Of a stretch of 64,000 nt of DNA, positions 1 to 64,000 are shown piece after piece. A program made the translations under genes and the position numbers. The DNA is taken from positions 62,001 through 126,000 of the forward strand of contig CALVEC010000001.1 in the NCBI GenBank assembly GCA_944326475.1. The letters are read 5' to 3'. The notes under the pieces were generated by a model, which made no database searches, had not been told where the DNA came from, and worked only from the letters and a program-made list of their open reading frames with translations. Positions within the stretch are counted from its first letter, which is position 1; every line of letters begins with the position of its first letter. The DNA comes from Candidatus Gastranaerophilales bacterium (GTDB lineage: Bacteria > Cyanobacteriota > Vampirovibrionia > Gastranaerophilales > Gastranaerophilaceae).

Positions 1-46
1 CCATGTTCAGCATCTTACCGGCGGGGCGTTTAGCACAAAACGCGAT
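1..46. repeat. Partial copy of a dispersed intergenic hairpin repeat
   Basis: The first bases (CCATGTTCAGCATCTTAC...) match the right half of longer copies near 12757 and 61201, which share CCATGTTCAGCATCTTAC followed by a GGCG-rich stretch and a GCGTT(C/T)AGC motif. Only the right part is inside the window. This is non-coding and lies in the gap before the uridine-kinase-like gene. Confidence 0.7.
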
Positions 47-61
47 GTGTGTAAGATTCTG

Positions 62-190
62 AACACACACGTCTTGGATTTTCTTCTCGCTCGCTGCTGT
101 CGCAGACTACGCTGCGCTGCCGTCTGCTTCGCGCTCGCTCCCCGGGCTGGGTTCACTTCGTTCACACGGCGCCCGTCCGAAAATCCGCTT
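62..190. other. GC-rich non-coding segment with inverted repeats
   Basis: This stretch is clearly richer in G+C than its surroundings and full of CGCTCG-type words. An inverted pair GGATTTTC (76-83) and GAAAATCC (179-186) brackets it, and a smaller pair GCAGAC/GTCTGC lies inside. An open frame crosses it but reads into the antisense of the next gene and has no credible start or composition, so I do not call a gene. It could be an insertion remnant or a structured RNA. The rest of 191-319 shows nothing I can name. Confidence 0.4.
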
Positions 191-319
191 CAGGATGAAA
201 CACCACTATTTGTGAAAATACATGTTCTTACCCCGCTCACACTGCCCCCGCCTAAACAAGGAGAGGAATTAAAAATGTACTTCCGGCATCAAATAAATCG
301 ACACATAGAACTTCATTTC

Positions 320-1177
320 CTACGATATAAAGCAATTGGTGGACGCGTGAATAAATTCAATAATTTGAGAAAAATAATCAAGAGACGCAGCGCCGTTTAT
401 TACTATATCGGCATCGCCTTTAGAAGGTATAATGTACTTTTCGGCGGCAACTTTTACATAGCCCCAGTGTTTAAGCGCATTTTCTTCATCCTGATTGCGT
501 TTTGCAGCTCTGGCGAGAAACCATTTTTTCTGAATTTTGCGGTCAATATCAACATAGACTTTGACATCAAATAAGTCTTTGATATCCCCGTACATTGCAG
601 CCATTCCCTCAACAACAATGAGTTTTTCAGACTTTATGGGAATTGCATTTTTAACGCTTATTCCGGTGCCGTTTATAAGATACTGCGGAGCAAGAATATC
701 CTCGCCTGCAGCGAGTTTTATTAAATGTTCCTTAAGCAGTTCAAGCTGAAAACTTTGCGGAGAGTCCACGTCATAGCCGTTGTCTCTAAGATTGTCAAAC
801 GTTCCGTACTTTGCAATTAAGTCGGATATGTCGTTAAAATAATTGTCAATGCTTAAATACTCAAGCGGAAAATTTAATCTGTTGCTTGTTTCTTTTATGG
901 TTTTGCAAATCGTTGTTTTGCCGCTGGCAGATTCGCCGGTGACGCCGATAAGAATGCGTTTTTTTGGTGAATCAATAATTCGTCTTGAAAATTTACTGAT
1001 AAAAGACGGATTAACATCTAAAAACATCGGATTTTCGGATTTTCTGTCATGTGCCAGAATCTGTTTGAATTTTGTCTGGAGATAAAATGCAAGAAATTCC
1101 CTTCCTGTTTTTGTGGAAAAATCAGGCTTTATTATCTTATCAGTGCTGTTTTGTTCTTTTTCAATCAATACTTGCAT
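320..1177 (-). CDS. Uridine kinase / phosphoribulokinase-family P-loop kinase
   Basis: This 285-residue cytoplasmic P-loop kinase most resembles uridine kinases, which phosphorylate uridine or cytidine for pyrimidine salvage. A Walker A motif GVTGESASGKTT sits near residues 78-89. It is followed by the SIDNYF-type substrate segment and an IVVEGM strand typical of this superfamily. An extra ~70 residues precede the kinase core, unlike the ~210-residue E. coli Udk, so the substrate may differ. The ATG start is preceded by GAGTAGGG. It lies downstream of lysC on the same strand but beyond lysC's terminator, so it is probably a separate unit. Family assignment is good; substrate is inferred. Confidence 0.8.
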   Translation of the reverse strand: MQVLIEKEQNSTDKIIKPDFSTKTGREFLAFYLQTKFKQILAHDRKSENPMFLDVNPSFISKFSRRIIDSPKKRILIGVTGESASGKTTICKTIKETSNRLNFPLEYLSIDNYFNDISDLIAKYGTFDNLRDNGYDVDSPQSFQLELLKEHLIKLAAGEDILAPQYLINGTGISVKNAIPIKSEKLIVVEGMAAMYGDIKDLFDVKVYVDIDRKIQKKWFLARAAKRNQDEENALKHWGYVKVAAEKYIIPSKGDADIVINGAASLDYFSQIIEFIHASTNCFIS

Positions 1178-1199
1178 ACCCTACTCAATACCCATCAAT

Positions 1200-1245
1200 A
1201 AAAAAAATTGCTACACAATGAAAAAAAATACACATTATGTAACAA
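1200..1245 (-). terminator. Intrinsic terminator of lysC
   Basis: Read on the minus strand, TTGTTACATAATG (1245-1233) pairs with CATTGTGTAGCAA (1220-1208), with two mismatches, and is followed directly by a run of eight T. It lies just after the lysC stop codon. Confidence 0.75.
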
Positions 1246-1253
1246 ATTAAACT

Positions 1254-2513
1254 TTATACATCCGGCAAATCACCCATCACAACCGCCGTTTTGTCTGCGT
1301 CCAGCTTAAACGCGCTGTGCAGCGCTTGAATCGCTTTGTGCGCATCATTCTTTTCAACTAGACAGCTTATTTTTATTTCACTTGTTGAAATCATTTTTAT
1401 ATTTATTCCGACTTCCGCAAGCGCCTTAAACATAGAAGCCGCAATACCCGGTCTGTCAACCATGCCTGCGCCTACAATAGAAACTTTGGCAATATCTTCA
1501 TCCACAAGAACAGAAGTAGCGCCAATCTCGCTCAAAACTTGTTTAATTATTTCCAGAGTCTTGCTGTAGTCAGCCTTTGAAACAGTGAAAGCGACGTCAT
1601 TTGTGCCGTCATTTCTGCCGTATGACTGGATAATCATATCAACGCTTACATCAGAATTGGAGAGCGCCTCAAAAATCTTAGCAGCACTGCCCGGTTCATC
1701 AGGTACATCGCAGATAACGACTCGGATTTGTGACAAATCAGCAGCTACACCGGCTACCGGTTTATTAATTTCCATGTTTTCTACTCCTGTTATATAAGTT
1801 CCTAAATCATCAAGTTTAAAGGTGCTTCTGACTCTGAGAGGCACTTTATATTGCTTAGCTGTTTCAACAGAACGCGGATGCAAAACATTTGCACCGACAT
1901 AAGCCAGTTCAAGCATTTCTTCATAAGAAATTTCAGAGAGTTTTGTTGCATTTGGAACAATTCTCGGGTCGGTAGTGTACACGCCTTCAACATCTGTATA
2001 TATATCACACCTGTCAGCATGCATAGCACCGGCTATTGCAACAGCGGACGTATCCGAGCCGCCTCTGCCGAGAGTTGTGATTTCACCGTCGGGTGTAACC
2101 CCTTGAAACCCTGCAACAACAATTATTTCACCGTTATCCAGATGAGATTTCAGTTTTTCAGTCCTGATATCGACAATTCTTGCCTTTGTATGGTTGCACT
2201 CTGTTATTATACCAACCTGCATAGCATTCATGCTGACTGCAGCGTGTCCCTGTGCCTGAATTGCCATAGTAAGAAGCGCAATGGAAACCTGCTCGCCCGT
2301 TGTGAGAAGCATATCCATTTCACGGGGATTAGGTGTTTCCGTGATTTCATTTGCCATTTTTACAAGATAATCAGTTGTATGTCCCATAGCAGAAACTACA
2401 ACTATAACCTGATTACCGTTGTTTTTCTCACGTATAACCGCTTTTGCGACATTCTTTATTTTTTCTACATCGGCGACTGATGTTCCGCCGAATTTTTGTA
2501 CAATTATTCCCAC
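1254..2513 (-). CDS. lysC: Aspartate kinase
   Basis: Aspartokinase (419 residues) makes aspartyl phosphate, the first step to lysine, threonine and methionine. The N-terminus has the family motif KFGGTSVADV (residues ~6-15), a nucleotide-binding stretch GRGGSDTSAVAIA near 150, and two C-terminal ACT domains (~265-340 and ~345-410) expected to bind allosteric amino acids. The length fits a monofunctional enzyme with no homoserine dehydrogenase part. The start is GTG, overlapping the TAG stop of the upstream TPR gene by one base (TAGTG), so translation is probably coupled. It is the last gene of a five-gene minus-strand run that begins with the FliO-like gene, and a U-run terminator follows. 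Confidence 0.95.
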   Translation of the reverse strand: MGIIVQKFGGTSVADVEKIKNVAKAVIREKNNGNQVIVVVSAMGHTTDYLVKMANEITETPNPREMDMLLTTGEQVSIALLTMAIQAQGHAAVSMNAMQVGIITECNHTKARIVDIRTEKLKSHLDNGEIIVVAGFQGVTPDGEITTLGRGGSDTSAVAIAGAMHADRCDIYTDVEGVYTTDPRIVPNATKLSEISYEEMLELAYVGANVLHPRSVETAKQYKVPLRVRSTFKLDDLGTYITGVENMEINKPVAGVAADLSQIRVVICDVPDEPGSAAKIFEALSNSDVSVDMIIQSYGRNDGTNDVAFTVSKADYSKTLEIIKQVLSEIGATSVLVDEDIAKVSIVGAGMVDRPGIAASMFKALAEVGINIKMISTSEIKISCLVEKNDAHKAIQALHSAFKLDADKTAVVMGDLPDV

Positions 2514-4213
2514 TATTGCCCCTTATTGGATAATTTAGCGACCAGTGCGTCTCTTATATGAGTTATGTTACTGTTATTATAGCGCTGCAAAAATTTATTA
2601 CAATAATTTATTACAAAATCTACATCAGTAAATGTATCATCAGCCAAAACATCGCACAAAATAGAGTCTTGTATGTGCAAATAATCGTTTTCAACCCCGG
2701 TTTTGTCCATAATCATTTCAAGCTGAGCCAGCGCCGATTTGTAGTCTTTTAATACAACATAACATTCTGCCATCCCGAGTCTTGCAACGGTAAATGTTGA
2801 ATCAATCTTTATTGCATCATTTAATTTTTCAATAGCCTCAAGCGGCATGCCGGATTTCATCAGGGCAATGCCGTATGCAAAAATTGAATCCGGAGAAGTT
2901 TTATCAAAAGTATACAATGTTCTTGCCTTACGCAGTGCCTCCTGATATTTTTCTTCTTCAATAAGCAAATTAGTAAGTGCGACATAAGATTTTGAATGGT
3001 TTGGAAGATACTCAATGCATTTTTTATAGTATTTTTCCGCCTCATCATAGTTGTCCGTCCAATAATTACATTCGCCCAGCTTGTAGTAAAGCGCATAATT
3101 TTTAGGCGCAAGCTGCAATGCTTTTTTATAATATATTTCTGCTTCTTCGTATTCTTTTTCCGAAAATTTAATGGTTGCACAATTATAATATGCCTGCGGA
3201 TTGTTCGGATTGACCTGCAGAAGCCTTTTCAAAAACCTTTCGGATTCGCAATAGTCGCCCATTGTCAGGTAAATTGAAGAAAGCTCGCTCAAAAGCTGTT
3301 CATTATTAGGTTCCATCTTAAGCGCTTCAAGAAATTTTTCTTCAGCGTCAAAATATCGTCCGAATGCCTCCAATGAAATTCCCCACTCAATTAACACTTC
3401 TGCCGTAAGCGGCGCATTAGCTTTTGCGGATTCGTAAGCTTCCATACACAACTCAAAATTTTTCTCCTTACGGCGTACTTCACCCACAACAAGATACGGT
3501 CCTGTTTGAGCAGGATTTAATGCAATTGAGTTCATTGCGTGTTTTAATGCATTTTCATAATCGCCAAGACGCAAATAGCACATTGATGTATAATAGCTGA
3601 CATCATATTTGTCAGGCGAAAAGAGTGAACTGTGTTCAAATTGTTTTATAGCTTCTTCATAACGTTCCTGTTCATATAAAAGCATTCCCCAGAACATCGG
3701 AATAAAAGGGTTTTCAGGGCTCAATGCCGCTGCGGTTTTGAATTTTTCCTCAGCTTCTTTTTTCATTTTAAATTTTGATAGTGACAATGCCCAGTTCACA
3801 TAGATTTCAGGATTTCTCGGATCGTATTTTTGCGCAAGCTCAAAAACCTCTTTTGCCGATTCATAGTCGCCGATTTCTGAAAGACTTGTTCCCCAGAGGG
3901 AATACGCTTTTGAATTATACTTATCAAGCTTTACGGCTGAACGGAAATTGTTTATTGCCTCGGCGTAATCTCCGAGCTGCATATACAAAATGCCGAGATT
4001 TATATAGGTTTTCGGATTTTGCTGCGCCATCATTGAGGCAGTGCTGAGCTTTTCTATCGCTTCAGCAATCTCACCCTTATTTGCCATATTAACACCCCAG
4101 TCAACATATGCAAGCGAAGGTATTTCCGCCATATTTGACTGTTTTGTGTAATCGTTTACATACTTATCAGCATGTTTAATTTTGTCCCATATTTTTTTTA
4201 TATCTTCTTCCAT
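2513..4213 (-). CDS. Tetratricopeptide-repeat protein
   Basis: This 566-residue protein is built almost entirely of tandem 34-residue TPR units, roughly a dozen or more, with repeated patterns such as YxNLGxLYxxxGDYxEAI, YxxWGxxLxExGxYxxAxxxF and YYKLGECNYWTDNYDEAEKYY. No signal peptide or membrane segment is visible, so it is probably cytosolic. TPR solenoids act as protein-binding scaffolds; the partner cannot be read from sequence. It sits between the HAD phosphatase (4-base gap) and lysC (1-base overlap) in a tight operon with NeuB-like and FliO-like genes. A link to surface glycan or flagellar assembly is possible but unproven. Confidence 0.9.
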   Translation of the reverse strand: MEEDIKKIWDKIKHADKYVNDYTKQSNMAEIPSLAYVDWGVNMANKGEIAEAIEKLSTASMMAQQNPKTYINLGILYMQLGDYAEAINNFRSAVKLDKYNSKAYSLWGTSLSEIGDYESAKEVFELAQKYDPRNPEIYVNWALSLSKFKMKKEAEEKFKTAAALSPENPFIPMFWGMLLYEQERYEEAIKQFEHSSLFSPDKYDVSYYTSMCYLRLGDYENALKHAMNSIALNPAQTGPYLVVGEVRRKEKNFELCMEAYESAKANAPLTAEVLIEWGISLEAFGRYFDAEEKFLEALKMEPNNEQLLSELSSIYLTMGDYCESERFLKRLLQVNPNNPQAYYNCATIKFSEKEYEEAEIYYKKALQLAPKNYALYYKLGECNYWTDNYDEAEKYYKKCIEYLPNHSKSYVALTNLLIEEEKYQEALRKARTLYTFDKTSPDSIFAYGIALMKSGMPLEAIEKLNDAIKIDSTFTVARLGMAECYVVLKDYKSALAQLEMIMDKTGVENDYLHIQDSILCDVLADDTFTDVDFVINYCNKFLQRYNNSNITHIRDALVAKLSNKGQ

Positions 4214-4217
4214 ACTC

Positions 4218-4718
4218 TTAATTAACTGTCTTCATCTCTAATACATTATCTACTACATCTCTGAATAATCCATCACCGGCGCTGCAGCAGGATACCTGAA
4301 CCCCCGGAATGTCCTTAAGTTTATAATTTGCTTGTTCCGGAATAACGGAATATCCCGCAAATTTTAGACTTTCAATATCGTTTACGTCATCTCCGAGGTA
4401 CACGGCTTCATCTTGTGAAATGCCATATTTTTCCAGTATTGATTTCACAATCGGAAGTTTTTCTCTTACGCCCTGATGAATATCTTCAAGTCCGAATCTT
4501 TTTGCCAGAAAATCAATTGACGGACTAACGTCTCCCGATACAATGGCGACTTTAAGTCCGTTTTTCTTTGCAATAGAAACGCCCATAATATCTTTATAAC
4601 TAAGCTTTTTGAATGTCTGACCTTCTTCGGATATTAGTATCGAGTTGTCAGTAAAAATACCGTCAAAGTCGGAAATGATAATTTTTATACTGCCGGATAA
4701 ATCAAGAGTCTTATACAT
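4218..4718 (-). CDS. KdsC-type HAD phosphatase, probably acting on a nonulosonic acid phosphate
   Basis: This is a 166-residue single-domain HAD hydrolase. Motif I is ISDFDGIFTD (residues ~14-23), the KdsC/CMAS signature with both catalytic aspartates; motif II is VSGD near 60; motif IV is YLGDDVND near 107. Such C0-type HADs dephosphorylate KDO-8-phosphate or sialic acid 9-phosphate, or form part of CMP-sialate synthases. The gene overlaps the NeuB-like gene by 8 bases, so a product of that synthase is the likely substrate. This suggests a pathway with a 9-phosphate intermediate (inference). KdsC is the alternative reading, but no kdsA or kdsB is nearby. Confidence 0.85.
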   Translation of the reverse strand: MYKTLDLSGSIKIIISDFDGIFTDNSILISEEGQTFKKLSYKDIMGVSIAKKNGLKVAIVSGDVSPSIDFLAKRFGLEDIHQGVREKLPIVKSILEKYGISQDEAVYLGDDVNDIESLKFAGYSVIPEQANYKLKDIPGVQVSCCSAGDGLFRDVVDNVLEMKTVN

Positions 4719-5592
4719 TAGCTGTTTTAACCTTTCTAAGTTTTTTTATAATCGGTTTTTCAGACTCGTAAACAACGATTCTTCCGTCACCGATAATTCT
4801 CGGCAGATGTCTAATATCACGAACCATACGTCTCAACCCGTCAGGTTCAAGGCTTGCTGCCTGGTCTGACCCCCATAATGTTCTGTCTGTTGTAATATGC
4901 CTTTCCACTGAACATGCACCAAATGCCGGGGCAACCGAAGCTGCAAAAATTCCTCTGTCGTGAGCACTAAAGCCAACAGGGCATGAAAACATATTTTTTA
5001 GAGTTTGTATGCCCAACAGGTTTATTTCATCTATTTCAGTAGGATAAGTTGAGGTACAGTGATAAAGCACCAAGTCCTTCTCTCCGAGCACCGCTACGGC
5101 ATGCCGTATTTCTTCAACCGTACTCATTCCGGTAGAAAGGAGAACGGGTCTGCCTTTTGAACGGACGTATCTGAGCAGAACATCATCAGTAAGGCAGGCA
5201 GAAGATATTTTGTGGCATGGCGGGTCAAATCTTTCTATAAAATCGACGGAACCCGTATCCCAGCAAGAAGCAAACCACATTATACCCTTTTTACGGCAGT
5301 AATTGTCAATCTCACAGTACTCATCAAAACCAAACTCCAAACCGCGTTTCAAATCTCCGTTTGTTTCACCAAATACGCTGCTGCGCGGCATGGCGAGTTC
5401 TTCTTTAGAGTAAACAACGTCAACAGTCCTCTTTTGAAATTTGACGGCGTCACAACCGCAGTAAACAGCGGCGTCAATCATTTTTTTTGCAAGTTCGACC
5501 GAACCGTTATGGTTTATGCCAATTTCAGCTATAATAAAGCAAGGATGACCGTCACCTACTATTTTATCTCTTATTTGAACTTCTCTGTTCAC
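4711..5592 (-). CDS. NeuB-family nonulosonic (sialic) acid synthase lacking the SAF domain
   Basis: This TIM-barrel synthase condenses phosphoenolpyruvate with an N-acyl hexosamine or its 6-phosphate to make a sialic-acid-like sugar. Hallmarks are IAEIGINHNG near residue 20, AVKFQKR near 50, KISSACLTDD near 130, LLSTGMST near 150 and GFSAHDRGI near 205. At 293 residues it is about 50-60 shorter than typical NeuB/PseI proteins. It ends soon after the barrel, so the usual C-terminal SAF (antifreeze-like) domain is absent. The start is GTG with GGAG upstream. It overlaps the HAD phosphatase and follows the FliO-like gene by 24 bases. No CMP-transferase is in the window. The exact sugar is unknown. 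Confidence 0.85.
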   Translation of the reverse strand: MNREVQIRDKIVGDGHPCFIIAEIGINHNGSVELAKKMIDAAVYCGCDAVKFQKRTVDVVYSKEELAMPRSSVFGETNGDLKRGLEFGFDEYCEIDNYCRKKGIMWFASCWDTGSVDFIERFDPPCHKISSACLTDDVLLRYVRSKGRPVLLSTGMSTVEEIRHAVAVLGEKDLVLYHCTSTYPTEIDEINLLGIQTLKNMFSCPVGFSAHDRGIFAASVAPAFGACSVERHITTDRTLWGSDQAASLEPDGLRRMVRDIRHLPRIIGDGRIVVYESEKPIIKKLRKVKTANV

Positions 5593-5616
5593 GTGTTTTG
5601 TCTCCGGTTTCTTTGT

Positions 5617-6174
5617 TTAACTTCTGTACTTTCTGTAAATCGAACTTATGTCGTTTAAATTTTTGTCAAGGTCTTCAAAATCAATTTTACCCGACAAATC
5701 ATTGTCTTTTTTAGCTACAGTGCTTTTTGTCTGTTTTGGCTCTGTTATTGCCTCTTTAATCTCTGTTTCAATACCCTTATCAAATTCCTTTAACAGAGTT
5801 ATATTTTGCTGTGTTGCACCTATAACCAGAATTTTTCCGTTTATTTCAACGGAATAGAGGTTTTTATTTTGTCCGAGCGGCAAAGAAGACAGAATGGTAA
5901 ATCTGCTTTTTGCATAATCTTCATTTGATTTAAGCCCGAGCTTGAATTTATCCGAACGACTCATTCTTGAATATACTATACCCGTTATATAAATCAGAGC
6001 CACAACGATAACCAGCGACACCACCAAATTCAATAAACTCGGCATGCCTGAATACTCGGTTTGCATAGCCTGCTTCATAGAATCCGGTATAACGGCGGCA
6101 TATGCAGGCATATATACAGCGTAACAGAAGCTTGCTGCAGTCATTATGGAAAATAGGAATTTTATGTTTTTCAT
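5617..6174 (-). CDS. FliO-like membrane protein (flagellar export assembly factor)
   Basis: A 185-residue protein with an N-terminal signal-like hydrophobic segment (about 5-25), a second transmembrane helix (about 45-67, VVSLVIVVALIYITGIVY) and a small cytosolic domain. That domain has the FliO pattern SSLPLGQNKNLYSVEINGKILVIGAT. FliO assists assembly of the FliPQR export gate. The C-terminus is charged and linker-like. I chose the ATG at 6174 over a TTG three bases upstream because AGGAGGGG lies seven bases away. No fliP, fliQ or fliR is adjacent; instead it heads the operon with NeuB-like, HAD, TPR and lysC. Fold assignment rests on pattern only. Confidence 0.65.
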   Translation of the reverse strand: MKNIKFLFSIMTAASFCYAVYMPAYAAVIPDSMKQAMQTEYSGMPSLLNLVVSLVIVVALIYITGIVYSRMSRSDKFKLGLKSNEDYAKSRFTILSSLPLGQNKNLYSVEINGKILVIGATQQNITLLKEFDKGIETEIKEAITEPKQTKSTVAKKDNDLSGKIDFEDLDKNLNDISSIYRKYRS

Positions 6175-6343
6175 CAATACCCCTCCTGTTTTATAAATTT
6201 TACCATAATAAAATCAGAAGCAATAGGATAATTAACTAATATTAAATTTTTATTCACATTTTTTATCAGAAAAATTTATGCGGAATTGAGACATAAAACA
6301 GCCTGCAAGCACATTTATAAGATATAAGAATTGCACAAAAAAG

Positions 6344-6378
6344 TTGTAATATTTATTTTTGAATATTAATATTATTAT
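6344..6378 (+). promoter_or_regulatory. Predicted leaderless promoter of rarA
   Basis: TTGTAA (6344-6349), 17-base spacer, TAATAT (6367-6372), then six bases to the ATG at 6379. No Shine-Dalgarno sequence is present. Transcription would start at or next to the start codon. Confidence 0.5.
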
Positions 6379-7608
6379 ATGGATTTATTTCAAGCAATGG
6401 AAAATGCAAACAAGCAAGTGCCTCTCGCCGAACTTCTCCGCCCGAAAACTCTTGAAGAATACCTGGGGCAGACACAGGTTGTCGGCGAAAATTCCGCATT
6501 CTTAAACCTGTTAAAATCAGGGCGTCTTTTTTCTTGTATATTCTGGGGACCTCCGGGTTGCGGAAAAACCACCCTTGCACGGCTTATTGCAACAAAAACC
6601 GACTCGGATTTTATAGAACTCAGTGCGGTTTCATCAGGTGTAAAAGACATAAAAGACTGTGTTGAGCGCGCAAAAGAGAACCTCCGCTATCAAAAAAAGA
6701 CAATTCTTTTTATTGATGAAATCCACAGATACAGCAAAACACAACAGGACGCGCTGCTTCCTTACCTTGAAAACGGCACCTTCTTTTTAATCGGCTCGAC
6801 CACGGAAAATCCGTCATTTCAGGTTGTGCCTGCGCTGCTTTCAAGAGTGCAGGTTGTAATGCTGAGTCCGATTGATGATGAAAGCATTAAAAACATTGTC
6901 ACAAAAGGATTTACATTTCTCTCCGGAAAGTACGGCGCGATTGATATGAAACAGGAAATCCTTGATTTTATTATTAAATACGCAAACGGAGATGCGAGAC
7001 TGTGTCTTAACCTTGTCGAAAACGCATTTTTTGCCGCGGATTTTGACGGGAAAAAACGTATACTTACAATGGATATTCTTGAAAACCTCACTCAGGAAAA
7101 GAGTATCGGATACGCAAGACAGGAGCATTATGACTGCGCCTCTGCATTTCAAAAAAGTCTCAGAGGCAGTGACAAAAATGCGGCAATCTACTGGCTTGCA
7201 AAAATGATAGCCGGCGGTGAAGACCCGCGATTTATTGCAAGAAGACTCATAGTTTGTGCAGCGGAGGATGTCGGCAACGCCGACCCGATGGCGCTTGTAG
7301 TCGCAATGAATGCTTATCGTGCTGTAGAACTTATTGGAATGCCCGAGGGGCGTATTCCTCTGGCGCAGGCTGTAGAATACGTTGCGGACGCAAAAAAATC
7401 AAACAGAGCAATAATGGCAATAGACTCTGCACTTTCCGACATTACAAGCGGACTAAATTTTGCTCCGCCAATGCACCTTAGAGATGCACACTACAAAGAT
7501 GCAAAAAAATACGGATTCGGGAAAGGCTATATTTACACGCATTCTAATCCTGAGGAAAAACAACAGTTCATGCCTGACGAACTGCGCGACAAAAAATATT
7601 TTCCCTGA
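6379..7608 (+). CDS. rarA: Replication-associated recombination protein A (AAA+ ATPase)
   Basis: RarA/MgsA (409 residues) is a clamp-loader-like AAA+ ATPase acting at stalled replication forks. The N-terminus carries the family motif PLAELLRPKTLEEYLGQ, Walker A is GPPGCGKTT (57-65), Walker B is ILFIDEIHR (~107-115), sensor I is IGSTTENPSF, and the C-terminal tetramerisation domain includes MIAGGEDPRFIARRLI and AAEDVGNADP. The length is normal. The gene is transcribed divergently from the FliO-like gene. There is no ribosome-binding site; a promoter sits immediately before the ATG. Confidence 0.97.
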   Translation: MDLFQAMENANKQVPLAELLRPKTLEEYLGQTQVVGENSAFLNLLKSGRLFSCIFWGPPGCGKTTLARLIATKTDSDFIELSAVSSGVKDIKDCVERAKENLRYQKKTILFIDEIHRYSKTQQDALLPYLENGTFFLIGSTTENPSFQVVPALLSRVQVVMLSPIDDESIKNIVTKGFTFLSGKYGAIDMKQEILDFIIKYANGDARLCLNLVENAFFAADFDGKKRILTMDILENLTQEKSIGYARQEHYDCASAFQKSLRGSDKNAAIYWLAKMIAGGEDPRFIARRLIVCAAEDVGNADPMALVVAMNAYRAVELIGMPEGRIPLAQAVEYVADAKKSNRAIMAIDSALSDITSGLNFAPPMHLRDAHYKDAKKYGFGKGYIYTHSNPEEKQQFMPDELRDKKYFP

Positions 7609-7627
7609 TTAGTCGTTGTAAACGGCT

Positions 7628-7657
7628 TTCTTACTTCATGTAAACATTTTATATAAT
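7628..7657 (+). promoter_or_regulatory. Possible promoter of the TolC-like pair
   Basis: TATAAT at 7652-7657 with a weak -35 (TTCTTA, 18-base spacer). It would give a leader of about 55 bases ending in GGGGAGCAGG before the ATG at 7721. Confidence 0.4.
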
Positions 7658-7720
7658 TTTTCAATTTTTAGAGATTATATATGATTTATGTGTTATAAAT
7701 TTATTAAAGAGGGGAGCAGG

Positions 7721-8659
7721 ATGAAAAAAATAGCTGTAGTAATTGTCATTTTTCTCACTGTTTCACGGTGCATTGCCGCTGAAATAGGGCTGGATGACGT
7801 GAAGAAAAATTCACTAAAGCTAGACCCGCGCGTTGTTCATGATGAGAAAAGTCTCGCAATTGATGAAAAAACGGCGAAAGAGGGGCTTGTAAATCTGCAG
7901 CAGCAAAAAGACCTTGAAGACATCGAAAACCTCTGGCAGGCTACTCTTAACAACAATAATATTATTAAATTTGCAATGAAAAAGCTCTCGGTGCCCGAAA
8001 GCCAGCGCAGAATACATTCGTCTGTAATGGCAAAATCGCTTTCCGCTCTGGTAAACGGCGCTTCTTTTATTCCCGGATTTATGGGTGCAAACTACATGGT
8101 TCAATCTGCATCTTATGCTACGGGACAGCTTGCTAACAATTATATCAACAAGCACAATAACCCGAAAGAAATGCCGCTGACTGACACGGAATTGATTGAA
8201 CTTGCGGGCATGATTGAATCACTGCAGGATACTATAATTAATTCTTATTATAATTACAAAGCTGTGCTTAATCAGATTAAAGACACAAGACAGAGGCTTG
8301 TACTTTACAATAAAAATTATAATACAGCCATAAAAAACGGGGATAAAATGGAAATTATTGTTTCTTCGGCAATGTACGACGACCTCTTGTTTGAAGAAGC
8401 ACAACTTATTGAACAGGCAAAGAAGTATGAAATGGACTTGCAGCGGCTTGCAGGGAAAAAAGCGGTTGAGGAGCTGAATTTGTACCAGTACGCGTTTAAA
8501 AATGAGCTTTTTGCAGTAAACCAGCCTGACACAAAAACTCCGCCGACATCAAGAAGTAACATGAAGACACAGACTCCCGCAACGAAAACAGCGCCGGTAC
8601 AACAAAACCGCAGCAAGGCTCCCACTCCGGCTTCACCCCCGACAGGAGGCAGATTATGA
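7721..8659 (+). CDS. Secreted TolC-like coiled-coil protein, paralogue 1
   Basis: A 312-residue exported protein of unknown function. A signal peptide occupies about residues 1-20 (ending CIAA). A small alpha-helical part follows (LEDIENLWQATLNNN), then a Gly/Ala-rich hydrophobic stretch near 105-145, long amphipathic helices (about 160-260) and a Pro/Thr-rich tail. The helical part ends in LQRLAGKKAVEEL, reminiscent of outer-membrane factors, where one repeat closes with LxxLxG, but it holds only about half of a TolC. I chose the ATG at 7721 over 7688 because it follows GGGGAGCAGG and exposes the signal peptide. It overlaps the next, paralogous gene by four bases (ATGA). Function is not known. 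Confidence 0.7.
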   Translation: MKKIAVVIVIFLTVSRCIAAEIGLDDVKKNSLKLDPRVVHDEKSLAIDEKTAKEGLVNLQQQKDLEDIENLWQATLNNNNIIKFAMKKLSVPESQRRIHSSVMAKSLSALVNGASFIPGFMGANYMVQSASYATGQLANNYINKHNNPKEMPLTDTELIELAGMIESLQDTIINSYYNYKAVLNQIKDTRQRLVLYNKNYNTAIKNGDKMEIIVSSAMYDDLLFEEAQLIEQAKKYEMDLQRLAGKKAVEELNLYQYAFKNELFAVNQPDTKTPPTSRSNMKTQTPATKTAPVQQNRSKAPTPASPPTGGRL

Positions 8660-9555
8660 TGAGCAGAATTTTGAAATCATTTATTGCTGTGTTTATATGC
8701 CTGAATATTGCATTTCCCTCCTGCGCAATAACGCTTGAGGAGCTGACTTCTCCGCAGCCTCCGGCACAGCGGCTCGGAACGGAAGATGTTCCGGAGAAAG
8801 TTTTTAAAATTGTTGACACTCAAAAAGACAATGAAATTAAAGCAAAACTTGAAAAAGATGCGGAAATTATAAAGGATATAACTTATGCTGATTTGAGCCT
8901 TAATAAAATCTCAAAAGAAATTATTTCAGAAACTGAAATTGACCAGACCCAAACCCTTGAGGATATCAAATATTTGTGGGTCGGTGCAGCTCAAAACAGT
9001 GAAACGGTGAAGTTTATCATCTACAAACTTTCAAATCCGGATGAAGACAAGCCAAATCCGAGTATTGTCAAAAAAATTATCCAGCCCCTCGCAACAGTCG
9101 GAAGCATGGCTGGTATAGGAATGGGCAACCCCATGGCGGCGCTTTCAACAATCATGGGCAGTACTATGCTCGGACAGCTCTCTGTTGATAACAAGGACTT
9201 GAACTACAGGTTTTCAAAGGTTAACGACGCAGATATGGTCGTGCTTATAAGGAAAATAGAGGAGCTGCAGCGCAAAATTGTAAACTACTATTTTGACTAT
9301 ATAAGTGCAAGAAAAGCCCTGATACAGTCTGATACAATAGTTGCAAAGCGGCGGAAACAGTTTCTTGATTCAAACGGATTGTCCAAAGATCAGGTGATTA
9401 TGGTCGATGCATACTACCGTGCCGCACTTCAAACACAAAGCAAAGTCACTGCCGACTACCTATCAAAGCGCGCTGCGCTTGAGCAGATTGTCGGAGTTGA
9501 AACAATGAGTGCTTTTGAAGAAATGCTGGCTAAAAGAGATACTGCTGTGCAGTAA
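8656..9555 (+). CDS. Secreted TolC-like coiled-coil protein, paralogue 2
   Basis: A 299-residue partner of the preceding gene with the same layout: signal peptide (residues 1-24, ending PSCA), helical segment LEDIKYLWVGAAQNS matching LEDIENLWQATLNNN of paralogue 1, a Gly/Met/Ala-rich hydrophobic stretch (about 145-175), then a long coiled coil ending RAALEQIVGVETMS. It starts inside the stop of its neighbour, with AGGAGG seven bases upstream, so the two are translationally coupled and may form a hetero-oligomer. The second half resembles one repeat of a TolC-type outer-membrane factor (pattern-based inference). No pump or adaptor is adjacent. Confidence 0.7.
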   Translation: MMSRILKSFIAVFICLNIAFPSCAITLEELTSPQPPAQRLGTEDVPEKVFKIVDTQKDNEIKAKLEKDAEIIKDITYADLSLNKISKEIISETEIDQTQTLEDIKYLWVGAAQNSETVKFIIYKLSNPDEDKPNPSIVKKIIQPLATVGSMAGIGMGNPMAALSTIMGSTMLGQLSVDNKDLNYRFSKVNDADMVVLIRKIEELQRKIVNYYFDYISARKALIQSDTIVAKRRKQFLDSNGLSKDQVIMVDAYYRAALQTQSKVTADYLSKRAALEQIVGVETMSAFEEMLAKRDTAVQ

Positions 9556-9631
9556 TTTTTTTGCTTTTAATAAATAATTATTTGTTTTTTTTATGTTTTT
9601 GTTATAATCCAGATAAGAGTCTGTATACAGT

Positions 9632-9664
9632 TTGACGACCACTTTTGTTAGGATAGAGTGACTT
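9632..9664 (+). promoter_or_regulatory. Possible near-leaderless promoter of the SNF2 gene
   Basis: TTGACG (9632-9637), 16-base spacer, TAGAGT (9654-9659), then five bases to the ATG. A competing TATAAT at 9603-9608 has no good -35, so the assignment is uncertain. Confidence 0.3.
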
Positions 9665-12613
9665 ATGACAATTAATTTAAAGAAAAATGATATTGATGAC
9701 CTGTTTTTAAATCTTACGGAGAATCCGCAGGGGCTTGAAAATAAAGATTTCCGGCTCCAGTTGAGCACGATATATCAGCTTTTTGAGGATGAATTTGAGG
9801 ACGTCTTTCTCGGTAACAATACGCCTTTGCGCGGCACGAATTTTTATTTGCTTCCAAGCGGCGACTTTTTTGTAACGCCGACGAACAATTTTGATTTTTA
9901 TTTAAAGTCCAAAGGTTCACTTTATCGCCTTCGTTCCGAGATTGTAGAAATAAACGGAGAAGACAAAATCGGATATGTAGCAAAACAGGAAATAGTCTGG
10001 GAATACTTTGATTCGTTTAATAAAATCCTGAATTTTGACGATGGAACAGAGAGTTTTAATTTTCTCAACAGGTTCACCGTAACGCTGCTAAAAATACTTG
10101 AAAAGCTGCATTTTATACCGGTAGTTCACTATAACGATAATCTTTTTCAAATAAAATACGAGATTTATAAAAGCTCAAAAGATGTGGCAAAAATTGTTGC
10201 ATCGCTTAAAGATGCAGTGCCGGACGACTTTATTCTTGACAGCGAAAAATACGGTATTGAAAAACTTATTGAAAAATACATAAATTATGTTGTCTTTAAA
10301 TTCTTAAACATAAAAGCCGCAAAATTTAAAGACGCAAAGGCAGCGGTATACTTTGTAAAACCTGCTGCAAGCAAGCGTTTTGTCAGAGGGCTTGACTATG
10401 CAATGGCAATTTCCGAGTGGCTGGATGAAATCTATATCGGAAAATACACCCTATTGCCTGAGTTTGAGATATTTAAAGGCAGTGAAGACAATGAATACAT
10501 TCTTAAAATTAATATCAAGGACAAAACAAACGGTGAAAAGTTCAGAGTCGAAGCACTGTACGACGATACTGCGGGATTTAGCAACTACTCAAACGCCGAG
10601 GCGATTGAAATTATTGAAAAGCAGCTTAATTATGTAGCGCGCTATTACCCGGAAATCGTTGAACTGTTTGAAGAAGGACACAACTATGAACTCAAAATGA
10701 CTTTAAATGAGGTCTACAAAATAATTGCACAAACATCTTACTACCTGCAAAAAGCCTCTGTTGAAGTCATTTTGCCCGAAGGCATTGACAATATCATTAC
10801 ACCCAGACCGTCAATTAATGCTAAAGTAAAAACGGCACGCCTAGGGGAGCTGCGAGAAATACTAACTGCGAACGGCTCTTTTGACGGTGTTTTGAACGAT
10901 ATGTTTGAATTTTCATACACAATTGCAATAGGCGACGACAAACTTACTCCGGAGGAGTACGAAGCGCTTACAAAAGATGCAAAAGGGCTTATCCAGTACA
11001 AAGACTACTTTGTGCTGATAGACCCTGTTGAAAATAAAAAACTCATTGATAAGGTCAAAAACCCGAAACTGGACGGCAAAACAAAAATGGATATACTCCA
11101 TGCAGCACTGTCTTCACAGATTGACGACTATGATTTTGACTATGACGAAGCGTTTGCAAATATTTTAAAAGACCTGACAAAAACAGAAGACGTGCCTCCG
11201 CCGGAGTCGTTAAAGGGAGTTTTACGCCCCTATCAGGAACGCGGCTTTAAGTGGCTTTATACAAATATCAGAAAAGGCTTTGGCTGCTGTATGGCAGACG
11301 ATATGGGTCTCGGTAAAACAATTCAGGTCATTAGTTTTATTTTAAAGCAAAAAGAACTTGACCAGCTCAAAAACCCTGCACTCGTTGTTTGTCCGACTAC
11401 CTTGCTCGGCAACTGGGTCAAGGAAATAAAAATGTTTGCACCGGACCTTAAAACCTCCGTGTATCATGGTCTTGAGCGCAAAATCGACCCCAAAGCGGAC
11501 ATAATTATTACAACTTATGCAATTTTGCGTATTGATGTTGAAACAATCAAGAAACAAAAGTGGTCAATGCTTGTTGTTGACGAAGCACAGAACATCAAAA
11601 ATCCGGATACATCTCAGACACAGGCGGTTAAGACAATTAAGTCGGATATAAAAATAGCTATGACCGGTACACCCGTTGAAAACAAGCTAACTGAGCTGTG
11701 GAGTATTTTTGACTTTATAAACCGCGGTTATCTCGGTACAATCCGTGATTTCCAAAAAAGTTACGCAATACCCATTGAAAAATTTAAACAGACAAACCGG
11801 GCGGAAAAACTGCGTCTTGCAATTTCCCCGTTTGTTTTAAGACGACTAAAAACCGACAAAAGCATTATTTCAGACCTGCCGGAAAAAGTTGTGCTTAATG
11901 AGTACTGTTACTTAAGCAAGATGCAGGCTGCACTCTATCAGACCGTGCTTGACAACCTCATGACTGACATTTCAAAACTCAACGGCATAAACAGACGCGG
12001 CATGATTTTTAAACTTATAACCGCCTTAAAACAGATTTGTAATCACCCGTACCAGTACTTAAAATCAGGTGATATGTCCAAAGAAATTTCAGGAAAAGCC
12101 GAACATCTTGTGACTATTACAAAAAATATACTCGAAAATAATGAAAAAACGCTTATTTTTACACAGTACAAGGAAATGGGCAACATCCTGATGTCTATAT
12201 TGAACGACGAACTCGGCATAAATCCGCTCTTTTTCCACGGTTCCCTGAATCGTGCACAGCGTGAGGATTTGATAAAAGATTTTCAGGAAAACGCTGACTC
12301 AAACGTTATGATACTGTCGCTTAAAGCCGGCGGCACCGGACTTAACCTTACTGCGGCAACAAACGTTATCCATTATGACCTCTGGTGGAACCCGGCTGTT
12401 GAAGATCAGGCGACTGACAGAACTTACCGTATCGGTCAGGACAAAAATGTTATGGTGCACAGGTTTATAACCCTCGGAACATTTGAAGAAAAAATCGACG
12501 AGATGATTAAAAATAAAAAAGACCTGGCAAATGTTGCGGTATTTGAGGGTGAAAAAGTTATAACAGAACTGTCGGATGAAGAAATTTACAAAATCTTCTC
12601 GCTCGGGGCATAA
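9665..12613 (+). CDS. SNF2/HepA-family DNA translocase
   Basis: A 982-residue bacterial SNF2 ATPase. The first ~500 residues are a divergent SNF2-associated region. The motor follows with LRPYQERGFKWL (~520), Walker A ADDMGLGKT (~543-551), a DEAQ box VVDEAQNIKN (~637), motif III AMTGTPVENKL and motif VI QATDRTYRIGQDK near the C-terminus. Such proteins move on double-stranded DNA and remodel protein-DNA or RNA polymerase complexes; many occur in defence islands, but nothing here shows a defence context. It stands alone after the TolC-like pair. Family assignment is firm, cellular role unknown. Confidence 0.93.
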   Translation: MTINLKKNDIDDLFLNLTENPQGLENKDFRLQLSTIYQLFEDEFEDVFLGNNTPLRGTNFYLLPSGDFFVTPTNNFDFYLKSKGSLYRLRSEIVEINGEDKIGYVAKQEIVWEYFDSFNKILNFDDGTESFNFLNRFTVTLLKILEKLHFIPVVHYNDNLFQIKYEIYKSSKDVAKIVASLKDAVPDDFILDSEKYGIEKLIEKYINYVVFKFLNIKAAKFKDAKAAVYFVKPAASKRFVRGLDYAMAISEWLDEIYIGKYTLLPEFEIFKGSEDNEYILKINIKDKTNGEKFRVEALYDDTAGFSNYSNAEAIEIIEKQLNYVARYYPEIVELFEEGHNYELKMTLNEVYKIIAQTSYYLQKASVEVILPEGIDNIITPRPSINAKVKTARLGELREILTANGSFDGVLNDMFEFSYTIAIGDDKLTPEEYEALTKDAKGLIQYKDYFVLIDPVENKKLIDKVKNPKLDGKTKMDILHAALSSQIDDYDFDYDEAFANILKDLTKTEDVPPPESLKGVLRPYQERGFKWLYTNIRKGFGCCMADDMGLGKTIQVISFILKQKELDQLKNPALVVCPTTLLGNWVKEIKMFAPDLKTSVYHGLERKIDPKADIIITTYAILRIDVETIKKQKWSMLVVDEAQNIKNPDTSQTQAVKTIKSDIKIAMTGTPVENKLTELWSIFDFINRGYLGTIRDFQKSYAIPIEKFKQTNRAEKLRLAISPFVLRRLKTDKSIISDLPEKVVLNEYCYLSKMQAALYQTVLDNLMTDISKLNGINRRGMIFKLITALKQICNHPYQYLKSGDMSKEISGKAEHLVTITKNILENNEKTLIFTQYKEMGNILMSILNDELGINPLFFHGSLNRAQREDLIKDFQENADSNVMILSLKAGGTGLNLTAATNVIHYDLWWNPAVEDQATDRTYRIGQDKNVMVHRFITLGTFEEKIDEMIKNKKDLANVAVFEGEKVITELSDEEIYKIFSLGA

Positions 12614-12659
12614 GTAACAGCAGATATTCCTCTGCGCTGCAATATAAATTTCCTCAGAC

Positions 12660-12840
12660 AAGGTTGGGATGGGGGGCGGCATGACAGAGAATAAAAGCCT
12701 AACCGACTATCTGTCATGCTGAAGCGCCGGGCGTTTGTGTACGCTTCAATATCTCCATGTTCAGCATCTTACAGGCGCGGCGTTCAGCGCAAAAGGCGGA
12801 ATTAAGTTAAAATAAGCAGGTTGGGCATACTTGCCCAAAT
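12660..12840. repeat. Composite of dispersed intergenic hairpin repeats
   Basis: Three modules share sequence with 60370-61250. AGGTTGGGATGGGG followed by CGGCATGA (12661-12685) resembles the arm at 60374-60409 in inverse orientation and 60527-60550. CATGCTGAAGCG...CGCTTCA...TTCAGCATC (about 12716-12772) forms nested stems and matches 61162-61218. GGAATTAAGTTAAAATAAGC followed by TTGGGCA-TACT-TGCCCAA (about 12798-12838) matches 61112-61151, where the stem reads TTGTGC/GCACAA. No coding potential is seen. Confidence 0.75.
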
Positions 12841-12918
12841 GAATCCAACGCCGGTTGACCCACTCACCTTAAAATATTTTCAACAAACTCAAAATTCTTA
12901 AGACTTTGTCATATTTTG

Positions 12919-12947
12919 TTTACTTAAAAAATTTCTAAGGTTATGAT
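12919..12947 (+). promoter_or_regulatory. Promoter of the giant adhesin
   Basis: TTTACT (12919-12924), exactly 17 bases, TATGAT (12942-12947). The predicted start near 12954 leaves a leader of about 104 bases. Confidence 0.55.
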
Positions 12948-12953
12948 GTATAT

Positions 12954-13057
12954 AACTAGACTGGGTTATGTTTGCCTAAACGTATAAACATTCAGGTAAA
13001 TCACCCGTATTGCCGTAACCGGCGCTGCCGGCAGACAATTAAACATAAGGGAATTAT
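12954..13057 (+). other. Structured 5' leader of the adhesin mRNA
   Basis: The leader contains ATGTTT (12967-12972) pairing with AAACAT, enclosed by GGGT/ACCC, and a GC hairpin CCGGC-GCT-GCCGG shortly before AAGGGAATTAT and the ATG at 13058. I do not recognise a known riboswitch; the pairing may affect translation. Confidence 0.4.
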
Positions 13058-16000
13058 ATGAGGAATTTGGAATACAAGACTTTTGGAGGAATGATAAAAC
13101 GCATAACAGCGTCAGTTCTTGTTGTTTTGCTTTTGAATTTTGAGACAGCAATCGCTGATATAACTCCCAACACCGGCAACTTCAATACAAATACAAACGT
13201 TTCTACTGACGGCAATATGACAAATATCACAGGCGGATATATTAACGGCGATACGGGATTCCACCATTTCACGCAGTTTGATATTGCTGAGGGTCATATT
13301 GTAAACCAGATTTTCGGCAACGCAAACAGATTCGTAAACCTTGTCGACAACAGAGTCCTCATTAACGGTATTTTTAATGCAATTAAAAACGGACAGATTA
13401 ACGGGGATGTTGTGTTTGTGTCGCCTATGGGTATTTTTGTAGGTGAAACAGGTATCATGAACGTCGGAAGCCTGCAAACAATTGCTCCGACACAACAGGC
13501 ATACCAGACACTAATCAATGAGGGTCAGGCAGGAAGCCTTGTTTGGAGTTCAGATCGTTTTAACGGACTTGAATTAAATCGCGCGGACGACTATGAAGGC
13601 ACACAAATTTCCGGCAAAATTTTTGCAAGAAACGGAATAACAATAAGAGACGGAAAACAACTGACAATCGACACAAGAAACGAAGCCGACATTGTATCGG
13701 GATTCAACGACAACGGATTTGCAAAAACTTCCGGAATTGCTTTTGCGGATGGAGATGTCATAAATCTCTCGGGCGTAGAGTTTGACCGTGACGAGATTAT
13801 AAATGAGCATGGAGTTGTAGACGCCCAGTATATGGACAAATCCCAGACCGGTTCAATAAACATCTACGCACAAAACGTTTCGCCAAACAGGCGTGCCGGC
13901 GGACTAATCCAGTCGACCGGAGATATAAATATCAGAGGCGTTGACCTTGGCGGCAGATTTGAAATAGCCAGCAAAATTGACGCTGAAGGCAATGTTAATA
14001 TCGGTAATGAATTTGGCAGCGGTGACTCCACAAGCAGCTCAAATGCCTATGTTGACAATATAATCATCCACGATGACATTAGTTCAAGAAAAAATGTAAA
14101 TATTAAATCTACACTGGTTGTTGAGCAAAAAGAAGACTCAACTATTACAGCACTAAATAACTCAACAGGAACTCCTACCGGAGATATTGCAATTGAAACC
14201 AGAAGCACTACTCTCGGCGGAAGCCTCAATGCGGGAAACGGCATCAGTCTGGTTACTGACGTAAAGCAGGGTGAAAACTCTCAAATCACAACCCAAGGCG
14301 GCAGCGGCGGAGGTGACATTGTAATTGTTGGCAACGCTGATTTGCAAAAAGTACATAACGAAAACGGAGACATAAGTATTACAGGTATCAGCTCCGTTGT
14401 ATTAAACGACACAATAAGCTCAGGCTCTGAAAATTCTACAATAAACCTCGCAGTCTCGGCATCAAACGGTTCAATCACCCAAAGCGGAGATTTTACGGGA
14501 ATTACCACACCTGGTGCAGTAAATGTCAGACTTGAATCCGGCGCTACCTTCGGTTCAGCTTCTCAGGCTATCAAAACAGAGGTGGGCAAAAATATATCTA
14601 TATCGGGACCGGATGTCGGCTATGCCGGAGACGTTTATTTACACGGAGTCGGTTCCGATTTAAACCTCGGTGAAATTGTCGGTACAAGTGCATTCACAGT
14701 AACTGCAGATAAAGCTCTAAATATCAACGGCGACATAGACGATATAAGCGGAAATCTGACTATAACTGCCGCTGACGGTATTACACAGGCAGAAAAAACT
14801 GCTATTTCACTTTTTGAAGACGCTGACAAACCGGGAAATATATCTATCACAAACACAACCTCCGGTGACGTCTCATTACAAGGGATGACAGCAGAAGCCG
14901 GTACTATCACTATATCAAACACAGCAGACGGCGGCAGCGTTAGCCTCAACTCCGACGTCTTTTCGTCGGGAGCTGTAAACGTTTCCTCTGCAGGAAGCAT
15001 TGCCCTGACTGACGGCGCAATTGAAACAGATGCTGGTGTTTCATTTAATGCTGGAGGAAGCATTACACAGGGAACAAACACCGGAATTGAAGCCGGCACA
15101 AGCGTTTCAATGACAGCCGGTGAAAATATTACACAGGAAACCGGTGCGGAAATAATAGCGGGAACTACAACCGACCTTAACGCAACCGGTACATTAAACA
15201 CTCAAAACATTGATTCACAGGGCAATATAACTCTCAGCGGCGAAAGTATTGCAATAAACGAACTTATAAGCACTGAATCCGGTTCTATAACGGCAACCGC
15301 CACAAACGGAAGTATAACCCAGACGATTGCGGACAAAGCTCTTGACGCAGGCACCGACATCACGCTGAGCGCAGCTAACGGCGACATAGGAGAGGCTGAC
15401 AATGCTCTGCAGCTCAACTCCGGTGGCACCGTGACCATGACCGGTAACAATATTACAGTCGACAGCCCGGGCGCAAACGTAAGTTTCGGCACAATCACAG
15501 CAAACGGAGATGTAAAACTTTCAACAACCGCACCCGTTCCGGCAAATATGACCGTCGGAAACATCACAGGCGCAAACTCTTTGAATATAAATTCCGCCGG
15601 AAGCCTCACTATGAACAACACTGCAGACAATCTTGTCCAAAATAATATTGATATCACGGCTGCAGACGGAATTACACAGAACACCGGTTCCTCTTTAACA
15701 AGCGCCAACGGTGAAATAAATATTACAAACACCACATCGGGCGATGCGTCTTTACAAAAAATAACTGCCCAAAATGGTGCTGTTACCATTGCAAACAGCG
15801 GCGGTAAAGTCATAGTCAACAATACAATCTCCGCAAACCCCGACTATGATTTAAAAGTTACTGCAAAGGGCGACATATCCCAGACAAACTCAGGCATAAA
15901 CGGCTTCACCGGCGGAAATATATATCTTGAATCAACAGAAGGTGCAATCGGCTCAAAAGATAATTACATAACCTTTGAAAGAGGCGAGGGCAAAGACCTG

Positions 16001-19000
16001 TATGCAACTGCATTGAACAATGAAAACGGCAGCGTATTTTTAAGAGCACTTGATGGCGACCTTGAACTTGACGGCAGTAAAATCAAGTTCAGCAAGGATA
16101 TAGGACTTGCGTCCGACTATTCTGTAATTTTAACGGGTGATTTAACCACCCCGAACGGCGGTATCTACATTGACAGCGGCGAACAGTTTACGCTTGAACA
16201 CAATCTGCAGGCAAATACTGTTGTAGACATAAAAACCTCCGGCGGCTTCACGCAGGGTGAAAATGCAAACATAACTGCCGGTGAAATCTCGATTGCAAAC
16301 GCCGAGACAGGAGACATTATCCTAAATTCACTCATAGCAAATACCGGCAATATTACCGTCGCAAACACTGCAACCGACACCGGAAATGTTAATTTTAACA
16401 AAGCGGTGACTGCAGCCGGAGATATAAGTGTTTCTGCACAAAACGACGTGCTTCAAAATAACGAAAGCGCAATTCTGACTGCCGGAAATAATATGACACT
16501 GACCTCAATCACCGGTAACATAGGCGCAGACGGCAATGCAATGAGAGTAAACGCAAACGGAAAAGTCAACATATCCGCTAACGGCTCCGGCGACGGCAAA
16601 GGTAATGCATGGCTGACATCTGCCGATAAAAACCTGACTCTCGGAACAGCCTCGGCAACAAATAATTTAAACATTACAACAACAGGCACAAACGCCTCTA
16701 TAATTACTGACGGCGCCATTGCTGCCGGAAATATTAACCTCGACTCCGCAAAAGACGTTACTATCGGAAACACTGTTACATCAACCGGAAACACTACAAT
16801 AACATCTGTTTCAGCCACAACGATTAACGGCGCTGTCACATCAGGCGGCACAACAAATATTGACGCAAATACGGTAACGGTCGGCAATACAGGCTCGATT
16901 GCTTCAACCGGCAAGGCTGAAATCATATCTGACACTGACGTTAACATAAACGGTACAGTCACAACCGATGCCGACGCCTTTATATCAGGAAATAACATAA
17001 CGGTCGGTGCTGCCGTGACTGCAGCAACAGGCGCTGTTTTAGAATCAGTCTCCGATATAGTTTTCAATAACCTTCTAAATGTAACAGGAGGGAACGCTAC
17101 AGTCACTGCCGGAGGAAACATAAGCCAGAGTGCTGATTTAGCAAAAGCAATACAAACCTCGGGTACACTTGCACTAACAGCCGGAGACGCAATCGGCTCA
17201 GAGGCTACACCTTTTAAAATTGCCGCAAGCGACGTTGTTTCAGCAGCAGCGACAAGCGGTTCAGTTGATATAGCAGGTGTTGAAGGCGATATAACCTTTG
17301 GCTTAATCACTGCGGGAACTGATATAAGACTTTCATCAAATACAGGAAAACTTACACTCGCTGATGAATTAAAAGCCCAAAACGGTCTTATCTCGGTCAC
17401 ATCGGCAAAAGACCTTGCTCTTGAAAAAAATATTACAGCAAAAAATGATATAAATATCACAGCTGCAGAAGGGATAAGCCATACAGACGGTACAATTGCA
17501 TCATCATCAGGCAGTGTATACGTCACAAACACCACCTCAGGCGATGTTACCGTAAAAAATATTTCCGGCAGCAGCATTAACGTAACTAACAGCGCAGCAG
17601 AAGCTGATGTCACGTTAACAGGCACCCTCAATGCAAATACTGCCTCCGGAAACGTTACTGTCAACTCCCAAAGAGATATAAAACAATCAGGTGACAGCAT
17701 TGCTATTGTGGGGCAAACTGCTACACTTAACGCTGTAAACGGCTCGATTGGCGCAAAACCGCCGACAGGTGGAAGTATAAAAGTAAACGTTGATACGGTT
17801 AACGCGACTGCAGCAAACGGAAATATCAATATTGACAGCCCTGACCACGACCTATCGCTTGGTACAATCACTGCAGCAGGCGACATTGACATAAAAACAA
17901 GCGGAAGCTCCGGCGACCTTACCGTAAACAATGAAATGACCGGCAATTCAATAGTCCTCGCTTCAGCAGACGACCTAATTTTAAATAATAAGCTGACATC
18001 TAACACGTCAATGAACTTGAGTGCCGTAAACAACATCGTTTCACCGCTGATGAATACAATTTTTCTGATTGCGGGAACTGATTTGAGTCTTTCAACTAAC
18101 ACCGGAAATATCGGCTCCGAAACAGGCGCAATTGGTTTTCAGGCAGGCGGAAATGTTTCTGCTTCAATAGCACAAGACTCTGAAAACGGCGGAAATATTT
18201 ACCTCTTTACCGACGGACAGGATTTCAATGCAGGCAAAATACAGGGTTACAAAACGGTTTCACTTGACTCACGCAGCGGGTCGCTTGTTTTAAACGACGC
18301 AGTTTCCGGAGCTGACCTGATTTTAAAAGCAGCAAATAACGTTACATTCAATGCACTTGTCTCTGCAACAAACTCGGTTAGTACAACAGCCGCAGGTGTT
18401 ATAAAACAAAATGCTGACCTTGATAAAGCTATCACTGCAGGCGGCAACATTGCACTTACCGGCACATCTGTCGGCGAAACTGATAATGCGCTTGATTTTT
18501 CGTCAGGCGGAAAGGTTGATGTTACGGCAACAACCGGCGCTATCAACGTTAACAGCGTTGATGCCGATGTCACATTCGGTACAGTGTCAGCGGCAACCGA
18601 TATAAAACTCGGCTCCTCGGTCGGCACAAACGGCGGTAAAATAACCCTCTCAAACGACCTCACCGCAAACAACGGGACTATAACCATAGACAGCGCCAAA
18701 GACCTTGAACTATCTAAAAATATTACTGCCTCGGGTAAAGTAACTTTGAACTCAAACGGCGGTATAAACCAGTCAGGCGGGCTTGTAAGTTCTACCGGTT
18801 CAGATGTTGAAGTAGGAAACACGGCAGGCTCGGTAGCATTAAACAACGTATCAGGCGTAAATATCAGTGTTAACAGTACAGCAGCAAATGGTGCGGTATC
18901 TGTCGGAGGACTTAATGCAACTGAAAATATTTCCGTGAGCAGCGGTCAAAATACGATAATTACTAATGTTTTAAACGGTCAGGATATTACAATCAGTGCT

Positions 19001-22000
19001 GCGGGCAATATTACACAGAATGCTGCTGACACCTTTATAAACGCAGGCGGAAACGTCAATCTCTCCTCTGAGTCCGGCAACATAGGCTCCAACTCACAGG
19101 CAATTATGGTTAACTCACCTAACGCCGTAAATGCCGCAATTGCCCAAAATTCAGAATCCGGCGGAAATATATACCTTGCGTCAGAGCAGGATTTATTCAA
19201 AACCGGAAATATCTCAGGATTTAAAACGGTTTCTGTCGACGGAAAAACACTTGAGACCACCGGAACAATCTCAGGCGGCGACGTACTTTTGACCGCTTTG
19301 AACACCTTGACACACGCCGGTACAACAACAGCCACGGGTTCTGTAATCGCAACCGGTGCCGATATTACAGCAAACGGTGCAATTTCAGGTAATAACGTTG
19401 AGTTGACAGCAACAAACGCGTTTACTAACGCAGGAACTATATCCGGAACGGAAAGCGTAGATATTTCCGGAAATTCAGTAGAAATCGGCGAAACAGTTAA
19501 TGGCGGCAACGTTTCCGTCACATCAGACACAAATATTAATGCAAATGCGCAGATATCCGGCAATAATATCACTTTAACCGCCGTCCAAAAAGTCAATAAT
19601 ACCGCTGCAATTACAGGTACTGGAACGGTAAAAGCCGACGCTGCAGACATTGATTTTGACGCCGCAGTAACAGGCAAAGATATAACTTTAATCGCAGATA
19701 ACACAATCACAAACTCCGCGGCAATCACAGGCTCGGGCACAGTCTCTGCGGAAGCTGCAAACATTACTCTGGACGCAGGCTTGACCGGAAATGACGTTGA
19801 CCTGACTGCAACCGGTACTCTCACAAACAACGCAGGAATTACAGGCACAAACTCGGTCAGCGCAACAGCTTCAAATATTCAGATTAATGAACTTATCTCA
19901 GGCGGCAAAGGCGGCGTAAGCCTTGACGCCGTAAATGACATAAAACAATCCTCAAGTCTTGACAAATCCGTTTCTTCTACTGGCGCAATTACACTTGAAG
20001 GAGCAAACATAGGTGAATCAACAAACCGTCTTGATATAAGCTCTCCGGAAGCTGTCAATGCTACAGCAACAACCGGTTCAGTCTACTTAAACGGTGCGGA
20101 TGAAAGTGTCACATTCGGTGAAATCACTGCGGCGCAAAATATTGATTTGTCTTCAAACGGCGATATTGTTATGAACAACGACCTTACAACCGACGGCGGA
20201 TATATAAGGGTCGAAAGCGGCAAAGGACTTTCAATTTCAAACAGCATGACCGCTTCCGGAGACGTTACTATAATTGCGCAAGAAACGATTAACCAGACCT
20301 CAGGAACGATTACCTCCACAGGCGGAGATGTTTCTGTATCAAATACAACCGGAAACATTACCCTGAACGCAATCGGTGCCGAGCTTGGCACGCTTAATGT
20401 TACAGCAAACGGCGGAAACATAAATATGAATGGCAACACAACCGCCGGCACAAGCATTTTGCTTGACTCAAAAACCGGAGATGTTACGATTGCGGCACTT
20501 ATGCAGGCAACAGCAGGAAACATAACAGTCAACGCGGGAAACAACATTTTGCAGGACGCTTCAACCGACGTGGGACTTAAAACAGACGGCACAATCACTC
20601 TCACAGCAGGAAACAGTGTAGGTTCCCAGGAAAGTAAACTCGATGTTCAAGCCGGCAACAGGGTTGACGTAACTGCAACGACCGGCTCTGTGAACATCAA
20701 CAGCGTAAATACAGACATTTCATTCGGTACAATAAGCGCAGGCACAAACATTGATATCTCATCGACAGGTGCCGACGCCGGAAATATTAGTTTTACAAAT
20801 GACTTGAATGCAAACGGCTACATAAATCTTGACAGCTCAAAAAATCTTGATATGTCAAAAAACATTACAGCGACAGGCGATATAACGCTGGCTGCAAACG
20901 ATGGAATTACACAGGGCGGACTTATCAACAGTACTCAAGACGGCGATATTTCCATCACCAACAAATCAACTGGCAATGTAACTCTGCAAAAAGTTACAGC
21001 AAACTCGGGCAGTATTACCGTTAACAACAATGCAGAAGGCGGAAAAGTCCAGCTTACTGACGTTCTAAATGCCGGAGGAGCAGGAAACATTTCAATCACT
21101 GCACAGAGCGATATTACCCAAACTACATCGACGGATACTCTGGTTGCGGGCGGCAATGTTTCTCTGGTCTCTGAGTCCGGAAACATTGGAACCGGCACTA
21201 ACAATATACTCATTTCATCGGGCGGAGCCGTATCAGCAGCAATAAATACCGAAGCTGAAAACGGCGGAAATATTTATATTGCCTCAAACAGTACCCCTCT
21301 TACAACCGGAGTGATAAAAGGCTATCAAAATGTTGTTCTCAATTCAAAGGGCGGAGACTTCACGGCAGGAGACTCGATTTCAGGAAATATAATAGACATT
21401 GATTCAACCGGCAGCATAATTTTAGACGGAGCAATAAACGCAGATTCTTCCGTAGACATTGATTCTGCAGCTTCCGCCGCAATAAATGCAGACATAACAG
21501 CAGGAACAACTGTAGATATAAACGCTTTAAACGGCGGTATCACGCAAATTGCCGACACTGCAATAACAGGCGGAAACAGCGTAAATATAACTGCAGAAGG
21601 CGGAAATATTTCAATGCTCGGAGCCGTAAACAGTACATCAGGCGGAGTTTCAATTTTAAATAACTCAACCGGTTCAGGTGCAATGACAGTTCACGATGTA
21701 TCTGCCGCAGAAAATATAAATATCGAAAACAAGGCAGACGGACTGCTTTCGCTTACAGGAACAATTGATAATGCAAAAGAGTTAACAGTTACAGCCTCAA
21801 ACACAGGTGCAAACACCGGTATCACAACTGCCGGAACTATTAACAACAGAGGAAATGTTACAATAAACAACTCCGGACAGTTAGGTTCAAATATTGGCGG
21901 TAAAATCAACAATAACCTGGTAAACGATGCAGATGGCGAATCAAGCTCAGTCACGGTAAATAACAGGGGCGGTGCGCTAAATGTTGGCGCTCACGTTGTA

Positions 22001-25000
22001 AACGGAACGGTCAGAGGTTCTCAAAACCGTGTTGTGTTTGAAAACTGGGGACCCGGCGGTTTGCATTTCCTTCCGGACAGTGTAATTGACAATCACGGAG
22101 TTTTGAGGTTTGTAAACCACGCCGGCGACATGACCCTCTATGGCACGTTGATTAACAGATTTGAGTCAGATTCTGAATTTACCAGTGATACAGCAGTTGA
22201 AGACCCTGATGCAGACGTTGTAATAGGAATGAAGCTTGAAAACTGGGGCAATGTCATAGATTACTCCAGCAACGGACAGGGTAGTTTGATTGTTGATGAA
22301 AACGCATCACTCTCGAATTTCAGCGTCGAAGTTGACGGCGTAGTGCATACCGGTATTATAAACCTCACAAACTCCGGTGATTCCGGCGAAGCGAGCGGCG
22401 GTATCATTATAGACGGCACAATCAACAACGGTATGGTAAGCGACGGAACGCTTGTTGACAACGACGGAAACGTTCTTTCCGAGGGTGAAATTGCCGCAGG
22501 CGGCGTTATTAATATTATAAACGAAGGTACAGGCGTTTCCGGCAGCGGAAATACAGACGATTTTGGCATAAGAATCAGCGAAACGGCAAAAATTAACAAC
22601 TACGCTGAAATGAATATAGAAAACAAATCAGGAAACGGTTCAATAACTATTGCCGGAAGCCTTGGCGGGGACAAAGGTCCGATACTACAGGGCGGAACTC
22701 CTGCGCCCGTTCCCGGACTAAATATTAAAAATAACGCTGCATCAGGCGGTATAACCTTCAAAAATACCGCATCAGGCGACCTTAAAGGAATGGATTTGAA
22801 TCTGACAAATTCAGGCTCCGGCGGTATAACGGCAGAACAAGGCGCCAATGTAAATAATAATGCAAACTTAAATATAACCAACACCGGAGGCACAACGACT
22901 ATTGCAGGCACTCTCTCCGGCGGCACAACGACAGTAAATGCTGCAGATACAGGTATAAACATATCAGGCAGCCTGGGCGCAGTCAACAAATTAACAGTAA
23001 ATACGGCTAACTCAACCGCTCAAATAACAGGCTCACTGGATGGCAGTGAGGTCGATTTAGACGCAAATACCGTAAACCTTGGAGCACAAAGTTCAATAAC
23101 CGGTACCACTTCTGTAGATATTGACTCTGCAGGAGCAGTTACTGCGGCTGGAGCAGTTAACGGCGGAAACGTAAATATCAGTGCCGGCGGTCTTGCCGAT
23201 ATAACAGGCTCTGTTGAAGGCGGACAGGTTGCAATAAGCGGAAACGGTGTAAATGTAAACAACATTACCGGAACTACTTCCGTTGCTATCGATTCTGACG
23301 CAGCAGCCAACATAACCGGCGCAATTCAGGGAGGCAGCGTAGATATTGATGCAGAAGGTCTTGCAGACATTAAAGGCGCAATCTCCGGAACGGATATTTC
23401 AATTGATGCAAGCGGAATAAATATAGCAAACACAGGCTCCCTGACCGGAACGGGCACAGTTGACCTTAACTCGCTGACTGCAGCTATCGCAGCACAAGGC
23501 GCCATATCCGGTGCAAATGTTTACATTGACGGTCAAGGCGTTACTTTAGGCAATGTCACTTCACAAAACGCACTTACAATAAATTCATACACTGAAAAAA
23601 CAACTTTAAACGGCACAATAGACACAGGAAACGTTGTTATTGACGCAGTCGGAGTTGAACTTGCGCAGGGCGGCAGCATTACAGCAGACGGTACACTTGA
23701 TATTAACTCAAACGGCGCGCTTGTTGACCTTAAAGGTGACATCTCGGGTGCAGACGTGACCGTAGACGGTACCGGAATAAATGCGGCGAATATCACCGGA
23801 ACAACCTCCGTGGCTCTTACCTCCGGCGCTGATACAACTGTCAAAGGAAATATTCAGGGCGGAAGCGTTAACATTGATTCAACCGGAAAAACCGGCGTAA
23901 CAGGCAGTATTTCAGGCACCACAGTTGTCCTGAACGGAAACGGAGTTTCGACAGGTGCAATAACCGGTACAACTTCGGTTAATGTAACATCAAAAGCAGA
24001 AACAACAGTAAGCGGCAATATTCAGGGCGGAAGCGTTAACGTCGATTCAACCGGTAACACATCTGTATCAGGCAAGGTTTCCGGCACGGATATAACCCTG
24101 AAAGGCGACGGTCTAACGCTGGGCGGTGATATAACAGGCGAAAAAGCTGTTATACTCGACACAAAAGGCAAAGACTTGTCCGTAAGTCAAAAAATTACCG
24201 GAAATTCAGTTTCAATAAATGCAGGCGCACTAACCGTTCCCGGCTCTGTCATATCGGAAACAATACTCGGCATTAACACAAACGGCGCTGCAATGACCGT
24301 TTCAGGAACTGTTTCGGGTGTAAATACAACTCTTGATATTAACGGATTGAATGTAACCGGCACAGGCAGCGTGCTCGGAACAACACTTTTAGACATAAAT
24401 TCTTCGGGAGCACTTGTAAAAACAGAGGCAGGAACAAATCTGATAGGCGGACAAATAGACATAGACTCGCTTGGCGCTCAAATTGGCGGTTCAGTTTCCG
24501 GAACGCAATTAACATTCAATACTAACAACCAATCGACTGATATTACAGGCTCTATACTGGGAGACGATGTCACATTTAACACAAACGGTCTGACACTTTC
24601 GCAAGACGGAACTATCTCCGGCACAAATTCTGTGGATATAAATTCAACAGGCGCGCTTGTTGACATCTCAGGCGAAGTTTCAGGCGGAAATATTGACATA
24701 GATGGTGCAGGTGTAAATACAGGACTCATAAATGCAACCGGCGCAGTCACGGTAAACGCCGGAAACTCAGCCGCAAATCTTAACAATAAAGTAACGGGTA
24801 CTGATGTAACAGTTACGGGTACCGGAGTCAATACACAAGAAATCGACGCATCCGGCAATGTTGATATAAATGCAAATGCAGGTGCCGCAACTACCGGCGG
24901 AAAAATTGACGCAGCGAATGTTAATATTGCCGCTACAGGTGTAACTGCCGCTGAGATAACAGCAACAGGCACTGTCAGTATAAACGCAGGCACCGGCTCT

Positions 25001-28000
25001 GCTGACCTTAACGGGGCAGTATCCGGCACAGATATTACAGTTGATGCATCAGGCGTAAGTACAGCCGGTACAATAACTGCAACAGGCGACATTGACATAA
25101 ATTCAGCAAACGGGCTTGTTGACATAGGTTCTGCCGTCTCCGGCGCTAATATTGCTGTTGACGGACTGGGTGTCAACGTAAAAGACACGATTACAGGCAC
25201 GGGAGCAGTTGATATTAACTCCGAAAATGCACTTGTCGATATAGATGCAGCTATTTCCGGCGCAGATGTTTCAATAGACGGAAAAGGTATTGAGCTTGGA
25301 GCAGATATTTCAGGCAATAACAGCCTTTTACTTGATACACACGGAGAGCTTCTGGATATAACCCACACTGTCTCCGGCGGCAACATCACAATAAATTCAA
25401 ACGGCTTAAATATTAAAAATACAGTAACCGGCACAGGAAATGTCGATATAAATTCAGGAACCGGGCTGGTGGACATAGGCTCGGCTATTTCAGGTGCCGG
25501 CATAAGTATAGACGGACTTGGGGTTAACGTAAAAGACACTGTAACAGGTACAGGCAGTGTTGATATAAATTCAGAAAATGCACTCGTTGATGTTGACGCG
25601 GCAATTACCGGCGAAAATGTTGCTATAGACGGATTGGGACTGGCTATTGACGCCCAAATTCAGGCAACAGGCTCTCAGGATGGTTCGGGCATTTTAAATC
25701 TCAATGCCCACGGTCAAAACGCTGGGGTAAACGCCAATCTTACTGGCCGCGAGGTTACGCTTAATGCAAACGGCGTTCAGCTTGCACAAACTGCCGCGAT
25801 TGCGGGCAGCAGCCTTGTTGACATTAATGCCGGCTCCGCTGAATCCGTATTTAACGGAACTGTCTCTGGCGGAGATGTTAAAATAAGCGGAAACATGGAT
25901 ATTTACGGTAATGTCGACGGCACAGGCACTGTAAATGTATCCGGATTGAAAAACTTAGGTGCAAATATAACAGGCGGCGGCAAAGTTACGGTTGAATCTG
26001 ACAATTTAAACATGGCAGAAAATACTAAAATAGCTTCCGATTCCGACACAAAAATCACAAATACCGGCGCATTAACAATGAATAACGGGACTTCTGTAAG
26101 CGGAAGCAGTGTAAATCTTTCAACGGGCAGTCTTAACACAACTGAAACATCGTCAATTACCGCCGCAAACGGGTTAACATTAAGTGCAACCGGTGACATC
26201 TCACATTACGGCACTATTTCCGGAGCAAATGTTGAAGTCAGCGGTGCAAACATTGATGTCAAAGAAAATGCAGACATAACAGGCACAGGAACCACAAGAG
26301 TCAGCGGAAGCAACAGTCTGAATATTGACGGCGTTATCAAAGGCTCTGACGTAACCGCAACAGCGGGTGATGGCGGAATTACTCTTGCGCACAACAGAAG
26401 TGACGGAAACATCGTTGCAGACGATGATTTAGCCATATCGACAACAGGAAACATAACAAACGGCTCTGTTAACGGAGTGTCCGCGATAGAAAATTCCGTT
26501 GCACTTGCAGCAGGCGGAGATATTACAATAGAAGGAGCTGCTGTAGGAGTGCTCGACTCTACACTATCCGGCATAAAGCAGAACGGTTTTGTACTCGACA
26601 ATACCAAAAACGCAATACATATCAGCACAAATGGAAATGTTGAAGCTAATGTATCCGGTGATTTGAACATAAGAAATTACGGCGAAAACTTTAATATTAC
26701 AGACTTAAATGCTCAAAATGCGATAATTTATGCCGTTAACGGTTCGATTACCGCTGAAAATGTTGAAGCAAACGACCTTTACCTGCTTGCAAATTCCCAA
26801 GATGCTGACATTACAATAAATCAGCTTACTGCAGGCGGTACAGTAACAGGCGAAGCAAACAGAAATATAAGTCTCAACAGCACATCTGACCTGAATATTG
26901 ACTCATTGTATGCAAAAACAGGTTCAATCGGCATTGTGTCAGACGGCAACACTGCTATAAACGAGATTGCCGCACCGGAAGATATTTCAATCACTGTAAA
27001 TGACGAAAAACTCAGCATAACAAACCTCGGGCGGGTTGAAAGAGATACCTCCACCATTCCAAAAACTGTCTCTCTTACTGTAAAAGACCAGAACAGAGGT
27101 GTTTCAAATCCAAACAGCAAACTCGATATTCTAAATGCTTACGTAAGAAATAAGGTCAACTTGCGTGCTGATACAATAACAGCACAGGTTTACGACAATG
27201 TTACGGGTCAAAAACGCCCCAATGCTACAGGATTCCATAATGCAAATCAAAACGGCGAAAAACTTGTCTTTGATGTACAGGGTGCTAACTACGAACAGCC
27301 CGAGACAGAAGGTTCGCTGAACCCGAACTATGTCTACGACCCCGAAGATAAACGTGCACTTGATGTAAATATAACTATCGGCGATTCTGTAGGAGATGCT
27401 GTCTATGGCACTCATTTCAACAAGCTATATGCGGATTACTCATACATTGATGCGGTAAACGAAGCAGACCCGAGAGCATATGCGGATTTAGTCTTTGACA
27501 GTATCATCACTGGTGAACACGCTGTATTTAAAAACAACAAATTCAGAATTGAAACAATAAACACCGATACACCGCACAATTTTGGACAAGATATTCACTA
27601 CCGCGGCGAAGCACCAGAAGAAATACTCAACACTAAAGTTTCATACAATTTAGATATGAACGACAGATTTGATGTTGGTCCGATACCTGAACCGGAACCT
27701 GAACCAGGACCAGACCCGGGACCCGGTCCCGACCCCGGACCTGATCCCGAGCCGGAACCGACGCCTGACCCGGGACCGATTGACCCTGACAATCCGCCGC
27801 CATCAAATCCGGAACAAGGCGGAGGCAAGGTCTATAACCCGCACAGGCATGAACACAATATATTCAACGAAAGCGGAAGAATGACGACAACCGTTGATAA
27901 ACGCAATCTTGCAATTGCGCACGGCGATGAACTTTCCGGCTTACAATGGACAATAAAAGACACAGAGGGTGAAGTGCTCGGCTCCTCAAACACGCCCTCA

Positions 28001-28255
28001 AAACAGGTCATTCTTGCTGTTAAAAATCTGTCAAAAGAAGGTATGACCGTTAGTTTGAATGAAACAATAACAAAAGACCGCGAGGTGCTTGTGGACTTTA
28101 AGTACGACTATGTACCGTTTACGGCGTCGGGTGTGGTCGAGATTGCAAACAAAAACAGTGCGTTTATAAGATTTAAGAATGCGCAAGACCCGGCATGCGA
28201 GAAAATGATTGACTACATTAAAGCCAAAAAGAAGACCACGGCTGAAAATCTCTAA
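13058..28255 (+). CDS. Giant filamentous haemagglutinin/LktA-like adhesin (TpsA type) with C-terminal PilZ-like domain
   Basis: A 5065-residue exported protein. Residues 1-34 look like an extended signal peptide (second Met at 12, hydrophobic core ASVLVVLLL, cleavage after AIA). Residues ~35-290 are a two-partner-secretion domain with VVFVSPMGIFVGETGIMNVG in place of the usual NPNGI motif. About 300-2950 are beta-helix repeats, including at least four copies of a ~100-residue unit beginning FGxIxA. About 2955-3240 is less repetitive. About 3240-4300 has 30-60-residue SGT/TGT repeats. A proline-rich segment (about 4873-4923) precedes a ~140-residue end with a PilZ-like pattern VKNLSKEGMTV near 4988. 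There is no beta-barrel, so a separate TpsB pore is needed; none is in the window. Likely a surface adhesin, and possibly phase- or maturation-controlled. Confidence 0.92.
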   Translation: MRNLEYKTFGGMIKRITASVLVVLLLNFETAIADITPNTGNFNTNTNVSTDGNMTNITGGYINGDTGFHHFTQFDIAEGHIVNQIFGNANRFVNLVDNRVLINGIFNAIKNGQINGDVVFVSPMGIFVGETGIMNVGSLQTIAPTQQAYQTLINEGQAGSLVWSSDRFNGLELNRADDYEGTQISGKIFARNGITIRDGKQLTIDTRNEADIVSGFNDNGFAKTSGIAFADGDVINLSGVEFDRDEIINEHGVVDAQYMDKSQTGSINIYAQNVSPNRRAGGLIQSTGDINIRGVDLGGRFEIASKIDAEGNVNIGNEFGSGDSTSSSNAYVDNIIIHDDISSRKNVNIKSTLVVEQKEDSTITALNNSTGTPTGDIAIETRSTTLGGSLNAGNGISLVTDVKQGENSQITTQGGSGGGDIVIVGNADLQKVHNENGDISITGISSVVLNDTISSGSENSTINLAVSASNGSITQSGDFTGITTPGAVNVRLESGATFGSASQAIKTEVGKNISISGPDVGYAGDVYLHGVGSDLNLGEIVGTSAFTVTADKALNINGDIDDISGNLTITAADGITQAEKTAISLFEDADKPGNISITNTTSGDVSLQGMTAEAGTITISNTADGGSVSLNSDVFSSGAVNVSSAGSIALTDGAIETDAGVSFNAGGSITQGTNTGIEAGTSVSMTAGENITQETGAEIIAGTTTDLNATGTLNTQNIDSQGNITLSGESIAINELISTESGSITATATNGSITQTIADKALDAGTDITLSAANGDIGEADNALQLNSGGTVTMTGNNITVDSPGANVSFGTITANGDVKLSTTAPVPANMTVGNITGANSLNINSAGSLTMNNTADNLVQNNIDITAADGITQNTGSSLTSANGEINITNTTSGDASLQKITAQNGAVTIANSGGKVIVNNTISANPDYDLKVTAKGDISQTNSGINGFTGGNIYLESTEGAIGSKDNYITFERGEGKDLYATALNNENGSVFLRALDGDLELDGSKIKFSKDIGLASDYSVILTGDLTTPNGGIYIDSGEQFTLEHNLQANTVVDIKTSGGFTQGENANITAGEISIANAETGDIILNSLIANTGNITVANTATDTGNVNFNKAVTAAGDISVSAQNDVLQNNESAILTAGNNMTLTSITGNIGADGNAMRVNANGKVNISANGSGDGKGNAWLTSADKNLTLGTASATNNLNITTTGTNASIITDGAIAAGNINLDSAKDVTIGNTVTSTGNTTITSVSATTINGAVTSGGTTNIDANTVTVGNTGSIASTGKAEIISDTDVNINGTVTTDADAFISGNNITVGAAVTAATGAVLESVSDIVFNNLLNVTGGNATVTAGGNISQSADLAKAIQTSGTLALTAGDAIGSEATPFKIAASDVVSAAATSGSVDIAGVEGDITFGLITAGTDIRLSSNTGKLTLADELKAQNGLISVTSAKDLALEKNITAKNDINITAAEGISHTDGTIASSSGSVYVTNTTSGDVTVKNISGSSINVTNSAAEADVTLTGTLNANTASGNVTVNSQRDIKQSGDSIAIVGQTATLNAVNGSIGAKPPTGGSIKVNVDTVNATAANGNINIDSPDHDLSLGTITAAGDIDIKTSGSSGDLTVNNEMTGNSIVLASADDLILNNKLTSNTSMNLSAVNNIVSPLMNTIFLIAGTDLSLSTNTGNIGSETGAIGFQAGGNVSASIAQDSENGGNIYLFTDGQDFNAGKIQGYKTVSLDSRSGSLVLNDAVSGADLILKAANNVTFNALVSATNSVSTTAAGVIKQNADLDKAITAGGNIALTGTSVGETDNALDFSSGGKVDVTATTGAINVNSVDADVTFGTVSAATDIKLGSSVGTNGGKITLSNDLTANNGTITIDSAKDLELSKNITASGKVTLNSNGGINQSGGLVSSTGSDVEVGNTAGSVALNNVSGVNISVNSTAANGAVSVGGLNATENISVSSGQNTIITNVLNGQDITISAAGNITQNAADTFINAGGNVNLSSESGNIGSNSQAIMVNSPNAVNAAIAQNSESGGNIYLASEQDLFKTGNISGFKTVSVDGKTLETTGTISGGDVLLTALNTLTHAGTTTATGSVIATGADITANGAISGNNVELTATNAFTNAGTISGTESVDISGNSVEIGETVNGGNVSVTSDTNINANAQISGNNITLTAVQKVNNTAAITGTGTVKADAADIDFDAAVTGKDITLIADNTITNSAAITGSGTVSAEAANITLDAGLTGNDVDLTATGTLTNNAGITGTNSVSATASNIQINELISGGKGGVSLDAVNDIKQSSSLDKSVSSTGAITLEGANIGESTNRLDISSPEAVNATATTGSVYLNGADESVTFGEITAAQNIDLSSNGDIVMNNDLTTDGGYIRVESGKGLSISNSMTASGDVTIIAQETINQTSGTITSTGGDVSVSNTTGNITLNAIGAELGTLNVTANGGNINMNGNTTAGTSILLDSKTGDVTIAALMQATAGNITVNAGNNILQDASTDVGLKTDGTITLTAGNSVGSQESKLDVQAGNRVDVTATTGSVNINSVNTDISFGTISAGTNIDISSTGADAGNISFTNDLNANGYINLDSSKNLDMSKNITATGDITLAANDGITQGGLINSTQDGDISITNKSTGNVTLQKVTANSGSITVNNNAEGGKVQLTDVLNAGGAGNISITAQSDITQTTSTDTLVAGGNVSLVSESGNIGTGTNNILISSGGAVSAAINTEAENGGNIYIASNSTPLTTGVIKGYQNVVLNSKGGDFTAGDSISGNIIDIDSTGSIILDGAINADSSVDIDSAASAAINADITAGTTVDINALNGGITQIADTAITGGNSVNITAEGGNISMLGAVNSTSGGVSILNNSTGSGAMTVHDVSAAENINIENKADGLLSLTGTIDNAKELTVTASNTGANTGITTAGTINNRGNVTINNSGQLGSNIGGKINNNLVNDADGESSSVTVNNRGGALNVGAHVVNGTVRGSQNRVVFENWGPGGLHFLPDSVIDNHGVLRFVNHAGDMTLYGTLINRFESDSEFTSDTAVEDPDADVVIGMKLENWGNVIDYSSNGQGSLIVDENASLSNFSVEVDGVVHTGIINLTNSGDSGEASGGIIIDGTINNGMVSDGTLVDNDGNVLSEGEIAAGGVINIINEGTGVSGSGNTDDFGIRISETAKINNYAEMNIENKSGNGSITIAGSLGGDKGPILQGGTPAPVPGLNIKNNAASGGITFKNTASGDLKGMDLNLTNSGSGGITAEQGANVNNNANLNITNTGGTTTIAGTLSGGTTTVNAADTGINISGSLGAVNKLTVNTANSTAQITGSLDGSEVDLDANTVNLGAQSSITGTTSVDIDSAGAVTAAGAVNGGNVNISAGGLADITGSVEGGQVAISGNGVNVNNITGTTSVAIDSDAAANITGAIQGGSVDIDAEGLADIKGAISGTDISIDASGINIANTGSLTGTGTVDLNSLTAAIAAQGAISGANVYIDGQGVTLGNVTSQNALTINSYTEKTTLNGTIDTGNVVIDAVGVELAQGGSITADGTLDINSNGALVDLKGDISGADVTVDGTGINAANITGTTSVALTSGADTTVKGNIQGGSVNIDSTGKTGVTGSISGTTVVLNGNGVSTGAITGTTSVNVTSKAETTVSGNIQGGSVNVDSTGNTSVSGKVSGTDITLKGDGLTLGGDITGEKAVILDTKGKDLSVSQKITGNSVSINAGALTVPGSVISETILGINTNGAAMTVSGTVSGVNTTLDINGLNVTGTGSVLGTTLLDINSSGALVKTEAGTNLIGGQIDIDSLGAQIGGSVSGTQLTFNTNNQSTDITGSILGDDVTFNTNGLTLSQDGTISGTNSVDINSTGALVDISGEVSGGNIDIDGAGVNTGLINATGAVTVNAGNSAANLNNKVTGTDVTVTGTGVNTQEIDASGNVDINANAGAATTGGKIDAANVNIAATGVTAAEITATGTVSINAGTGSADLNGAVSGTDITVDASGVSTAGTITATGDIDINSANGLVDIGSAVSGANIAVDGLGVNVKDTITGTGAVDINSENALVDIDAAISGADVSIDGKGIELGADISGNNSLLLDTHGELLDITHTVSGGNITINSNGLNIKNTVTGTGNVDINSGTGLVDIGSAISGAGISIDGLGVNVKDTVTGTGSVDINSENALVDVDAAITGENVAIDGLGLAIDAQIQATGSQDGSGILNLNAHGQNAGVNANLTGREVTLNANGVQLAQTAAIAGSSLVDINAGSAESVFNGTVSGGDVKISGNMDIYGNVDGTGTVNVSGLKNLGANITGGGKVTVESDNLNMAENTKIASDSDTKITNTGALTMNNGTSVSGSSVNLSTGSLNTTETSSITAANGLTLSATGDISHYGTISGANVEVSGANIDVKENADITGTGTTRVSGSNSLNIDGVIKGSDVTATAGDGGITLAHNRSDGNIVADDDLAISTTGNITNGSVNGVSAIENSVALAAGGDITIEGAAVGVLDSTLSGIKQNGFVLDNTKNAIHISTNGNVEANVSGDLNIRNYGENFNITDLNAQNAIIYAVNGSITAENVEANDLYLLANSQDADITINQLTAGGTVTGEANRNISLNSTSDLNIDSLYAKTGSIGIVSDGNTAINEIAAPEDISITVNDEKLSITNLGRVERDTSTIPKTVSLTVKDQNRGVSNPNSKLDILNAYVRNKVNLRADTITAQVYDNVTGQKRPNATGFHNANQNGEKLVFDVQGANYEQPETEGSLNPNYVYDPEDKRALDVNITIGDSVGDAVYGTHFNKLYADYSYIDAVNEADPRAYADLVFDSIITGEHAVFKNNKFRIETINTDTPHNFGQDIHYRGEAPEEILNTKVSYNLDMNDRFDVGPIPEPEPEPGPDPGPGPDPGPDPEPEPTPDPGPIDPDNPPPSNPEQGGGKVYNPHRHEHNIFNESGRMTTTVDKRNLAIAHGDELSGLQWTIKDTEGEVLGSSNTPSKQVILAVKNLSKEGMTVSLNETITKDREVLVDFKYDYVPFTASGVVEIANKNSAFIRFKNAQDPACEKMIDYIKAKKKTTAENL
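23820..24060 (+). repeat. 168-base tandem duplication inside the adhesin gene
   Basis: TATTCAGGGCGGAAGCGTTA occurs at 23851 and again at 24019, 168 bases (56 codons) later, each followed by a nearly identical ATTGATTCAACCGG / GTCGATTCAACCGG. The unusually high DNA identity compared with neighbouring repeats points to recent duplication or gene conversion. Confidence 0.7.
25090..25610 (+). repeat. 351-base (117-codon) repeat inside the adhesin gene
   Basis: The protein segment GLVDIGSA(V/I)SGA, followed by VDGLGVNVKDT or IDGLGVNVKDT and then ITGTGAVDINSENALVD or VTGTGSVDINSENALVD, is encoded at about 25112 and again at about 25463. DNA identity is lower than protein identity. Confidence 0.65.
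27675..27826 (+). repeat. Proline-rich (PEPEP/PDPGP) linker in the adhesin
   Basis: About 50 residues of alternating Pro with Glu, Asp or Gly, encoded by degenerate short tandem repeats of CC(T/C/G)GA(A/C)-type codons. It separates the beta-helix from the C-terminal domain. Confidence 0.85.
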
Positions 28256-28274
28256 AAATCATTAATGCGGGACG

Positions 28275-28299
28275 CATACTGCAGCCTGCAGGCAGTATG
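28275..28299 (+). terminator. Stem-loop after the adhesin gene
   Basis: CATACTGC (28275-28282) pairs perfectly with GCAGTATG (28292-28299) across a nine-base loop. Only a weak A/T-rich stretch follows, so termination is plausible rather than certain. Confidence 0.4.
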
Positions 28300-28306
28300 A
28301 AAAGAT

Positions 28307-28335
28307 TTGATTATAAAAATTGTTTGTACTAAAAT
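28307..28335 (+). promoter_or_regulatory. Promoter of aspS
   Basis: TTGATT (28307-28312), 17-base spacer, TAAAAT (28330-28335). A leader of about 35 bases carries AGGGG just before the start codon. Confidence 0.55.
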
Positions 28336-28375
28336 TATTTACGCATAATGCTTTAGACGAAAATCAGGGGAAAGA

Positions 28376-30181
28376 GTGGATATGAAGATGCAAACTAAAC
28401 TGCAAACATCTATGAAAACTAACTATAACGAAGACTTAACAATCGATGATATCGGTAAAACAGTTACGCTTGCCGGCTGGGTTTCGGCTGTAAGAGACCT
28501 TGGCGGGATTATATTCGTTGAATTAAGAGACCGTTCAGGTTTTTTTCAGGTCGTCGCAGACCCTCAGATTAATCCGGGAGTGCACGCTGTTTTTTCAAAG
28601 CTTAAAGACGAATATGTAATACAAGTTACAGGGAAAATCACCAAAAGACCGCCCGAAACATACAATCCGGTACTGGCTACAGGTGAAATAGAAATTTATC
28701 CGACTGACGTAAATATCATATCAGAGGCAAAATTACTGCCGTTTGAACTGACAAGCGATGACACAAAGGAAGAATTGAGGCTGAAATACAGGTATCTGGA
28801 TATAAGACGCCCGCAAATGCTCAATAACCTTAAGCTCCGCCACAATATTGTTACTGCAATCAGAAATTACCTCAACAATCTTGATTTTACTGAGGTTGAA
28901 ACACCTATTCTTATCAACACAACACCGGAGGGTGCAAGAGACTTTCTCGTGCCGAGCCGTGTTCAGGAGGGTAAGTTTTTTGCACTGCCCCAGTCCCCTC
29001 AAATTTTTAAGCAATTATTAATGGTAGGCGGGCTTGAAAAATATTATCAAATCGCAAAATGCTTCCGTGACGAAGATTTGAGAGCTGACAGACAGCCTGA
29101 ATTTACGCAGGTTGACATAGAAATGTCATTTGTAAATCAGGAGGACATAATCAATCTGACAGAAGGGCTTATTGTTGAAGCTTTCAAGCAGGCAGGAGTC
29201 GAGGTCAAGCCGCCGTTTAAAAGAATAAGCTGGCAGGAAGCAATGGACAGATTCGGTTCTGACAAACCTGATGCTCGATTCGGACTTGAACTGTTTGATA
29301 TCGGCGATATTATGATGGAATCTACATTTGAGCCGATTAAAGAAACACTGAAAAACGGCGGTATTGCTAAAGCGATAAAAATACCGGGTATTGCCGGCTA
29401 CTCAAGAAAAGAAATGGATGATATAAGAAGTCTTGCAATTTCTTACGGAGCAAAAGGCATTGCGTGGCTTACTTTTATGGAAGACGGCACCGTAAAATCA
29501 CCTGTGCTCAAATTCTTAACCGAAGAACAGATAAAAACGCTGCAAGACCGTGCAGACGCTAAGCCTGGCGACATAGTATTTTTTGTTGCTGATTCACCAA
29601 AAACAACGTACGACGTAATGGGCAGATTCAGACTTTTCTTCGGCAACAAACTCGGACTTATTGACGAAAACAGTCATGCACTCTTATGGGTTGTTGATTT
29701 CCCGATGTTTGAGTACAGTCAGGAATTTGACAGAATTATGGCAATGCACCATCCGTTCACGTCCCCGAACCTTGAAGACGTTGACAAGATGATAACAGAC
29801 CCGCTCAAAGTCCGTTCAGTTGCCTATGATATTGTTTACAACGGTACGGAACTCGGCGGCGGCAGTGTCAGAATACACTCAACAGAAGTTCAGAAAAAAG
29901 TTTTCGAGGCTTTAGGTCTGACTGAAGAAGAAACGCAAACAAAATTCGGATTTATGCTGCAGGCATTCCAATACGGTACACCTCCGCATGCCGGTCTGGC
30001 ACTAGGATTAGACAGGCTTGTTGCGCTTCTTGCCAAACAAACATCAATCCGTGAAGTTATTGCATTCCCTAAAAACTCTGCGGCTAAGTGTTTAATGACG
30101 AATGCGCCAACTTTTGCGTCCGAAGAACAACTTATGGAACTACATTTAAAGTCAACCGTAAAACACGAAGTTAAGCACTAA
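28376..30181 (+). CDS. aspS: Aspartate-tRNA ligase, bacterial type
   Basis: AspRS charges tRNA-Asp in the cytosol. The 601 residues hold an N-terminal OB-fold anticodon-binding domain, the class II core with motif 2 FRDEDLRADRQPEFTQVD, the bacterial GAD insertion (about 290-430) and motif 3 GLALGLDRLVALL. The anticodon domain reads VRDLGGIIF; a Leu at this place is seen in enzymes specific for tRNA-Asp, while many non-discriminating ones have His, so this one may be discriminating (inference). The start is GTG, five bases after AGGGG; ATG codons at 28382 and 28388 are alternatives. The Nudix gene follows by one base. Confidence 0.97.
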   Translation: MDMKMQTKLQTSMKTNYNEDLTIDDIGKTVTLAGWVSAVRDLGGIIFVELRDRSGFFQVVADPQINPGVHAVFSKLKDEYVIQVTGKITKRPPETYNPVLATGEIEIYPTDVNIISEAKLLPFELTSDDTKEELRLKYRYLDIRRPQMLNNLKLRHNIVTAIRNYLNNLDFTEVETPILINTTPEGARDFLVPSRVQEGKFFALPQSPQIFKQLLMVGGLEKYYQIAKCFRDEDLRADRQPEFTQVDIEMSFVNQEDIINLTEGLIVEAFKQAGVEVKPPFKRISWQEAMDRFGSDKPDARFGLELFDIGDIMMESTFEPIKETLKNGGIAKAIKIPGIAGYSRKEMDDIRSLAISYGAKGIAWLTFMEDGTVKSPVLKFLTEEQIKTLQDRADAKPGDIVFFVADSPKTTYDVMGRFRLFFGNKLGLIDENSHALLWVVDFPMFEYSQEFDRIMAMHHPFTSPNLEDVDKMITDPLKVRSVAYDIVYNGTELGGGSVRIHSTEVQKKVFEALGLTEEETQTKFGFMLQAFQYGTPPHAGLALGLDRLVALLAKQTSIREVIAFPKNSAAKCLMTNAPTFASEEQLMELHLKSTVKHEVKH

Positions 30182-30182
30182 T

Positions 30183-30707
30183 ATGGATAAATATACAGAA
30201 AAAACACTATCATCGCAGCAAGTTTACCACGGCAGAATTTTTGACGTGTTAAAGGATGAAGTAATGCTCTCGGACGGTTTAAAACGACCGAGAGATGTTA
30301 TAGTTCATCCCGGCGGTGTTGTTATTGCAGCATTTGACGGTGATGAAATATTGCTTGTAAGACAGTACAGATATCCGGTAAAGCAGGCAGAGCTGGAGCT
30401 TCCCGCAGGAAGACTTGAAATTGGAGAAGACCCCTTTGCCGCAGCCAAAAGAGAGCTTCTTGAAGAAACAGGATATGTTGCTAAAGAATGGAAGTCACTC
30501 GGTTTTATCTTCACTAGCCCGGGGATTTGCACAGAAAAGCTCTACCTTTTTAAGGCGCTGGAGCTTTCTTATGAAAAACAACAGCCTGACGAGGGTGAAA
30601 TTATTGATTACATAAAATTCAAAATTGATGATGTAATAAAAATGATTAAAGACGGTGAAATAAATGACGCGAAAACAATCTGCGCGCTTATGAGAGCACT
30701 GCATTAA
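30183..30707 (+). CDS. Nudix hydrolase, ADP-ribose pyrophosphatase type
   Basis: A 174-residue Nudix enzyme. The Nudix box GRLEIGEDPFAAAKRELLEETG (residues ~76-97) has all the metal-binding glutamates in place. An upstream Pro-Gly-Gly segment (HPGGVVIAAF) and the RQYRYP strand are typical of ADP-ribose pyrophosphatases, which split ADP-ribose to AMP and ribose 5-phosphate. Substrate specificity is inferred from these features. It begins one base after the aspS stop, so it is co-transcribed with aspS, and a strong terminator follows. Confidence 0.88.
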   Translation: MDKYTEKTLSSQQVYHGRIFDVLKDEVMLSDGLKRPRDVIVHPGGVVIAAFDGDEILLVRQYRYPVKQAELELPAGRLEIGEDPFAAAKRELLEETGYVAKEWKSLGFIFTSPGICTEKLYLFKALELSYEKQQPDEGEIIDYIKFKIDDVIKMIKDGEINDAKTICALMRALH

Positions 30708-30718
30708 TTATTAAACAA

Positions 30719-30753
30719 CAAAAAAGCACCTCACTGTACGAGGTGCTTTTTAA
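30719..30753. terminator. Bidirectional intrinsic terminator
   Basis: AAAAAGCACCTC (30721-30732) and GAGGTGCTTTTT (30740-30751) form a perfect 12-base-pair stem with a seven-base loop and T-runs on both strands. It sits between the convergent Nudix and pilin genes and serves both. Confidence 0.92.
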
Positions 30754-30774
30754 TATATTCATGACACTTAAAAA

Positions 30775-31446
30775 TTAGTACCAATCAATCGAGTTTTCTT
30801 TCAGCATTTTAGCTGAACATCCCCAACCTGTCGATGAGTCATCGGTACAATCCGTATCTTCGGCATCTTCACCGCCGCCGCAAGGATATACACCGTCAGC
30901 TCTAACCTGGAAGCAAACAAGGTCAACACCGATAGTGTTCGGTTCGTCAGAGCCGTTAGTATCAACACGGAACACGCCGCAAGTATTTTTTATATAATTG
31001 CCCTCGCTGCCGTTGCATTCTCTGGTATTTCTGTTATAGGTGCCGATTTTTTCGTATATCCACACCATACCGTCAGCAGTAGCAAAAGTATAGGTACCGC
31101 CTTGATTATAGTTTGTACCGCCGCTGCCGCCCAGGGTTGTCGGAGCATAATCATCTTTAAAACATCCGCCTGCTTTTTTGCAGTCCTCGATGGTGTTCAT
31201 CTTTTTAGCATACATCTCACCGATGGTTGTATCATCAGCCCATCTCCAGAATTGAAGCGGTCCGTTTTCTGTCTCAAGCAATGTTGTTGTCTGCGCTATA
31301 GTTGCGTATGCCTTTTGAGCACCGGTTAAAAATTCTTTTGAGTCCGTATGCCTTTTCAGCGTCGGTACCGTCAGAGCCGCAATTATACCTATAATCGTCA
31401 TTGCCAGCAGTACTTCCGACATCGTAAATGCTAATATCTTTTTCAA
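30775..31446 (-). CDS. Type IV pilin-like / type II secretion pseudopilin
   Basis: A 223-residue protein with a class III prepilin leader: MKKILA then FTMSEVLLAM with Glu at mature position 5, and a hydrophobic helix to about residue 28. Processing by a prepilin peptidase is expected. The globular part is rich in Gly, Asp and Cys (about eight cysteines, likely disulfides) and ends GCSAKMLKENSIDWY. The start codon is TTG, nine bases from AAGAAGG. It is the last gene of the minus-strand run with HDOD, ftsX and ftsE. Whether it is a major pilin, a minor pilin or a pseudopilin cannot be told. Confidence 0.85.
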   Translation of the reverse strand: MKKILAFTMSEVLLAMTIIGIIAALTVPTLKRHTDSKEFLTGAQKAYATIAQTTTLLETENGPLQFWRWADDTTIGEMYAKKMNTIEDCKKAGGCFKDDYAPTTLGGSGGTNYNQGGTYTFATADGMVWIYEKIGTYNRNTRECNGSEGNYIKNTCGVFRVDTNGSDEPNTIGVDLVCFQVRADGVYPCGGGEDAEDTDCTDDSSTGWGCSAKMLKENSIDWY

Positions 31447-31476
31447 ATCAGCCTTCTTTCTCTATAATACTAATAA

Positions 31477-32280
31477 TTAAGCTTTTAGTGACATAAATAA
31501 AGCGTTTGTTTTCTCATCAATAACTTCTCTGTAACTTTGAAGTGTTTCCATTGTAATACCAAAATTATCCAGTATTTCAGGGTCAATCTCGGGGATATCC
31601 TGAGTATCCTGCGCAAGCTGGTCGCCGATATGAGTCAAACAACTTACTTTTGGCATTGAAGAAGCAAGAGGATCATGGTGATATTTAATACAATTAGCCA
31701 AAAGCACTGAAAGTTTCCATTTTTTAGCAAGTTGAAAACCAATATCAGCGTGATTTACGCCAAAGGCTTCTTCTTCTGCTTCTATAATATCAGCACCGTT
31801 TTGAACGTCGAGTTTGACCTTCTGATAAGTCATTGTATCAAAAATGTTCAGGATAATTTTTCCTATATCATGCAAAAATCCAATTGTAAAAGCGTCACCT
31901 GCATCGGCAGCATCGGTTTGTCCCGCTATATATTCACAAGCAACACCGGCTTTAAGTGCATGTTTCCACAAATCTCTGCCGCCTTGAGATGTAAGCATGG
32001 GCTTCATTGCCACTGCAATAATAATATTTCTTGTCTGATTCATGCCAAGAAGCGCCAGAGCCTTGTTTATAGAGGTAATTTCCTGCGCAAACCCGTAATA
32101 AGCAGAGTTTACCAGCTTCAAAACCTGCGAAGCAAGCGCCTGGTCATAAGCCATAATCTCTCCGAGTTCTTTTGTTCCGGATGAATCATTTTTAATAATT
32201 CCGAGTGCTTTTACGATGACAGTCGGCATTGCCGGAATGTCTTTCATTGTTTCGATTAATTCTAATGCGTTTTGTGCCAT
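31477..32280 (-). CDS. HDOD-domain signalling protein
   Basis: A 267-residue protein consisting of an HDOD domain, an HD-like output fold that usually lacks metal-dependent hydrolase activity. Recognisable segments are IPAMPTVIVKALGI at the start, the helix VLKLVNSAYYGF (about 55-66) and GFLHDIGKIILN near 135. HDOD proteins link environmental signals to motility, c-di-GMP or cell-cycle control; the partner is unknown. It starts three bases after ftsX and precedes the pilin gene, so it probably shares the ftsEX transcript. Confidence 0.88.
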   Translation of the reverse strand: MAQNALELIETMKDIPAMPTVIVKALGIIKNDSSGTKELGEIMAYDQALASQVLKLVNSAYYGFAQEITSINKALALLGMNQTRNIIIAVAMKPMLTSQGGRDLWKHALKAGVACEYIAGQTDAADAGDAFTIGFLHDIGKIILNIFDTMTYQKVKLDVQNGADIIEAEEEAFGVNHADIGFQLAKKWKLSVLLANCIKYHHDPLASSMPKVSCLTHIGDQLAQDTQDIPEIDPEILDNFGITMETLQSYREVIDEKTNALFMSLKA

Positions 32281-32283
32281 AAT

Positions 32284-33192
32284 TTATACCTGTAAATGTT
32301 TCTTAATTGATAAAAAGCTTCCGCCTGCCCCAAATCCGACTGCCAGAATAAACATAGCAAGAATTACTATATTATTTGCAATAAGCGGACTGGGAACGAC
32401 AAAAAATTCGTGTACCCTCAAAAGACCGTTGTTGACCGTATTCATGGGCAAAAGTGCAATCAAAGCGCCCAAGAATCCGTATATTGCACCCTGCAATATC
32501 AGCGGAATCTTGATATACCAGTTACTTACACCCATAAGTCTCATAATTTCTATCTCGTCTTTTCGTGATTGTATAACCAATTGTATTGTATTATTAATTA
32601 TCGTAATTGTCAAAATTGCAACCAATATAACGACTACAAGCGTCACAGTATGAACCACATTGTTGAACATTTGCATTTTCTTTGCTATATCCTGCGCGTA
32701 ATTCATATCCTCAACATCATCATATTTTTTAATCTGGCTGAATACATTATCGATATTTTCGGGGGTGTCAACTTTAACGCGAAGCGTGTCAGGCAGAGGG
32801 TTTTCCATATCTGCAACATCAAATTCACGTTTTAAATCACTCCACGATTTTTCTTTTGGAATAATTTTCACACGCTCAACATGCTGAATTGTCTTAATTT
32901 TATCTGCAATTTGTTCGGTTTTTGCAGATTCTTTCAGGTAAACGGAAATCTCGAGAACATTACCCAATTCACTCACAAAAGAATTAAGCGACATTGTTGT
33001 TCTGAAAAGTGCGCCAAATATAGTCAAAATAGCCGCCATCGTGGTAATAATAGCAAGATTAATCCAGCCGGTTCGACGGATTCCGTTGACGGTCTCCAGC
33101 CCGATTCTGTATATAATCCTCAGCTCTCTGAGCCAGTCTTTCGGTATATGTGATTTAACCTGTTTTTTTATTCTGCTCTTTGTATCACTCAT
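32284..33192 (-). CDS. ftsX: Cell-division ABC transporter permease FtsX
   Basis: FtsX (302 residues) is the membrane half of the FtsEX complex that activates cell-wall hydrolases at the division site. It shows an N-terminal cytosolic tail, TM1 near 45-65, a periplasmic domain (about 75-180, containing ISVYLKESAKTEQI) and three C-terminal transmembrane helices (about 190, 235 and 275). The SRKDEIEIMRLMG loop is the family signature. It overlaps ftsE by eight bases. Confidence 0.93.
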   Translation of the reverse strand: MSDTKSRIKKQVKSHIPKDWLRELRIIYRIGLETVNGIRRTGWINLAIITTMAAILTIFGALFRTTMSLNSFVSELGNVLEISVYLKESAKTEQIADKIKTIQHVERVKIIPKEKSWSDLKREFDVADMENPLPDTLRVKVDTPENIDNVFSQIKKYDDVEDMNYAQDIAKKMQMFNNVVHTVTLVVVILVAILTITIINNTIQLVIQSRKDEIEIMRLMGVSNWYIKIPLILQGAIYGFLGALIALLPMNTVNNGLLRVHEFFVVPSPLIANNIVILAMFILAVGFGAGGSFLSIKKHLQV

Positions 33193-33859
33193 AAGTACCT
33201 GCTTGTACGTCTCTGATTATCTGCCCGTTGTCGAGCGTCAAAACTCTTTTTCTGAAATAATCAACCATTGCGTGGTCATGGGTTGAAACCAGGACTGTTA
33301 TGCCTTTCTGGTTGATTTGTTCAAGAATTTGCATAATTTCCATTGAATTTTTAGGGTCAAGGTTTCCCGTAGGTTCATCCGCTATCAAAAGCGGCGGTCC
33401 GTTTACTATAGCCCTTGCAATACTGACTCTTTGCTGCTCGCCGCCCGAAAGTTCGGAGGGCTTTGCCTTCATTTTATTTACAAGCCCGACGACTTTCAAT
33501 GCGCCGGTAACCCTTGCCTCAATTTCTTTTGAACTCATTCCGAGAGTTCGTATCACATAAGCGCAGTTGTCATACACGCTCTGGTTTGTTAAGAGCTTAT
33601 AATCCTGAAACACAATTCCCATGCAGCGTCTGAGATTAGGGACTTCCTCAGCATCAAGGTCTGCAATATTTATATTTCCTATCATAACGCTGCCTGTCGT
33701 GGGAACTTCTTCCCTGTACAAAAGCTTCATAAGCGTCGACTTTCCTGCGCCGGACGCTCCGGTTATAAAGACAAATTCACCCGATAGGATATCGAGGTTG
33801 ATATTTTTTAATGCATAGTTGTTTTTGTATCGTTTTGTTACGCCTCTAAGTTGTATCAT
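33185..33859 (-). CDS. ftsE: Cell-division ATP-binding protein FtsE
   Basis: The ABC ATPase of FtsEX (224 residues). Walker A is GASGAGKST (34-42), the signature is LSGGEQQRVSIARA (~140) and Walker B is LLIADEPTGNLD (~160). I place the start at the ATG 33859, which overlaps the transketolase stop as ATGA and gives the standard FtsE N-terminus MIQLRGVTKRY, rather than at a GTG ten codons upstream. It is coupled on both sides, to tkt and ftsX. Confidence 0.95.
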   Translation of the reverse strand: MIQLRGVTKRYKNNYALKNINLDILSGEFVFITGASGAGKSTLMKLLYREEVPTTGSVMIGNINIADLDAEEVPNLRRCMGIVFQDYKLLTNQSVYDNCAYVIRTLGMSSKEIEARVTGALKVVGLVNKMKAKPSELSGGEQQRVSIARAIVNGPPLLIADEPTGNLDPKNSMEIMQILEQINQKGITVLVSTHDHAMVDYFRKRVLTLDNGQIIRDVQAGTYE

Positions 33860-34806
33860 AAGCTTTTTGCAATCCTCTCTGCAAGGCACTCTCCCGTGAG
33901 TTTATAAAAATTCATAAGCGCTCTCTGCTCGCCGCTCTGTCCGAACTCATCAGCAATACCTATTCTTGTAACCTTAACCGGATAATTTTCACTGAGCGTT
34001 TCACACACAGCCGAGCCGATTCCGCCTATTATAGAATGGTTTTCAACTGTAATAACCCTGTTTGTTTTCTTAGCGGAAGCAATCAATGTCTCTTTGTCTA
34101 TCGGTTTGACTACGGGCATGTGAATAACCTCTGCTTCTATACCCTGTTTTTCAAGAAGTTCGGCGCAATCAAGCGTCTCTGTCAGTGTCTCGCCGTTTGA
34201 AACAAGAGTAACGCTCTTGCCCTCTTTTACAATAAGAGCTTTTTTAGGGTCAAATTTGTATTTTTCAGGGTCGAAAATATTAACAACATTAGTTCTTGCA
34301 AGCCGGATATAAACGGGTCCCTTATACTCTGCGGCAAATTTAATGACCTCGCGGGTTTCAACACAGTCTGCAGGAACAATCACCGTCATATTGGGAATCA
34401 AACGCATCAAAGCAACATCTTCAAGCGCCTGATGGCTCGCGCCGTCCTCTCCGACAGTAATACCGCCGTGGGTTGCAACAATTTTTACATTAAATTTAGG
34501 ATAACAAATCGAATTTCTTATCTGGTCGTATGCTCTGCCTGTTGCAAACATTGCAAAAGTAGACACAAAAGGTATTTTGCCTGTTGTAGACAACCCTGCT
34601 GCGGTGGTCATTGCGTCCTGTTCCGCTATACCGATGTTAAAAAACCGGTCAGGAAACTCCTTTCCAAACATGGCAGTCTGGGTTGAACAAGACAAATCCG
34701 CATCCAAAACTACAATATTTTTGTTTTTATGTCCGAGTTCAACCAGTGTTTTACCATACTCGGAACGAATAGATTTTTTTTCTTTACTACTATCTTTACT
34801 CAGCAT
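33856..34806 (-). CDS. Transketolase, C-terminal subunit
   Basis: The C-terminal half of a split transketolase (316 residues), holding the pyrimidine-binding domain (NIGIAEQDAMTTAAGLS near 75; THGGITVGEDGASHQ near 130) and the transketolase C domain. With its partner it exchanges two-carbon units between sugar phosphates in the non-oxidative pentose phosphate pathway, using thiamine diphosphate. Split forms are common in archaea and several bacterial phyla. It lies 12 bases after the N subunit and is coupled to ftsE by a four-base overlap. Confidence 0.95.
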   Translation of the reverse strand: MLSKDSSKEKKSIRSEYGKTLVELGHKNKNIVVLDADLSCSTQTAMFGKEFPDRFFNIGIAEQDAMTTAAGLSTTGKIPFVSTFAMFATGRAYDQIRNSICYPKFNVKIVATHGGITVGEDGASHQALEDVALMRLIPNMTVIVPADCVETREVIKFAAEYKGPVYIRLARTNVVNIFDPEKYKFDPKKALIVKEGKSVTLVSNGETLTETLDCAELLEKQGIEAEVIHMPVVKPIDKETLIASAKKTNRVITVENHSIIGGIGSAVCETLSENYPVKVTRIGIADEFGQSGEQRALMNFYKLTGECLAERIAKSL

Positions 34807-34818
34807 TTTATCCCGCCT

Positions 34819-35667
34819 TTACCTGGAAAGTTCTTTCATAGCTGTTTCGTATTCAGCGTCGTTTGGCGCTTTGCCGTGCCATCCGGCATTGTTTTCCATA
34901 TAAGAAACGCCCTTGCCTTTAATTGTATTTGCAATTATTGCCGTCGGTCTGTCCATAGTTTTTGCACTGCAGACAGCCTCATATATTTCTTCAACATCAT
35001 GCCCGTCTATTTCAATAACATTCCACCCGAACGCCTCCAGTTTATCCGCAAGCGGTTCGATTGCCTTAATATTTTCGGTATTTCCGTCAATCTGCAGTCT
35101 GTTTCTGTCTATAAATGCAATAATATTATTCAGGTTATGATGAGAAGCATTCATAACAGCCTCCCAGACGCTCCCCTCCTGCATTTCACCGTCGCCTAAA
35201 TAGACATAGACCGTTGCGGGATTTTTGTCGAGTCTGAGTCCGAGAGCAATACCGCACGCCATTGAAAGCCCCTGTCCGAGTGAACCCGTTGAAACTTCAA
35301 CACCTTTAGCATGCCTGCAAGACGGATGTCCCTGGAGATTCGAGCCGAGCTTTCTGAAGTTCAAAAGCTCATCGACAGAAAAATAACCGCACCTTGCAAG
35401 AATTGAATACAAGGCGGCAGAAGCATGTCCTTTAGACAAAACAAACCGGTCTCTTTTGTCAAAATCAGAGGATTTATCCCACTCAGGGCAGATTTTTATG
35501 CATTTTTTGTAGAGCACTGCAAAAATTTCAACAGCACTAAGATTTCCGCCGGGGTGTCCTGACTTTGCTGCGTGAATCATAGAGACCACATCTTTTCGCA
35601 TTTCATTGCAAAGCTCTTTTAGCTCCAGAATTTCTTTTTCAGTCAAAGTTTGCGCATTTTCTGTCAT
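34819..35667 (-). CDS. Transketolase, N-terminal subunit
   Basis: The thiamine-diphosphate-binding half (282 residues). Visible motifs are HAAKSGHPGGNLSAVE (~33-48), LSKGHASAALY (~75) and the diphosphate/Mg motif GDGEMQEGSVWEA (~155) with NLNNIIAFIDRN following. It precedes the C subunit and together they equal a normal ~600-residue enzyme. It follows the WecG/TagA gene by 21 bases. Confidence 0.95.
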   Translation of the reverse strand: MTENAQTLTEKEILELKELCNEMRKDVVSMIHAAKSGHPGGNLSAVEIFAVLYKKCIKICPEWDKSSDFDKRDRFVLSKGHASAALYSILARCGYFSVDELLNFRKLGSNLQGHPSCRHAKGVEVSTGSLGQGLSMACGIALGLRLDKNPATVYVYLGDGEMQEGSVWEAVMNASHHNLNNIIAFIDRNRLQIDGNTENIKAIEPLADKLEAFGWNVIEIDGHDVEEIYEAVCSAKTMDRPTAIIANTIKGKGVSYMENNAGWHGKAPNDAEYETAMKELSR

Positions 35668-35688
35668 AACAGCTTCTTAAATCTCCTA

Positions 35689-36426
35689 CTACTTCTCTTT
35701 TCTTACTTCCATTATAACCTTAATGAGGAATAATGGCAAAGCCGGAAATATTCGTTTAAAGCGCTGCGGTTCTTTAATTGTACGGTAAAGCCATTCCATA
35801 CCGGTTTTTTGCCATATTTCAGGCGCCCTTTGTACAACCCCAGACCAAACGTCAAAACTGCCGCCAATCCCAATAAACACGCTCTCAGGAAGCAATTGTT
35901 TCATTTCTTTATTAAATATTTCCTGTTTGGGGGCGCCAAGAGCCGTAAAAACCACGTCAGGAGCGGCATTTTTTATATCTTCTTTTATTTGCAATTCTTC
36001 ATCTTTTGAAAAATAACCGTTCCTTGCATAAACAATTTGCAGCATTGGAAATTCTTTTTTTAAATTTTCCGCTGTTTTATTTAAAATTTCTTCTTTCGCG
36101 CCTAAAAGGGCTATTTTATAACCGTTTTTTTCGCAAAGTTCAACAATTTTTTTCGCAAACTCAACTCCTGCAATTCGTTCCTGTTCAACGCCTTTCAATT
36201 TTAAAGCAATCTTTATTCCGATACCGTCAGGGATAACAAGCTCGGCACTGTTTAAAATTTCATTCATTTCCGGAATTGAGTGCCCCTGGCTAATCATCTC
36301 GGGGTTAATTGTTATTATCTGCATGCCGGACTTGTTCTTTATACTTTCATCAACACGCAAAAGCGCGTCATTAAAGCTCACCAGGTCTATTCCGTATCCA
36401 AGTACTTTTTCTCGTGTTTTCACCAT
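35689..36426 (-). CDS. WecG/TagA/CpsF-family glycosyltransferase
   Basis: A 245-residue GT26-type enzyme that transfers N-acetyl-mannosamine(uronic acid) or a related sugar to a lipid-linked acceptor during surface-polymer synthesis. Family signatures are ITINPEMISQG (~38), LVIPDGIGIKIALK (~63), RIAGVEFAKKI (~83), ALLGAKEEIL (~103), FTALGAPKQEIF (~160) and the basic end EWLYRTIKEPQRFKR. The exact sugar is unknown. It opens the run into transketolase and ftsEX, and its own promoter abuts the ATG. Confidence 0.92.
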   Translation of the reverse strand: MVKTREKVLGYGIDLVSFNDALLRVDESIKNKSGMQIITINPEMISQGHSIPEMNEILNSAELVIPDGIGIKIALKLKGVEQERIAGVEFAKKIVELCEKNGYKIALLGAKEEILNKTAENLKKEFPMLQIVYARNGYFSKDEELQIKEDIKNAAPDVVFTALGAPKQEIFNKEMKQLLPESVFIGIGGSFDVWSGVVQRAPEIWQKTGMEWLYRTIKEPQRFKRIFPALPLFLIKVIMEVRKEK

Positions 36427-36461
36427 ATAAGTATTGTAATAAAAGTGTTTAAAAACTGCAA
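36427..36461 (-). promoter_or_regulatory. Predicted leaderless promoter of the WecG/TagA gene
   Basis: On the minus strand: TTGCAG (36461-36456), 17-base spacer, TACAAT (36438-36433), six bases, then the ATG at 36426. There is no Shine-Dalgarno sequence. Confidence 0.65.
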
Positions 36462-36482
36462 GAAGGAGATTCTTACCTCCTG

Positions 36483-36881
36483 TTAGTCTAACCCGCTCAA
36501 AACCTCTCTCAATGCATAGCTGTATGAATCCGGCATGGAAAGCATTGTTCGTTTGGAAAGATAACGGACACCGAGCTTTTCTGCGATAAATCCGATGTTG
36601 TAAGTTGCAGAGACAATAATCACAGGGGTTTTTGCATTCTTTTCGGTCTCTTTAATCTGCTTAACAAGCCACTCGCCTGCAAAATCAGGTTCAAAATCAA
36701 GCTCCATCTGCAAATCTGTAATAATTAAGTCAAATTTTTCTTCTTTTGCTTTTTCAAGTGCGTCTTTGGCATTTTTTTCCGCGCATATTTCATACTTATC
36801 CGCCCCAATATATAGATTTAGAAAAGATATATGCGCCTTTTGCCATTCCGGCGTATCTTCCGCAAGTAAAATTTTAATCAT
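36483..36881 (-). CDS. Single-domain response regulator (receiver)
   Basis: A 132-residue CheY-like receiver with no output domain. LLAEDTPEW gives the acidic pocket, LIITDLQM gives the phospho-acceptor Asp near residue 53, VIIVSAT the conserved Thr/Ser strand, and RYLSKR the conserved Lys. The insert after LQM is somewhat long. I chose the ATG at 36881 over an upstream TTG at 36905, because TATAAT ends six bases before it. No histidine kinase is nearby. Confidence 0.85.
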   Translation of the reverse strand: MIKILLAEDTPEWQKAHISFLNLYIGADKYEICAEKNAKDALEKAKEEKFDLIITDLQMELDFEPDFAGEWLVKQIKETEKNAKTPVIIVSATYNIGFIAEKLGVRYLSKRTMLSMPDSYSYALREVLSGLD

Positions 36882-36917
36882 AAAAAAATTATACAAAACT
36901 GACAATCATTTGTACAA
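36882..36917 (-). promoter_or_regulatory. Predicted leaderless promoter of the response regulator
   Basis: On the minus strand: TTGTAC (36917-36912), 18-base spacer, TATAAT (36893-36888), six T, then ATG at 36881. No ribosome-binding site. Confidence 0.6.
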
Positions 36918-36979
36918 TCAATTTTTTATAATTTCTTGCAATTATTGTAACAGAGTGAACCGGACAAACAAGTTTTACA

Positions 36980-37141
36980 ATGAAAATCTTTAAGGCAATA
37001 AAAAATTTCATAAACAGAGTCAATGACGTTGATAAAAAATCAAAAAAGATGTCAGACAGCAATGCAACAAACCCGTTTGACTTTAAATTTGCACGCACAT
37101 ACGCCTGGATTGAAAAAGACAAAGACGCTAATAGTCAGTAA
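36980..37141 (+). CDS. Small hypothetical protein, 53 residues
   Basis: A short ORF starting MKIFKAIKNFINRVNDVD and ending EKDKDANSQ; basic and helical at first, polar later, with the segment NPFDFKFARTYAWIEKD. It fills the gap between divergent regulator and convergent aroA, and its stop overlaps the aroA end by 14 bases tail to tail. Codon use is like its neighbours. There is no clear ribosome-binding site; TTGTAA at 36945-36950 is placed as for the leaderless genes, but the -10 (ACAAGT) is poor. I do not recognise a family. Confidence 0.45.
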   Translation: MKIFKAIKNFINRVNDVDKKSKKMSDSNATNPFDFKFARTYAWIEKDKDANSQ

Positions 37142-38414
37142 GCTCCGTGACAAGCTTTAAAAACTCGGGAAAAGATATGTCCACCCACTGAAACTCGTTG
37201 ACTGTCAAAGGAGACTCGCTCACAAGACCAAGCACATAAAGACTCATTGCAATTCGATGGTCGTGGTAACACTCCGTACAACAGCCGCCCCGCGGAGTGA
37301 TTTTACCCTCTATCACCATACCGTCCGGAGTTTCTTCAACAATCGCACCTGTCTTTTTAAGCTCTGCAACAAGACACTTTATTCTGTCCGATTCTTTATT
37401 TCTGAGGTCCTGGGCGTCTTTGATAGTCGTTGTGCCGTCAGCCTGCGTGGCAAGTACTGCAATTATAGGAATCTCGTCTATAAGCCTCGGTATTATTTCC
37501 CCCTCTATGGTAATACCTTTAAGGTTTGAATACTTAACCCGAATATCTCCGACTTCTTCGTTGCAGACTGTTTTTTGCTCAAGTATTTCAATGTCTGCGC
37601 CCATTTTTGTTAAAACATCTATAATCCCTGTTCGTGTCGGGTTTAAGCCGATATTTTTTATAACAATGTCAGAATCGGGAACAATTGATGCCGCAGCCAT
37701 AAAAAACGCAGCAGATGATATATCTCCGCAAACATCAATGTCTTTAGGCTCTAAAGAAGATTTTTTTACTGATACGGAAGTTCCGTTGACCTCAATATCA
37801 GCCCCAAGATAAGCCAGCATCCTTTCTGTATGGTTTCTTGAAACATATTCTTCCGTGACTGTAGTCTTTCCGACAGTATTTAATCCTGCCAGAAGGACGC
37901 AGGATTTCACCTGAGCGGAAGCAACCGGTGAACGGTAATCGACCGGAAAAAGCTCTGCGCCCTTAATTAAAAGCGGAGCTTTAAAAGCGTTGTGTTTGAT
38001 TTTTGCCCCCATAAGCTCTAACGGCAAAATTATACGTTTCATCGGGCGCCTGCTGAGGCTTAAATCACCGGTCAATGTAGCATTCAAGCCCTCTAGCGGA
38101 GCTATAATTCCTGAAAACAAACGCATAGTCGTTCCCGAGTTGCCGCAATCAAGCATATAGTTTTCATTTTTATTTTTATAAGCATTTGCTGCATCTATTA
38201 CAACAACCTGCTCTGACGGAGTTTGCACCTCACATCCGAGCAAACACACAATATTTAACGTACTGTGGCAGTCTGCGCCGTTTGAAAAGTTTCTTATGAC
38301 AACACGACCGCCCGTCAAAGAAGCGAACATTGCCGCGCGATGGCTAATTGATTTATCTGAGGGGATTGTGATAATTCCCCTCAGGGGTTTAGTTTTTTCT
38401 ACGGTGATATTCAT
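37128..38414 (-). CDS. aroA: 3-phosphoshikimate 1-carboxyvinyltransferase (EPSP synthase)
   Basis: AroA (428 residues) joins shikimate 3-phosphate and phosphoenolpyruvate in the chorismate pathway. Signatures include PSDKSISHRAAMFAS (~18-32), DCGNSGTTMRLFSG (~88-101), GDLSLSRRPMKR (~115), SAQVKSCVLLAGL and KESDRIKCL near 345, then DHRIAMSL near 385. These resemble the class II group (Gram-positive/cyanobacterial-like) more than E. coli AroA (inference). It overlaps the symporter stop by one base (TAATG), so the two are coupled. Confidence 0.97.
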   Translation of the reverse strand: MNITVEKTKPLRGIITIPSDKSISHRAAMFASLTGGRVVIRNFSNGADCHSTLNIVCLLGCEVQTPSEQVVVIDAANAYKNKNENYMLDCGNSGTTMRLFSGIIAPLEGLNATLTGDLSLSRRPMKRIILPLELMGAKIKHNAFKAPLLIKGAELFPVDYRSPVASAQVKSCVLLAGLNTVGKTTVTEEYVSRNHTERMLAYLGADIEVNGTSVSVKKSSLEPKDIDVCGDISSAAFFMAAASIVPDSDIVIKNIGLNPTRTGIIDVLTKMGADIEILEQKTVCNEEVGDIRVKYSNLKGITIEGEIIPRLIDEIPIIAVLATQADGTTTIKDAQDLRNKESDRIKCLVAELKKTGAIVEETPDGMVIEGKITPRGGCCTECYHDHRIAMSLYVLGLVSESPLTVNEFQWVDISFPEFLKLVTELTDY

Positions 38415-39763
38415 TAAATTATGTCTTTATAAGATTCTTCGCTTGTCAGCATGTCATAGTTAAGTTCGTTTTCATTATCTGCAATTACAGTCGCAACAAC
38501 CGCATCGCTTGTAACATTGAGCATTGTTCTGAACATATCAACAATTCTGTCAACGGCAAACAGGAATGCAAATCCTTCCACCATCTGTGAAGTAGTCAGT
38601 CCCATACCGTTTAAAACGAGCGCTATTGTAATAATACCGCCGCCCGGGATTCCTGCGCAGGTACTGGATGCAACGATAGCGAGACCGGCAATAACCAGAT
38701 ACATCAAAGGTTCAAGATGTATACCGTAAGCCTGTGTCAGGAATAACACGGCAACTACCTGGAATAATGCGGTTGCATCAAAGTTCAAAGTTGCACCTAA
38801 CGGCAGGACAAAGCTGCAAACTTTATGTGAAACGCCGCGTTTTTCGCAGCATGCAATGATTAAAGGTAAAGTCGCAGAGCTGCTTGCAGTACCAAAACCG
38901 ACCATCATTGCCTCCGCAATCGAAGCAAAAAACAGTCTGACCGGAACTTTACTGAAAATTTTCATAATTACCGGATATACAATAAATAACTGTATTGCGA
39001 ACCCGACAAGAATTACAAAGAAATATTTTGTAATGCTTGAGAAAATAGAAAGTCCGAAGGACGATATTGCAGTGGCAGTGAGGGCAAAAATACCCGGTGC
39101 TGCCAGATACATGATGCCGTCCGTAACTTTCATTGTTGCCGCAAAAATAGATTCAAAGAACGAGACAACAGGACGGTTAATCTCACCGACTTTAGACAAA
39201 GCTATTGCAAATATCATTATGAAGACAACAATGGGTATCATATCGCCTGTTGAAAAAGCTTCAATGGGATTTGCAGGAATAATATTTAAAAAGATATTTG
39301 ATAAATTATCCTTCTGTTCCTGTATAGCAGCTTCAACAGTAGCCTGAGAGGAAATAGCAGCCTGCTGGCTGATGAAAGACTGCACGCCGATACCGGGTTT
39401 TACAATCATGGCAAGGACTCCGCCTATTGAGACTGCAAACAGCGATATAAGAGCATAGTAAAAAATCATCTTTTTGCCGAAGGAGGCAAGCTGTTTATTG
39501 TCACCGATACTGGATATACCGATTACAATTGCGCTGAAAATTAAAGGTATAATAATCATCTGAATCAGTCTTATAAATGCCTGACCGATAAAACTCAAGG
39601 CGCTGTACAAAAGGTTATATCCGAGACTTCCGTCAGGAGTCCCGGCGTGCTGAGTATGCATGAGTATACCGATAATTGCCCCCGCTATCAAACCGAAAAA
39701 TATATGTCCGTTTCTCTTAATTCCAAGCCCGAGGGCAATCAGTATCTGCATGTGTAACTTCAT
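38414..39763 (-). CDS. Dicarboxylate/amino acid:cation symporter (DAACS, GltP/DctA family)
   Basis: A 449-residue inner-membrane transporter with about eight transmembrane helices and two re-entrant hairpins. Family hallmarks are the serine-rich hairpin FGTASSSATLPLI (~285-297), LPLGATLNFDATALFQ (~318, where most members read NMDGT) and PGGGIITIALVL. It takes up dicarboxylates, glutamate or aspartate with Na+ or H+. The altered NFDAT motif could change cation or substrate preference. The fumarase gene is divergent, so a C4-dicarboxylate is an attractive substrate (inference). RBS: AAAAGGATAG. Confidence 0.9.
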   Translation of the reverse strand: MKLHMQILIALGLGIKRNGHIFFGLIAGAIIGILMHTQHAGTPDGSLGYNLLYSALSFIGQAFIRLIQMIIIPLIFSAIVIGISSIGDNKQLASFGKKMIFYYALISLFAVSIGGVLAMIVKPGIGVQSFISQQAAISSQATVEAAIQEQKDNLSNIFLNIIPANPIEAFSTGDMIPIVVFIMIFAIALSKVGEINRPVVSFFESIFAATMKVTDGIMYLAAPGIFALTATAISSFGLSIFSSITKYFFVILVGFAIQLFIVYPVIMKIFSKVPVRLFFASIAEAMMVGFGTASSSATLPLIIACCEKRGVSHKVCSFVLPLGATLNFDATALFQVVAVLFLTQAYGIHLEPLMYLVIAGLAIVASSTCAGIPGGGIITIALVLNGMGLTTSQMVEGFAFLFAVDRIVDMFRTMLNVTSDAVVATVIADNENELNYDMLTSEESYKDII

Positions 39764-39794
39764 ATTTTCTATCCTTTTCTAACTTTTTCAGACA

Positions 39795-39824
39795 AGTATA
39801 ATAATTTTACTATTTTTTGAACAA
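39795..39824 (-). promoter_or_regulatory. Promoter of the DAACS-aroA operon
   Basis: On the minus strand: TTGTTC (39824-39819), 18-base spacer, TATACT (39800-39795). Leader of about 25 bases with an RBS. Confidence 0.5.
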
Positions 39825-39844
39825 TAACACAACAATCTTATGTA

Positions 39845-39860
39845 TGATATGATTTATTGT
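39845..39860 (+). promoter_or_regulatory. Extended -10 element before fumarase
   Basis: TGATATGAT (39845-39853) fits an extended -10 (TG-N-TATGAT), ending seven bases before the ATG at 39861. No good -35 and no ribosome-binding site are visible. Confidence 0.4.
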
Positions 39861-41198
39861 ATGGAAAATTTGATTAAAGAAGCAGTTAAAAATCTTTGTT
39901 TTAATGCAAACATTATTTACGGCAAAAACCTTTACAATACACTATTTTCAAGATTTACGGAAACAAAAGACCGCAGTTTAAAAAACAAACTCCGCTATAT
40001 TTTAAAAAATGTAAAACTGGCTTACGACAGTAAACGTCCAATGTGTCAGGATACGGGAAACGTCATAGTTTTCATAAAAATCGGCACAAAACTGCAAGTT
40101 TCCGGATTAAATTTTAACAAAATTATAAACGAGGGGGTAAAAGAAGCATACTGTGAAAACTTTTTCAGAAAATCAATCGTAAAAAATGCCCTGACAGACA
40201 GAATTAACACAGAAACAAACACCCCCGCGTCAGTATATATAGAATTTGACGACACGGATGAAATAAAAATTGACCTGCTGGTAAAAGGCGCCGGTGCAGA
40301 GAACATGAGCATGCTCAAAATGTTTCCGCCCTCTGCTGAAAAGAATGACATACTTAATTTTATAAAAGAGACAGTTGATAAAGCAGGCGAAAAAGCCTGT
40401 CCGCCTCTGGTTCTCGGAATAGGTATCGGCGGCACGGCTGACGGTGCAATGGTTTTGTCTAAAAAAGCTTTTTTTGAACAAAATGACCCTGATTTTTCGC
40501 GGGAAATAATCAAATTTTTGAACAGCGACAAAATTCTTGATGTTAAAGTAAAATCAGATTCAGCGCATATGGCGTCGCTTCCTGTCGGCATAACCGTAAA
40601 CTGCCATTGCACAAGGCATGCCGGATGTGTTATAAAAAACAATACAATTTTTTTCGACAGCGAGACACCTGCTTTTCAACCAATACCCCTCGCACCGTCT
40701 GAAACCGCAAGGGAAATACGAACATCAGATTATGCAGCTGTAAAAAGCTTAAAACCCGGGGATGAGATACTTTTAACCGGAGAAATTTATACCGCAAGAG
40801 ACGCAGCACACAAAAGACTTGCAGCGATGATAAAAAATCACGAAAAGCTGCCGTTTGAACTGAATGGAAAAATAATTTTTTACGCAGGTCCCTGCCCTGA
40901 AAAGGACGGAGAAATTTCAGGACCGACCGGACCTACGACGGCGTACCGGATGGACAAATACTGCGAAAGCTTTTATTCATCGGGTTTGCTCGGCACAATC
41001 GGAAAAGGTGAACGCACGGAAGAAGCCGCAGCAGCAATTAAAAAATACAACGGCAGGTATTTTAGTGCATACGGAGGAATCTCATGTTTGCTTGCACAGT
41101 GTATAAAAACATCAGAAATAATTGCATTTGAAGACCTTGGTGCAGAAGCCGTAAGACGCCAGTATGTAGAAAAATTACCCGTCAGAGTAGAGATATAA
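39861..41198 (+). CDS. Fumarate hydratase, class I (fused alpha and beta parts)
   Basis: A 445-residue Fe-S hydro-lyase converting fumarate and malate; related enzymes use tartrate. The N-terminal part carries PMCQDTGNVIVFIKIG (~55), LVKGAGAENMSMLKM (~148) and PPLVLGIGIGGTADGA (~187). The C-terminal part has the swivelling domain with SGPTGPTTAYRMDKY (~355) and GLLGTIGKGERTEEA. Cysteines in the CQDTG segment, CHCTRHAGC region and C-terminal half could hold the 4Fe-4S cluster. I favour the ATG at 39861; an in-frame ATG at 39840 lies upstream. Divergent from the dicarboxylate symporter. Confidence 0.9.
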   Translation: MENLIKEAVKNLCFNANIIYGKNLYNTLFSRFTETKDRSLKNKLRYILKNVKLAYDSKRPMCQDTGNVIVFIKIGTKLQVSGLNFNKIINEGVKEAYCENFFRKSIVKNALTDRINTETNTPASVYIEFDDTDEIKIDLLVKGAGAENMSMLKMFPPSAEKNDILNFIKETVDKAGEKACPPLVLGIGIGGTADGAMVLSKKAFFEQNDPDFSREIIKFLNSDKILDVKVKSDSAHMASLPVGITVNCHCTRHAGCVIKNNTIFFDSETPAFQPIPLAPSETAREIRTSDYAAVKSLKPGDEILLTGEIYTARDAAHKRLAAMIKNHEKLPFELNGKIIFYAGPCPEKDGEISGPTGPTTAYRMDKYCESFYSSGLLGTIGKGERTEEAAAAIKKYNGRYFSAYGGISCLLAQCIKTSEIIAFEDLGAEAVRRQYVEKLPVRVEI

Positions 41199-41218
41199 TA
41201 CGCCGCCCGCAAATTTTT

Positions 41219-41241
41219 ATATGGTCAGCTGACCCCGATAA
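41219..41241. repeat. Short intergenic repeat containing CTGACCCCGATAA
   Basis: Twenty-three bases match 51287-51309 with two differences. Both copies sit at a convergent gene junction. Here GGTCAGCTGACC is also a 12-base palindrome (41223-41234). Confidence 0.6.
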
Positions 41242-42168
41242 TTATATTGACAAATAGCTGTTTGAGTAAACTTTTTTGTTTAAAATTATTTCAGCGGTTT
41301 TAAAAACGGCACTTTGAGCCGGATCATTTTTGTCATATTTTAAATCTTCAATATCTCCAAAATCTCTCATCAAAGAGAACAAATGGTGATAAACCATGTC
41401 GACCTGCGACTCTGCCGCGCCGCATTCAAGAATTTGTGCTATGCGAAGCAGTTCGGAATCAAATACATCAACTATAGCACTGTCAAGCCCGCAGCCTGAC
41501 GCCATTACAAAGAAAACTCTGTTTATTAACTGGCGAAGCTCTCTCGGACATCCGTTTGAAACGTTTGAAAGACCTATCGTTGTTTTAACCGGGGGTTCAA
41601 AGCTTTCTTTCAGCATTCTTATAGTGTTCAGACATTCTCCCGCCTGAGACTGGTCAACCCCGAGAGGAAGAACAAGCGGGTCAAAATACAATTTTTCATT
41701 ACTTATTCCGATATTCTCCGCCGCAGCCTGTATTTTCATGGCAAGTTCAAGTCTTGCGTCACATTCTTTGGGAATCCCGAGTTCGCTGTTCATAGTGAGT
41801 GCAATGAGATTTGCTTCATACTCTTTTGCAAGCGGAAGAACTTTTTTGAGCCTTTTGTCATCAGCATTCGTACTGTTAATTAAGCATTCTGAGGGATTCT
41901 TAGCGGCAGAAAGACCTTTGCCTATTTCATCAGCGTTGGTGGAATCAAAAGACACAGGGATATCGGTTATATTGTTCAAAATTTTTGTTAACCACTTCAT
42001 TGAGCCGGAAAAATCAGCACGCGCCGGTCCGATATTCAAATCTATCCAGTCGGGGTTACAGCCTGCCATATTTTTAATCAGGTTTGCAATATATTCCTTA
42101 TCTCTTGAAATTACCGCTTCTCTGGTAGCTTTTGAAATGATATGCAAATTTTCGGCAATTAGTTTCAT
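41242..42168 (-). CDS. Methyltetrahydrofolate:corrinoid methyltransferase-like (pterin-binding TIM barrel)
   Basis: A 308-residue DHPS-fold protein of the AcsE/MetH-pterin-domain type, which moves a methyl group between methyl-tetrahydrofolate and a corrinoid protein. Motifs: DWIDLNIGPARADF (~46), PVSFDSTNADEI (~75), LIALTMNSELGIPK (~128), LYFDPLVLPLGV (~165) and TTIGLSNVSNG (~200), whose Asn binds the pterin in AcsE. I chose the ATG at 42168, with AGGAG five bases upstream, rather than a TTG at 42183. No CODH/ACS or corrinoid protein is in the window, so the acceptor is unknown. Confidence 0.85.
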   Translation of the reverse strand: MKLIAENLHIISKATREAVISRDKEYIANLIKNMAGCNPDWIDLNIGPARADFSGSMKWLTKILNNITDIPVSFDSTNADEIGKGLSAAKNPSECLINSTNADDKRLKKVLPLAKEYEANLIALTMNSELGIPKECDARLELAMKIQAAAENIGISNEKLYFDPLVLPLGVDQSQAGECLNTIRMLKESFEPPVKTTIGLSNVSNGCPRELRQLINRVFFVMASGCGLDSAIVDVFDSELLRIAQILECGAAESQVDMVYHHLFSLMRDFGDIEDLKYDKNDPAQSAVFKTAEIILNKKVYSNSYLSI

Positions 42169-42189
42169 GGTCACTCCTATCAATTTTTA

Positions 42190-42218
42190 TTTTTACATGT
42201 ATGTTTATATTTAGTCAA
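42190..42218 (-). promoter_or_regulatory. Promoter of the methyltransferase gene
   Basis: On the minus strand: TTGACT (42218-42213), 17-base spacer, TAAAAA (42195-42190). Confidence 0.45.
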
Positions 42219-42242
42219 CTGATAAGGAACATTCGGGCGGTA

Positions 42243-42271
42243 TTTACTAATGCGATTAAATATGATATTCT
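42243..42271 (+). promoter_or_regulatory. Promoter of skp
   Basis: TTTACT (42243-42248), 17-base spacer, TATTCT (42266-42271). The same -35 word and spacing precede the giant adhesin. Confidence 0.5.
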
Positions 42272-42303
42272 AATCGAGATAACATAAGAAAGAGAGTACA
42301 CAG

Positions 42304-42744
42304 ATGAAAAAAATTGTTCTTTTATTAGCTATGATGCTTGTCACCGCACCGGCTTTCGCAGCAGGAAAATATGCGTCTGTTGACGTTGACAAAATTCTTA
42401 ACGGCTACAGCAAAACACAGTCGTTGAACGCAAACTTCCAAAAACAGGAAGCTGACATTCGTGTTTACATGCTCGACGCCCAGAAAAAAGTTGTTTCCGC
42501 AAAAACAGATGCTGAAAGAAAAGCCCTTGAAGACAAATACGGAAAAGAACTCCAGACAAAAATGGAGGCTATCCAAAAAGCTAAACTCGAAGCTCTCAAA
42601 GGTCTTGAAGTTGATGTTAAAGCAGCAATACAGTCTGTCGGAAAATCAGGCAATTATGATTTAATTATGCCGAGCACTGCAGCTTTCTATGGTGCAACCG
42701 ACATTTCAGACCAGGTTATTAAAGTTTTAAACACAAAAAAATAA
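42304..42744 (+). CDS. Skp/OmpH-family periplasmic chaperone
   Basis: A 146-residue exported protein with a signal peptide ending TAPAFA at residue 19. A long charged coiled coil (about 40-110) carries SKTQSLNANFQKQEADIR and ends in VGKSGNYDLIMPSTAAFYG, as in Skp (OmpH), which escorts unfolded outer-membrane proteins. It supports a diderm envelope. gmhA follows after two bases, linking outer-membrane protein and LPS functions. Confidence 0.9.
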   Translation: MKKIVLLLAMMLVTAPAFAAGKYASVDVDKILNGYSKTQSLNANFQKQEADIRVYMLDAQKKVVSAKTDAERKALEDKYGKELQTKMEAIQKAKLEALKGLEVDVKAAIQSVGKSGNYDLIMPSTAAFYGATDISDQVIKVLNTKK

Positions 42745-42746
42745 AC

Positions 42747-43328
42747 ATGAAACATTTTATTAAAGAATATATATCAGATTCTATAGAAGCAAAACAGCGC
42801 ATCATGAACAATGATGCGCTTGTTGAAAAAATCGAAAATGCCGCAAAAGTAATTGCGGATGCAATAAAAAACGGACAAAAAATTCTCATTGCCGGAAACG
42901 GGGGCAGCGCAGCAGATTCACAGCATATTGCGGCAGAGTTTGTAAACAGATTTTACTTTGAAAGAGAAGCACTGCCGGCTATTGCGCTTACTGTCGATAC
43001 GTCAGCACTGACCGCTATAGGCAACGATTACGGCTTTATAAATATTTTTGCACGCCAGATTGAGGCGCTTGGAAAAGACGGCGATATCTTTCTTGCGATA
43101 ACAACCTCCGGAAATTCACCAAACATAATTAAAGCACTGGAAACAGCGAAAAAGAAAAAAATAAAAACAATTCTGTTGACAGGACAAAAAAAATCACACT
43201 CTGCGGCAAGAGCGGATTTAAGCATAAATGTTCCTTCCGAAGAAACTCCTAAAATCCAGGAATCTCATATAATGATTGGGCATATTTTGTGTGCAATAGC
43301 GGAAAAAGAAATTTTTGCGCAAAACTAG
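42747..43328 (+). CDS. gmhA: Phosphoheptose isomerase
   Basis: A SIS-domain enzyme (193 residues) turning sedoheptulose 7-phosphate into D-glycero-manno-heptose 7-phosphate for LPS core. Motifs: AGNGGSAADSQHIAAEFVNR (~50-69), LTVDTSALTAIGNDYGF (~82-98), ITTSGNSPNI (~118) and VPSEETPKIQESHIMIGH (~165), including the conserved catalytic Glu and His of GmhA. Sedoheptulose 7-phosphate is a transketolase product, which fits the split transketolase elsewhere in the window. Confidence 0.95.
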   Translation: MKHFIKEYISDSIEAKQRIMNNDALVEKIENAAKVIADAIKNGQKILIAGNGGSAADSQHIAAEFVNRFYFEREALPAIALTVDTSALTAIGNDYGFINIFARQIEALGKDGDIFLAITTSGNSPNIIKALETAKKKKIKTILLTGQKKSHSAARADLSINVPSEETPKIQESHIMIGHILCAIAEKEIFAQN

Positions 43329-43436
43329 CTGCCTGAAACCTGTTCAAGCAATTCTGCCGCCAAATAATAAGATTAGCCGCGAACAATATCTCCCATAGTT
43401 TTTTTATGGTATGATATTTTAAAAGAGGAATTATAG

Positions 43437-44357
43437 ATGTTTAAATATGCAGTTAATTTGATAAAAAACTCCTTTCATCCGCTGGATGTCCGCAGCGATG
43501 TCGAACTTCAATGCGGACAATACGTGCTTATTCGCACGGATAAAGGTGAAGAAGCAGCTAAGGTTACTGTTGTAAATCACAAACTGGCAAAAATCTGGGA
43601 GAAGAAAAAGCCGCAGCCCATACCATTTATCAGAGTAATGAACAATCAGGATTTAGAAAAGCTGAAAGAGTTGTCAATAGAAGAAGACGAAGCTTTTAAA
43701 ATATGCAAAGAACTTGTTGCGCAGCACAATCTCAACATGAACCTCACACAGGCAAAATATACTTTTGACAAAAAAAAGATTACATTTTACTACACAGCTC
43801 CTGAAAGAGTCGATTTCAGAGGACTATTAAAGGATTTAACACAAACTTTTAAACGTGTCAGAATTGACTTAAGGCATATCGGAGTAAGAGATGAGACCTC
43901 TCTTATGCAAGGCAACGGACTTTGCGGCAGACCGTTTTGCTGCTGCACATTTTTGAGAAATTTTGATTCCATAAATATAAAACTTGCAAAAGACCAGGGA
44001 ATGCCTATTACCCCCGGAAAAATTTCCGGTACCTGCGGACGTCTTTTATGCTGCCTGAACTATGAATATCCCAATTATCTTGAAGCGGCAAAAGGCATGC
44101 CGCCAATCGGCTCGGCGGTAATGACTCCGGACGGACTCGGACGCGTATGTTCATTACATTTTCTGAGTTCAACAATCGCAGTAAAACTTGAAGACGGAAA
44201 AGTCAAAGATTTTACAAAACAAGAGATTGAAATGGTTGACGAAGATGTAAATATTGACATAGACATTCAAGCGAACTCTTATCAGGAAATTTCCGATTAC
44301 AATGTCGACATAAAACAACTGGAAGACGACAAAAACAGCTCAACCGGAAACTTGTAA
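43437..44357 (+). CDS. PSP1-domain protein, RicT/YaaT-like
   Basis: A 306-residue cytosolic protein with the PSP1 C-terminal domain. The centre holds the cysteine-rich signature LCGRPFCCCTFLR (about 161-173) and TCGRLLCCLNYE (about 199-210). In Bacillus RicT these cysteines help bind 4Fe-4S clusters, and RicT promotes RNA processing with RicA and RicF, and with RNase Y. The role outside Firmicutes is not well defined. RBS AGAGG precedes the ATG. The next gene, a FlhA-C-domain protein, follows after 34 bases and is probably co-transcribed. Confidence 0.92.
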   Translation: MFKYAVNLIKNSFHPLDVRSDVELQCGQYVLIRTDKGEEAAKVTVVNHKLAKIWEKKKPQPIPFIRVMNNQDLEKLKELSIEEDEAFKICKELVAQHNLNMNLTQAKYTFDKKKITFYYTAPERVDFRGLLKDLTQTFKRVRIDLRHIGVRDETSLMQGNGLCGRPFCCCTFLRNFDSINIKLAKDQGMPITPGKISGTCGRLLCCLNYEYPNYLEAAKGMPPIGSAVMTPDGLGRVCSLHFLSSTIAVKLEDGKVKDFTKQEIEMVDEDVNIDIDIQANSYQEISDYNVDIKQLEDDKNSSTGNL

Positions 44358-44391
44358 ACCCGCTTACGGTTAAACATAACGAGGTATGAAA

Positions 44392-45858
44392 ATGGCAAAA
44401 CAAAAAACACAATACTGCATAAAATCCTGCCCGACAGACAGCACGGAACAGCTTGAAAACCTGCTTAACTCAATGACAGAGGAAGGATGGGATTTGTACA
44501 CAATGCACGAAGCTGAAAGCGACGACGGTTTCTGTTTTAACTGCATTTTCATACGCGATGCCGAAGATATACCCATTGACAGCGATGATGATTTTGATGA
44601 AACTTTCGGCTACAAAACAACCATGCAAAGAATAATCGCCTCAGAAAACGACCCCTTTGAGTCTTGCATAGAAATTCAAAGAAAAATAAAAGACAAAAGA
44701 AATAAAATCCAAAAGATAAAATCATTAATTGACGAAACCTCAGAAGACCAGCGTTTTGGGCTGAATGAGGAGATGTACAATAACATAGAAGAACTTAAAA
44801 GACTCAGAAAACAGCTCAAAGACGTCACCTCGCCCGGGATTATGAAAAATAAAATAGGGCAGAAAATATTAACAATACGGCTTAGCGAAGAAATAATGGA
44901 GCTTGTAAATCCTGATACAGAAGACGTTAATCTGGTAGCTTTGACCGTAAAACTCCGCCAGCAGCTTGCTGATGAACTCGGGTATATTATTCCGAGAATT
45001 GAGTTTGAAAACTCGGATACCCTGCTTGCAAACGAATTTTCAATAGATGTCAGGGGGGTAAGCGCAGTAAGGGGGAGAGTTTATCCGGAATACCTTATGT
45101 ATTTCAAAGAAGAACTCAATCTCGAAAAACGTACAAAAGACATAATAAAAGACACCGATGTAATATCAAAACACGAAGTAATGTGGATTCCGGCCGAAAC
45201 AACCAAAAGTTTCTGGGCGGAAGGAATGGACGCAAAAAGTGTCATCATTCGCGCTCTTGAATACGTTTGTATAAAATATGCGGATTTTATTTTTGATTAT
45301 GCAAGCTTAAATGATTATATCGACATTGCCGGTAATGAAAATTTATACCTTGTTGAAAATCTTATACCGGAACGATTAACGGTTTCAGAGCTGAAAACGG
45401 TTCTCACAAGCCTTATAAAAGAACGCGTCTCGATAAAAGATATAATATTTATTTTTGAAAAATTAAATGACATAATGGAAGAAAATCCGGCGGAAAATCC
45501 GCTGGCAAGACTCAGACTGGCGCTTTCAAGAAACATATCCCAGAGTCTTGCAAACGAAAACAATCAAATATTTGCAATCGGTTTTTCACCTGAGACCTGC
45601 AAATATTTTCAGGAAAAAATTGCCTCTGTCGCGGATGTTGTACATTTTGAGAGCACAAAAATACGTTCAATAGCCTCAAAAATTGAAAAAGCCGCCGTAC
45701 AGCACGGTATTGCCACACCTGAAATACTGCTGGCAGTCCCCATGAACATTAGATATTTAACCTACATTTTAATGTCAAAACTTATATACAATATTAGAGT
45801 AATAGCTTGTGAAGAAGCGGCACCCGAGTTTGTGCTGGAAACACTGGAGAAAGTATAA
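44392..45858 (+). CDS. Soluble FlhA/FHIPEP cytoplasmic-domain protein with DUF4177-like N-terminus
   Basis: A 488-residue protein without any transmembrane helix. Residues ~5-60 resemble the small DUF4177 fold (LLNSMTEEGWDLYTMH). Residues ~75-145 are an acidic linker and coiled coil. Residues ~155-488 match the cytoplasmic C-domain of type III export gate protein FlhA: RQQLADELGYIIPRIEF (~187), FSIDVRGVSAVRGRVYPE, WIPAETTKSFWAEGMD, LVENLIPERLTVSELKTVL (~325) and KERVSIKDIIFIFEKLND, then ARLRLALSRNISQSL. Full FlhA has eight N-terminal membrane helices; here they are replaced. The ATG at 44392 is seven bases from GAGG. Flanked by ricT-like and a PLP enzyme. The function is unknown; FlhA-C normally forms a nonameric docking ring. 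Confidence 0.8.
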   Translation: MAKQKTQYCIKSCPTDSTEQLENLLNSMTEEGWDLYTMHEAESDDGFCFNCIFIRDAEDIPIDSDDDFDETFGYKTTMQRIIASENDPFESCIEIQRKIKDKRNKIQKIKSLIDETSEDQRFGLNEEMYNNIEELKRLRKQLKDVTSPGIMKNKIGQKILTIRLSEEIMELVNPDTEDVNLVALTVKLRQQLADELGYIIPRIEFENSDTLLANEFSIDVRGVSAVRGRVYPEYLMYFKEELNLEKRTKDIIKDTDVISKHEVMWIPAETTKSFWAEGMDAKSVIIRALEYVCIKYADFIFDYASLNDYIDIAGNENLYLVENLIPERLTVSELKTVLTSLIKERVSIKDIIFIFEKLNDIMEENPAENPLARLRLALSRNISQSLANENNQIFAIGFSPETCKYFQEKIASVADVVHFESTKIRSIASKIEKAAVQHGIATPEILLAVPMNIRYLTYILMSKLIYNIRVIACEEAAPEFVLETLEKV

Positions 45859-45860
45859 AA

Positions 45861-47150
45861 ATGAAAATAGACAAAAAAAAACTGCAAGAAATCATTAATG
45901 AAGCAGAAGCAAAAGTTCTGGACAAATTTAAACAAGTAGACAAAATTAAAGAACACAATCAGGAAAAGGTTCTCAATGCATTTCAAACATACAAAATAGG
46001 TCTGGACAACTTTTCCTCGGTCAGCGGGTACGGTCACGACGATATGGGCAGAGTCGCTCTCGATAACGTTTTTAAAGGCGTCTTTAAAACGCAGGCTGCC
46101 ATAGCAAGACCCCATTTTGTCTCGGGCACACACGCAATAGCTTGTGCTCTTTTCGGAAACTTAAGATACGGAGAAACACTCGTATCAGTCGTCGGAAAGC
46201 CTTACGATACAATGGATGAAGTTATCGGCACCCGTGGAAATCAAAGAGCGTCACTGATGGGGCACGGAGTTTACTACAAAGAAGTCCCGTTGACAACAAA
46301 CAGCGATGGTGAAGAAGTCGTAAACCTTGATGCAATTGCAAAAACCGTAACAAAATCTGTAAATATGGTCTTAATCCAGCGTTCCAGAGGGTATTCACTG
46401 CGAAAATCAGTGGATATTGATACTACACGAAAGATTATAGAAATTGTTAAATCAAAAAATCCAAAATGTATCTGCTTTGTTGACAATTGCTACTGCGAAT
46501 TTGTCGAAGAAAAAGAGCCGACCGAAGTCGGGGCAGATTTAATTGCAGGTTCCCTTATAAAAAATCCCGGAGGGGGAATTGTTGAAGCCGGAGGCTATAT
46601 TGCTGGCAAAGAGGAATATGTTGAGCAGGCGGCAATGAGACTCACGGCACCCGGAATAGGCAGAGAAGGCGGCGCAATGTTTAATCAGCACAGATTAATG
46701 TTTCAGGGGCTTTTTATGGCGCCGTCAATAGTTGCGGAAGCCGTAAAGGGTGCAATCCTTGCTGCACAAGTCTTTGAAGATATCGGCTTTGAAACAACAC
46801 CAAAACCGGACGAGCACCGTACCGACCTGATTCAGGCTGTCAAATTTGGGGAAGCGAATCCTTTGATAGCGTTTTGCAAGGCACTGCAGCAAAATTCACC
46901 GATTGAGTCATATCTTACTCCGGTACCTGACGAAGTACCCGGATATGATGACGAGTTGATTATGGCAGGCGGAACCTTTATAGAAGGTTCAACAATCGAG
47001 CTGTCCGCCGACGGACCTATGCGTCCGCCTTACGCTGCTTACATGCAGGGCGGTTTAAATTATTCTCATGTAAAAATTGCACTTGCAGGCGTGCTCTATG
47101 AACTTGAAAAACTGAAAATATACCACTTTGTATCGGATTTAAATTTTTAG
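45861..47150 (+). CDS. Methionine gamma-lyase-family PLP enzyme (aluminium-resistance family)
   Basis: A 429-residue PLP-dependent enzyme of the family annotated as methionine gamma-lyase or aluminium resistance protein. Signatures: SGYGHDDMGR (~55), ARPHFVSGTHAIACALFG (~80-97), CFVDNCYCEFVE (~207) and AGSLIKNPGGGI (~230), whose Lys is the likely PLP Schiff-base residue. It probably cleaves or eliminates sulfur amino acids; the real substrate is not established for most members. It starts two bases after the FlhA-C-domain gene, so the two are translationally linked. Confidence 0.92.
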   Translation: MKIDKKKLQEIINEAEAKVLDKFKQVDKIKEHNQEKVLNAFQTYKIGLDNFSSVSGYGHDDMGRVALDNVFKGVFKTQAAIARPHFVSGTHAIACALFGNLRYGETLVSVVGKPYDTMDEVIGTRGNQRASLMGHGVYYKEVPLTTNSDGEEVVNLDAIAKTVTKSVNMVLIQRSRGYSLRKSVDIDTTRKIIEIVKSKNPKCICFVDNCYCEFVEEKEPTEVGADLIAGSLIKNPGGGIVEAGGYIAGKEEYVEQAAMRLTAPGIGREGGAMFNQHRLMFQGLFMAPSIVAEAVKGAILAAQVFEDIGFETTPKPDEHRTDLIQAVKFGEANPLIAFCKALQQNSPIESYLTPVPDEVPGYDDELIMAGGTFIEGSTIELSADGPMRPPYAAYMQGGLNYSHVKIALAGVLYELEKLKIYHFVSDLNF

Positions 47151-47276
47151 GCGCTAAAAAACAACGCCGGTCTAAAACTAAAACAGATTTTAGTGAAATA
47201 ATTGTAAAATACTGTACAAAAAACGCCTTTTTATTTAAAATCAAATAATTATCGAACAAAACACGGAGGGAAAAGC

Positions 47277-48542
47277 ATGCCGAGACCAATGACCATAACA
47301 GAAAAAATTTTTGCATCACATGCCGGACTAAGCGAAGTCAAAGCAGGTGATTTGATTACAGCAAAGGTCGATGTTACGCTTGCAAACGATATAACAGGTC
47401 CGGTTGCAATAAAAGAGTTCCGAAAAATAGGCGTGGACAGAGTTTTTGACAAAGACCGAGTCATGTTTGTACCCGACCACTTTGTTCCGAATAAGGACAT
47501 AAAATCAGCCGAACAGGTTAAAATGATTCGAGAATTTGCCAAAGAGCAAGGTTTAACAAACTTTTTTGAAGTGGGAAGAATGGGAATTGAACACGCACTC
47601 CTGCCTGAAAAAGGGCTTGTTACGGCAGGCGACCTGGTAATAGGCGCTGACTCCCATACCTGTACATACGGTGCACTCGGAGCCTTTTCAACAGGCGTCG
47701 GCTCCACAGATCTTGCGTGTGCAATGGCTTCCGGAGAAACATGGTTTAAAGTCCCGTCTGCCATAAAAGTTGAGTTTAACGGGAAGTTGAATAAATGGGT
47801 TTGCGCAAAAGACCTCGTACTCCACCTTATAGGTGATATCGGCGTGGACGGTGCACTCTACAAAACCATTGAAGTCGGCGGCAATGTAATCGAAGAAATG
47901 GATATGGACGGCAGATTCACGTTTTGCAACATGGCAATCGAAGCAGGCGGTAAAAACGGAATCATAGTCCCGGACAAAATTACCGAAGAATACCTCAAAA
48001 ACCGTTCCGTAAGACAGCCTAAATTTTACACATCAGACCCTGATGCGCTGTACGAAAGAGTTATAAAATACGATGTCTCTGAAATTGAACCGACAGTGGC
48101 TTTTCCGCACCTTCCGGAAAACACAAAACCTATCTCACAAGTCGGCGACATAAAAATTGACCAGTCGGTAATCGGAAGCTGCACAAACGGCAGACTGTCG
48201 GATTTAAAAATTGCCGCGGATATTTTAAAAGGTCATAAAGTTCACCCGGACGTACGGCTCATCGTTTTCCCCGGCACCCAGCAAATATACCTTGATGCAA
48301 TGGAAAAAGGTTATATAAGAACAATTATTGAAGCAGGCGGCGCGGTTTCAACTCCGACCTGCGGTCCTTGCCTCGGAGGGCATGCCGGCATACTTGCAGC
48401 GGGAGAGCGGGCAATTTCAACTACCAACAGAAATTTTGTCGGCAGAATGGGACACGTTGACAGCGAAGTTTACCTCTCATCTCCGGCAATCGCCGCAGCC
48501 AGCGCCATCACAGGTAAAATATCTTCTCCCGACGATATTTAG
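47277..48542 (+). CDS. leuC: 3-isopropylmalate dehydratase large subunit
   Basis: A 421-residue aconitase-superfamily subunit for leucine biosynthesis. Cluster ligands lie in IGSCTNGR (~300) and [12 protein letters not shown] (~360). [18 protein letters not shown] (~123) is the substrate loop. The length fits the LeuC/HacA type that works with a separate small subunit. No leuD follows; the next gene is a GlcD-type oxidase with its own promoter, so the small subunit must be elsewhere. RBS: GGAGG nine bases before ATG. A homoaconitase-like role cannot be excluded. Confidence 0.9.
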
Positions 48543-48587
48543 TTTTATTTTAAAAACATGGCAAAATATCGCAACACAAACCCGGTG

Positions 48588-48623
48588 TTGACCCGCGGGT
48601 ATGTTGGATATTATAATTTTTGT
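48588..48623 (+). promoter_or_regulatory. Predicted leaderless promoter of the GlcD-type gene
   Basis: TTGACC (48588-48593), 18-base spacer, TATAAT (48612-48617), six bases, then ATG at 48624. The perfect -10 and absence of a ribosome-binding site make this the clearest leaderless case in the window. Confidence 0.75.
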
Positions 48624-50021
48624 ATGATAAAAGATTTGACATTTGATAAAAGCACAATAACATCACTTAAAAAAATAGTCGGAAGCAATAATATAATAAC
48701 AGACAAAGAAGGCGTCTACGCCTACACTTTTGACTGTTCACACACAGAAAGCAATTATAACAATCCGGTAATGGTTGTTTTTCCGGAAAATACAAAACAG
48801 GTAAGCGATATTGTTAAATTTGCTCACGCAAACAATCTGCCTGTCATCCCAAGAGGCGCAGGCACAAACCACGCAGGCGGATGTATGCCGCTTCACGGCG
48901 GGATTATACTTCACTTTTCAAAAATGAACAAAATTCTGGATATAAATCCGGGAGACCTAACCTGCCGTGTTCAGCCCGGTGTTGTAATAGGCGACTTACA
49001 AAAAGCAGTAGACAAGTTTGCGCTTTATTATCCGCCCGACCCCTCAAACCTTGCGGTATCAACGGTCGGCGGCGGTATTGCACTGTCATCAGGCGGACCG
49101 AGAACTTTTAAATACGGTTCGGTAAAAGATTATGTAATTAATCTGGAAATAGTTCTTGCAGACGGAACAATTCTTCATACAGGTTCAAACACGGCAAAAA
49201 ATGTAACGGGCTTGAATCTTACACAGCTCATTGTAGGCAGCGAAGGCACGCTCGCAATAGTGACAGAAGCTCTTATGCGTTTAATTCCTAAGCCGGAAGC
49301 AAAAAATGTCTTGCTGGTCTACTTTAACACTCTTGATGAAGCCGTAAACTCAGTTACCTCAATTCTAAATCATCATCTTGTTCCGTCAGTAGTCGATATT
49401 ATTGATAAAAAGACTATAAATACAATAGAAGATTTTATGCCGACAGGACTCTTATGCGACAAAGAAGCAGCGCTTCTTATAGAAATAGACGGTGACACTG
49501 CCTCACTTCCATACCAGCAGGAGAAAATAATTTCGCTCTGTAAAGACAACAACGCAGCGCATATTGTATGCGCCCGAAACAAACAGGAACAGGAAAAAAT
49601 CTGGATGGCAAGACGCTCAGCATTTGCAGCCTGCGCAAAGCTCGCGCCGAACGTGATTACTGAAGATGTAGTTGTACCGCGCTCAAAAATATCCGAGCTT
49701 TCAAAAGGAATTGAAAAACTCGGTGAAAAATATGGGATAATAACCCTTATTATGGGGCATATCGGGGACGGAAACATACATCCCAACTTTGCACTCGATT
49801 TAAGAGACAGCGACACCCGGCTGCGGTTTGAAAAACTCAAAAAAGAACTGTTTGAACTGGCTGTATCCCTTGGCGGAACGCTCTCGGGCGAACACGGTAT
49901 CGGCTGTCAAAAAGCCCGCTACCTGAATCTTGCACTTTCAACGGAAACGCTTGATATAATGAAAAAAATAAAAAAAGTATTTGATCCTGACAATATTATG
50001 AATCCGGGAAAATTTCTTTAA
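48624..50021 (+). CDS. GlcD-type FAD-linked oxidase (glycolate/D-lactate dehydrogenase)
   Basis: A 465-residue flavoprotein of the VAO/GlcD family oxidising an alpha-hydroxy acid such as D-lactate or glycolate. The FAD-binding PP-loop reads VIPRGAGTNHAGGCMP (~69-84), then VSTVGGGIALSSGGPRTFKYG (~135), and the C-terminal cap has MGHIGDGNIHPNFALD and LSGEHGIGCQKARYL. I start at the ATG 48624 because a consensus promoter occupies the 36 bases before it; an upstream ATG at 48558 would lie inside that promoter. No iron-sulfur partner (GlcF) is adjacent. cutA follows. Confidence 0.92.
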   Translation: MIKDLTFDKSTITSLKKIVGSNNIITDKEGVYAYTFDCSHTESNYNNPVMVVFPENTKQVSDIVKFAHANNLPVIPRGAGTNHAGGCMPLHGGIILHFSKMNKILDINPGDLTCRVQPGVVIGDLQKAVDKFALYYPPDPSNLAVSTVGGGIALSSGGPRTFKYGSVKDYVINLEIVLADGTILHTGSNTAKNVTGLNLTQLIVGSEGTLAIVTEALMRLIPKPEAKNVLLVYFNTLDEAVNSVTSILNHHLVPSVVDIIDKKTINTIEDFMPTGLLCDKEAALLIEIDGDTASLPYQQEKIISLCKDNNAAHIVCARNKQEQEKIWMARRSAFAACAKLAPNVITEDVVVPRSKISELSKGIEKLGEKYGIITLIMGHIGDGNIHPNFALDLRDSDTRLRFEKLKKELFELAVSLGGTLSGEHGIGCQKARYLNLALSTETLDIMKKIKKVFDPDNIMNPGKFL

Positions 50022-50031
50022 GGAGTTTATT

Positions 50032-50397
50032 ATGAAAAACTGTGTTATCTATTGTACTGTAGCGAGTGAATTTGCGGCAAGTTTGATTGCAACAACACTT
50101 GTTGACGAAAAACTCGCAGCCTGTGTAAGCATTATAAAAAATGTCGTCTCGGTATACAGTTGGGAAGGCATATCACAGACCGACAACGAGCTTATTCTAA
50201 TGATAAAAACAAGAGAAGAACTCTTTGAAAAAGTAAAAACAAGGATTCTTCAAATTCACGATGCCCAGTTGCCGGAAATTATTGCAGTACCTATAACAAT
50301 GGGGCTTGACGGATACATGCAGTGGATACAGGATGTCACTCAGGTTGACGGCAGCATTCAGCAAGACAACACGGAAGACACAAATGCACAAAATTGA
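50032..50397 (+). CDS. cutA: CutA1 divalent-cation tolerance protein
   Basis: A 121-residue PII-like trimeric protein. Conserved segments are CVIYCTVASEFAASLIATTLVDEKLAACVSI shortened here to ATTLVDEKLAACV (~21-33), YSWEGISQTDNELILMIKT (~42-60) and HDAQLPEIIAVPI (~76). CutA was linked to copper tolerance in E. coli, but its general role is unclear. The C-terminus has an Asp/Asn/Gln-rich tail. RBS AAGGAG; its end overlaps the next gene by 14 bases. Confidence 0.93.
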   Translation: MKNCVIYCTVASEFAASLIATTLVDEKLAACVSIIKNVVSVYSWEGISQTDNELILMIKTREELFEKVKTRILQIHDAQLPEIIAVPITMGLDGYMQWIQDVTQVDGSIQQDNTEDTNAQN

Positions 50398-51220
50398 CAC
50401 CGCTGACCAAGAATTTATTGAAATGATAAAATTCGTTAAGGAAATGGGAATTTCCGTAAAAACAAATACACGTGCAAGAGGTCATCAGGGCTTCTTTATG
50501 AACGGAAGAATCGATATTTCATCTGTTCTTACCCTGCAAAGAAAAAAACAGGTTCTGGTGCATGAATTTGCACACTTCGTACACACACTCGTAGAACCGG
50601 ATGTTATGAAAACACACGGCTCGCTTGAACGCCTTTTTATGACTGATAACACGGACATTATTGAACAGGAGCTGTTTGAAGTTACATACGGCAGCGGGAA
50701 AATACCGGCGCTCGAAAAAATTTCCGCCCTCAAAAAAACAGTTACTGAAAATATAAAAGCACTCGACAAAAACATTAAATTAAAATACCCTGAATTTAAA
50801 CGCTCAGAAGCATTTACACCTATAGAACGGGTAATAAAAAAAACAGATGCCAAGTACTTATTAAAATACGACAGGGTCAATTTAAAAGGAGCATGGGGAT
50901 TGCCGGATAAGCTTTTTTCCGTTCACGATATAGAAAAAAATTTTCCGCAATTTGAGCCGGAAATTACAGATTACATAAGACTAAAATCACAGCAAAGATA
51001 CCTCAGGCGCCTTTCTTCACGCGCCTCCCGACTAAACAGATACTTTAAACGCCCCTCGGAGCTCTTTGCCAGATTCATTGAAGAATTGTACACAAATCCG
51101 AAAAGAGTGAAAACCATTGCGCCGGTTACGCTTTCAAAATACAAATCACTGCTCGCCGAACGCCACTACCCCTATCTCAAAGAATTTTCACAAAAGTTTT
51201 TCTGCAATAACATACATTAA
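50384..51220 (+). CDS. Zincin-like protein with HEFAH motif (putative metallopeptidase)
   Basis: A 278-residue protein of no family I can name. VLVHEFAHFVHTLV places a HExxH zinc motif at residues 60-64, preceded by FFMNGRIDISSVL. A later helix PSELFARFIEELY could supply a third ligand. The middle is basic and helical; no signal peptide. It resembles the zincin domains found in toxin- or plasmid-associated polyvalent proteins in pattern only. I start at ATG 50384 (preceded by GGAAGA); the frame is open farther upstream but only inside cutA. Coupled to cutA. Confidence 0.6.
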   Translation: MHKIDTADQEFIEMIKFVKEMGISVKTNTRARGHQGFFMNGRIDISSVLTLQRKKQVLVHEFAHFVHTLVEPDVMKTHGSLERLFMTDNTDIIEQELFEVTYGSGKIPALEKISALKKTVTENIKALDKNIKLKYPEFKRSEAFTPIERVIKKTDAKYLLKYDRVNLKGAWGLPDKLFSVHDIEKNFPQFEPEITDYIRLKSQQRYLRRLSSRASRLNRYFKRPSELFARFIEELYTNPKRVKTIAPVTLSKYKSLLAERHYPYLKEFSQKFFCNNIH

Positions 51221-51286
51221 AGGGAGCTGCGGCAATTTTCCAAAACACGCTTTATTCGCAAGATTTCTTCTTTTGTAAGATATTTC

Positions 51287-51415
51287 ATATAGTCAACTGA
51301 CCCCGATAACTTATTGAACTTGTGCAAAAAACAAGTTCAATCTTGGTGTAATAAGACCGGCACAAGCAACAAGTACATGGGGTCACCCTCTCAGAAACAA
51401 TACTTAATTGTTTCT
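51287..51415. repeat. Convergent junction with repeat and two perfect hairpins
   Basis: ATATAGTCAACTGACCCCGA (51287-51306, extending to 51309) repeats the element at 41219. TTGAACTTGT (51314-51323) pairs with ACAAGTTCAA (51331-51340), a perfect 10-base-pair stem. TGACCCC (51298-51304) and GGGGTCA (51379-51385) bracket an 88-base unit. AGAAACAAT and ATTGTTTCT (51393-51415) form a second stem downstream of trxB. None has a clear U-run. They could terminate either strand or mark a small mobile element. Confidence 0.6.
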
Positions 51416-51430
51416 CCGCAGAGCGCAACA

Positions 51431-52390
51431 CTATTTAGCCGCTCCGACACGCTCCATTGCTTTTTCGTCAATATACTTTAATGCGTAACATCCTGCGACT
51501 GCGCCGTCAGCGGCGGCTGTAATAACCTGTCTCAACGGTGTCGTTCTTACATCACCCGCTGCAAAAACACCCTCAACGGATGTCCGCATCGTTTCATCAG
51601 TTACGATAAATCCGTTTTCATCCTGCTCAACCTGTGCGTTTATGTACTCAACATTAGGAACAAATCCGATATAAGGGAAAACTCCATCCACTGCAAGTTC
51701 AGATTCAACGCCGGTCTTGACGTTTTTCAAAACAATCTTTTCAACACTGTCATTCCCCTTTATTTCCAAAGGCACGCTGTCATATACAAATTCGACCTTA
51801 TCATTACCAAAAGCACGTTCCTGTGCTATTTTATCGGCTCTCAATGTATCACGTCTGTGAACAATATAAACCTTTTTAGCAAACTTGGTAAGGTAAGTAC
51901 CCTCCTCAACTGCAGCATTACCGCCGCCGACTACAGCAACAGTCTTATCTCTGTAAAAAGCTCCGTCACAAACAGCACAATAGCTGACACCCCGTCCCAA
52001 AAGCTCTTTTTCTCCCGGTATACCAAGTTTTTTAGCCTGCGCACCTGTTGCAATTATAACTGTTTTTGCATTAAACACCCCATCCAATGTCTCAATTGAT
52101 TTTACCTCCGGCAAAAGATTTATCTTCTGTATCTCCTGCATCGGATATTTATCTATATTGAACATATCAACATGTTCCTCAAATTTTTCCATCATATCAT
52201 ACCCGCCGATTTTACCAAACCCCGGATAATTTTCAAGTTCAAGGTAGTTGGACGGCTGCCCGCCAAGCATGGAAATATCTAAAATTGCAGTCTTTGCTGC
52301 ACCTCTTGCCGCATAAATCCCCGCTGAAATTCCGGCTGGTCCCCCGCCCAAAATAACCACATCATATTCGTAAATCTTTTTCTCTGACAT
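51431..52390 (-). CDS. trxB: Thioredoxin-disulfide reductase
   Basis: A 319-residue flavoprotein reducing thioredoxin with NADPH. FAD motif VILGGGPAGISAGIYAARG (~11-29), redox pair YCAVCDGAFY (~137-146), NADPH motif VVGGGNAAVEEGTYL (~155) and the C-terminal FAD motif GVFAAGDVRTTPLRQVITAAADG shortened here to GVFAAGDVRTTPLRQ. The ATG at 52390 has AGAGG six bases away; an upstream ATG at 52405 overlaps the previous stop as TAATG and is also possible. Second gene of a two-gene unit. Confidence 0.96.
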   Translation of the reverse strand: MSEKKIYEYDVVILGGGPAGISAGIYAARGAAKTAILDISMLGGQPSNYLELENYPGFGKIGGYDMMEKFEEHVDMFNIDKYPMQEIQKINLLPEVKSIETLDGVFNAKTVIIATGAQAKKLGIPGEKELLGRGVSYCAVCDGAFYRDKTVAVVGGGNAAVEEGTYLTKFAKKVYIVHRRDTLRADKIAQERAFGNDKVEFVYDSVPLEIKGNDSVEKIVLKNVKTGVESELAVDGVFPYIGFVPNVEYINAQVEQDENGFIVTDETMRTSVEGVFAAGDVRTTPLRQVITAAADGAVAGCYALKYIDEKAMERVGAAK

Positions 52391-52404
52391 ATCTTTACCT
52401 CTCA

Positions 52405-52905
52405 TTACCTGACGCCCAATATTTTCTCCGCTCCGTCGCCGGAAACCCTGACTGCGTCTATACGATACTCGACTATGTCTGTACTGACCAGCTCGCCGTA
52501 TCGGTATTTATCTATTACTATTCTATCAGTTCCAAAAAATTTTTCACCTTTTAATGTTAATGTCGGCGTTTCCGTTACATTTTCGTTACGGTCTTTCTTC
52601 TTTCTCGTAAATGTTATGCTATCCCCCCTTACTTCATTGACGGTTACTGACGCAACTGCGCCGGATACCGGGTTTGACAATGTTATGACGTCACCCTCCT
52701 TTGATAAGTTCCAATAGTCCGTACTGCGCTCCGTAAACAACATCGGATTATTCGTATATGTCTGCACCGACGTCACTTTCCACGTTCCGAAAAAACCTCC
52801 GGGGACACGATCCGACATGCTTACACCGCCGCGTATCACAGACTCGCAATACACAGGCATGACCACTGTCACTAATACAAAAATTATCAACAATATTCGC
52901 TTCAT
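52405..52905 (-). CDS. Exported small protein of unknown function
   Basis: A 166-residue protein with a signal peptide (residues 1-20, LLIIFVLVTVVMPVYC then E). The Cys at 20 is not in a clear lipobox. The mature part is rich in beta-prone, Thr/Val-rich segments (FFGTWKVTSVQTYTNN, NLSKEGDVITLSNPVSG, DRIVIDKYRYGE), like small lipocalin-type periplasmic proteins, but I cannot assign a family. It precedes trxB with a one-base overlap and has its own promoter directly before the ATG. Confidence 0.7.
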   Translation of the reverse strand: MKRILLIIFVLVTVVMPVYCESVIRGGVSMSDRVPGGFFGTWKVTSVQTYTNNPMLFTERSTDYWNLSKEGDVITLSNPVSGAVASVTVNEVRGDSITFTRKKKDRNENVTETPTLTLKGEKFFGTDRIVIDKYRYGELVSTDIVEYRIDAVRVSGDGAEKILGVR

Positions 52906-52939
52906 ATTTTACTTATAACGCTGTTTTTCCTTTTTTCAA
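52906..52939 (-). promoter_or_regulatory. Predicted leaderless promoter of the exported protein-trxB unit
   Basis: On the minus strand: TTGAAA (52939-52934), 16-base spacer, TATAAG (52917-52912), six bases, ATG at 52905. No ribosome-binding site. Confidence 0.6.
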
Positions 52940-53002
52940 TTATTTCACCGGCTCCTTTTGCCGGTATTTTGTAAATTATTTAAATAATAACTCCCGCACA
53001 TA

Positions 53003-53031
53003 TTGACACCTCTCTATGTGCTTGTTATAGT
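53003..53031 (+). promoter_or_regulatory. Promoter of rplU-rpmA
   Basis: Near-consensus TTGACA (53003-53008), 17-base spacer, TATAGT (53026-53031). The start near 53038 yields a leader of about 210 bases. Confidence 0.8.
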
Positions 53032-53037
53032 CTATTA

Positions 53038-53248
53038 TGGTATTAGATGGGCAAGCTGTCTCAAAATGCCGGGGGGTCACAGTAAAGAAAGTGGCTCGCC
53101 AAGGGGGTCGCGGTTAAGAAAAAACGGCTCGCAACGCAGGTCGATTTTTAACAAAGCGGCACTCCAGAGGTCACGGTTTAACTAAGCGGCTTTACCAAGA
53201 AAGACAAGGCAACCCGCGGCTACAGCACCCGAAGTGAAAGGAAAAGAA
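53038..53248 (+). promoter_or_regulatory. Long rplU leader with four degenerate ~31-base repeats
   Basis: GGTC words start at 53075, 53106, 53139 and 53169 (spacings 31, 33, 30). Each is followed 18-20 bases later by GGC(T/A)(C/T) at 53093, 53126, 53158 and 53188, with an A-rich AAGAAA/AACAAAG core between. No ORF is credible. Position before a ribosomal protein operon suggests an autoregulatory RNA, which is inference. Confidence 0.6.
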
Positions 53249-53608
53249 ATGTACGCAATAGTTGAAACAGGCGGAAAACAGTACAAGCTCGAAGAAGGAC
53301 GCTACACTGACATTGAATTGCTCGAAGGCAATGCTGATGAAAAAATAGTTTTTGACAAAGTAGTTATGCTTGTAAACGGCAAAAAGTCCAAAGTAGGTCA
53401 ACCCTACGTTGAAAAAGCTTCTGTTGAAGGTGTTATCGTTAAACACGACAAAGCAAAAAAAGTAATTGTATACAAACAGAGAGCAAAAAAAGGTTACAGA
53501 AAAAAACAAGGTCACAGACAGGCTTTCACCAGAGTTATGATTAACAAAATCAGAACTACGGCATCAAGAGCTAAAGCAGCTGCTGAACCGGAAACAACTG
53601 AAGAATAA
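53249..53608 (+). CDS. rplU: 50S ribosomal protein L21
   Basis: L21 (119 residues) starts [17 protein letters not shown], with the conserved [17 protein letters not shown] and [17 protein letters not shown] segments; the last binds 23S rRNA. A C-terminal Ala/Glu-rich tail makes it longer than the 103-residue E. coli protein. I use the ATG at 53249 preceded by AAAGGAAAAG; a GTG five codons upstream is less likely. rpmA follows after 21 bases. Confidence 0.97.
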
Positions 53609-53629
53609 TTTTAAAAGGAGATAATAAAA

Positions 53630-53887
53630 ATGGCACATAAGAAGGGCGTAGGTTCATCAAAAAACGGTCGTGACAGCGAAAGCAAGCGACTTGGCGTCAA
53701 AAAATTCGGCGGTGAAATCGTTAAAGCCGGAAATATCATTGTACGCCAGAGAGGTACTAAGTTCCATCCCGGCAACAATGTCGGTATCGGCAAAGACGAC
53801 ACTCTTTTTGCTTTAACTGACGGCAAAGTTGTTTTTGAACCTTACAGACGCGACAGAAGACAGGTTAGTGTTTACGCTGCAGGTTAA
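53630..53887 (+). CDS. rpmA: 50S ribosomal protein L27
   Basis: L27 (85 residues), [20 protein letters not shown] at the start, whose N-terminal tail reaches the peptidyl-transferase centre. It begins directly with the mature sequence and lacks the cleaved extension seen in Firmicutes. RBS AAAAGGAGATAATAAAA. No obg follows; a strong terminator ends the operon. Confidence 0.98.
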
Positions 53888-53908
53888 TCTTTTGCCGCTA
53901 ACAGACTT

Positions 53909-53944
53909 AAAAAACGGATTTTTTACATAAAATCCGTTTTTTTG
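53909..53944 (+). terminator. Intrinsic terminator of rplU-rpmA
   Basis: AAAACGGATTTT (53911-53922) and AAAATCCGTTTT (53929-53940) make a perfect 12-base-pair stem with a six-base loop, followed by more T. Confidence 0.9.
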
Positions 53945-53947
53945 TTA

Positions 53948-53981
53948 CTCAAACTTGACCTGACAAAACTCAAACTTGACC
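53948..53981 (+). repeat. Direct repeat CTCAAACTTGACC before mutL
   Basis: The 13-base word occurs at 53948-53960 and 53969-53981 (period 21), separated by TGACAAAA. The second ends in TTGACC with TATACT 13 bases on, too close for a standard promoter. It may be a promoter duplication or a protein site. Confidence 0.55.
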
Positions 53982-54011
53982 CGATTACACACATTATACT
54001 AAGCTGGTTAT

Positions 54012-55835
54012 ATGAAAAGAATACATCAACTATCCAGACAACTCATTAATCAAATTGCAGCAGGAGAGGTAATAGAACGACCGGCATCGGTTGTGAAAGA
54101 GCTGCTTGAAAATGCGATTGACGCAGGTGCCACAAAAATTGAAATAGAGATAACAAACGAATGCAAAAACATTCGTGTCTCAGACAACGGCTCCGGTATT
54201 CATCCGGATGACATAGAGCTTGCGTTCTCGAAGCACGCTACAAGCAAAATTCAATCATCTGACGACCTTTTCAACATTCATTCTCTCGGCTTTCGCGGTG
54301 AAGCGCTGGCAAGTATCATATCCATCGCAAAAGTCACCTGCACAACACGAACAAAAGAACACGAAACAGGCACAAAGGTCGAATGCGAAGAATCTAATGT
54401 AAAACGCACGCCCTGCGGCTGCGCGCAAGGCACTACAATGGAAGTCAGAGACCTTTTCTACAATGTACCTGTACGCGAAAAATTTCTAAAATCAGAGAGG
54501 GTTGAATTTTCATATATTTCAGAAATAGTTCAAAGTGCGGCTATAGCAAATCCTTCAGTCGCTATAACCCTGAAAGGCGCTTCAAGCACACCAGTTCAAA
54601 CCTCCGGCAGCGGAGATTTGCTCTGCGTTTTGACAGAAATATACTCAAACTCAATTGCAGCGGGACTCAAAGAAATTCAAAAAAATGACGAGACAGACCA
54701 TATTTCTGTATCGGGATATTGTTCAACTCCGGATTTTACACGTTCCTCAAAAAAAGCAATTTATGTTTTTGTAAACAATCGCGTTGTAAAATGTCCGGTT
54801 ATACTGAAAGCAATAGACACAGCCTACAAAAACATGCTTCCCTCAGGCAAATACCCCTTTGTTTGTCTCAATTTATCCATTCGCCCGAAAGACGTTGATG
54901 TCAATGTTCATCCCACAAAACGGGAAGTACGCTACAAAAACCCGAATCTTATTTTTAATTTTATATACGGTGCTGTAATAGGCGCCCTAAACGGTGTTCA
55001 GCCTTACACACCCCCTGTGGAGGATTACAAACCCGTTAACAGTGCACCGGAAGAAAACTTAATAAAAACTTTCTTCAACAATTATTCCCCAAAAGACAAC
55101 AGCGATGAAGAATCACAGGATAAGCCCGTCTCATACCCCGTACAAACAGCATTGCTCACAGAAACTCAAAGAGAATACACCTATAAAAAGCCGGATACTT
55201 CATTTTCTTTCAACAAGACAGAAACCATCCGCCCGCTCGAGCGAATACCGGATATTACTCCGGAACTTCCGTCGTACAATATAATCGGGCAGTATTTGAA
55301 TACATACATAATTTTTGAAGAAAACAGAATGCTCAACATTATAGACCAGCATATTGCAGACGAGCGCTACATTTTTGAAAAACTAAAAGAACAGTTATCA
55401 GAAAAAGACGTACCCTCGCAGCTTTTAATAATATCGGATGTCATAAAAACAGAGCCGGAAGAAACAGCGCTGCTTATGGAAAACAGAGAAAAGCTGGCAA
55501 GATTCGGTTACGGCATTGAACAAATTTCCGACACTGAAATCACTTTCAAGAAAATCCCGCAGGTAATTTCTCATTTTAAGCCGCAGGATATTCTTGCAGA
55601 TATTCTTGAAAATCTGCAGGGTGACTTAAACAATCTTGAAGAAAAAATGCTGGTGACAATGTCCTGCAAAGCCGCTGTTAAAGCGGGGCAAGAGTTGAAT
55701 CTGTGGCAGATGGAAGAACTGATAAAAAAATGGAAAACCACAAAACATCCATACACATGCCCGCACGGTCGTCCGATTCTTCATACATTTTCCCCTAAAG
55801 AAATCGGAGCATTCTTCCACAGAAACGAGAATTAG
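54012..55835 (+). CDS. mutL: DNA mismatch repair protein MutL
   Basis: MutL (607 residues), the GHKL ATPase that links MutS to strand removal. ATPase motifs: ELLENAIDAGATKIEIE (~33), SDNGSGI (~57) and GFRGEAL (~94). The C-terminal domain holds DQHIADERYIFE, matching the DQHA(X)2E(X)4E endonuclease motif apart from Ile for Ala, plus CPHGRP near the end, so it is probably the nicking type used in bacteria without MutH. No ribosome-binding site; TATACT ends 11 bases before ATG. mutS is not in the window. Confidence 0.96.
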   Translation: MKRIHQLSRQLINQIAAGEVIERPASVVKELLENAIDAGATKIEIEITNECKNIRVSDNGSGIHPDDIELAFSKHATSKIQSSDDLFNIHSLGFRGEALASIISIAKVTCTTRTKEHETGTKVECEESNVKRTPCGCAQGTTMEVRDLFYNVPVREKFLKSERVEFSYISEIVQSAAIANPSVAITLKGASSTPVQTSGSGDLLCVLTEIYSNSIAAGLKEIQKNDETDHISVSGYCSTPDFTRSSKKAIYVFVNNRVVKCPVILKAIDTAYKNMLPSGKYPFVCLNLSIRPKDVDVNVHPTKREVRYKNPNLIFNFIYGAVIGALNGVQPYTPPVEDYKPVNSAPEENLIKTFFNNYSPKDNSDEESQDKPVSYPVQTALLTETQREYTYKKPDTSFSFNKTETIRPLERIPDITPELPSYNIIGQYLNTYIIFEENRMLNIIDQHIADERYIFEKLKEQLSEKDVPSQLLIISDVIKTEPEETALLMENREKLARFGYGIEQISDTEITFKKIPQVISHFKPQDILADILENLQGDLNNLEEKMLVTMSCKAAVKAGQELNLWQMEELIKKWKTTKHPYTCPHGRPILHTFSPKEIGAFFHRNEN

Positions 55836-55883
55836 CAACCGCTGCACTGAAAAACACAGGAGAAAAAGCTTTCCGTTTTGAAA

Positions 55884-56267
55884 CTAAAAGTCAAAATCGT
55901 CGCAATAGTCTACATATTCCATAAGGTCGCCGGATTCTTCTTCGACAGTATCTGACGTTATTTTTATAAACCAACCGTCTTCATATGGATTTTCATTAAT
56001 AATTTCCGGATTTTCAATAAGTTTTTCGTTAACTTCAACAACTGTGCCAGAAGCCGGCATGCAGAGTTCAGAAGCAGCGCGGACTGATTCTATGGTTCCA
56101 AAAACCTCACCTTTAACAAATTCCGAACCTGCTTCGGGAAGTTCAACAAATACTACATCTCCAAGCTGTTCAAGACCGTATTCGGTAAGCCCGATTTTGT
56201 AACCGTTTCCGTCTTCATACAAGTATTCATGGTTTTTTGTGCATAAAATACCCTCAGGTACAAACAT
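55884..56267 (-). CDS. GcvH-like protein with Arg in place of the lipoyl lysine
   Basis: A 127-residue homologue of glycine cleavage H protein: KNHEYLYEDGNGYKIGLTEY (~10-29), GDVVFVELPEAG (~35), VFGTIESVRAASELCMPASG (~54-73), then NPYEDGWFIKI. In GcvH the motif is ESVKAASD with the Lys lipoylated; here residue 63 is Arg, codon CGC (56081-56079), two changes from Lys codons, so a simple read error is unlikely. An acidic, aromatic tail (EYVDYCDDFDF) is added. Start ATG 56267 follows AAAGGAG. No gcvT, gcvP or lipoate ligase adjoins. It cannot carry lipoate at this site; role unknown. Confidence 0.85.
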   Translation of the reverse strand: MFVPEGILCTKNHEYLYEDGNGYKIGLTEYGLEQLGDVVFVELPEAGSEFVKGEVFGTIESVRAASELCMPASGTVVEVNEKLIENPEIINENPYEDGWFIKITSDTVEEESGDLMEYVDYCDDFDF

Positions 56268-56374
56268 TTTTTTCTCCTTTTTTGTGCGATATCGGACAGC
56301 TTTTGTTTTCGGCTGTTTACCCAAACCCTATATATATATTTTTAAAGTATTTTAAATTTTGTGTCAAGATGTTA

Positions 56375-58042
56375 TTATTCAACAACTATTTCTTTTTCAT
56401 TTTTAAACACAACAAATCCGCTTTTTGTATTAACCGGACGTTTTATATACTTTCTCATTGTATATACGACAGAGGTCTTCGACGAATCTTTTGCACTTGA
56501 GAACTGTTTTGCAAGTTTTGCTGTTTTTAAAAGCGTATCATCGTCCGGCATGCTTTTTTCTGTTTTTATAAGCACATGGCTGCCGGGCGCATTTAGCACG
56601 TGAAACCACAAATCTTCCGGCGATGAAATTTTTGAATAAATATAATCGTTTTGCTTGTTATTCTTGCCAATGTAAACAGTATAGCCGTTTATCAAGGTTT
56701 TTAAAACATTTACGGGATTTTCTTTTGTTTTCTTAGATTGCACACTCTCCGGCGCAATCTCTTGTTTAATTTCTTTCAAATCTTCATAACACTGCGCATT
56801 TTCTATGCTGTAGAAAAGTTCTTCATAATATAAAAGCTCATTTTCTGTTTCTTTTTTTAACGCCAGAGCATAATCGCAGGCACGTTTGGTTTTGTTATAG
56901 AGTTTGTAGTAGCGATTTGCATTCTCTACCGCGCTCAACTGCTCATCCATCTCTATTTCAATTTCCTGAGCAGTTGTAAAGTCCTCAAGGTATATTTTTG
57001 AAGAAAAGTTTTTTAAGTTATAGAGATTGGACATAATCAAATCAGCTTTAAGTTTGTAAACATCAGCCTTTTTCGCCTTTTCAATCTGTAAATTCTGATT
57101 TTTAAGACTGTTTTTTAATCTTTTCAATTCTTTTTTAACAACAGCAGAAAGCTCAGCGGCAAGAGTCCGTATAGCGTAAATTTCTAAATGATACGAATAA
57201 TAGTCATCAATAAGCTCATTAACGCCGTCATATTTTAACTCATACGGAAGAATCGGCGAATATACACTTCTGTCTTTCGCCATTGTATATACGGGATTTT
57301 TTTCCTCAAGGTATTCATGCAAAGCAATATATAATTTTTGAATCCCTTCTTTGTCCGTAGCTAAAATCGAATCGCGTTTGCAGATTTCTTCAACAGTTAC
57401 CTGCGCAATAGCAAGAAATTTTTCGTTCACAATATTCTTTAGCTGCTTATTGCCGGCTTCTTGCGCAATAATTTTTTCAAAAGTTGCATAACGTGTTGTA
57501 AGAAGATTTTTTTTATTCTGACGCGGAGGATAAATATAAGGAAGTCCGCCCGCAAGCTCTCTTTCTTTGCTCTTTTCCGCGCCGATATTATGAGCACAGC
57601 CGAGGATAATATTGTTGTCAGTATTGTAAAGCACTATATTGCTGTGTTTTCCCATAAGTTCAACCGAAAGACACTCCTCGATTTCATCCCCAAGCTCATT
57701 ATGATTTTTAAAGAACAGCTCAACAATTCTTTCATTTTCGGGTTTTTTAACACACGTTATTTTAGCACCCTCCATGTGCTTTCTTAAAAGCATACAAAAC
57801 ATCGGAGGGTGCTGCTGCAGGGTAAAATTGCGCCGCCGCTCATTTTCACTGCTCATAAAACAAAGGTGGGCAAAAGCGGGATTTATGTTTATATAAAGTT
57901 TTTTGGACTCAGCATTCTTTCTCAAATGCAGTATAACCTCACGGCGGGTAGGCTGCTGTATTTTTTGAACACGCGCCCCTGTAAGAAAATCTCCGTTTTG
58001 ATTTATAAATATTTCAAGAATTTTTGAATCAATATTAATCAT
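56375..58042 (-). CDS. rqcH: RqcH-like NFACT protein (ribosome quality control)
   Basis: A 555-residue NFACT protein. NFACT-N occupies ~1-230, a coiled coil ~290-440 (KKELKRLKNSLKNQNLQIEKAKK shortened to KKELKRLKNSLKNQN), and NFACT-R the end, with DLWFHVLNAPGSHVLIKTEK (~470) and YIKRPVNTKSGFVVF. RqcH binds obstructed 50S subunits and adds alanine tails. The position of the DR motif appears as ENERIVELFF (Glu-Arg), a conservative change by my eye alignment. It follows the CHASE2-cyclase by 13 bases and precedes the GcvH-like gene on the same strand. Confidence 0.9.
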   Translation of the reverse strand: MINIDSKILEIFINQNGDFLTGARVQKIQQPTRREVILHLRKNAESKKLYININPAFAHLCFMSSENERRRNFTLQQHPPMFCMLLRKHMEGAKITCVKKPENERIVELFFKNHNELGDEIEECLSVELMGKHSNIVLYNTDNNIILGCAHNIGAEKSKERELAGGLPYIYPPRQNKKNLLTTRYATFEKIIAQEAGNKQLKNIVNEKFLAIAQVTVEEICKRDSILATDKEGIQKLYIALHEYLEEKNPVYTMAKDRSVYSPILPYELKYDGVNELIDDYYSYHLEIYAIRTLAAELSAVVKKELKRLKNSLKNQNLQIEKAKKADVYKLKADLIMSNLYNLKNFSSKIYLEDFTTAQEIEIEMDEQLSAVENANRYYKLYNKTKRACDYALALKKETENELLYYEELFYSIENAQCYEDLKEIKQEIAPESVQSKKTKENPVNVLKTLINGYTVYIGKNNKQNDYIYSKISSPEDLWFHVLNAPGSHVLIKTEKSMPDDDTLLKTAKLAKQFSSAKDSSKTSVVYTMRKYIKRPVNTKSGFVVFKNEKEIVVE

Positions 58043-58055
58043 GGCTCAATACAGT

Positions 58056-60149
58056 TTAGGGTTTATCATCTGATTTACCTTTAAGCTCGTACAGCTTAAT
58101 CTTTTCCTCGGAATTTTTCAGACGAATAACACCTGCATAATCGACAGCGGGAGGCACATCAAGATTTTCGAGCACCGACTCCGTGAGTACGATATTTTTG
58201 TCAAATTCAGTGCAAATCGTCTCAATTCTCTCAATAACATCAACTGTCTCACCGAGCAAGGTAAGTTCGGACTGGGATTTTGAACCAAGCTGTCCGATTA
58301 TTGCGTTACCTGTATTTAATGCAATTTTTACCTTCAAATAAAGGTCGGCATTCTGTTTATCATCTTCTTCGTCCATTTTTTCTCTCAGTTCTTCGCTGAA
58401 TTTTCTGATTTCATCTTCAATTTCTACAGCCGCCTTAAGCGCATTTTCAGTGTCTTTTCTGGAGTGAATCGGATACCCCCAGTAAACAAGCACGGAATTT
58501 CCGACAAACCTGTTAATTGTACCGTTGTATTTAAAAATTATCCGCTCAATAATACCAAACGCATTATTGATTATATTAACGTAATTTTCCGGAGTAACTG
58601 TATCGGAAACCTGTACATTGTTGTAAATATCACAGGACATAACGGTCACTTTTTGCATTGAAGATTTGAGATTTAGTCTGTGGGGCTTGTTCATAATCTG
58701 TTTCAAAACATCTTCAGACACAAGGTTTCCGAATATTTTTTCTATTCTTTTTCTTTTTTTATACTCATGGTGGACCTTTAAAACATAAGCCATTAGGAAT
58801 GTTACACCCATACAGTACAGCGGCACTGCCATGTATAAAAGTATATGATAACGCGGATGACAGAAAATAAGTATGCTTAAACCGCAGTATATAAGGATTA
58901 TAAACAGTCCGTTCGTAAAAGCGAGCAGCAGGTTTGTTGCAATTGTAATCGCAAAAATAATTGCAGCACAAAATGCACAGGTCAAACAAACCGTCTTAGG
59001 CATTGAGAGATGCTTCGCAAACCGTCTCTTATTGAGTTTTTTTGTGTTTGAGTCGTTTATATAATTATCAATGATAGTAGCTTTGATTTCAGCGTCCGTC
59101 ATTTCATTATCAACCGGAGTATCGTGTGTTTCCGTACTCATCTGAGTCTGGGTAATCAGAAGAATTTTGTCCTTTAAAATAGAAAGCGGGTACTTTTCAC
59201 CGCTGAAAACAAAACTGTTTTCACCTCTCACCATACTGAGCATAAGAGCGTTTATGGGAATATCAAGGTATGTCCCGTTTTGTCCGTGCCAATTTATCAG
59301 CGCCTGTCCGTTATCATTCAGTTGTATCGAATGATTTCCGGTTCTGAGTACATTATCTTTTATAATTATTTCATCAACTGACCCCGTATATTTTAAAAGA
59401 GCGGCAAGCCCGATTGAGGGTATATAATACTCTCTGTTCCCTTTAATAAGCTTGTAAACAGGCTGTGAATAGCGGATATTGTCTGTTTTTTTACTCAAAG
59501 GAAGATTTGTAACCGCCATGGTTGTACTCTGCGTAAAAATATCGGGAATCGGCGTATGTGAAAAATAAGAAATTTTATTAACCATCTCAGGATTGTCAAT
59601 ATGTACTGCAAGCGACTCTTTTACGGGAGAGAAGGGATTGTCAAAATTGTCCAGAATGCTTGCCGGTACAACATTATTTGTCGAAACATACGGCGTTCTG
59701 AGCGCTGTTGCAAGAATAATATTGTCATAATTTGACAGCGTATTTGCAAAAATCATATCCGGCGAATAGCGGTTTAACGCAATGTCTTCATAATTTGAAA
59801 AATTCATATCAATTATGACCATCTGTGGTTCTTGTTTTTCAATAAAATTAATAAATTCAGCCCAAACAGCCCTCGACCACGGCCAGTGAGCAAGATTAAG
59901 CTCGCTTGAACGTGCAGCACTGTAGCGGGTGAGGTCATTTACGGAAATAATTATAATATTGTCGCTGGCTTCTGAAAATTTCTCGGAAAACAAGCCTTTG
60001 TCCGTGCTTAAAGAACTTCTGAAATCGGTGAGCTGTTCTTCAGCATACTCAAAAACATCGTTAAAAATGTACGCAAAAAGGGCGGCAAGCAAAATAAGCA
60101 CAGCCGTTATAACAACTTTTAACCTGTTTATTTTTCTGTCAAATATCAT
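58056..60149 (-). CDS. CHASE2-domain membrane protein with class III nucleotidyl-cyclase-like domain
   Basis: A 697-residue sensor. TM1 (~8-33), an extracytoplasmic CHASE2 domain (~40-335, with AHWPWSRAVWAEFINFI and VVIDMNF-like strands), three transmembrane helices (~384-462) and a cyclase homology domain (~500-690). The first metal Asp is present in VMSCDIYNN. The second metal position reads RFVGNSV where active enzymes have GD, and the transition-state Asn position reads LGETVDVIERIE (Asp) though the Arg is kept. Activity is therefore doubtful or altered; it may be a receptor. A consensus promoter lies just upstream. Confidence 0.88.
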   Translation of the reverse strand: MIFDRKINRLKVVITAVLILLAALFAYIFNDVFEYAEEQLTDFRSSLSTDKGLFSEKFSEASDNIIIISVNDLTRYSAARSSELNLAHWPWSRAVWAEFINFIEKQEPQMVIIDMNFSNYEDIALNRYSPDMIFANTLSNYDNIILATALRTPYVSTNNVVPASILDNFDNPFSPVKESLAVHIDNPEMVNKISYFSHTPIPDIFTQSTTMAVTNLPLSKKTDNIRYSQPVYKLIKGNREYYIPSIGLAALLKYTGSVDEIIIKDNVLRTGNHSIQLNDNGQALINWHGQNGTYLDIPINALMLSMVRGENSFVFSGEKYPLSILKDKILLITQTQMSTETHDTPVDNEMTDAEIKATIIDNYINDSNTKKLNKRRFAKHLSMPKTVCLTCAFCAAIIFAITIATNLLLAFTNGLFIILIYCGLSILIFCHPRYHILLYMAVPLYCMGVTFLMAYVLKVHHEYKKRKRIEKIFGNLVSEDVLKQIMNKPHRLNLKSSMQKVTVMSCDIYNNVQVSDTVTPENYVNIINNAFGIIERIIFKYNGTINRFVGNSVLVYWGYPIHSRKDTENALKAAVEIEDEIRKFSEELREKMDEEDDKQNADLYLKVKIALNTGNAIIGQLGSKSQSELTLLGETVDVIERIETICTEFDKNIVLTESVLENLDVPPAVDYAGVIRLKNSEEKIKLYELKGKSDDKP

Positions 60150-60178
60150 AAATTATCTCGCGTAAACTAACTTGTATC

Positions 60179-60207
60179 ATTATAAATGTTATCGTCATTT
60201 TTGACAA
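60179..60207 (-). promoter_or_regulatory. Promoter of the cyclase-rqcH unit
   Basis: On the minus strand: TTGTCA (60207-60202), 17-base spacer, TATAAT (60184-60179). The leader is about 23 bases with no good ribosome-binding site. Confidence 0.75.
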
Positions 60208-60245
60208 TTTTTGTAAATTTTAAACAAAAAACTTATGTAAATCCG

Positions 60246-60540
60246 CTCCCCAAGCTGGGGAGGAAATAAAGTGCAGACCAAACGGGGGTTACAGGGGGTG
60301 TCCCCCATGTTGGGCGGAGCCGTCGGTTAGAGCTTGTTAGAACACCCGTAGCCGGTTGCCCCCTTACGGGTCACTCCCCATCCCAACCTTCCCCAAGTCG
60401 GGGAAGGAGTTCTCTTTTAATTTTTATACGGCACGGAGAAACTTCGTTTCTCACTTAGCCTGCCTCCATCCGTAACGTGACATTTAGTCACCTTCCGGAC
60501 GGAGTCCTTCCTCCCCGACTTGGGGAGGGGTAGGGTGGGG
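60246..60540. repeat. MITE-like GC-rich inverted-repeat element
   Basis: CTCCCC-AAGCT-GGGGAG hairpin at 60246-60262, GGGGG-TGT-CCCCC at 60294-60306, and ACCCGTA/TACGGGT near 60345-60370. A long inverted pair follows: 60376-60407 (with TTCCCCAAGTCGGGGAA) and 60508-60540 (with CTCCCCGACTTGGGGAG). No transposase or coding sequence. Related fragments occur at 12660-12685. Confidence 0.6.
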
Positions 60541-60642
60541 AACGGCATGATGTTAAATAAAATTTATCCGGTCTTGTGCCGGAAAATTTTCGTTTAAAGA
60601 CTCTACAAGCTCTTTCCTTCTGTGCCTGTTTTCTTTTCTTTG

Positions 60643-60691
60643 GTTCGTTTCTTTTCTTTTGCATGCGCAATTCAAAAGAAAAGAAATGAAC
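60643..60691. repeat. 19-base inverted repeat, pyrimidine-rich
   Basis: GTTCGTTTCTTTTCTTTTG (60643-60661) and CAAAAGAAAAGAAATGAAC (60673-60691) pair at 18 of 19 positions across an 11-base loop. Not followed by a U-run. Confidence 0.6.
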
Positions 60692-60790
60692 GTTCAAGAA
60701 ACTTGTTTGATACAATTACTCTGTTTTCATTTTTTGTATAAAACACAAAATAAAGTTAAAAGCTAAAAAATACGATTATAGCTTTTTGTT

Positions 60791-60819
60791 CCACCCATTC
60801 TTTTAAAAAGAATAGGTGG
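60791..60819. repeat. Palindrome CCACC...GGTGG
   Basis: CCACC-C-ATTCTTTT and AAAAAGAAT-A-GGTGG form an almost perfect palindrome of 29 bases, 15 bases before the element at 60834. Confidence 0.55.
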
Positions 60820-60833
60820 AGCCGAAGAAATTT

Positions 60834-61016
60834 GCCGACCTGCTGCTCCGCTCATACAGAAAGTAAATTGCACACGAGTCTCATAACTCGCAGCCCATAT
60901 TTTCGCAAAAAATCATAAACAAATTAAAGACCTTGAAAATAACTACGGGCTGCTCAAACAGATGAGACTAATTGTTGTTTAATTAACTTTCTGTAATTCG
61001 CTGTGCAAAGGTCGGC
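60834..61016. ncRNA. 183-base nested inverted-repeat element (candidate structured RNA or MITE)
   Basis: Nested arms pair in order: GCCGACC/GGTCGGC (60834/61010), ACAGAAAGT/ACTTTCTGT (60856/60986), GTCTCAT/ATGAGAC (60878/60962), AGCCC/GGGCT (60892/60947) and TATTTTC/GAAAATA (60898/60935). Internal loops of about 15/15 and 13/17 bases separate them. Length and long-hairpin-with-bubbles shape recall 6S RNA, but no promoter or U-run terminator is evident and a non-autonomous mobile element is equally possible. Strand unknown. Confidence 0.4.
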
Positions 61017-61059
61017 GGGGTTGCTACATGCGTGAAATGGAAAAATAAAATAGTACGTC

Positions 61060-61250
61060 ATGCTGAACTTGTTTCAGCATCTGTACTAACGTGATATGTA
61101 GCGCAAAATGTGGAATTAAGTTAAAATAAGCAGGTTGTGCTACTTGCACAAAACTTTTTGTCATGCTGAAGCGCCGGACGTTTGTGCCCGCTTCAATATC
61201 TCCATGTTCAGCATCTTACCGGCGAGGCGTTCAGCGAAAAATTCGTCATT
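61060..61250. repeat. Composite of dispersed hairpin repeats, second copy
   Basis: ATGCTGAA-CTTGT-TTCAGCAT (about 61061-61081), then GGAATTAAGTTAAAATAAGC with TTGTGC-TACTT-GCACAA (61135-61151), then CATGCTGAAGCG...CGCTTCA...TTCAGCATC (about 61162-61218), matching modules at 12716-12838 and 1-46. ORFs crossing it are products of the repeats. Confidence 0.7.
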
Positions 61251-61336
61251 CCGGCGGGAAATAACAGCAACTGCTAAAACAATCCGGCATGCCGGCAATA
61301 AAAAATTCATCAACCATGTATACTATTGTAAACTTA

Positions 61337-61372
61337 TTGATAGTGTATTATTAATGTTATTATAATAACATT
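61337..61372 (+). promoter_or_regulatory. RND operon promoter with overlapping 20-base palindromic operator
   Basis: TTGATA (61337-61342), 18-base spacer, TATAAT (61361-61366). The -10 lies inside a perfect 20-base palindrome, AATGTTATTATAATAACATT (61353-61372). This is the usual site for a dimeric repressor (TetR/MarR type) of an efflux operon; the repressor gene is not in the window. Confidence 0.7.
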
Positions 61373-61399
61373 GAAGACCTGAACCTAGAGGAATAAAAA

Positions 61400-62590
61400 A
61401 TGAATAAAAAGAAAATAATTATAGGTGTTATAGTTGCGCTTATTGTACTGCCGATTGTTTTTAATAAAGTTATGACATTTGTCAGCACTAAAATCATGGC
61501 AAAGATGAATGCCAAACCGCCGGCTGTTGAAATCGGTACGGTGGTGAAAGGCGATTATTACCCGAAAACCGAGTCAGTCGGTCGTATTGAAGCAAAATAT
61601 TCAGTCGATGTAGTTGCCCGTATAAACGGCTGGCTGCAGAAAAGCTATTTTAAAGAAGGCAACTATGTAAAAAAAGGACAAACGCTCTTTTTAATACAGC
61701 CGCACGAATACGAGATTGCGGTACAGCAGGCGCAGGCTGCTGTCAGACAGTCCGAGGCGGCTCTTGTAAATGCGGAAAAAGAACTAACAAGAGCACGTGA
61801 ACTTGTAAAAAATGACTTTGTAAGTAAGTCTTACTTTGACCAGGCGCTTGCAACACGCGACCAGAATAAGGCGCAGCTTGACGCAAACAAGGCAAGTCTC
61901 GCCAACGCCAAGCTGAATCTGTCATACACAAAAATTAAAGCACCCGTTGACGGAAAAATCGGTAAAATTATCATCACGGAAGGAAACCTGGTAAACGCTC
62001 AGTCCGGCACTCTCGCCAGAATTGTTTCAACCAGCCCGATTTACGTTTATTTTAACTTAAAAAGTGAAGATTACCTGAAATTCAAAAAAGCAGAGGCAGA
62101 AGCGCAGAATGACCTCGGCGATACGAAAGTTTATATAAAACTCTCAGACGGTTCGATTTACCACGAAGCAGGCAAACTTGAATTTGTAAACAACGAAGTA
62201 GACCCGACGGCAGGTACGATTTCTTTAAGAGCCACCTTTGACAACAAAGACAGATTTCTTGTTCCGGGTGACTTTGTAAATGTTGTAGCAGAGGCAATAA
62301 AACCGAAACAAGTCCTGCTTGTACCGCAGATTGCTGTTTCCGAAAGCACACAGGGAACTTATGTCTGGGTTGTCGACGACAAAAATGTTGCAAAACAAAA
62401 ATTCATAAAAATTTCAAATCAGGAAGGCGACAAATGGATTGTGAAAGAAGGTTTAACGGAAGGTGAAACCGTTATAACAAAAGGCTTCCAAACACTTAGG
62501 GACGGAATGACGGTAACCCCCGAGCTTCCGGCTGACACGACAGCAGAGGAACAAAAAGGTACTGGAGAAAATGCAGAACAATCAAAATAA
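61400..62590 (+). CDS. RND efflux periplasmic adaptor (membrane fusion protein)
   Basis: A 396-residue AcrA/MexA-type adaptor. An N-terminal membrane anchor (~5-27) precedes the barrel-sandwich half VDVVARINGWLQKSYFKEGNYVKKG shortened here to VARINGWLQKSYFKEGNYV, then a coiled-coil hairpin (QAQAAVRQSEAALVNAEKEL to ANLxNAKLNL), the second half LSYTKIKAPVDGKIGK, and beta-barrel and membrane-proximal domains. The C-terminal tail is Glu/Thr-rich. It connects the pump to a TolC-type channel. RBS AGAGGA. It overlaps the pump gene by 20 bases. Confidence 0.95.
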   Translation: MNKKKIIIGVIVALIVLPIVFNKVMTFVSTKIMAKMNAKPPAVEIGTVVKGDYYPKTESVGRIEAKYSVDVVARINGWLQKSYFKEGNYVKKGQTLFLIQPHEYEIAVQQAQAAVRQSEAALVNAEKELTRARELVKNDFVSKSYFDQALATRDQNKAQLDANKASLANAKLNLSYTKIKAPVDGKIGKIIITEGNLVNAQSGTLARIVSTSPIYVYFNLKSEDYLKFKKAEAEAQNDLGDTKVYIKLSDGSIYHEAGKLEFVNNEVDPTAGTISLRATFDNKDRFLVPGDFVNVVAEAIKPKQVLLVPQIAVSESTQGTYVWVVDDKNVAKQKFIKISNQEGDKWIVKEGLTEGETVITKGFQTLRDGMTVTPELPADTTAEEQKGTGENAEQSK

Positions 62591-64000
62591 CCCGAACGAA
62601 CAGAACAAACAAAATAACGAAGAATTATACTTTTTTATAAGAAAACCGCGCTTTGCAATTGTAATATCCATTTTTATTACTCTTGTCGGTTTTATTGCAA
62701 TGATGGGGCTTAAACTGGAAAAATATCCGGATATTACACCGCCTCAGATTGTAGTAAGCGCATCTTATCCCGGTGCAAGTGCCGACGTTGTTGAATCCTC
62801 AGTTGCGTCACTTATTGAATCTCAGGTCAACGGTGTTGAAGACATGCTCTATATGATTTCAACAAGCTCTGATGAATCTTACCGACTTCAAATATATTTT
62901 AAAGTCGGCTCAGACAGAAATATTGACCTTGTAAACGTTCAAAACAGGATACAGCAGATTGAACCGAAACTGCCGGAGGATGTAAAAAGGCTCGGTGTTA
63001 CCGCAAAGCAGCAGGTATCAGGCGCCGGTGTTGCAATCCTGAACCTTGCTTCAACCGATAACAGATACTCGCAGCTTGATGTAACGAACTACGCATCTAT
63101 ATTTATTAAAGATGAAATTGCACGTCTGCCCGGCGTCGGTGAAGTAGGCGTTTACGGCGCAGGCAACTATTCTATGAGAATATGGCTCGACACGGAAAAG
63201 ATGGCAAACCTCAATGTTTCGGTGTCAGAGATACAAAAAGCAATAACAACCCAGAATATACAGGTTTCGGCAGGCGCACTCGGTCAGGAGCCGGGACCTG
63301 ACAAGCAAAGATTTCAGATAACCCTGAGAACAAAGGGCAGACTGCTTGAGCCTAAAGAATTTGAAGAAATCATAGTCCGTTCCAATGTTGACGGCTCAAA
63401 CATAAAAATAAAAGATGTTGCAAGAGTTGAACTAGGCTCTGAGACTTATTCAAGAAACGGTAAAGTCGACGGAAAACCGGCAGCTCTTATGCAAATCATC
63501 CAGATTCCGGGCGCAAACGCAATCGAGATTGTAAACGCAGTAGAGAAGAAGATGGCTGAAATCGAAGAAACAATACCTGACGGTATGAAGCTTGCCATGG
63601 TTCACGACGACACGGAATTTATCCGCGAGTCAATGAAAGAGGTTGTTAAAACGATTATCGAAACTTCAATTATTGTTGTGGCAATTATATTCGTGTTCCT
63701 TGGCGACCCCAGAGCAACACTGGTTCCTCTGATAGCAATACCGGTGTCTTTGATAGGTACGTTTGCAACCCTGCCGGTCTTTGACATGTCAATTAACCTT
63801 TTGACCTTGTTCGCGATGGTTCTTGCGGTTGCGACCGTAGTCGACGACGCGATTGTTGTAATTGAAAACGTAAAAAGGCACCTCGAAGAAGGCAAATCAC
63901 CTGTTGAAGCAACCCAGTTGACCATGAAAGAAATAGGCGGGGCGCTTGTTTCAATGGCACTGGTATTGATGGCGGTATTTGTTCCGGTAAGCTTTATGCC
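62571..64000 (+). CDS. RND multidrug efflux permease (HAE-1 type), 3' truncated by window
   Basis: The first ~476 residues of an AcrB-like proton antiporter; the gene runs past position 64000 (full proteins are ~1050 residues). Seen: Asn/Gln-rich start, TM1 after FFIRKPRFAIVISIFITLVG (~23-42), porter domain (KYPDITPPQIVVSASYPGA; LPGVGEVGVYGAG), and TM2-TM4 from ~360 with NLLTLFAMVLAVATVVDDAI, the segment carrying the proton-relay aspartates. GGAG lies before the ATG, inside the adaptor's end. Substrate range unknown. Confidence 0.95.
   Translation, partial: MQNNQNNPNEQNKQNNEELYFFIRKPRFAIVISIFITLVGFIAMMGLKLEKYPDITPPQIVVSASYPGASADVVESSVASLIESQVNGVEDMLYMISTSSDESYRLQIYFKVGSDRNIDLVNVQNRIQQIEPKLPEDVKRLGVTAKQQVSGAGVAILNLASTDNRYSQLDVTNYASIFIKDEIARLPGVGEVGVYGAGNYSMRIWLDTEKMANLNVSVSEIQKAITTQNIQVSAGALGQEPGPDKQRFQITLRTKGRLLEPKEFEEIIVRSNVDGSNIKIKDVARVELGSETYSRNGKVDGKPAALMQIIQIPGANAIEIVNAVEKKMAEIEETIPDGMKLAMVHDDTEFIRESMKEVVKTIIETSIIVVAIIFVFLGDPRATLVPLIAIPVSLIGTFATLPVFDMSINLLTLFAMVLAVATVVDDAIVVIENVKRHLEEGKSPVEATQLTMKEIGGALVSMALVLMAVFVPVSFM

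What the first reader, a model, noticed from the sequence alone, without database searches (positions are those of the whole stretch)
44392..45858. FlhA cytoplasmic domain without its membrane domain, fused to a DUF4177-like module
The C-terminal ~330 residues carry the full run of FlhA-C patterns (ELGYIIPRI, RLTVSELKTVL, KERVSIKDI, RLRLALSR), yet eight transmembrane helices are replaced by a small DUF4177-like domain and an acidic coiled coil. FlhA-C is known to form a nonameric docking ring for export chaperones. A soluble version could be a decoy, a regulator or part of a different export or adhesion machine. It is not a broken flhA: the gene is intact, and ricT-like and a PLP enzyme flank it.
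Basis: partly seen in the sequence, partly recalled or inferred. Interest (0 to 1): 0.75.

Follow-up and report, generated by a model that had tools for sequence, protein, structure and literature searches.

The report
Membrane-free copy of a secretion gate
Nearly all sequenced members of one order of non-photosynthetic, mostly gut-dwelling cyanobacteria carry an intact gene for only the cytoplasmic half of the protein-export gate FlhA, with a small extra domain in place of the membrane half, alongside an overlooked second flagellum-like export machine that occurs without any flagellar filament, which points to a cytosolic part of an undescribed secretion system.

Summary
Window 44386-45858 (+) is an intact 490-aa ORF. 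Residues 143-478 match only the cytoplasmic part of FHIPEP (E=6e-42). AlphaFold gives the FlhA-C fold (pLDDT 85; Foldseek to FlhA-C, E=2e-22). There is no membrane segment. The N-terminal domain is DUF4177-like (26 of 35 family members hit weakly).

It is not an oddity of one genome. The whole architecture occurs in 144 of 146 Gastranaerophilales genomes sampled (40 genera, 7 families) and was found nowhere else, as one clade (support 100/100). The same genomes carry a second export set (fliE, fliF, fliH, flhA, fliI, SpoA protein, fliO, fliP, fliQ, fliR, four rod genes). This set differs from the flagellar set and occurs with or without flagellin (55/146) and P-ring. Earlier papers read it as an incomplete flagellum. 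The soluble protein descends from that set's FlhA lineage, not the flagellar one. It keeps linker positions that build the FlhA ring, but has lost most of the chaperone cleft and the GYXLI glycine.

Best reading (0.5): a cytosolic ring-type accessory subunit of this rod-type T3SS. Direct evidence for assembly is lacking. Relatives reuse FlhA-C independently, including a DNA-binding fusion beside fliPQR-flhB.

The parts
44386..45858 (+). whole gene: soluble FlhA-C paralogue ('SOL'), 490 aa (or 488 aa from 44392), stop included
   Evidence: orthologues of the same length in 144 of 146 genomes of the order
44407..44559 (+). N-terminal DUF4177-like domain, residues 6-56, predicted strand-helix-strand-strand
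   Evidence: AlphaFold; PF13783 hits in 26 of 35 family members and 3 SOL genes among 7 DUF4177 hits in the phylum; no significant PDB fold match
44560..44619 (+). acidic, low-confidence (probably disordered) connector, residues 57-76
   Evidence: pLDDT <50 over most of it
44620..44832 (+). helical hairpin, residues 77-147; its second half is homologous to the stretch of T-type FlhA between the last membrane helix and the linker
   Evidence: A1 profile matches T-type FlhA from position 126 on
44833..44865 (+). FlhA linker equivalent, residues 148-158, with Pro148 (51/51) and Met151 (46/51) at the places of E. coli Glu351 and Trp354
   Evidence: role of the linker in ring assembly: PMC8166844, PMC8213127
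44866..45087 (+). FlhA-C domain D1, first part (residues 159-232); GYXLI motif replaced by S-E/D-E
   Evidence: alignment to E. coli FlhA, fold
45088..45231 (+). FlhA-C domain D2 (residues 233-280); keeps Asp256 (=Asp456), loses Phe459 and Leu461 equivalents
45232..45291 (+). FlhA-C domain D1, second part (residues 281-300); Thr490 equivalent mostly Arg/Lys
45292..45528 (+). FlhA-C domain D3 (residues 301-379), the best conserved domain of the family
45529..45855 (+). FlhA-C domain D4 (residues 380-488), the least conserved domain of the family
43437..44357 (+). upstream neighbour, RicT/PSP1-domain protein (28 bp upstream of the ORF; same strand); neighbour only, not conserved across the order
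   Evidence: Pfam PSP1 3.6e-29; adjacent in 23 of 118 loci
45861..47150 (+). downstream neighbour, methionine gamma-lyase-type PLP enzyme (2 bp after the stop); neighbour only
   Evidence: Pfam Met_gamma_lyase 2e-181; adjacent in 4 of 118 loci

Best explanation
SOL is a cytosolic paralogue of the export-gate subunit FlhA. It most likely works as an accessory, ring-type subunit on the cytoplasmic side of a second, rod-bearing flagellum-like type III secretion system that almost every Gastranaerophilales genome carries. SHOWN: the gene is intact, universal in the order and monophyletic; it has FlhA-C domains D1-D4 plus the FlhA linker; it has no membrane anchor and carries a DUF4177-like N-terminus; it derives from the FlhA lineage of the second system, not from the flagellar FlhA; it is kept in genomes that lack flagellin. 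INFERRED: an ancestral duplication lost the membrane half and gained the small N-terminal domain. The retained linker positions and the relatively conserved D1/D3 let it pack into a nonamer-like ring, as its own ring below the FlhA ring or mixed with it. The changed D1/D2 cleft and the variable D4 give it clients or partners other than flagellar chaperones. The DUF4177-like domain would act as its handle or sensor. Its role would be to select or gate what this system exports.
For: Universality and one architecture: 144/146 genomes, 40 genera, 7 families, open frames 473-531 aa; none outside the order in a 292-genome phylum search, where the other matches are FlhA proteins or unrelated architectures. 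Co-distribution with a second export system: FliP in 145/146 genomes but flagellin in only 55/146. Two FliP types differ by about 60% of residues (short 213 aa, universal; long 256-266 aa, flagellar). FHIPEP is found in 318/318 genomes of at least 90% completeness, a flagellar-type full-length hit in only 137 of them. The second set in flagellin-less G001: FliE, FliF, FliH, FlhA, SpoA protein, FliO, FliP, FliQ, FliR, FlgB/FlgC and two FlgF/G-like rod proteins; FliI in the own-genome operon; no FlgI P-ring in 14 of 20 genomes tested. Descent: SOL, the second-system FlhA (T) and the FlhA of family f8 form one side of a branch with full support, away from flagellar FlhA; SOL itself 100/100; all 5 f8 genomes also lack flagellin. 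Ring features: Pro and Met of the linker kept in SOL and T; D3 53% and D1 46% mean identity within SOL against D4 31%. In one genus SOL directly precedes fliJ-fliK-flgD-flgE, and in 7 genomes it lies 6-10.5 kb from the second-system fliP.
Against: SOL sits in no fixed operon with the second system; its neighbours vary and are mostly housekeeping. The fliJ adjacency is limited to one genus (G017 of the same family lacks it), and 5 of the 7 fliP-linked genomes belong to one genus. Co-distribution is weak proof because both are near universal; four genomes have full-length FlhA but no SOL (G135, G409, G428, G453). The glycine of the GYXLI motif, needed for FlhA-C domain motions (PMC9431611), is lost. 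D1/D3 conservation could reflect fold stability alone.
Confidence: 0.5

Rival explanations
1. SOL is a cytosolic regulator or sensor: it binds export clients, chaperones or FliJ-type proteins when they are not being exported and passes the signal on through its DUF4177-like domain, rather than joining the export gate.
For: In a relative of the same phylum (G148, L199) an HTH_17 DNA-binding domain is fused to FlhA-C and the gene lies divergently, 149 bp away, from fliP-fliQ-fliR-flhB, with four ACGACAA repeats in the gap (0.4 expected in the whole 11-kb locus by shuffling). That is the layout of a regulator of the export gate. Asp456, which hydrogen-bonds the chaperone tyrosine in FliT/FliS complexes (PMC5932034), is kept in 49/51 SOL. 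The housekeeping context suggests constitutive expression.
Against: SOL has no recognisable DNA-binding domain. Phe459, Leu461 and Thr490 of the chaperone cleft are mostly replaced by polar or charged residues. The HTH fusions are not SOL orthologues.
Confidence: 0.2
2. SOL was exapted for a job unrelated to secretion, for example a cytosolic scaffold in RNA or envelope metabolism, and merely keeps the FlhA-C fold.
For: No conserved linkage to T3SS genes; neighbours include ricT, rplT, ompH and SIS-domain genes. It evolves much faster than the second-system FlhA (branches 0.15-0.8 against 0-0.17). Other FlhA-C derivatives in the phylum, including D1+D3-only mini-proteins next to secDF or CheW-type genes, sit outside T3SS loci.
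Against: It keeps the ring-linker positions and a set of invariant FlhA residues shared with the second-system FlhA. No clear genome with SOL but no T3SS was found; G122, G372 and G456 lack a full-length FlhA hit, but G122 still has FliP and rod genes, and G372 and G456 were not checked further.
Confidence: 0.22
3. SOL is a dominant-negative decoy that binds flagellar export chaperones and damps flagellin export.
For: FlhA-C is the chaperone dock in flagella (PMC5932034); own genome has a flagellum and many flagellin-domain ORFs.
Against: SOL is kept in 89 or more sampled genomes without flagellin, and the chaperone cleft is not conserved in it.
Confidence: 0.05
4. SOL is a decaying flhA remnant, an assembly error or an annotation artefact.
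For: It lacks the membrane half of FlhA.
Against: Intact in hundreds of independent assemblies with conserved length, a conserved extra domain and 22 invariant residues across 51 sequences.
Confidence: 0.01

Closest known systems
Flagellar FlhA, cytoplasmic domain (TIGR01398 / PF00771; structures 3a5i, 6ch1-3, 3mix, 7amy)
   Same: Domains D1-D4 and fold (Foldseek TM to target up to 0.84), linker region, Asp456.
   Different: No membrane or FHIPEP-loop half; 121 bits against a cut-off of 772; GYXLI glycine, Phe459, Leu461 and Thr490 mostly replaced; DUF4177-like domain added.
Injectisome SctV, cytoplasmic domain (TIGR01399; 4a5p, 7alw, 7qij)
   Same: Fold; like SctV, the flagellar chaperone cleft is not conserved (for SctV: PMC5932034).
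   Different: 73 bits against a cut-off of 692; no membrane domain; tree and sequence place it with the T-type FlhA of its own order.
Second-system ('T') FlhA of Gastranaerophilales, e.g. own genome contig C20 in fliF-orf326-fliH-flhA-fliI
   Same: Same FlhA lineage; shared pre-linker helix and SPxxM / NPxxM linker.
   Different: T is full length (705 aa), slow evolving and membrane-bound; SOL shares only about 20% identity with it in D2 and D4 and 34-37% in D1 and D3.
DUF4177 (PF13783)
   Same: N-terminal 50 residues, predicted strand-helix-strand-strand, GWEL motif.
   Different: Most members fall under the curated score; function of the family is unknown.
Other FlhA-C derivatives in non-photosynthetic Cyanobacteriota (HTH_17-FlhA-C; 590-620-aa forms; D1+D3 mini-proteins)
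   Same: Whole or partial FlhA-C outside a full-length FlhA.
   Different: Other N-terminal parts, other lineages, one to several per genome; not orthologues of SOL.

Membership tests
FlhA (flagellar export gate, TIGR01398) | cytoplasmic domains D1-D4 | tested here: met
   FHIPEP 6.2e-42 over profile 316-654; fold
FlhA (flagellar export gate, TIGR01398) | eight-helix membrane domain with the FHIPEP loop | tested here: not met
   profile 1-315 unmatched; no TM-level hydropathy
FlhA (flagellar export gate, TIGR01398) | score above the equivalog cut-off | tested here: not met
   121 of 772 bits
FlhA (flagellar export gate, TIGR01398) | GYXLI motif of D1 | tested here: not met
   Gly368 position is Ser in 49/51
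FlhA (flagellar export gate, TIGR01398) | chaperone cleft Asp456, Phe459, Leu461, Thr490 | tested here: not met
   Asp kept 49/51; Phe459 is Thr/Ser in 45/51; Leu461 mostly Lys/Arg/Glu; Thr490 mostly Arg/Lys
FlhA (flagellar export gate, TIGR01398) | assembly into a nonameric ring through the linker | not testable with these tools
   linker positions Pro148 and Met151 conserved; no multimer prediction available
SctV (injectisome export gate, TIGR01399) | score above the equivalog cut-off | tested here: not met
   72.7 of 692 bits
DUF4177 (PF13783) | match to the family profile | tested here: inconclusive
   26 of 35 N-termini at E<1, best 1.6e-4; 3 SOL genes at E<=1e-3, under the curated score; window protein itself no hit
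Second (rod-type) T3SS of Gastranaerophilales | present wherever that export set is present | tested here: met
   144/146 and near universal in 318 genomes, with four genomes without SOL; weak test because both are near universal
Second (rod-type) T3SS of Gastranaerophilales | encoded with that set | tested here: not met
   no common operon; within 6-10.5 kb of fliP in 7 genomes
Second (rod-type) T3SS of Gastranaerophilales | physical part of the machine | not testable with these tools
   needs pull-down, cryo-EM or tomography

The most novel reading that the evidence does not exclude
The order Gastranaerophilales carries a distinct class of type III secretion system, with a flagellar rod but no hook, filament or P-ring, whose FlhA passes neither the FlhA nor the SctV cut-off. 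Its export gate has two kinds of FlhA-C: the membrane-bound FlhA ring and a second, cytosolic ring of SOL that acts as a detachable sorting platform.
Probability: 0.3. Interest if true: 0.82.

Novelty: new variant of a known kind. Interest (0 to 1): 0.66.

Why it matters
All type III secretion systems known to me use one FlhA/SctV whose cytoplasmic ring is tied to its membrane domain. A universal, separately encoded cytoplasmic ring domain would show that the docking ring can be uncoupled from the gate, and offers a natural soluble FlhA-C for structural work. The work also shows that what earlier papers called an incomplete flagellum in gut Melainabacteria (PMC4040986, PMC5877343) is a separate export system that co-exists with real flagella and is kept when they are absent. 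These bacteria would therefore have an undescribed secretion machine whose substrates and targets are unknown.

Tried and rejected
Operon inference from ricT and the PLP enzyme: rejected, neighbours vary. fliJ-fliK-flgD-flgE adjacency as general evidence: true in G007 and G013 only; G017 of the same family and the own genome (C16) lack it. Chaperone decoy: disfavoured by cleft residues and by genomes without flagellin. Single-protein test for DUF4177: negative; only the family-level test gave a signal. Fold search with the N-terminal half: no PDB hit under E=1e-3; the top hits are weak (PadR and TrmK coiled parts, then NikR/ACT/dodecin-like folds). Order of branching among SOL, T and f8 FlhA: not resolved (SOL+F8 p-AU 0.50, T+F8 p-AU 0.56), so 'SOL is a duplicate of T after the order split off' is likely but not shown. 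Loss test (genomes that lost the T3SS): no clear case among 318 genomes. That the second 'flhA' of Di Rienzi et al. 2013 (ACD20_26563.5896.13G0002, PMC3787301) is SOL is a guess from its separate short contig; not tested.

Full report
1. What is there. The ORF at 44386-45858 (+) is intact and codes for 490 aa, 488 from the second ATG. Its C-terminal two thirds match FHIPEP only in the cytoplasmic part (profile 316-654 of 657, E=6.2e-42). FlhA and SctV equivalog models hit far below their cut-offs. PDB relatives by sequence are FlhA cytoplasmic domains. AlphaFold with 51 homologues gives mean pLDDT 84.7, and Foldseek puts FlhA-C structures on top (6ch1, E=2.1e-22, TM 0.83 to the target). No stretch is hydrophobic enough for a membrane helix.

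2. The N-terminal part. Residues 6-56 form a predicted strand-helix-strand-strand unit with a conserved LLNEMSxxGWELYSM core. The window protein does not hit DUF4177, but 26 of 35 family members do at E<1 (best 1.6e-4). A DUF4177 search of 244 genomes of the phylum finds only seven hits at E<=1e-3, three of which are these very genes. So 'DUF4177-like' is right at family level, under the curated score. No solved fold matches significantly. After an acidic disordered stretch comes a helical hairpin. Its second helix and the motif after it (SPxxM) align with the pre-linker and linker of the second-system FlhA (NPNKMYERL), so the junction with FlhA lies upstream of the linker.

3. Distribution. 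The same architecture occurs in 144 of 146 genomes of the order, 40 genera and 7 families, with open frames of 473-531 aa. Named relatives are Candidatus Gastranaerophilales. In a 292-genome sample of the phylum no such protein appears outside the order, and the other hits are full-length FlhA or unrelated architectures. In 318 genomes of at least 90% completeness nearly all show two or three FHIPEP genes. G135, G409, G428 and G453 show only a full-length one; G122, G372 and G456 show no full-length hit.

4. The second export system. The own genome has two full-length FlhA genes. One (contig C9) lies near motA-motB-type genes and passes the FlhA cut-off (857.6 of 772 bits). The other (contig C20) lies in fliF - a 326-aa gene in the usual place of fliG, with only sub-threshold FliG/MgtE_N similarity - fliH - flhA - fliI, and passes neither the FlhA (699.7 of 772) nor the SctV (600.7 of 692) cut-off. 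The second set is the general one. FliP is found in 145 of 146 genomes, flagellin in only 55. FliP falls into a 213-aa type, also present without flagellin, and a longer type, about 40% identical to each other. In G001, which has no flagellin, the second set comprises FliE, FliF, FliH, FlhA, a 400-aa SpoA-domain protein, FliO, FliP, FliQ, a small periplasmic pil_N-like protein, FliR, FlgB- and FlgC-type proteins and two FlgF/G-like rod proteins. The P-ring gene flgI is absent from 14 of 20 genomes tested while rod genes are in all 20. Five genomes of the same class outside the order (family f8) also have one FlhA of this lineage and no flagellin. Soo et al. [quoted passage not shown] see also PMC5877343). 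Because this set co-exists with a complete flagellar set in many genomes and is separate in the FlhA tree, I read it as a distinct rod-type export system, not a ruin. Its function was not tested.

5. Origin of SOL. SOL is one clade (100/100). SOL, second-system FlhA and f8 FlhA together are split from flagellar FlhA with full support; the order among the three is unresolved. SOL evolves faster than second-system FlhA.

6. What its surfaces say. In FlhA the linker residues Glu351, Trp354 and Asp356 bind the neighbouring subunit and are needed for ring formation (PMC8166844; PMC8213127). In SOL and in second-system FlhA the first two positions are Pro and Met and are kept (51/51 and 46/51 in SOL; 13/13 in both cases in T). 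D3 and D1 are the best conserved domains of SOL and D4 the least. The chaperone cleft of flagellar FlhA (Asp456, Phe459, Leu461, Thr490; PMC5932034; PMC8166844) keeps only the aspartate, and the glycine of GYXLI, needed for domain motions (PMC9431611), is serine in 49/51. This pattern suits a protein that packs like FlhA-C but serves other clients. It is inference.

7. Genomic context. Neighbours vary. In one genus SOL is followed by fliJ-fliK-flgD-flgE, but not in a sister genus. In seven genomes the second-system fliP is 6-10.5 kb away, five of them of one genus (positions). This is weak support only.

8. Relatives that reuse FlhA-C. Other non-photosynthetic members of the phylum hold further FlhA-C proteins without a full-length FlhA architecture. 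Most telling is an HTH_17-FlhA-C fusion in G148 and G157. In G148 it stands divergently from fliP-fliQ-fliR-flhB with four ACGACAA repeats between. In G157 the same core (TTGTCG) occurs three times upstream in the same orientation. In G128 and G097 there are mini-proteins with D1 and D3 only.

9. Verdict. The finding is real. It is best filed as a new soluble FlhA-C paralogue family, universal in Gastranaerophilales. It works most likely (0.5) as a cytosolic ring-type accessory of the rod-type T3SS. It is not a member of FlhA or SctV by their own definitions.

Noticed in passing
own genome G000: contig C20 (L055:8953-14705), C3 (L225:7852-11794); G001: L216:4080-10066, L217:7708-11680, L236:7997-10377: A second flagellum-like export set (fliEFH, flhA, fliI, SpoA protein, fliOPQR, flgBC and two FlgF/G-like rod genes) is near universal in Gastranaerophilales and occurs with or without flagellin and P-ring; its FlhA is under both the FlhA and SctV cut-offs.
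   Followed up: partly
L199:5015-6256 (-) and 6257-9395 (G148); L198:4765-6018 (G157): HTH_17 DNA-binding domain fused to FlhA-C; in G148 divergent from fliP-fliQ-fliR-flhB, with four ACGACAA repeats in the 149-bp gap; three TTGTCG copies upstream of the G157 gene.
   Followed up: partly
L194:4851-5501 (G128), L196:4037-4684 and 5804-6520, L197:3001-3750 (G097): Proteins of 215-250 aa that keep only FlhA-C domains D1 and D3; two of them have an N-terminal hydrophobic helix.
   Followed up: no
L201, L202, L204 (G174, G162): 588-622 aa; L211:3-2690 (G156): 896 aa: FlhA-C proteins with about 200 aa of unannotated sequence in front and no membrane helix; one ORF carries two FlhA-C-like stretches.
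   Followed up: no
L055:12078-13058; L216:6232-7248: Gene in the usual fliG position between fliF and fliH of the second export set; only sub-threshold similarity to FliG_M and MgtE_N.
   Followed up: no
L217:8491-8859, L225:10661-11002, L226:7307-7690: Small periplasmic protein between fliQ and fliR of the second set; the L217 copy is weakly similar to the pilus/secretin N-terminal domain PF13629.
   Followed up: no
own genome G000, e.g. C6:103683-104078, C16:6758-7162, C14:52124-52537: 23 Flagellin_N matches in one 2.1-Mb genome, several in open frames of 600-1439 aa.
   Followed up: no
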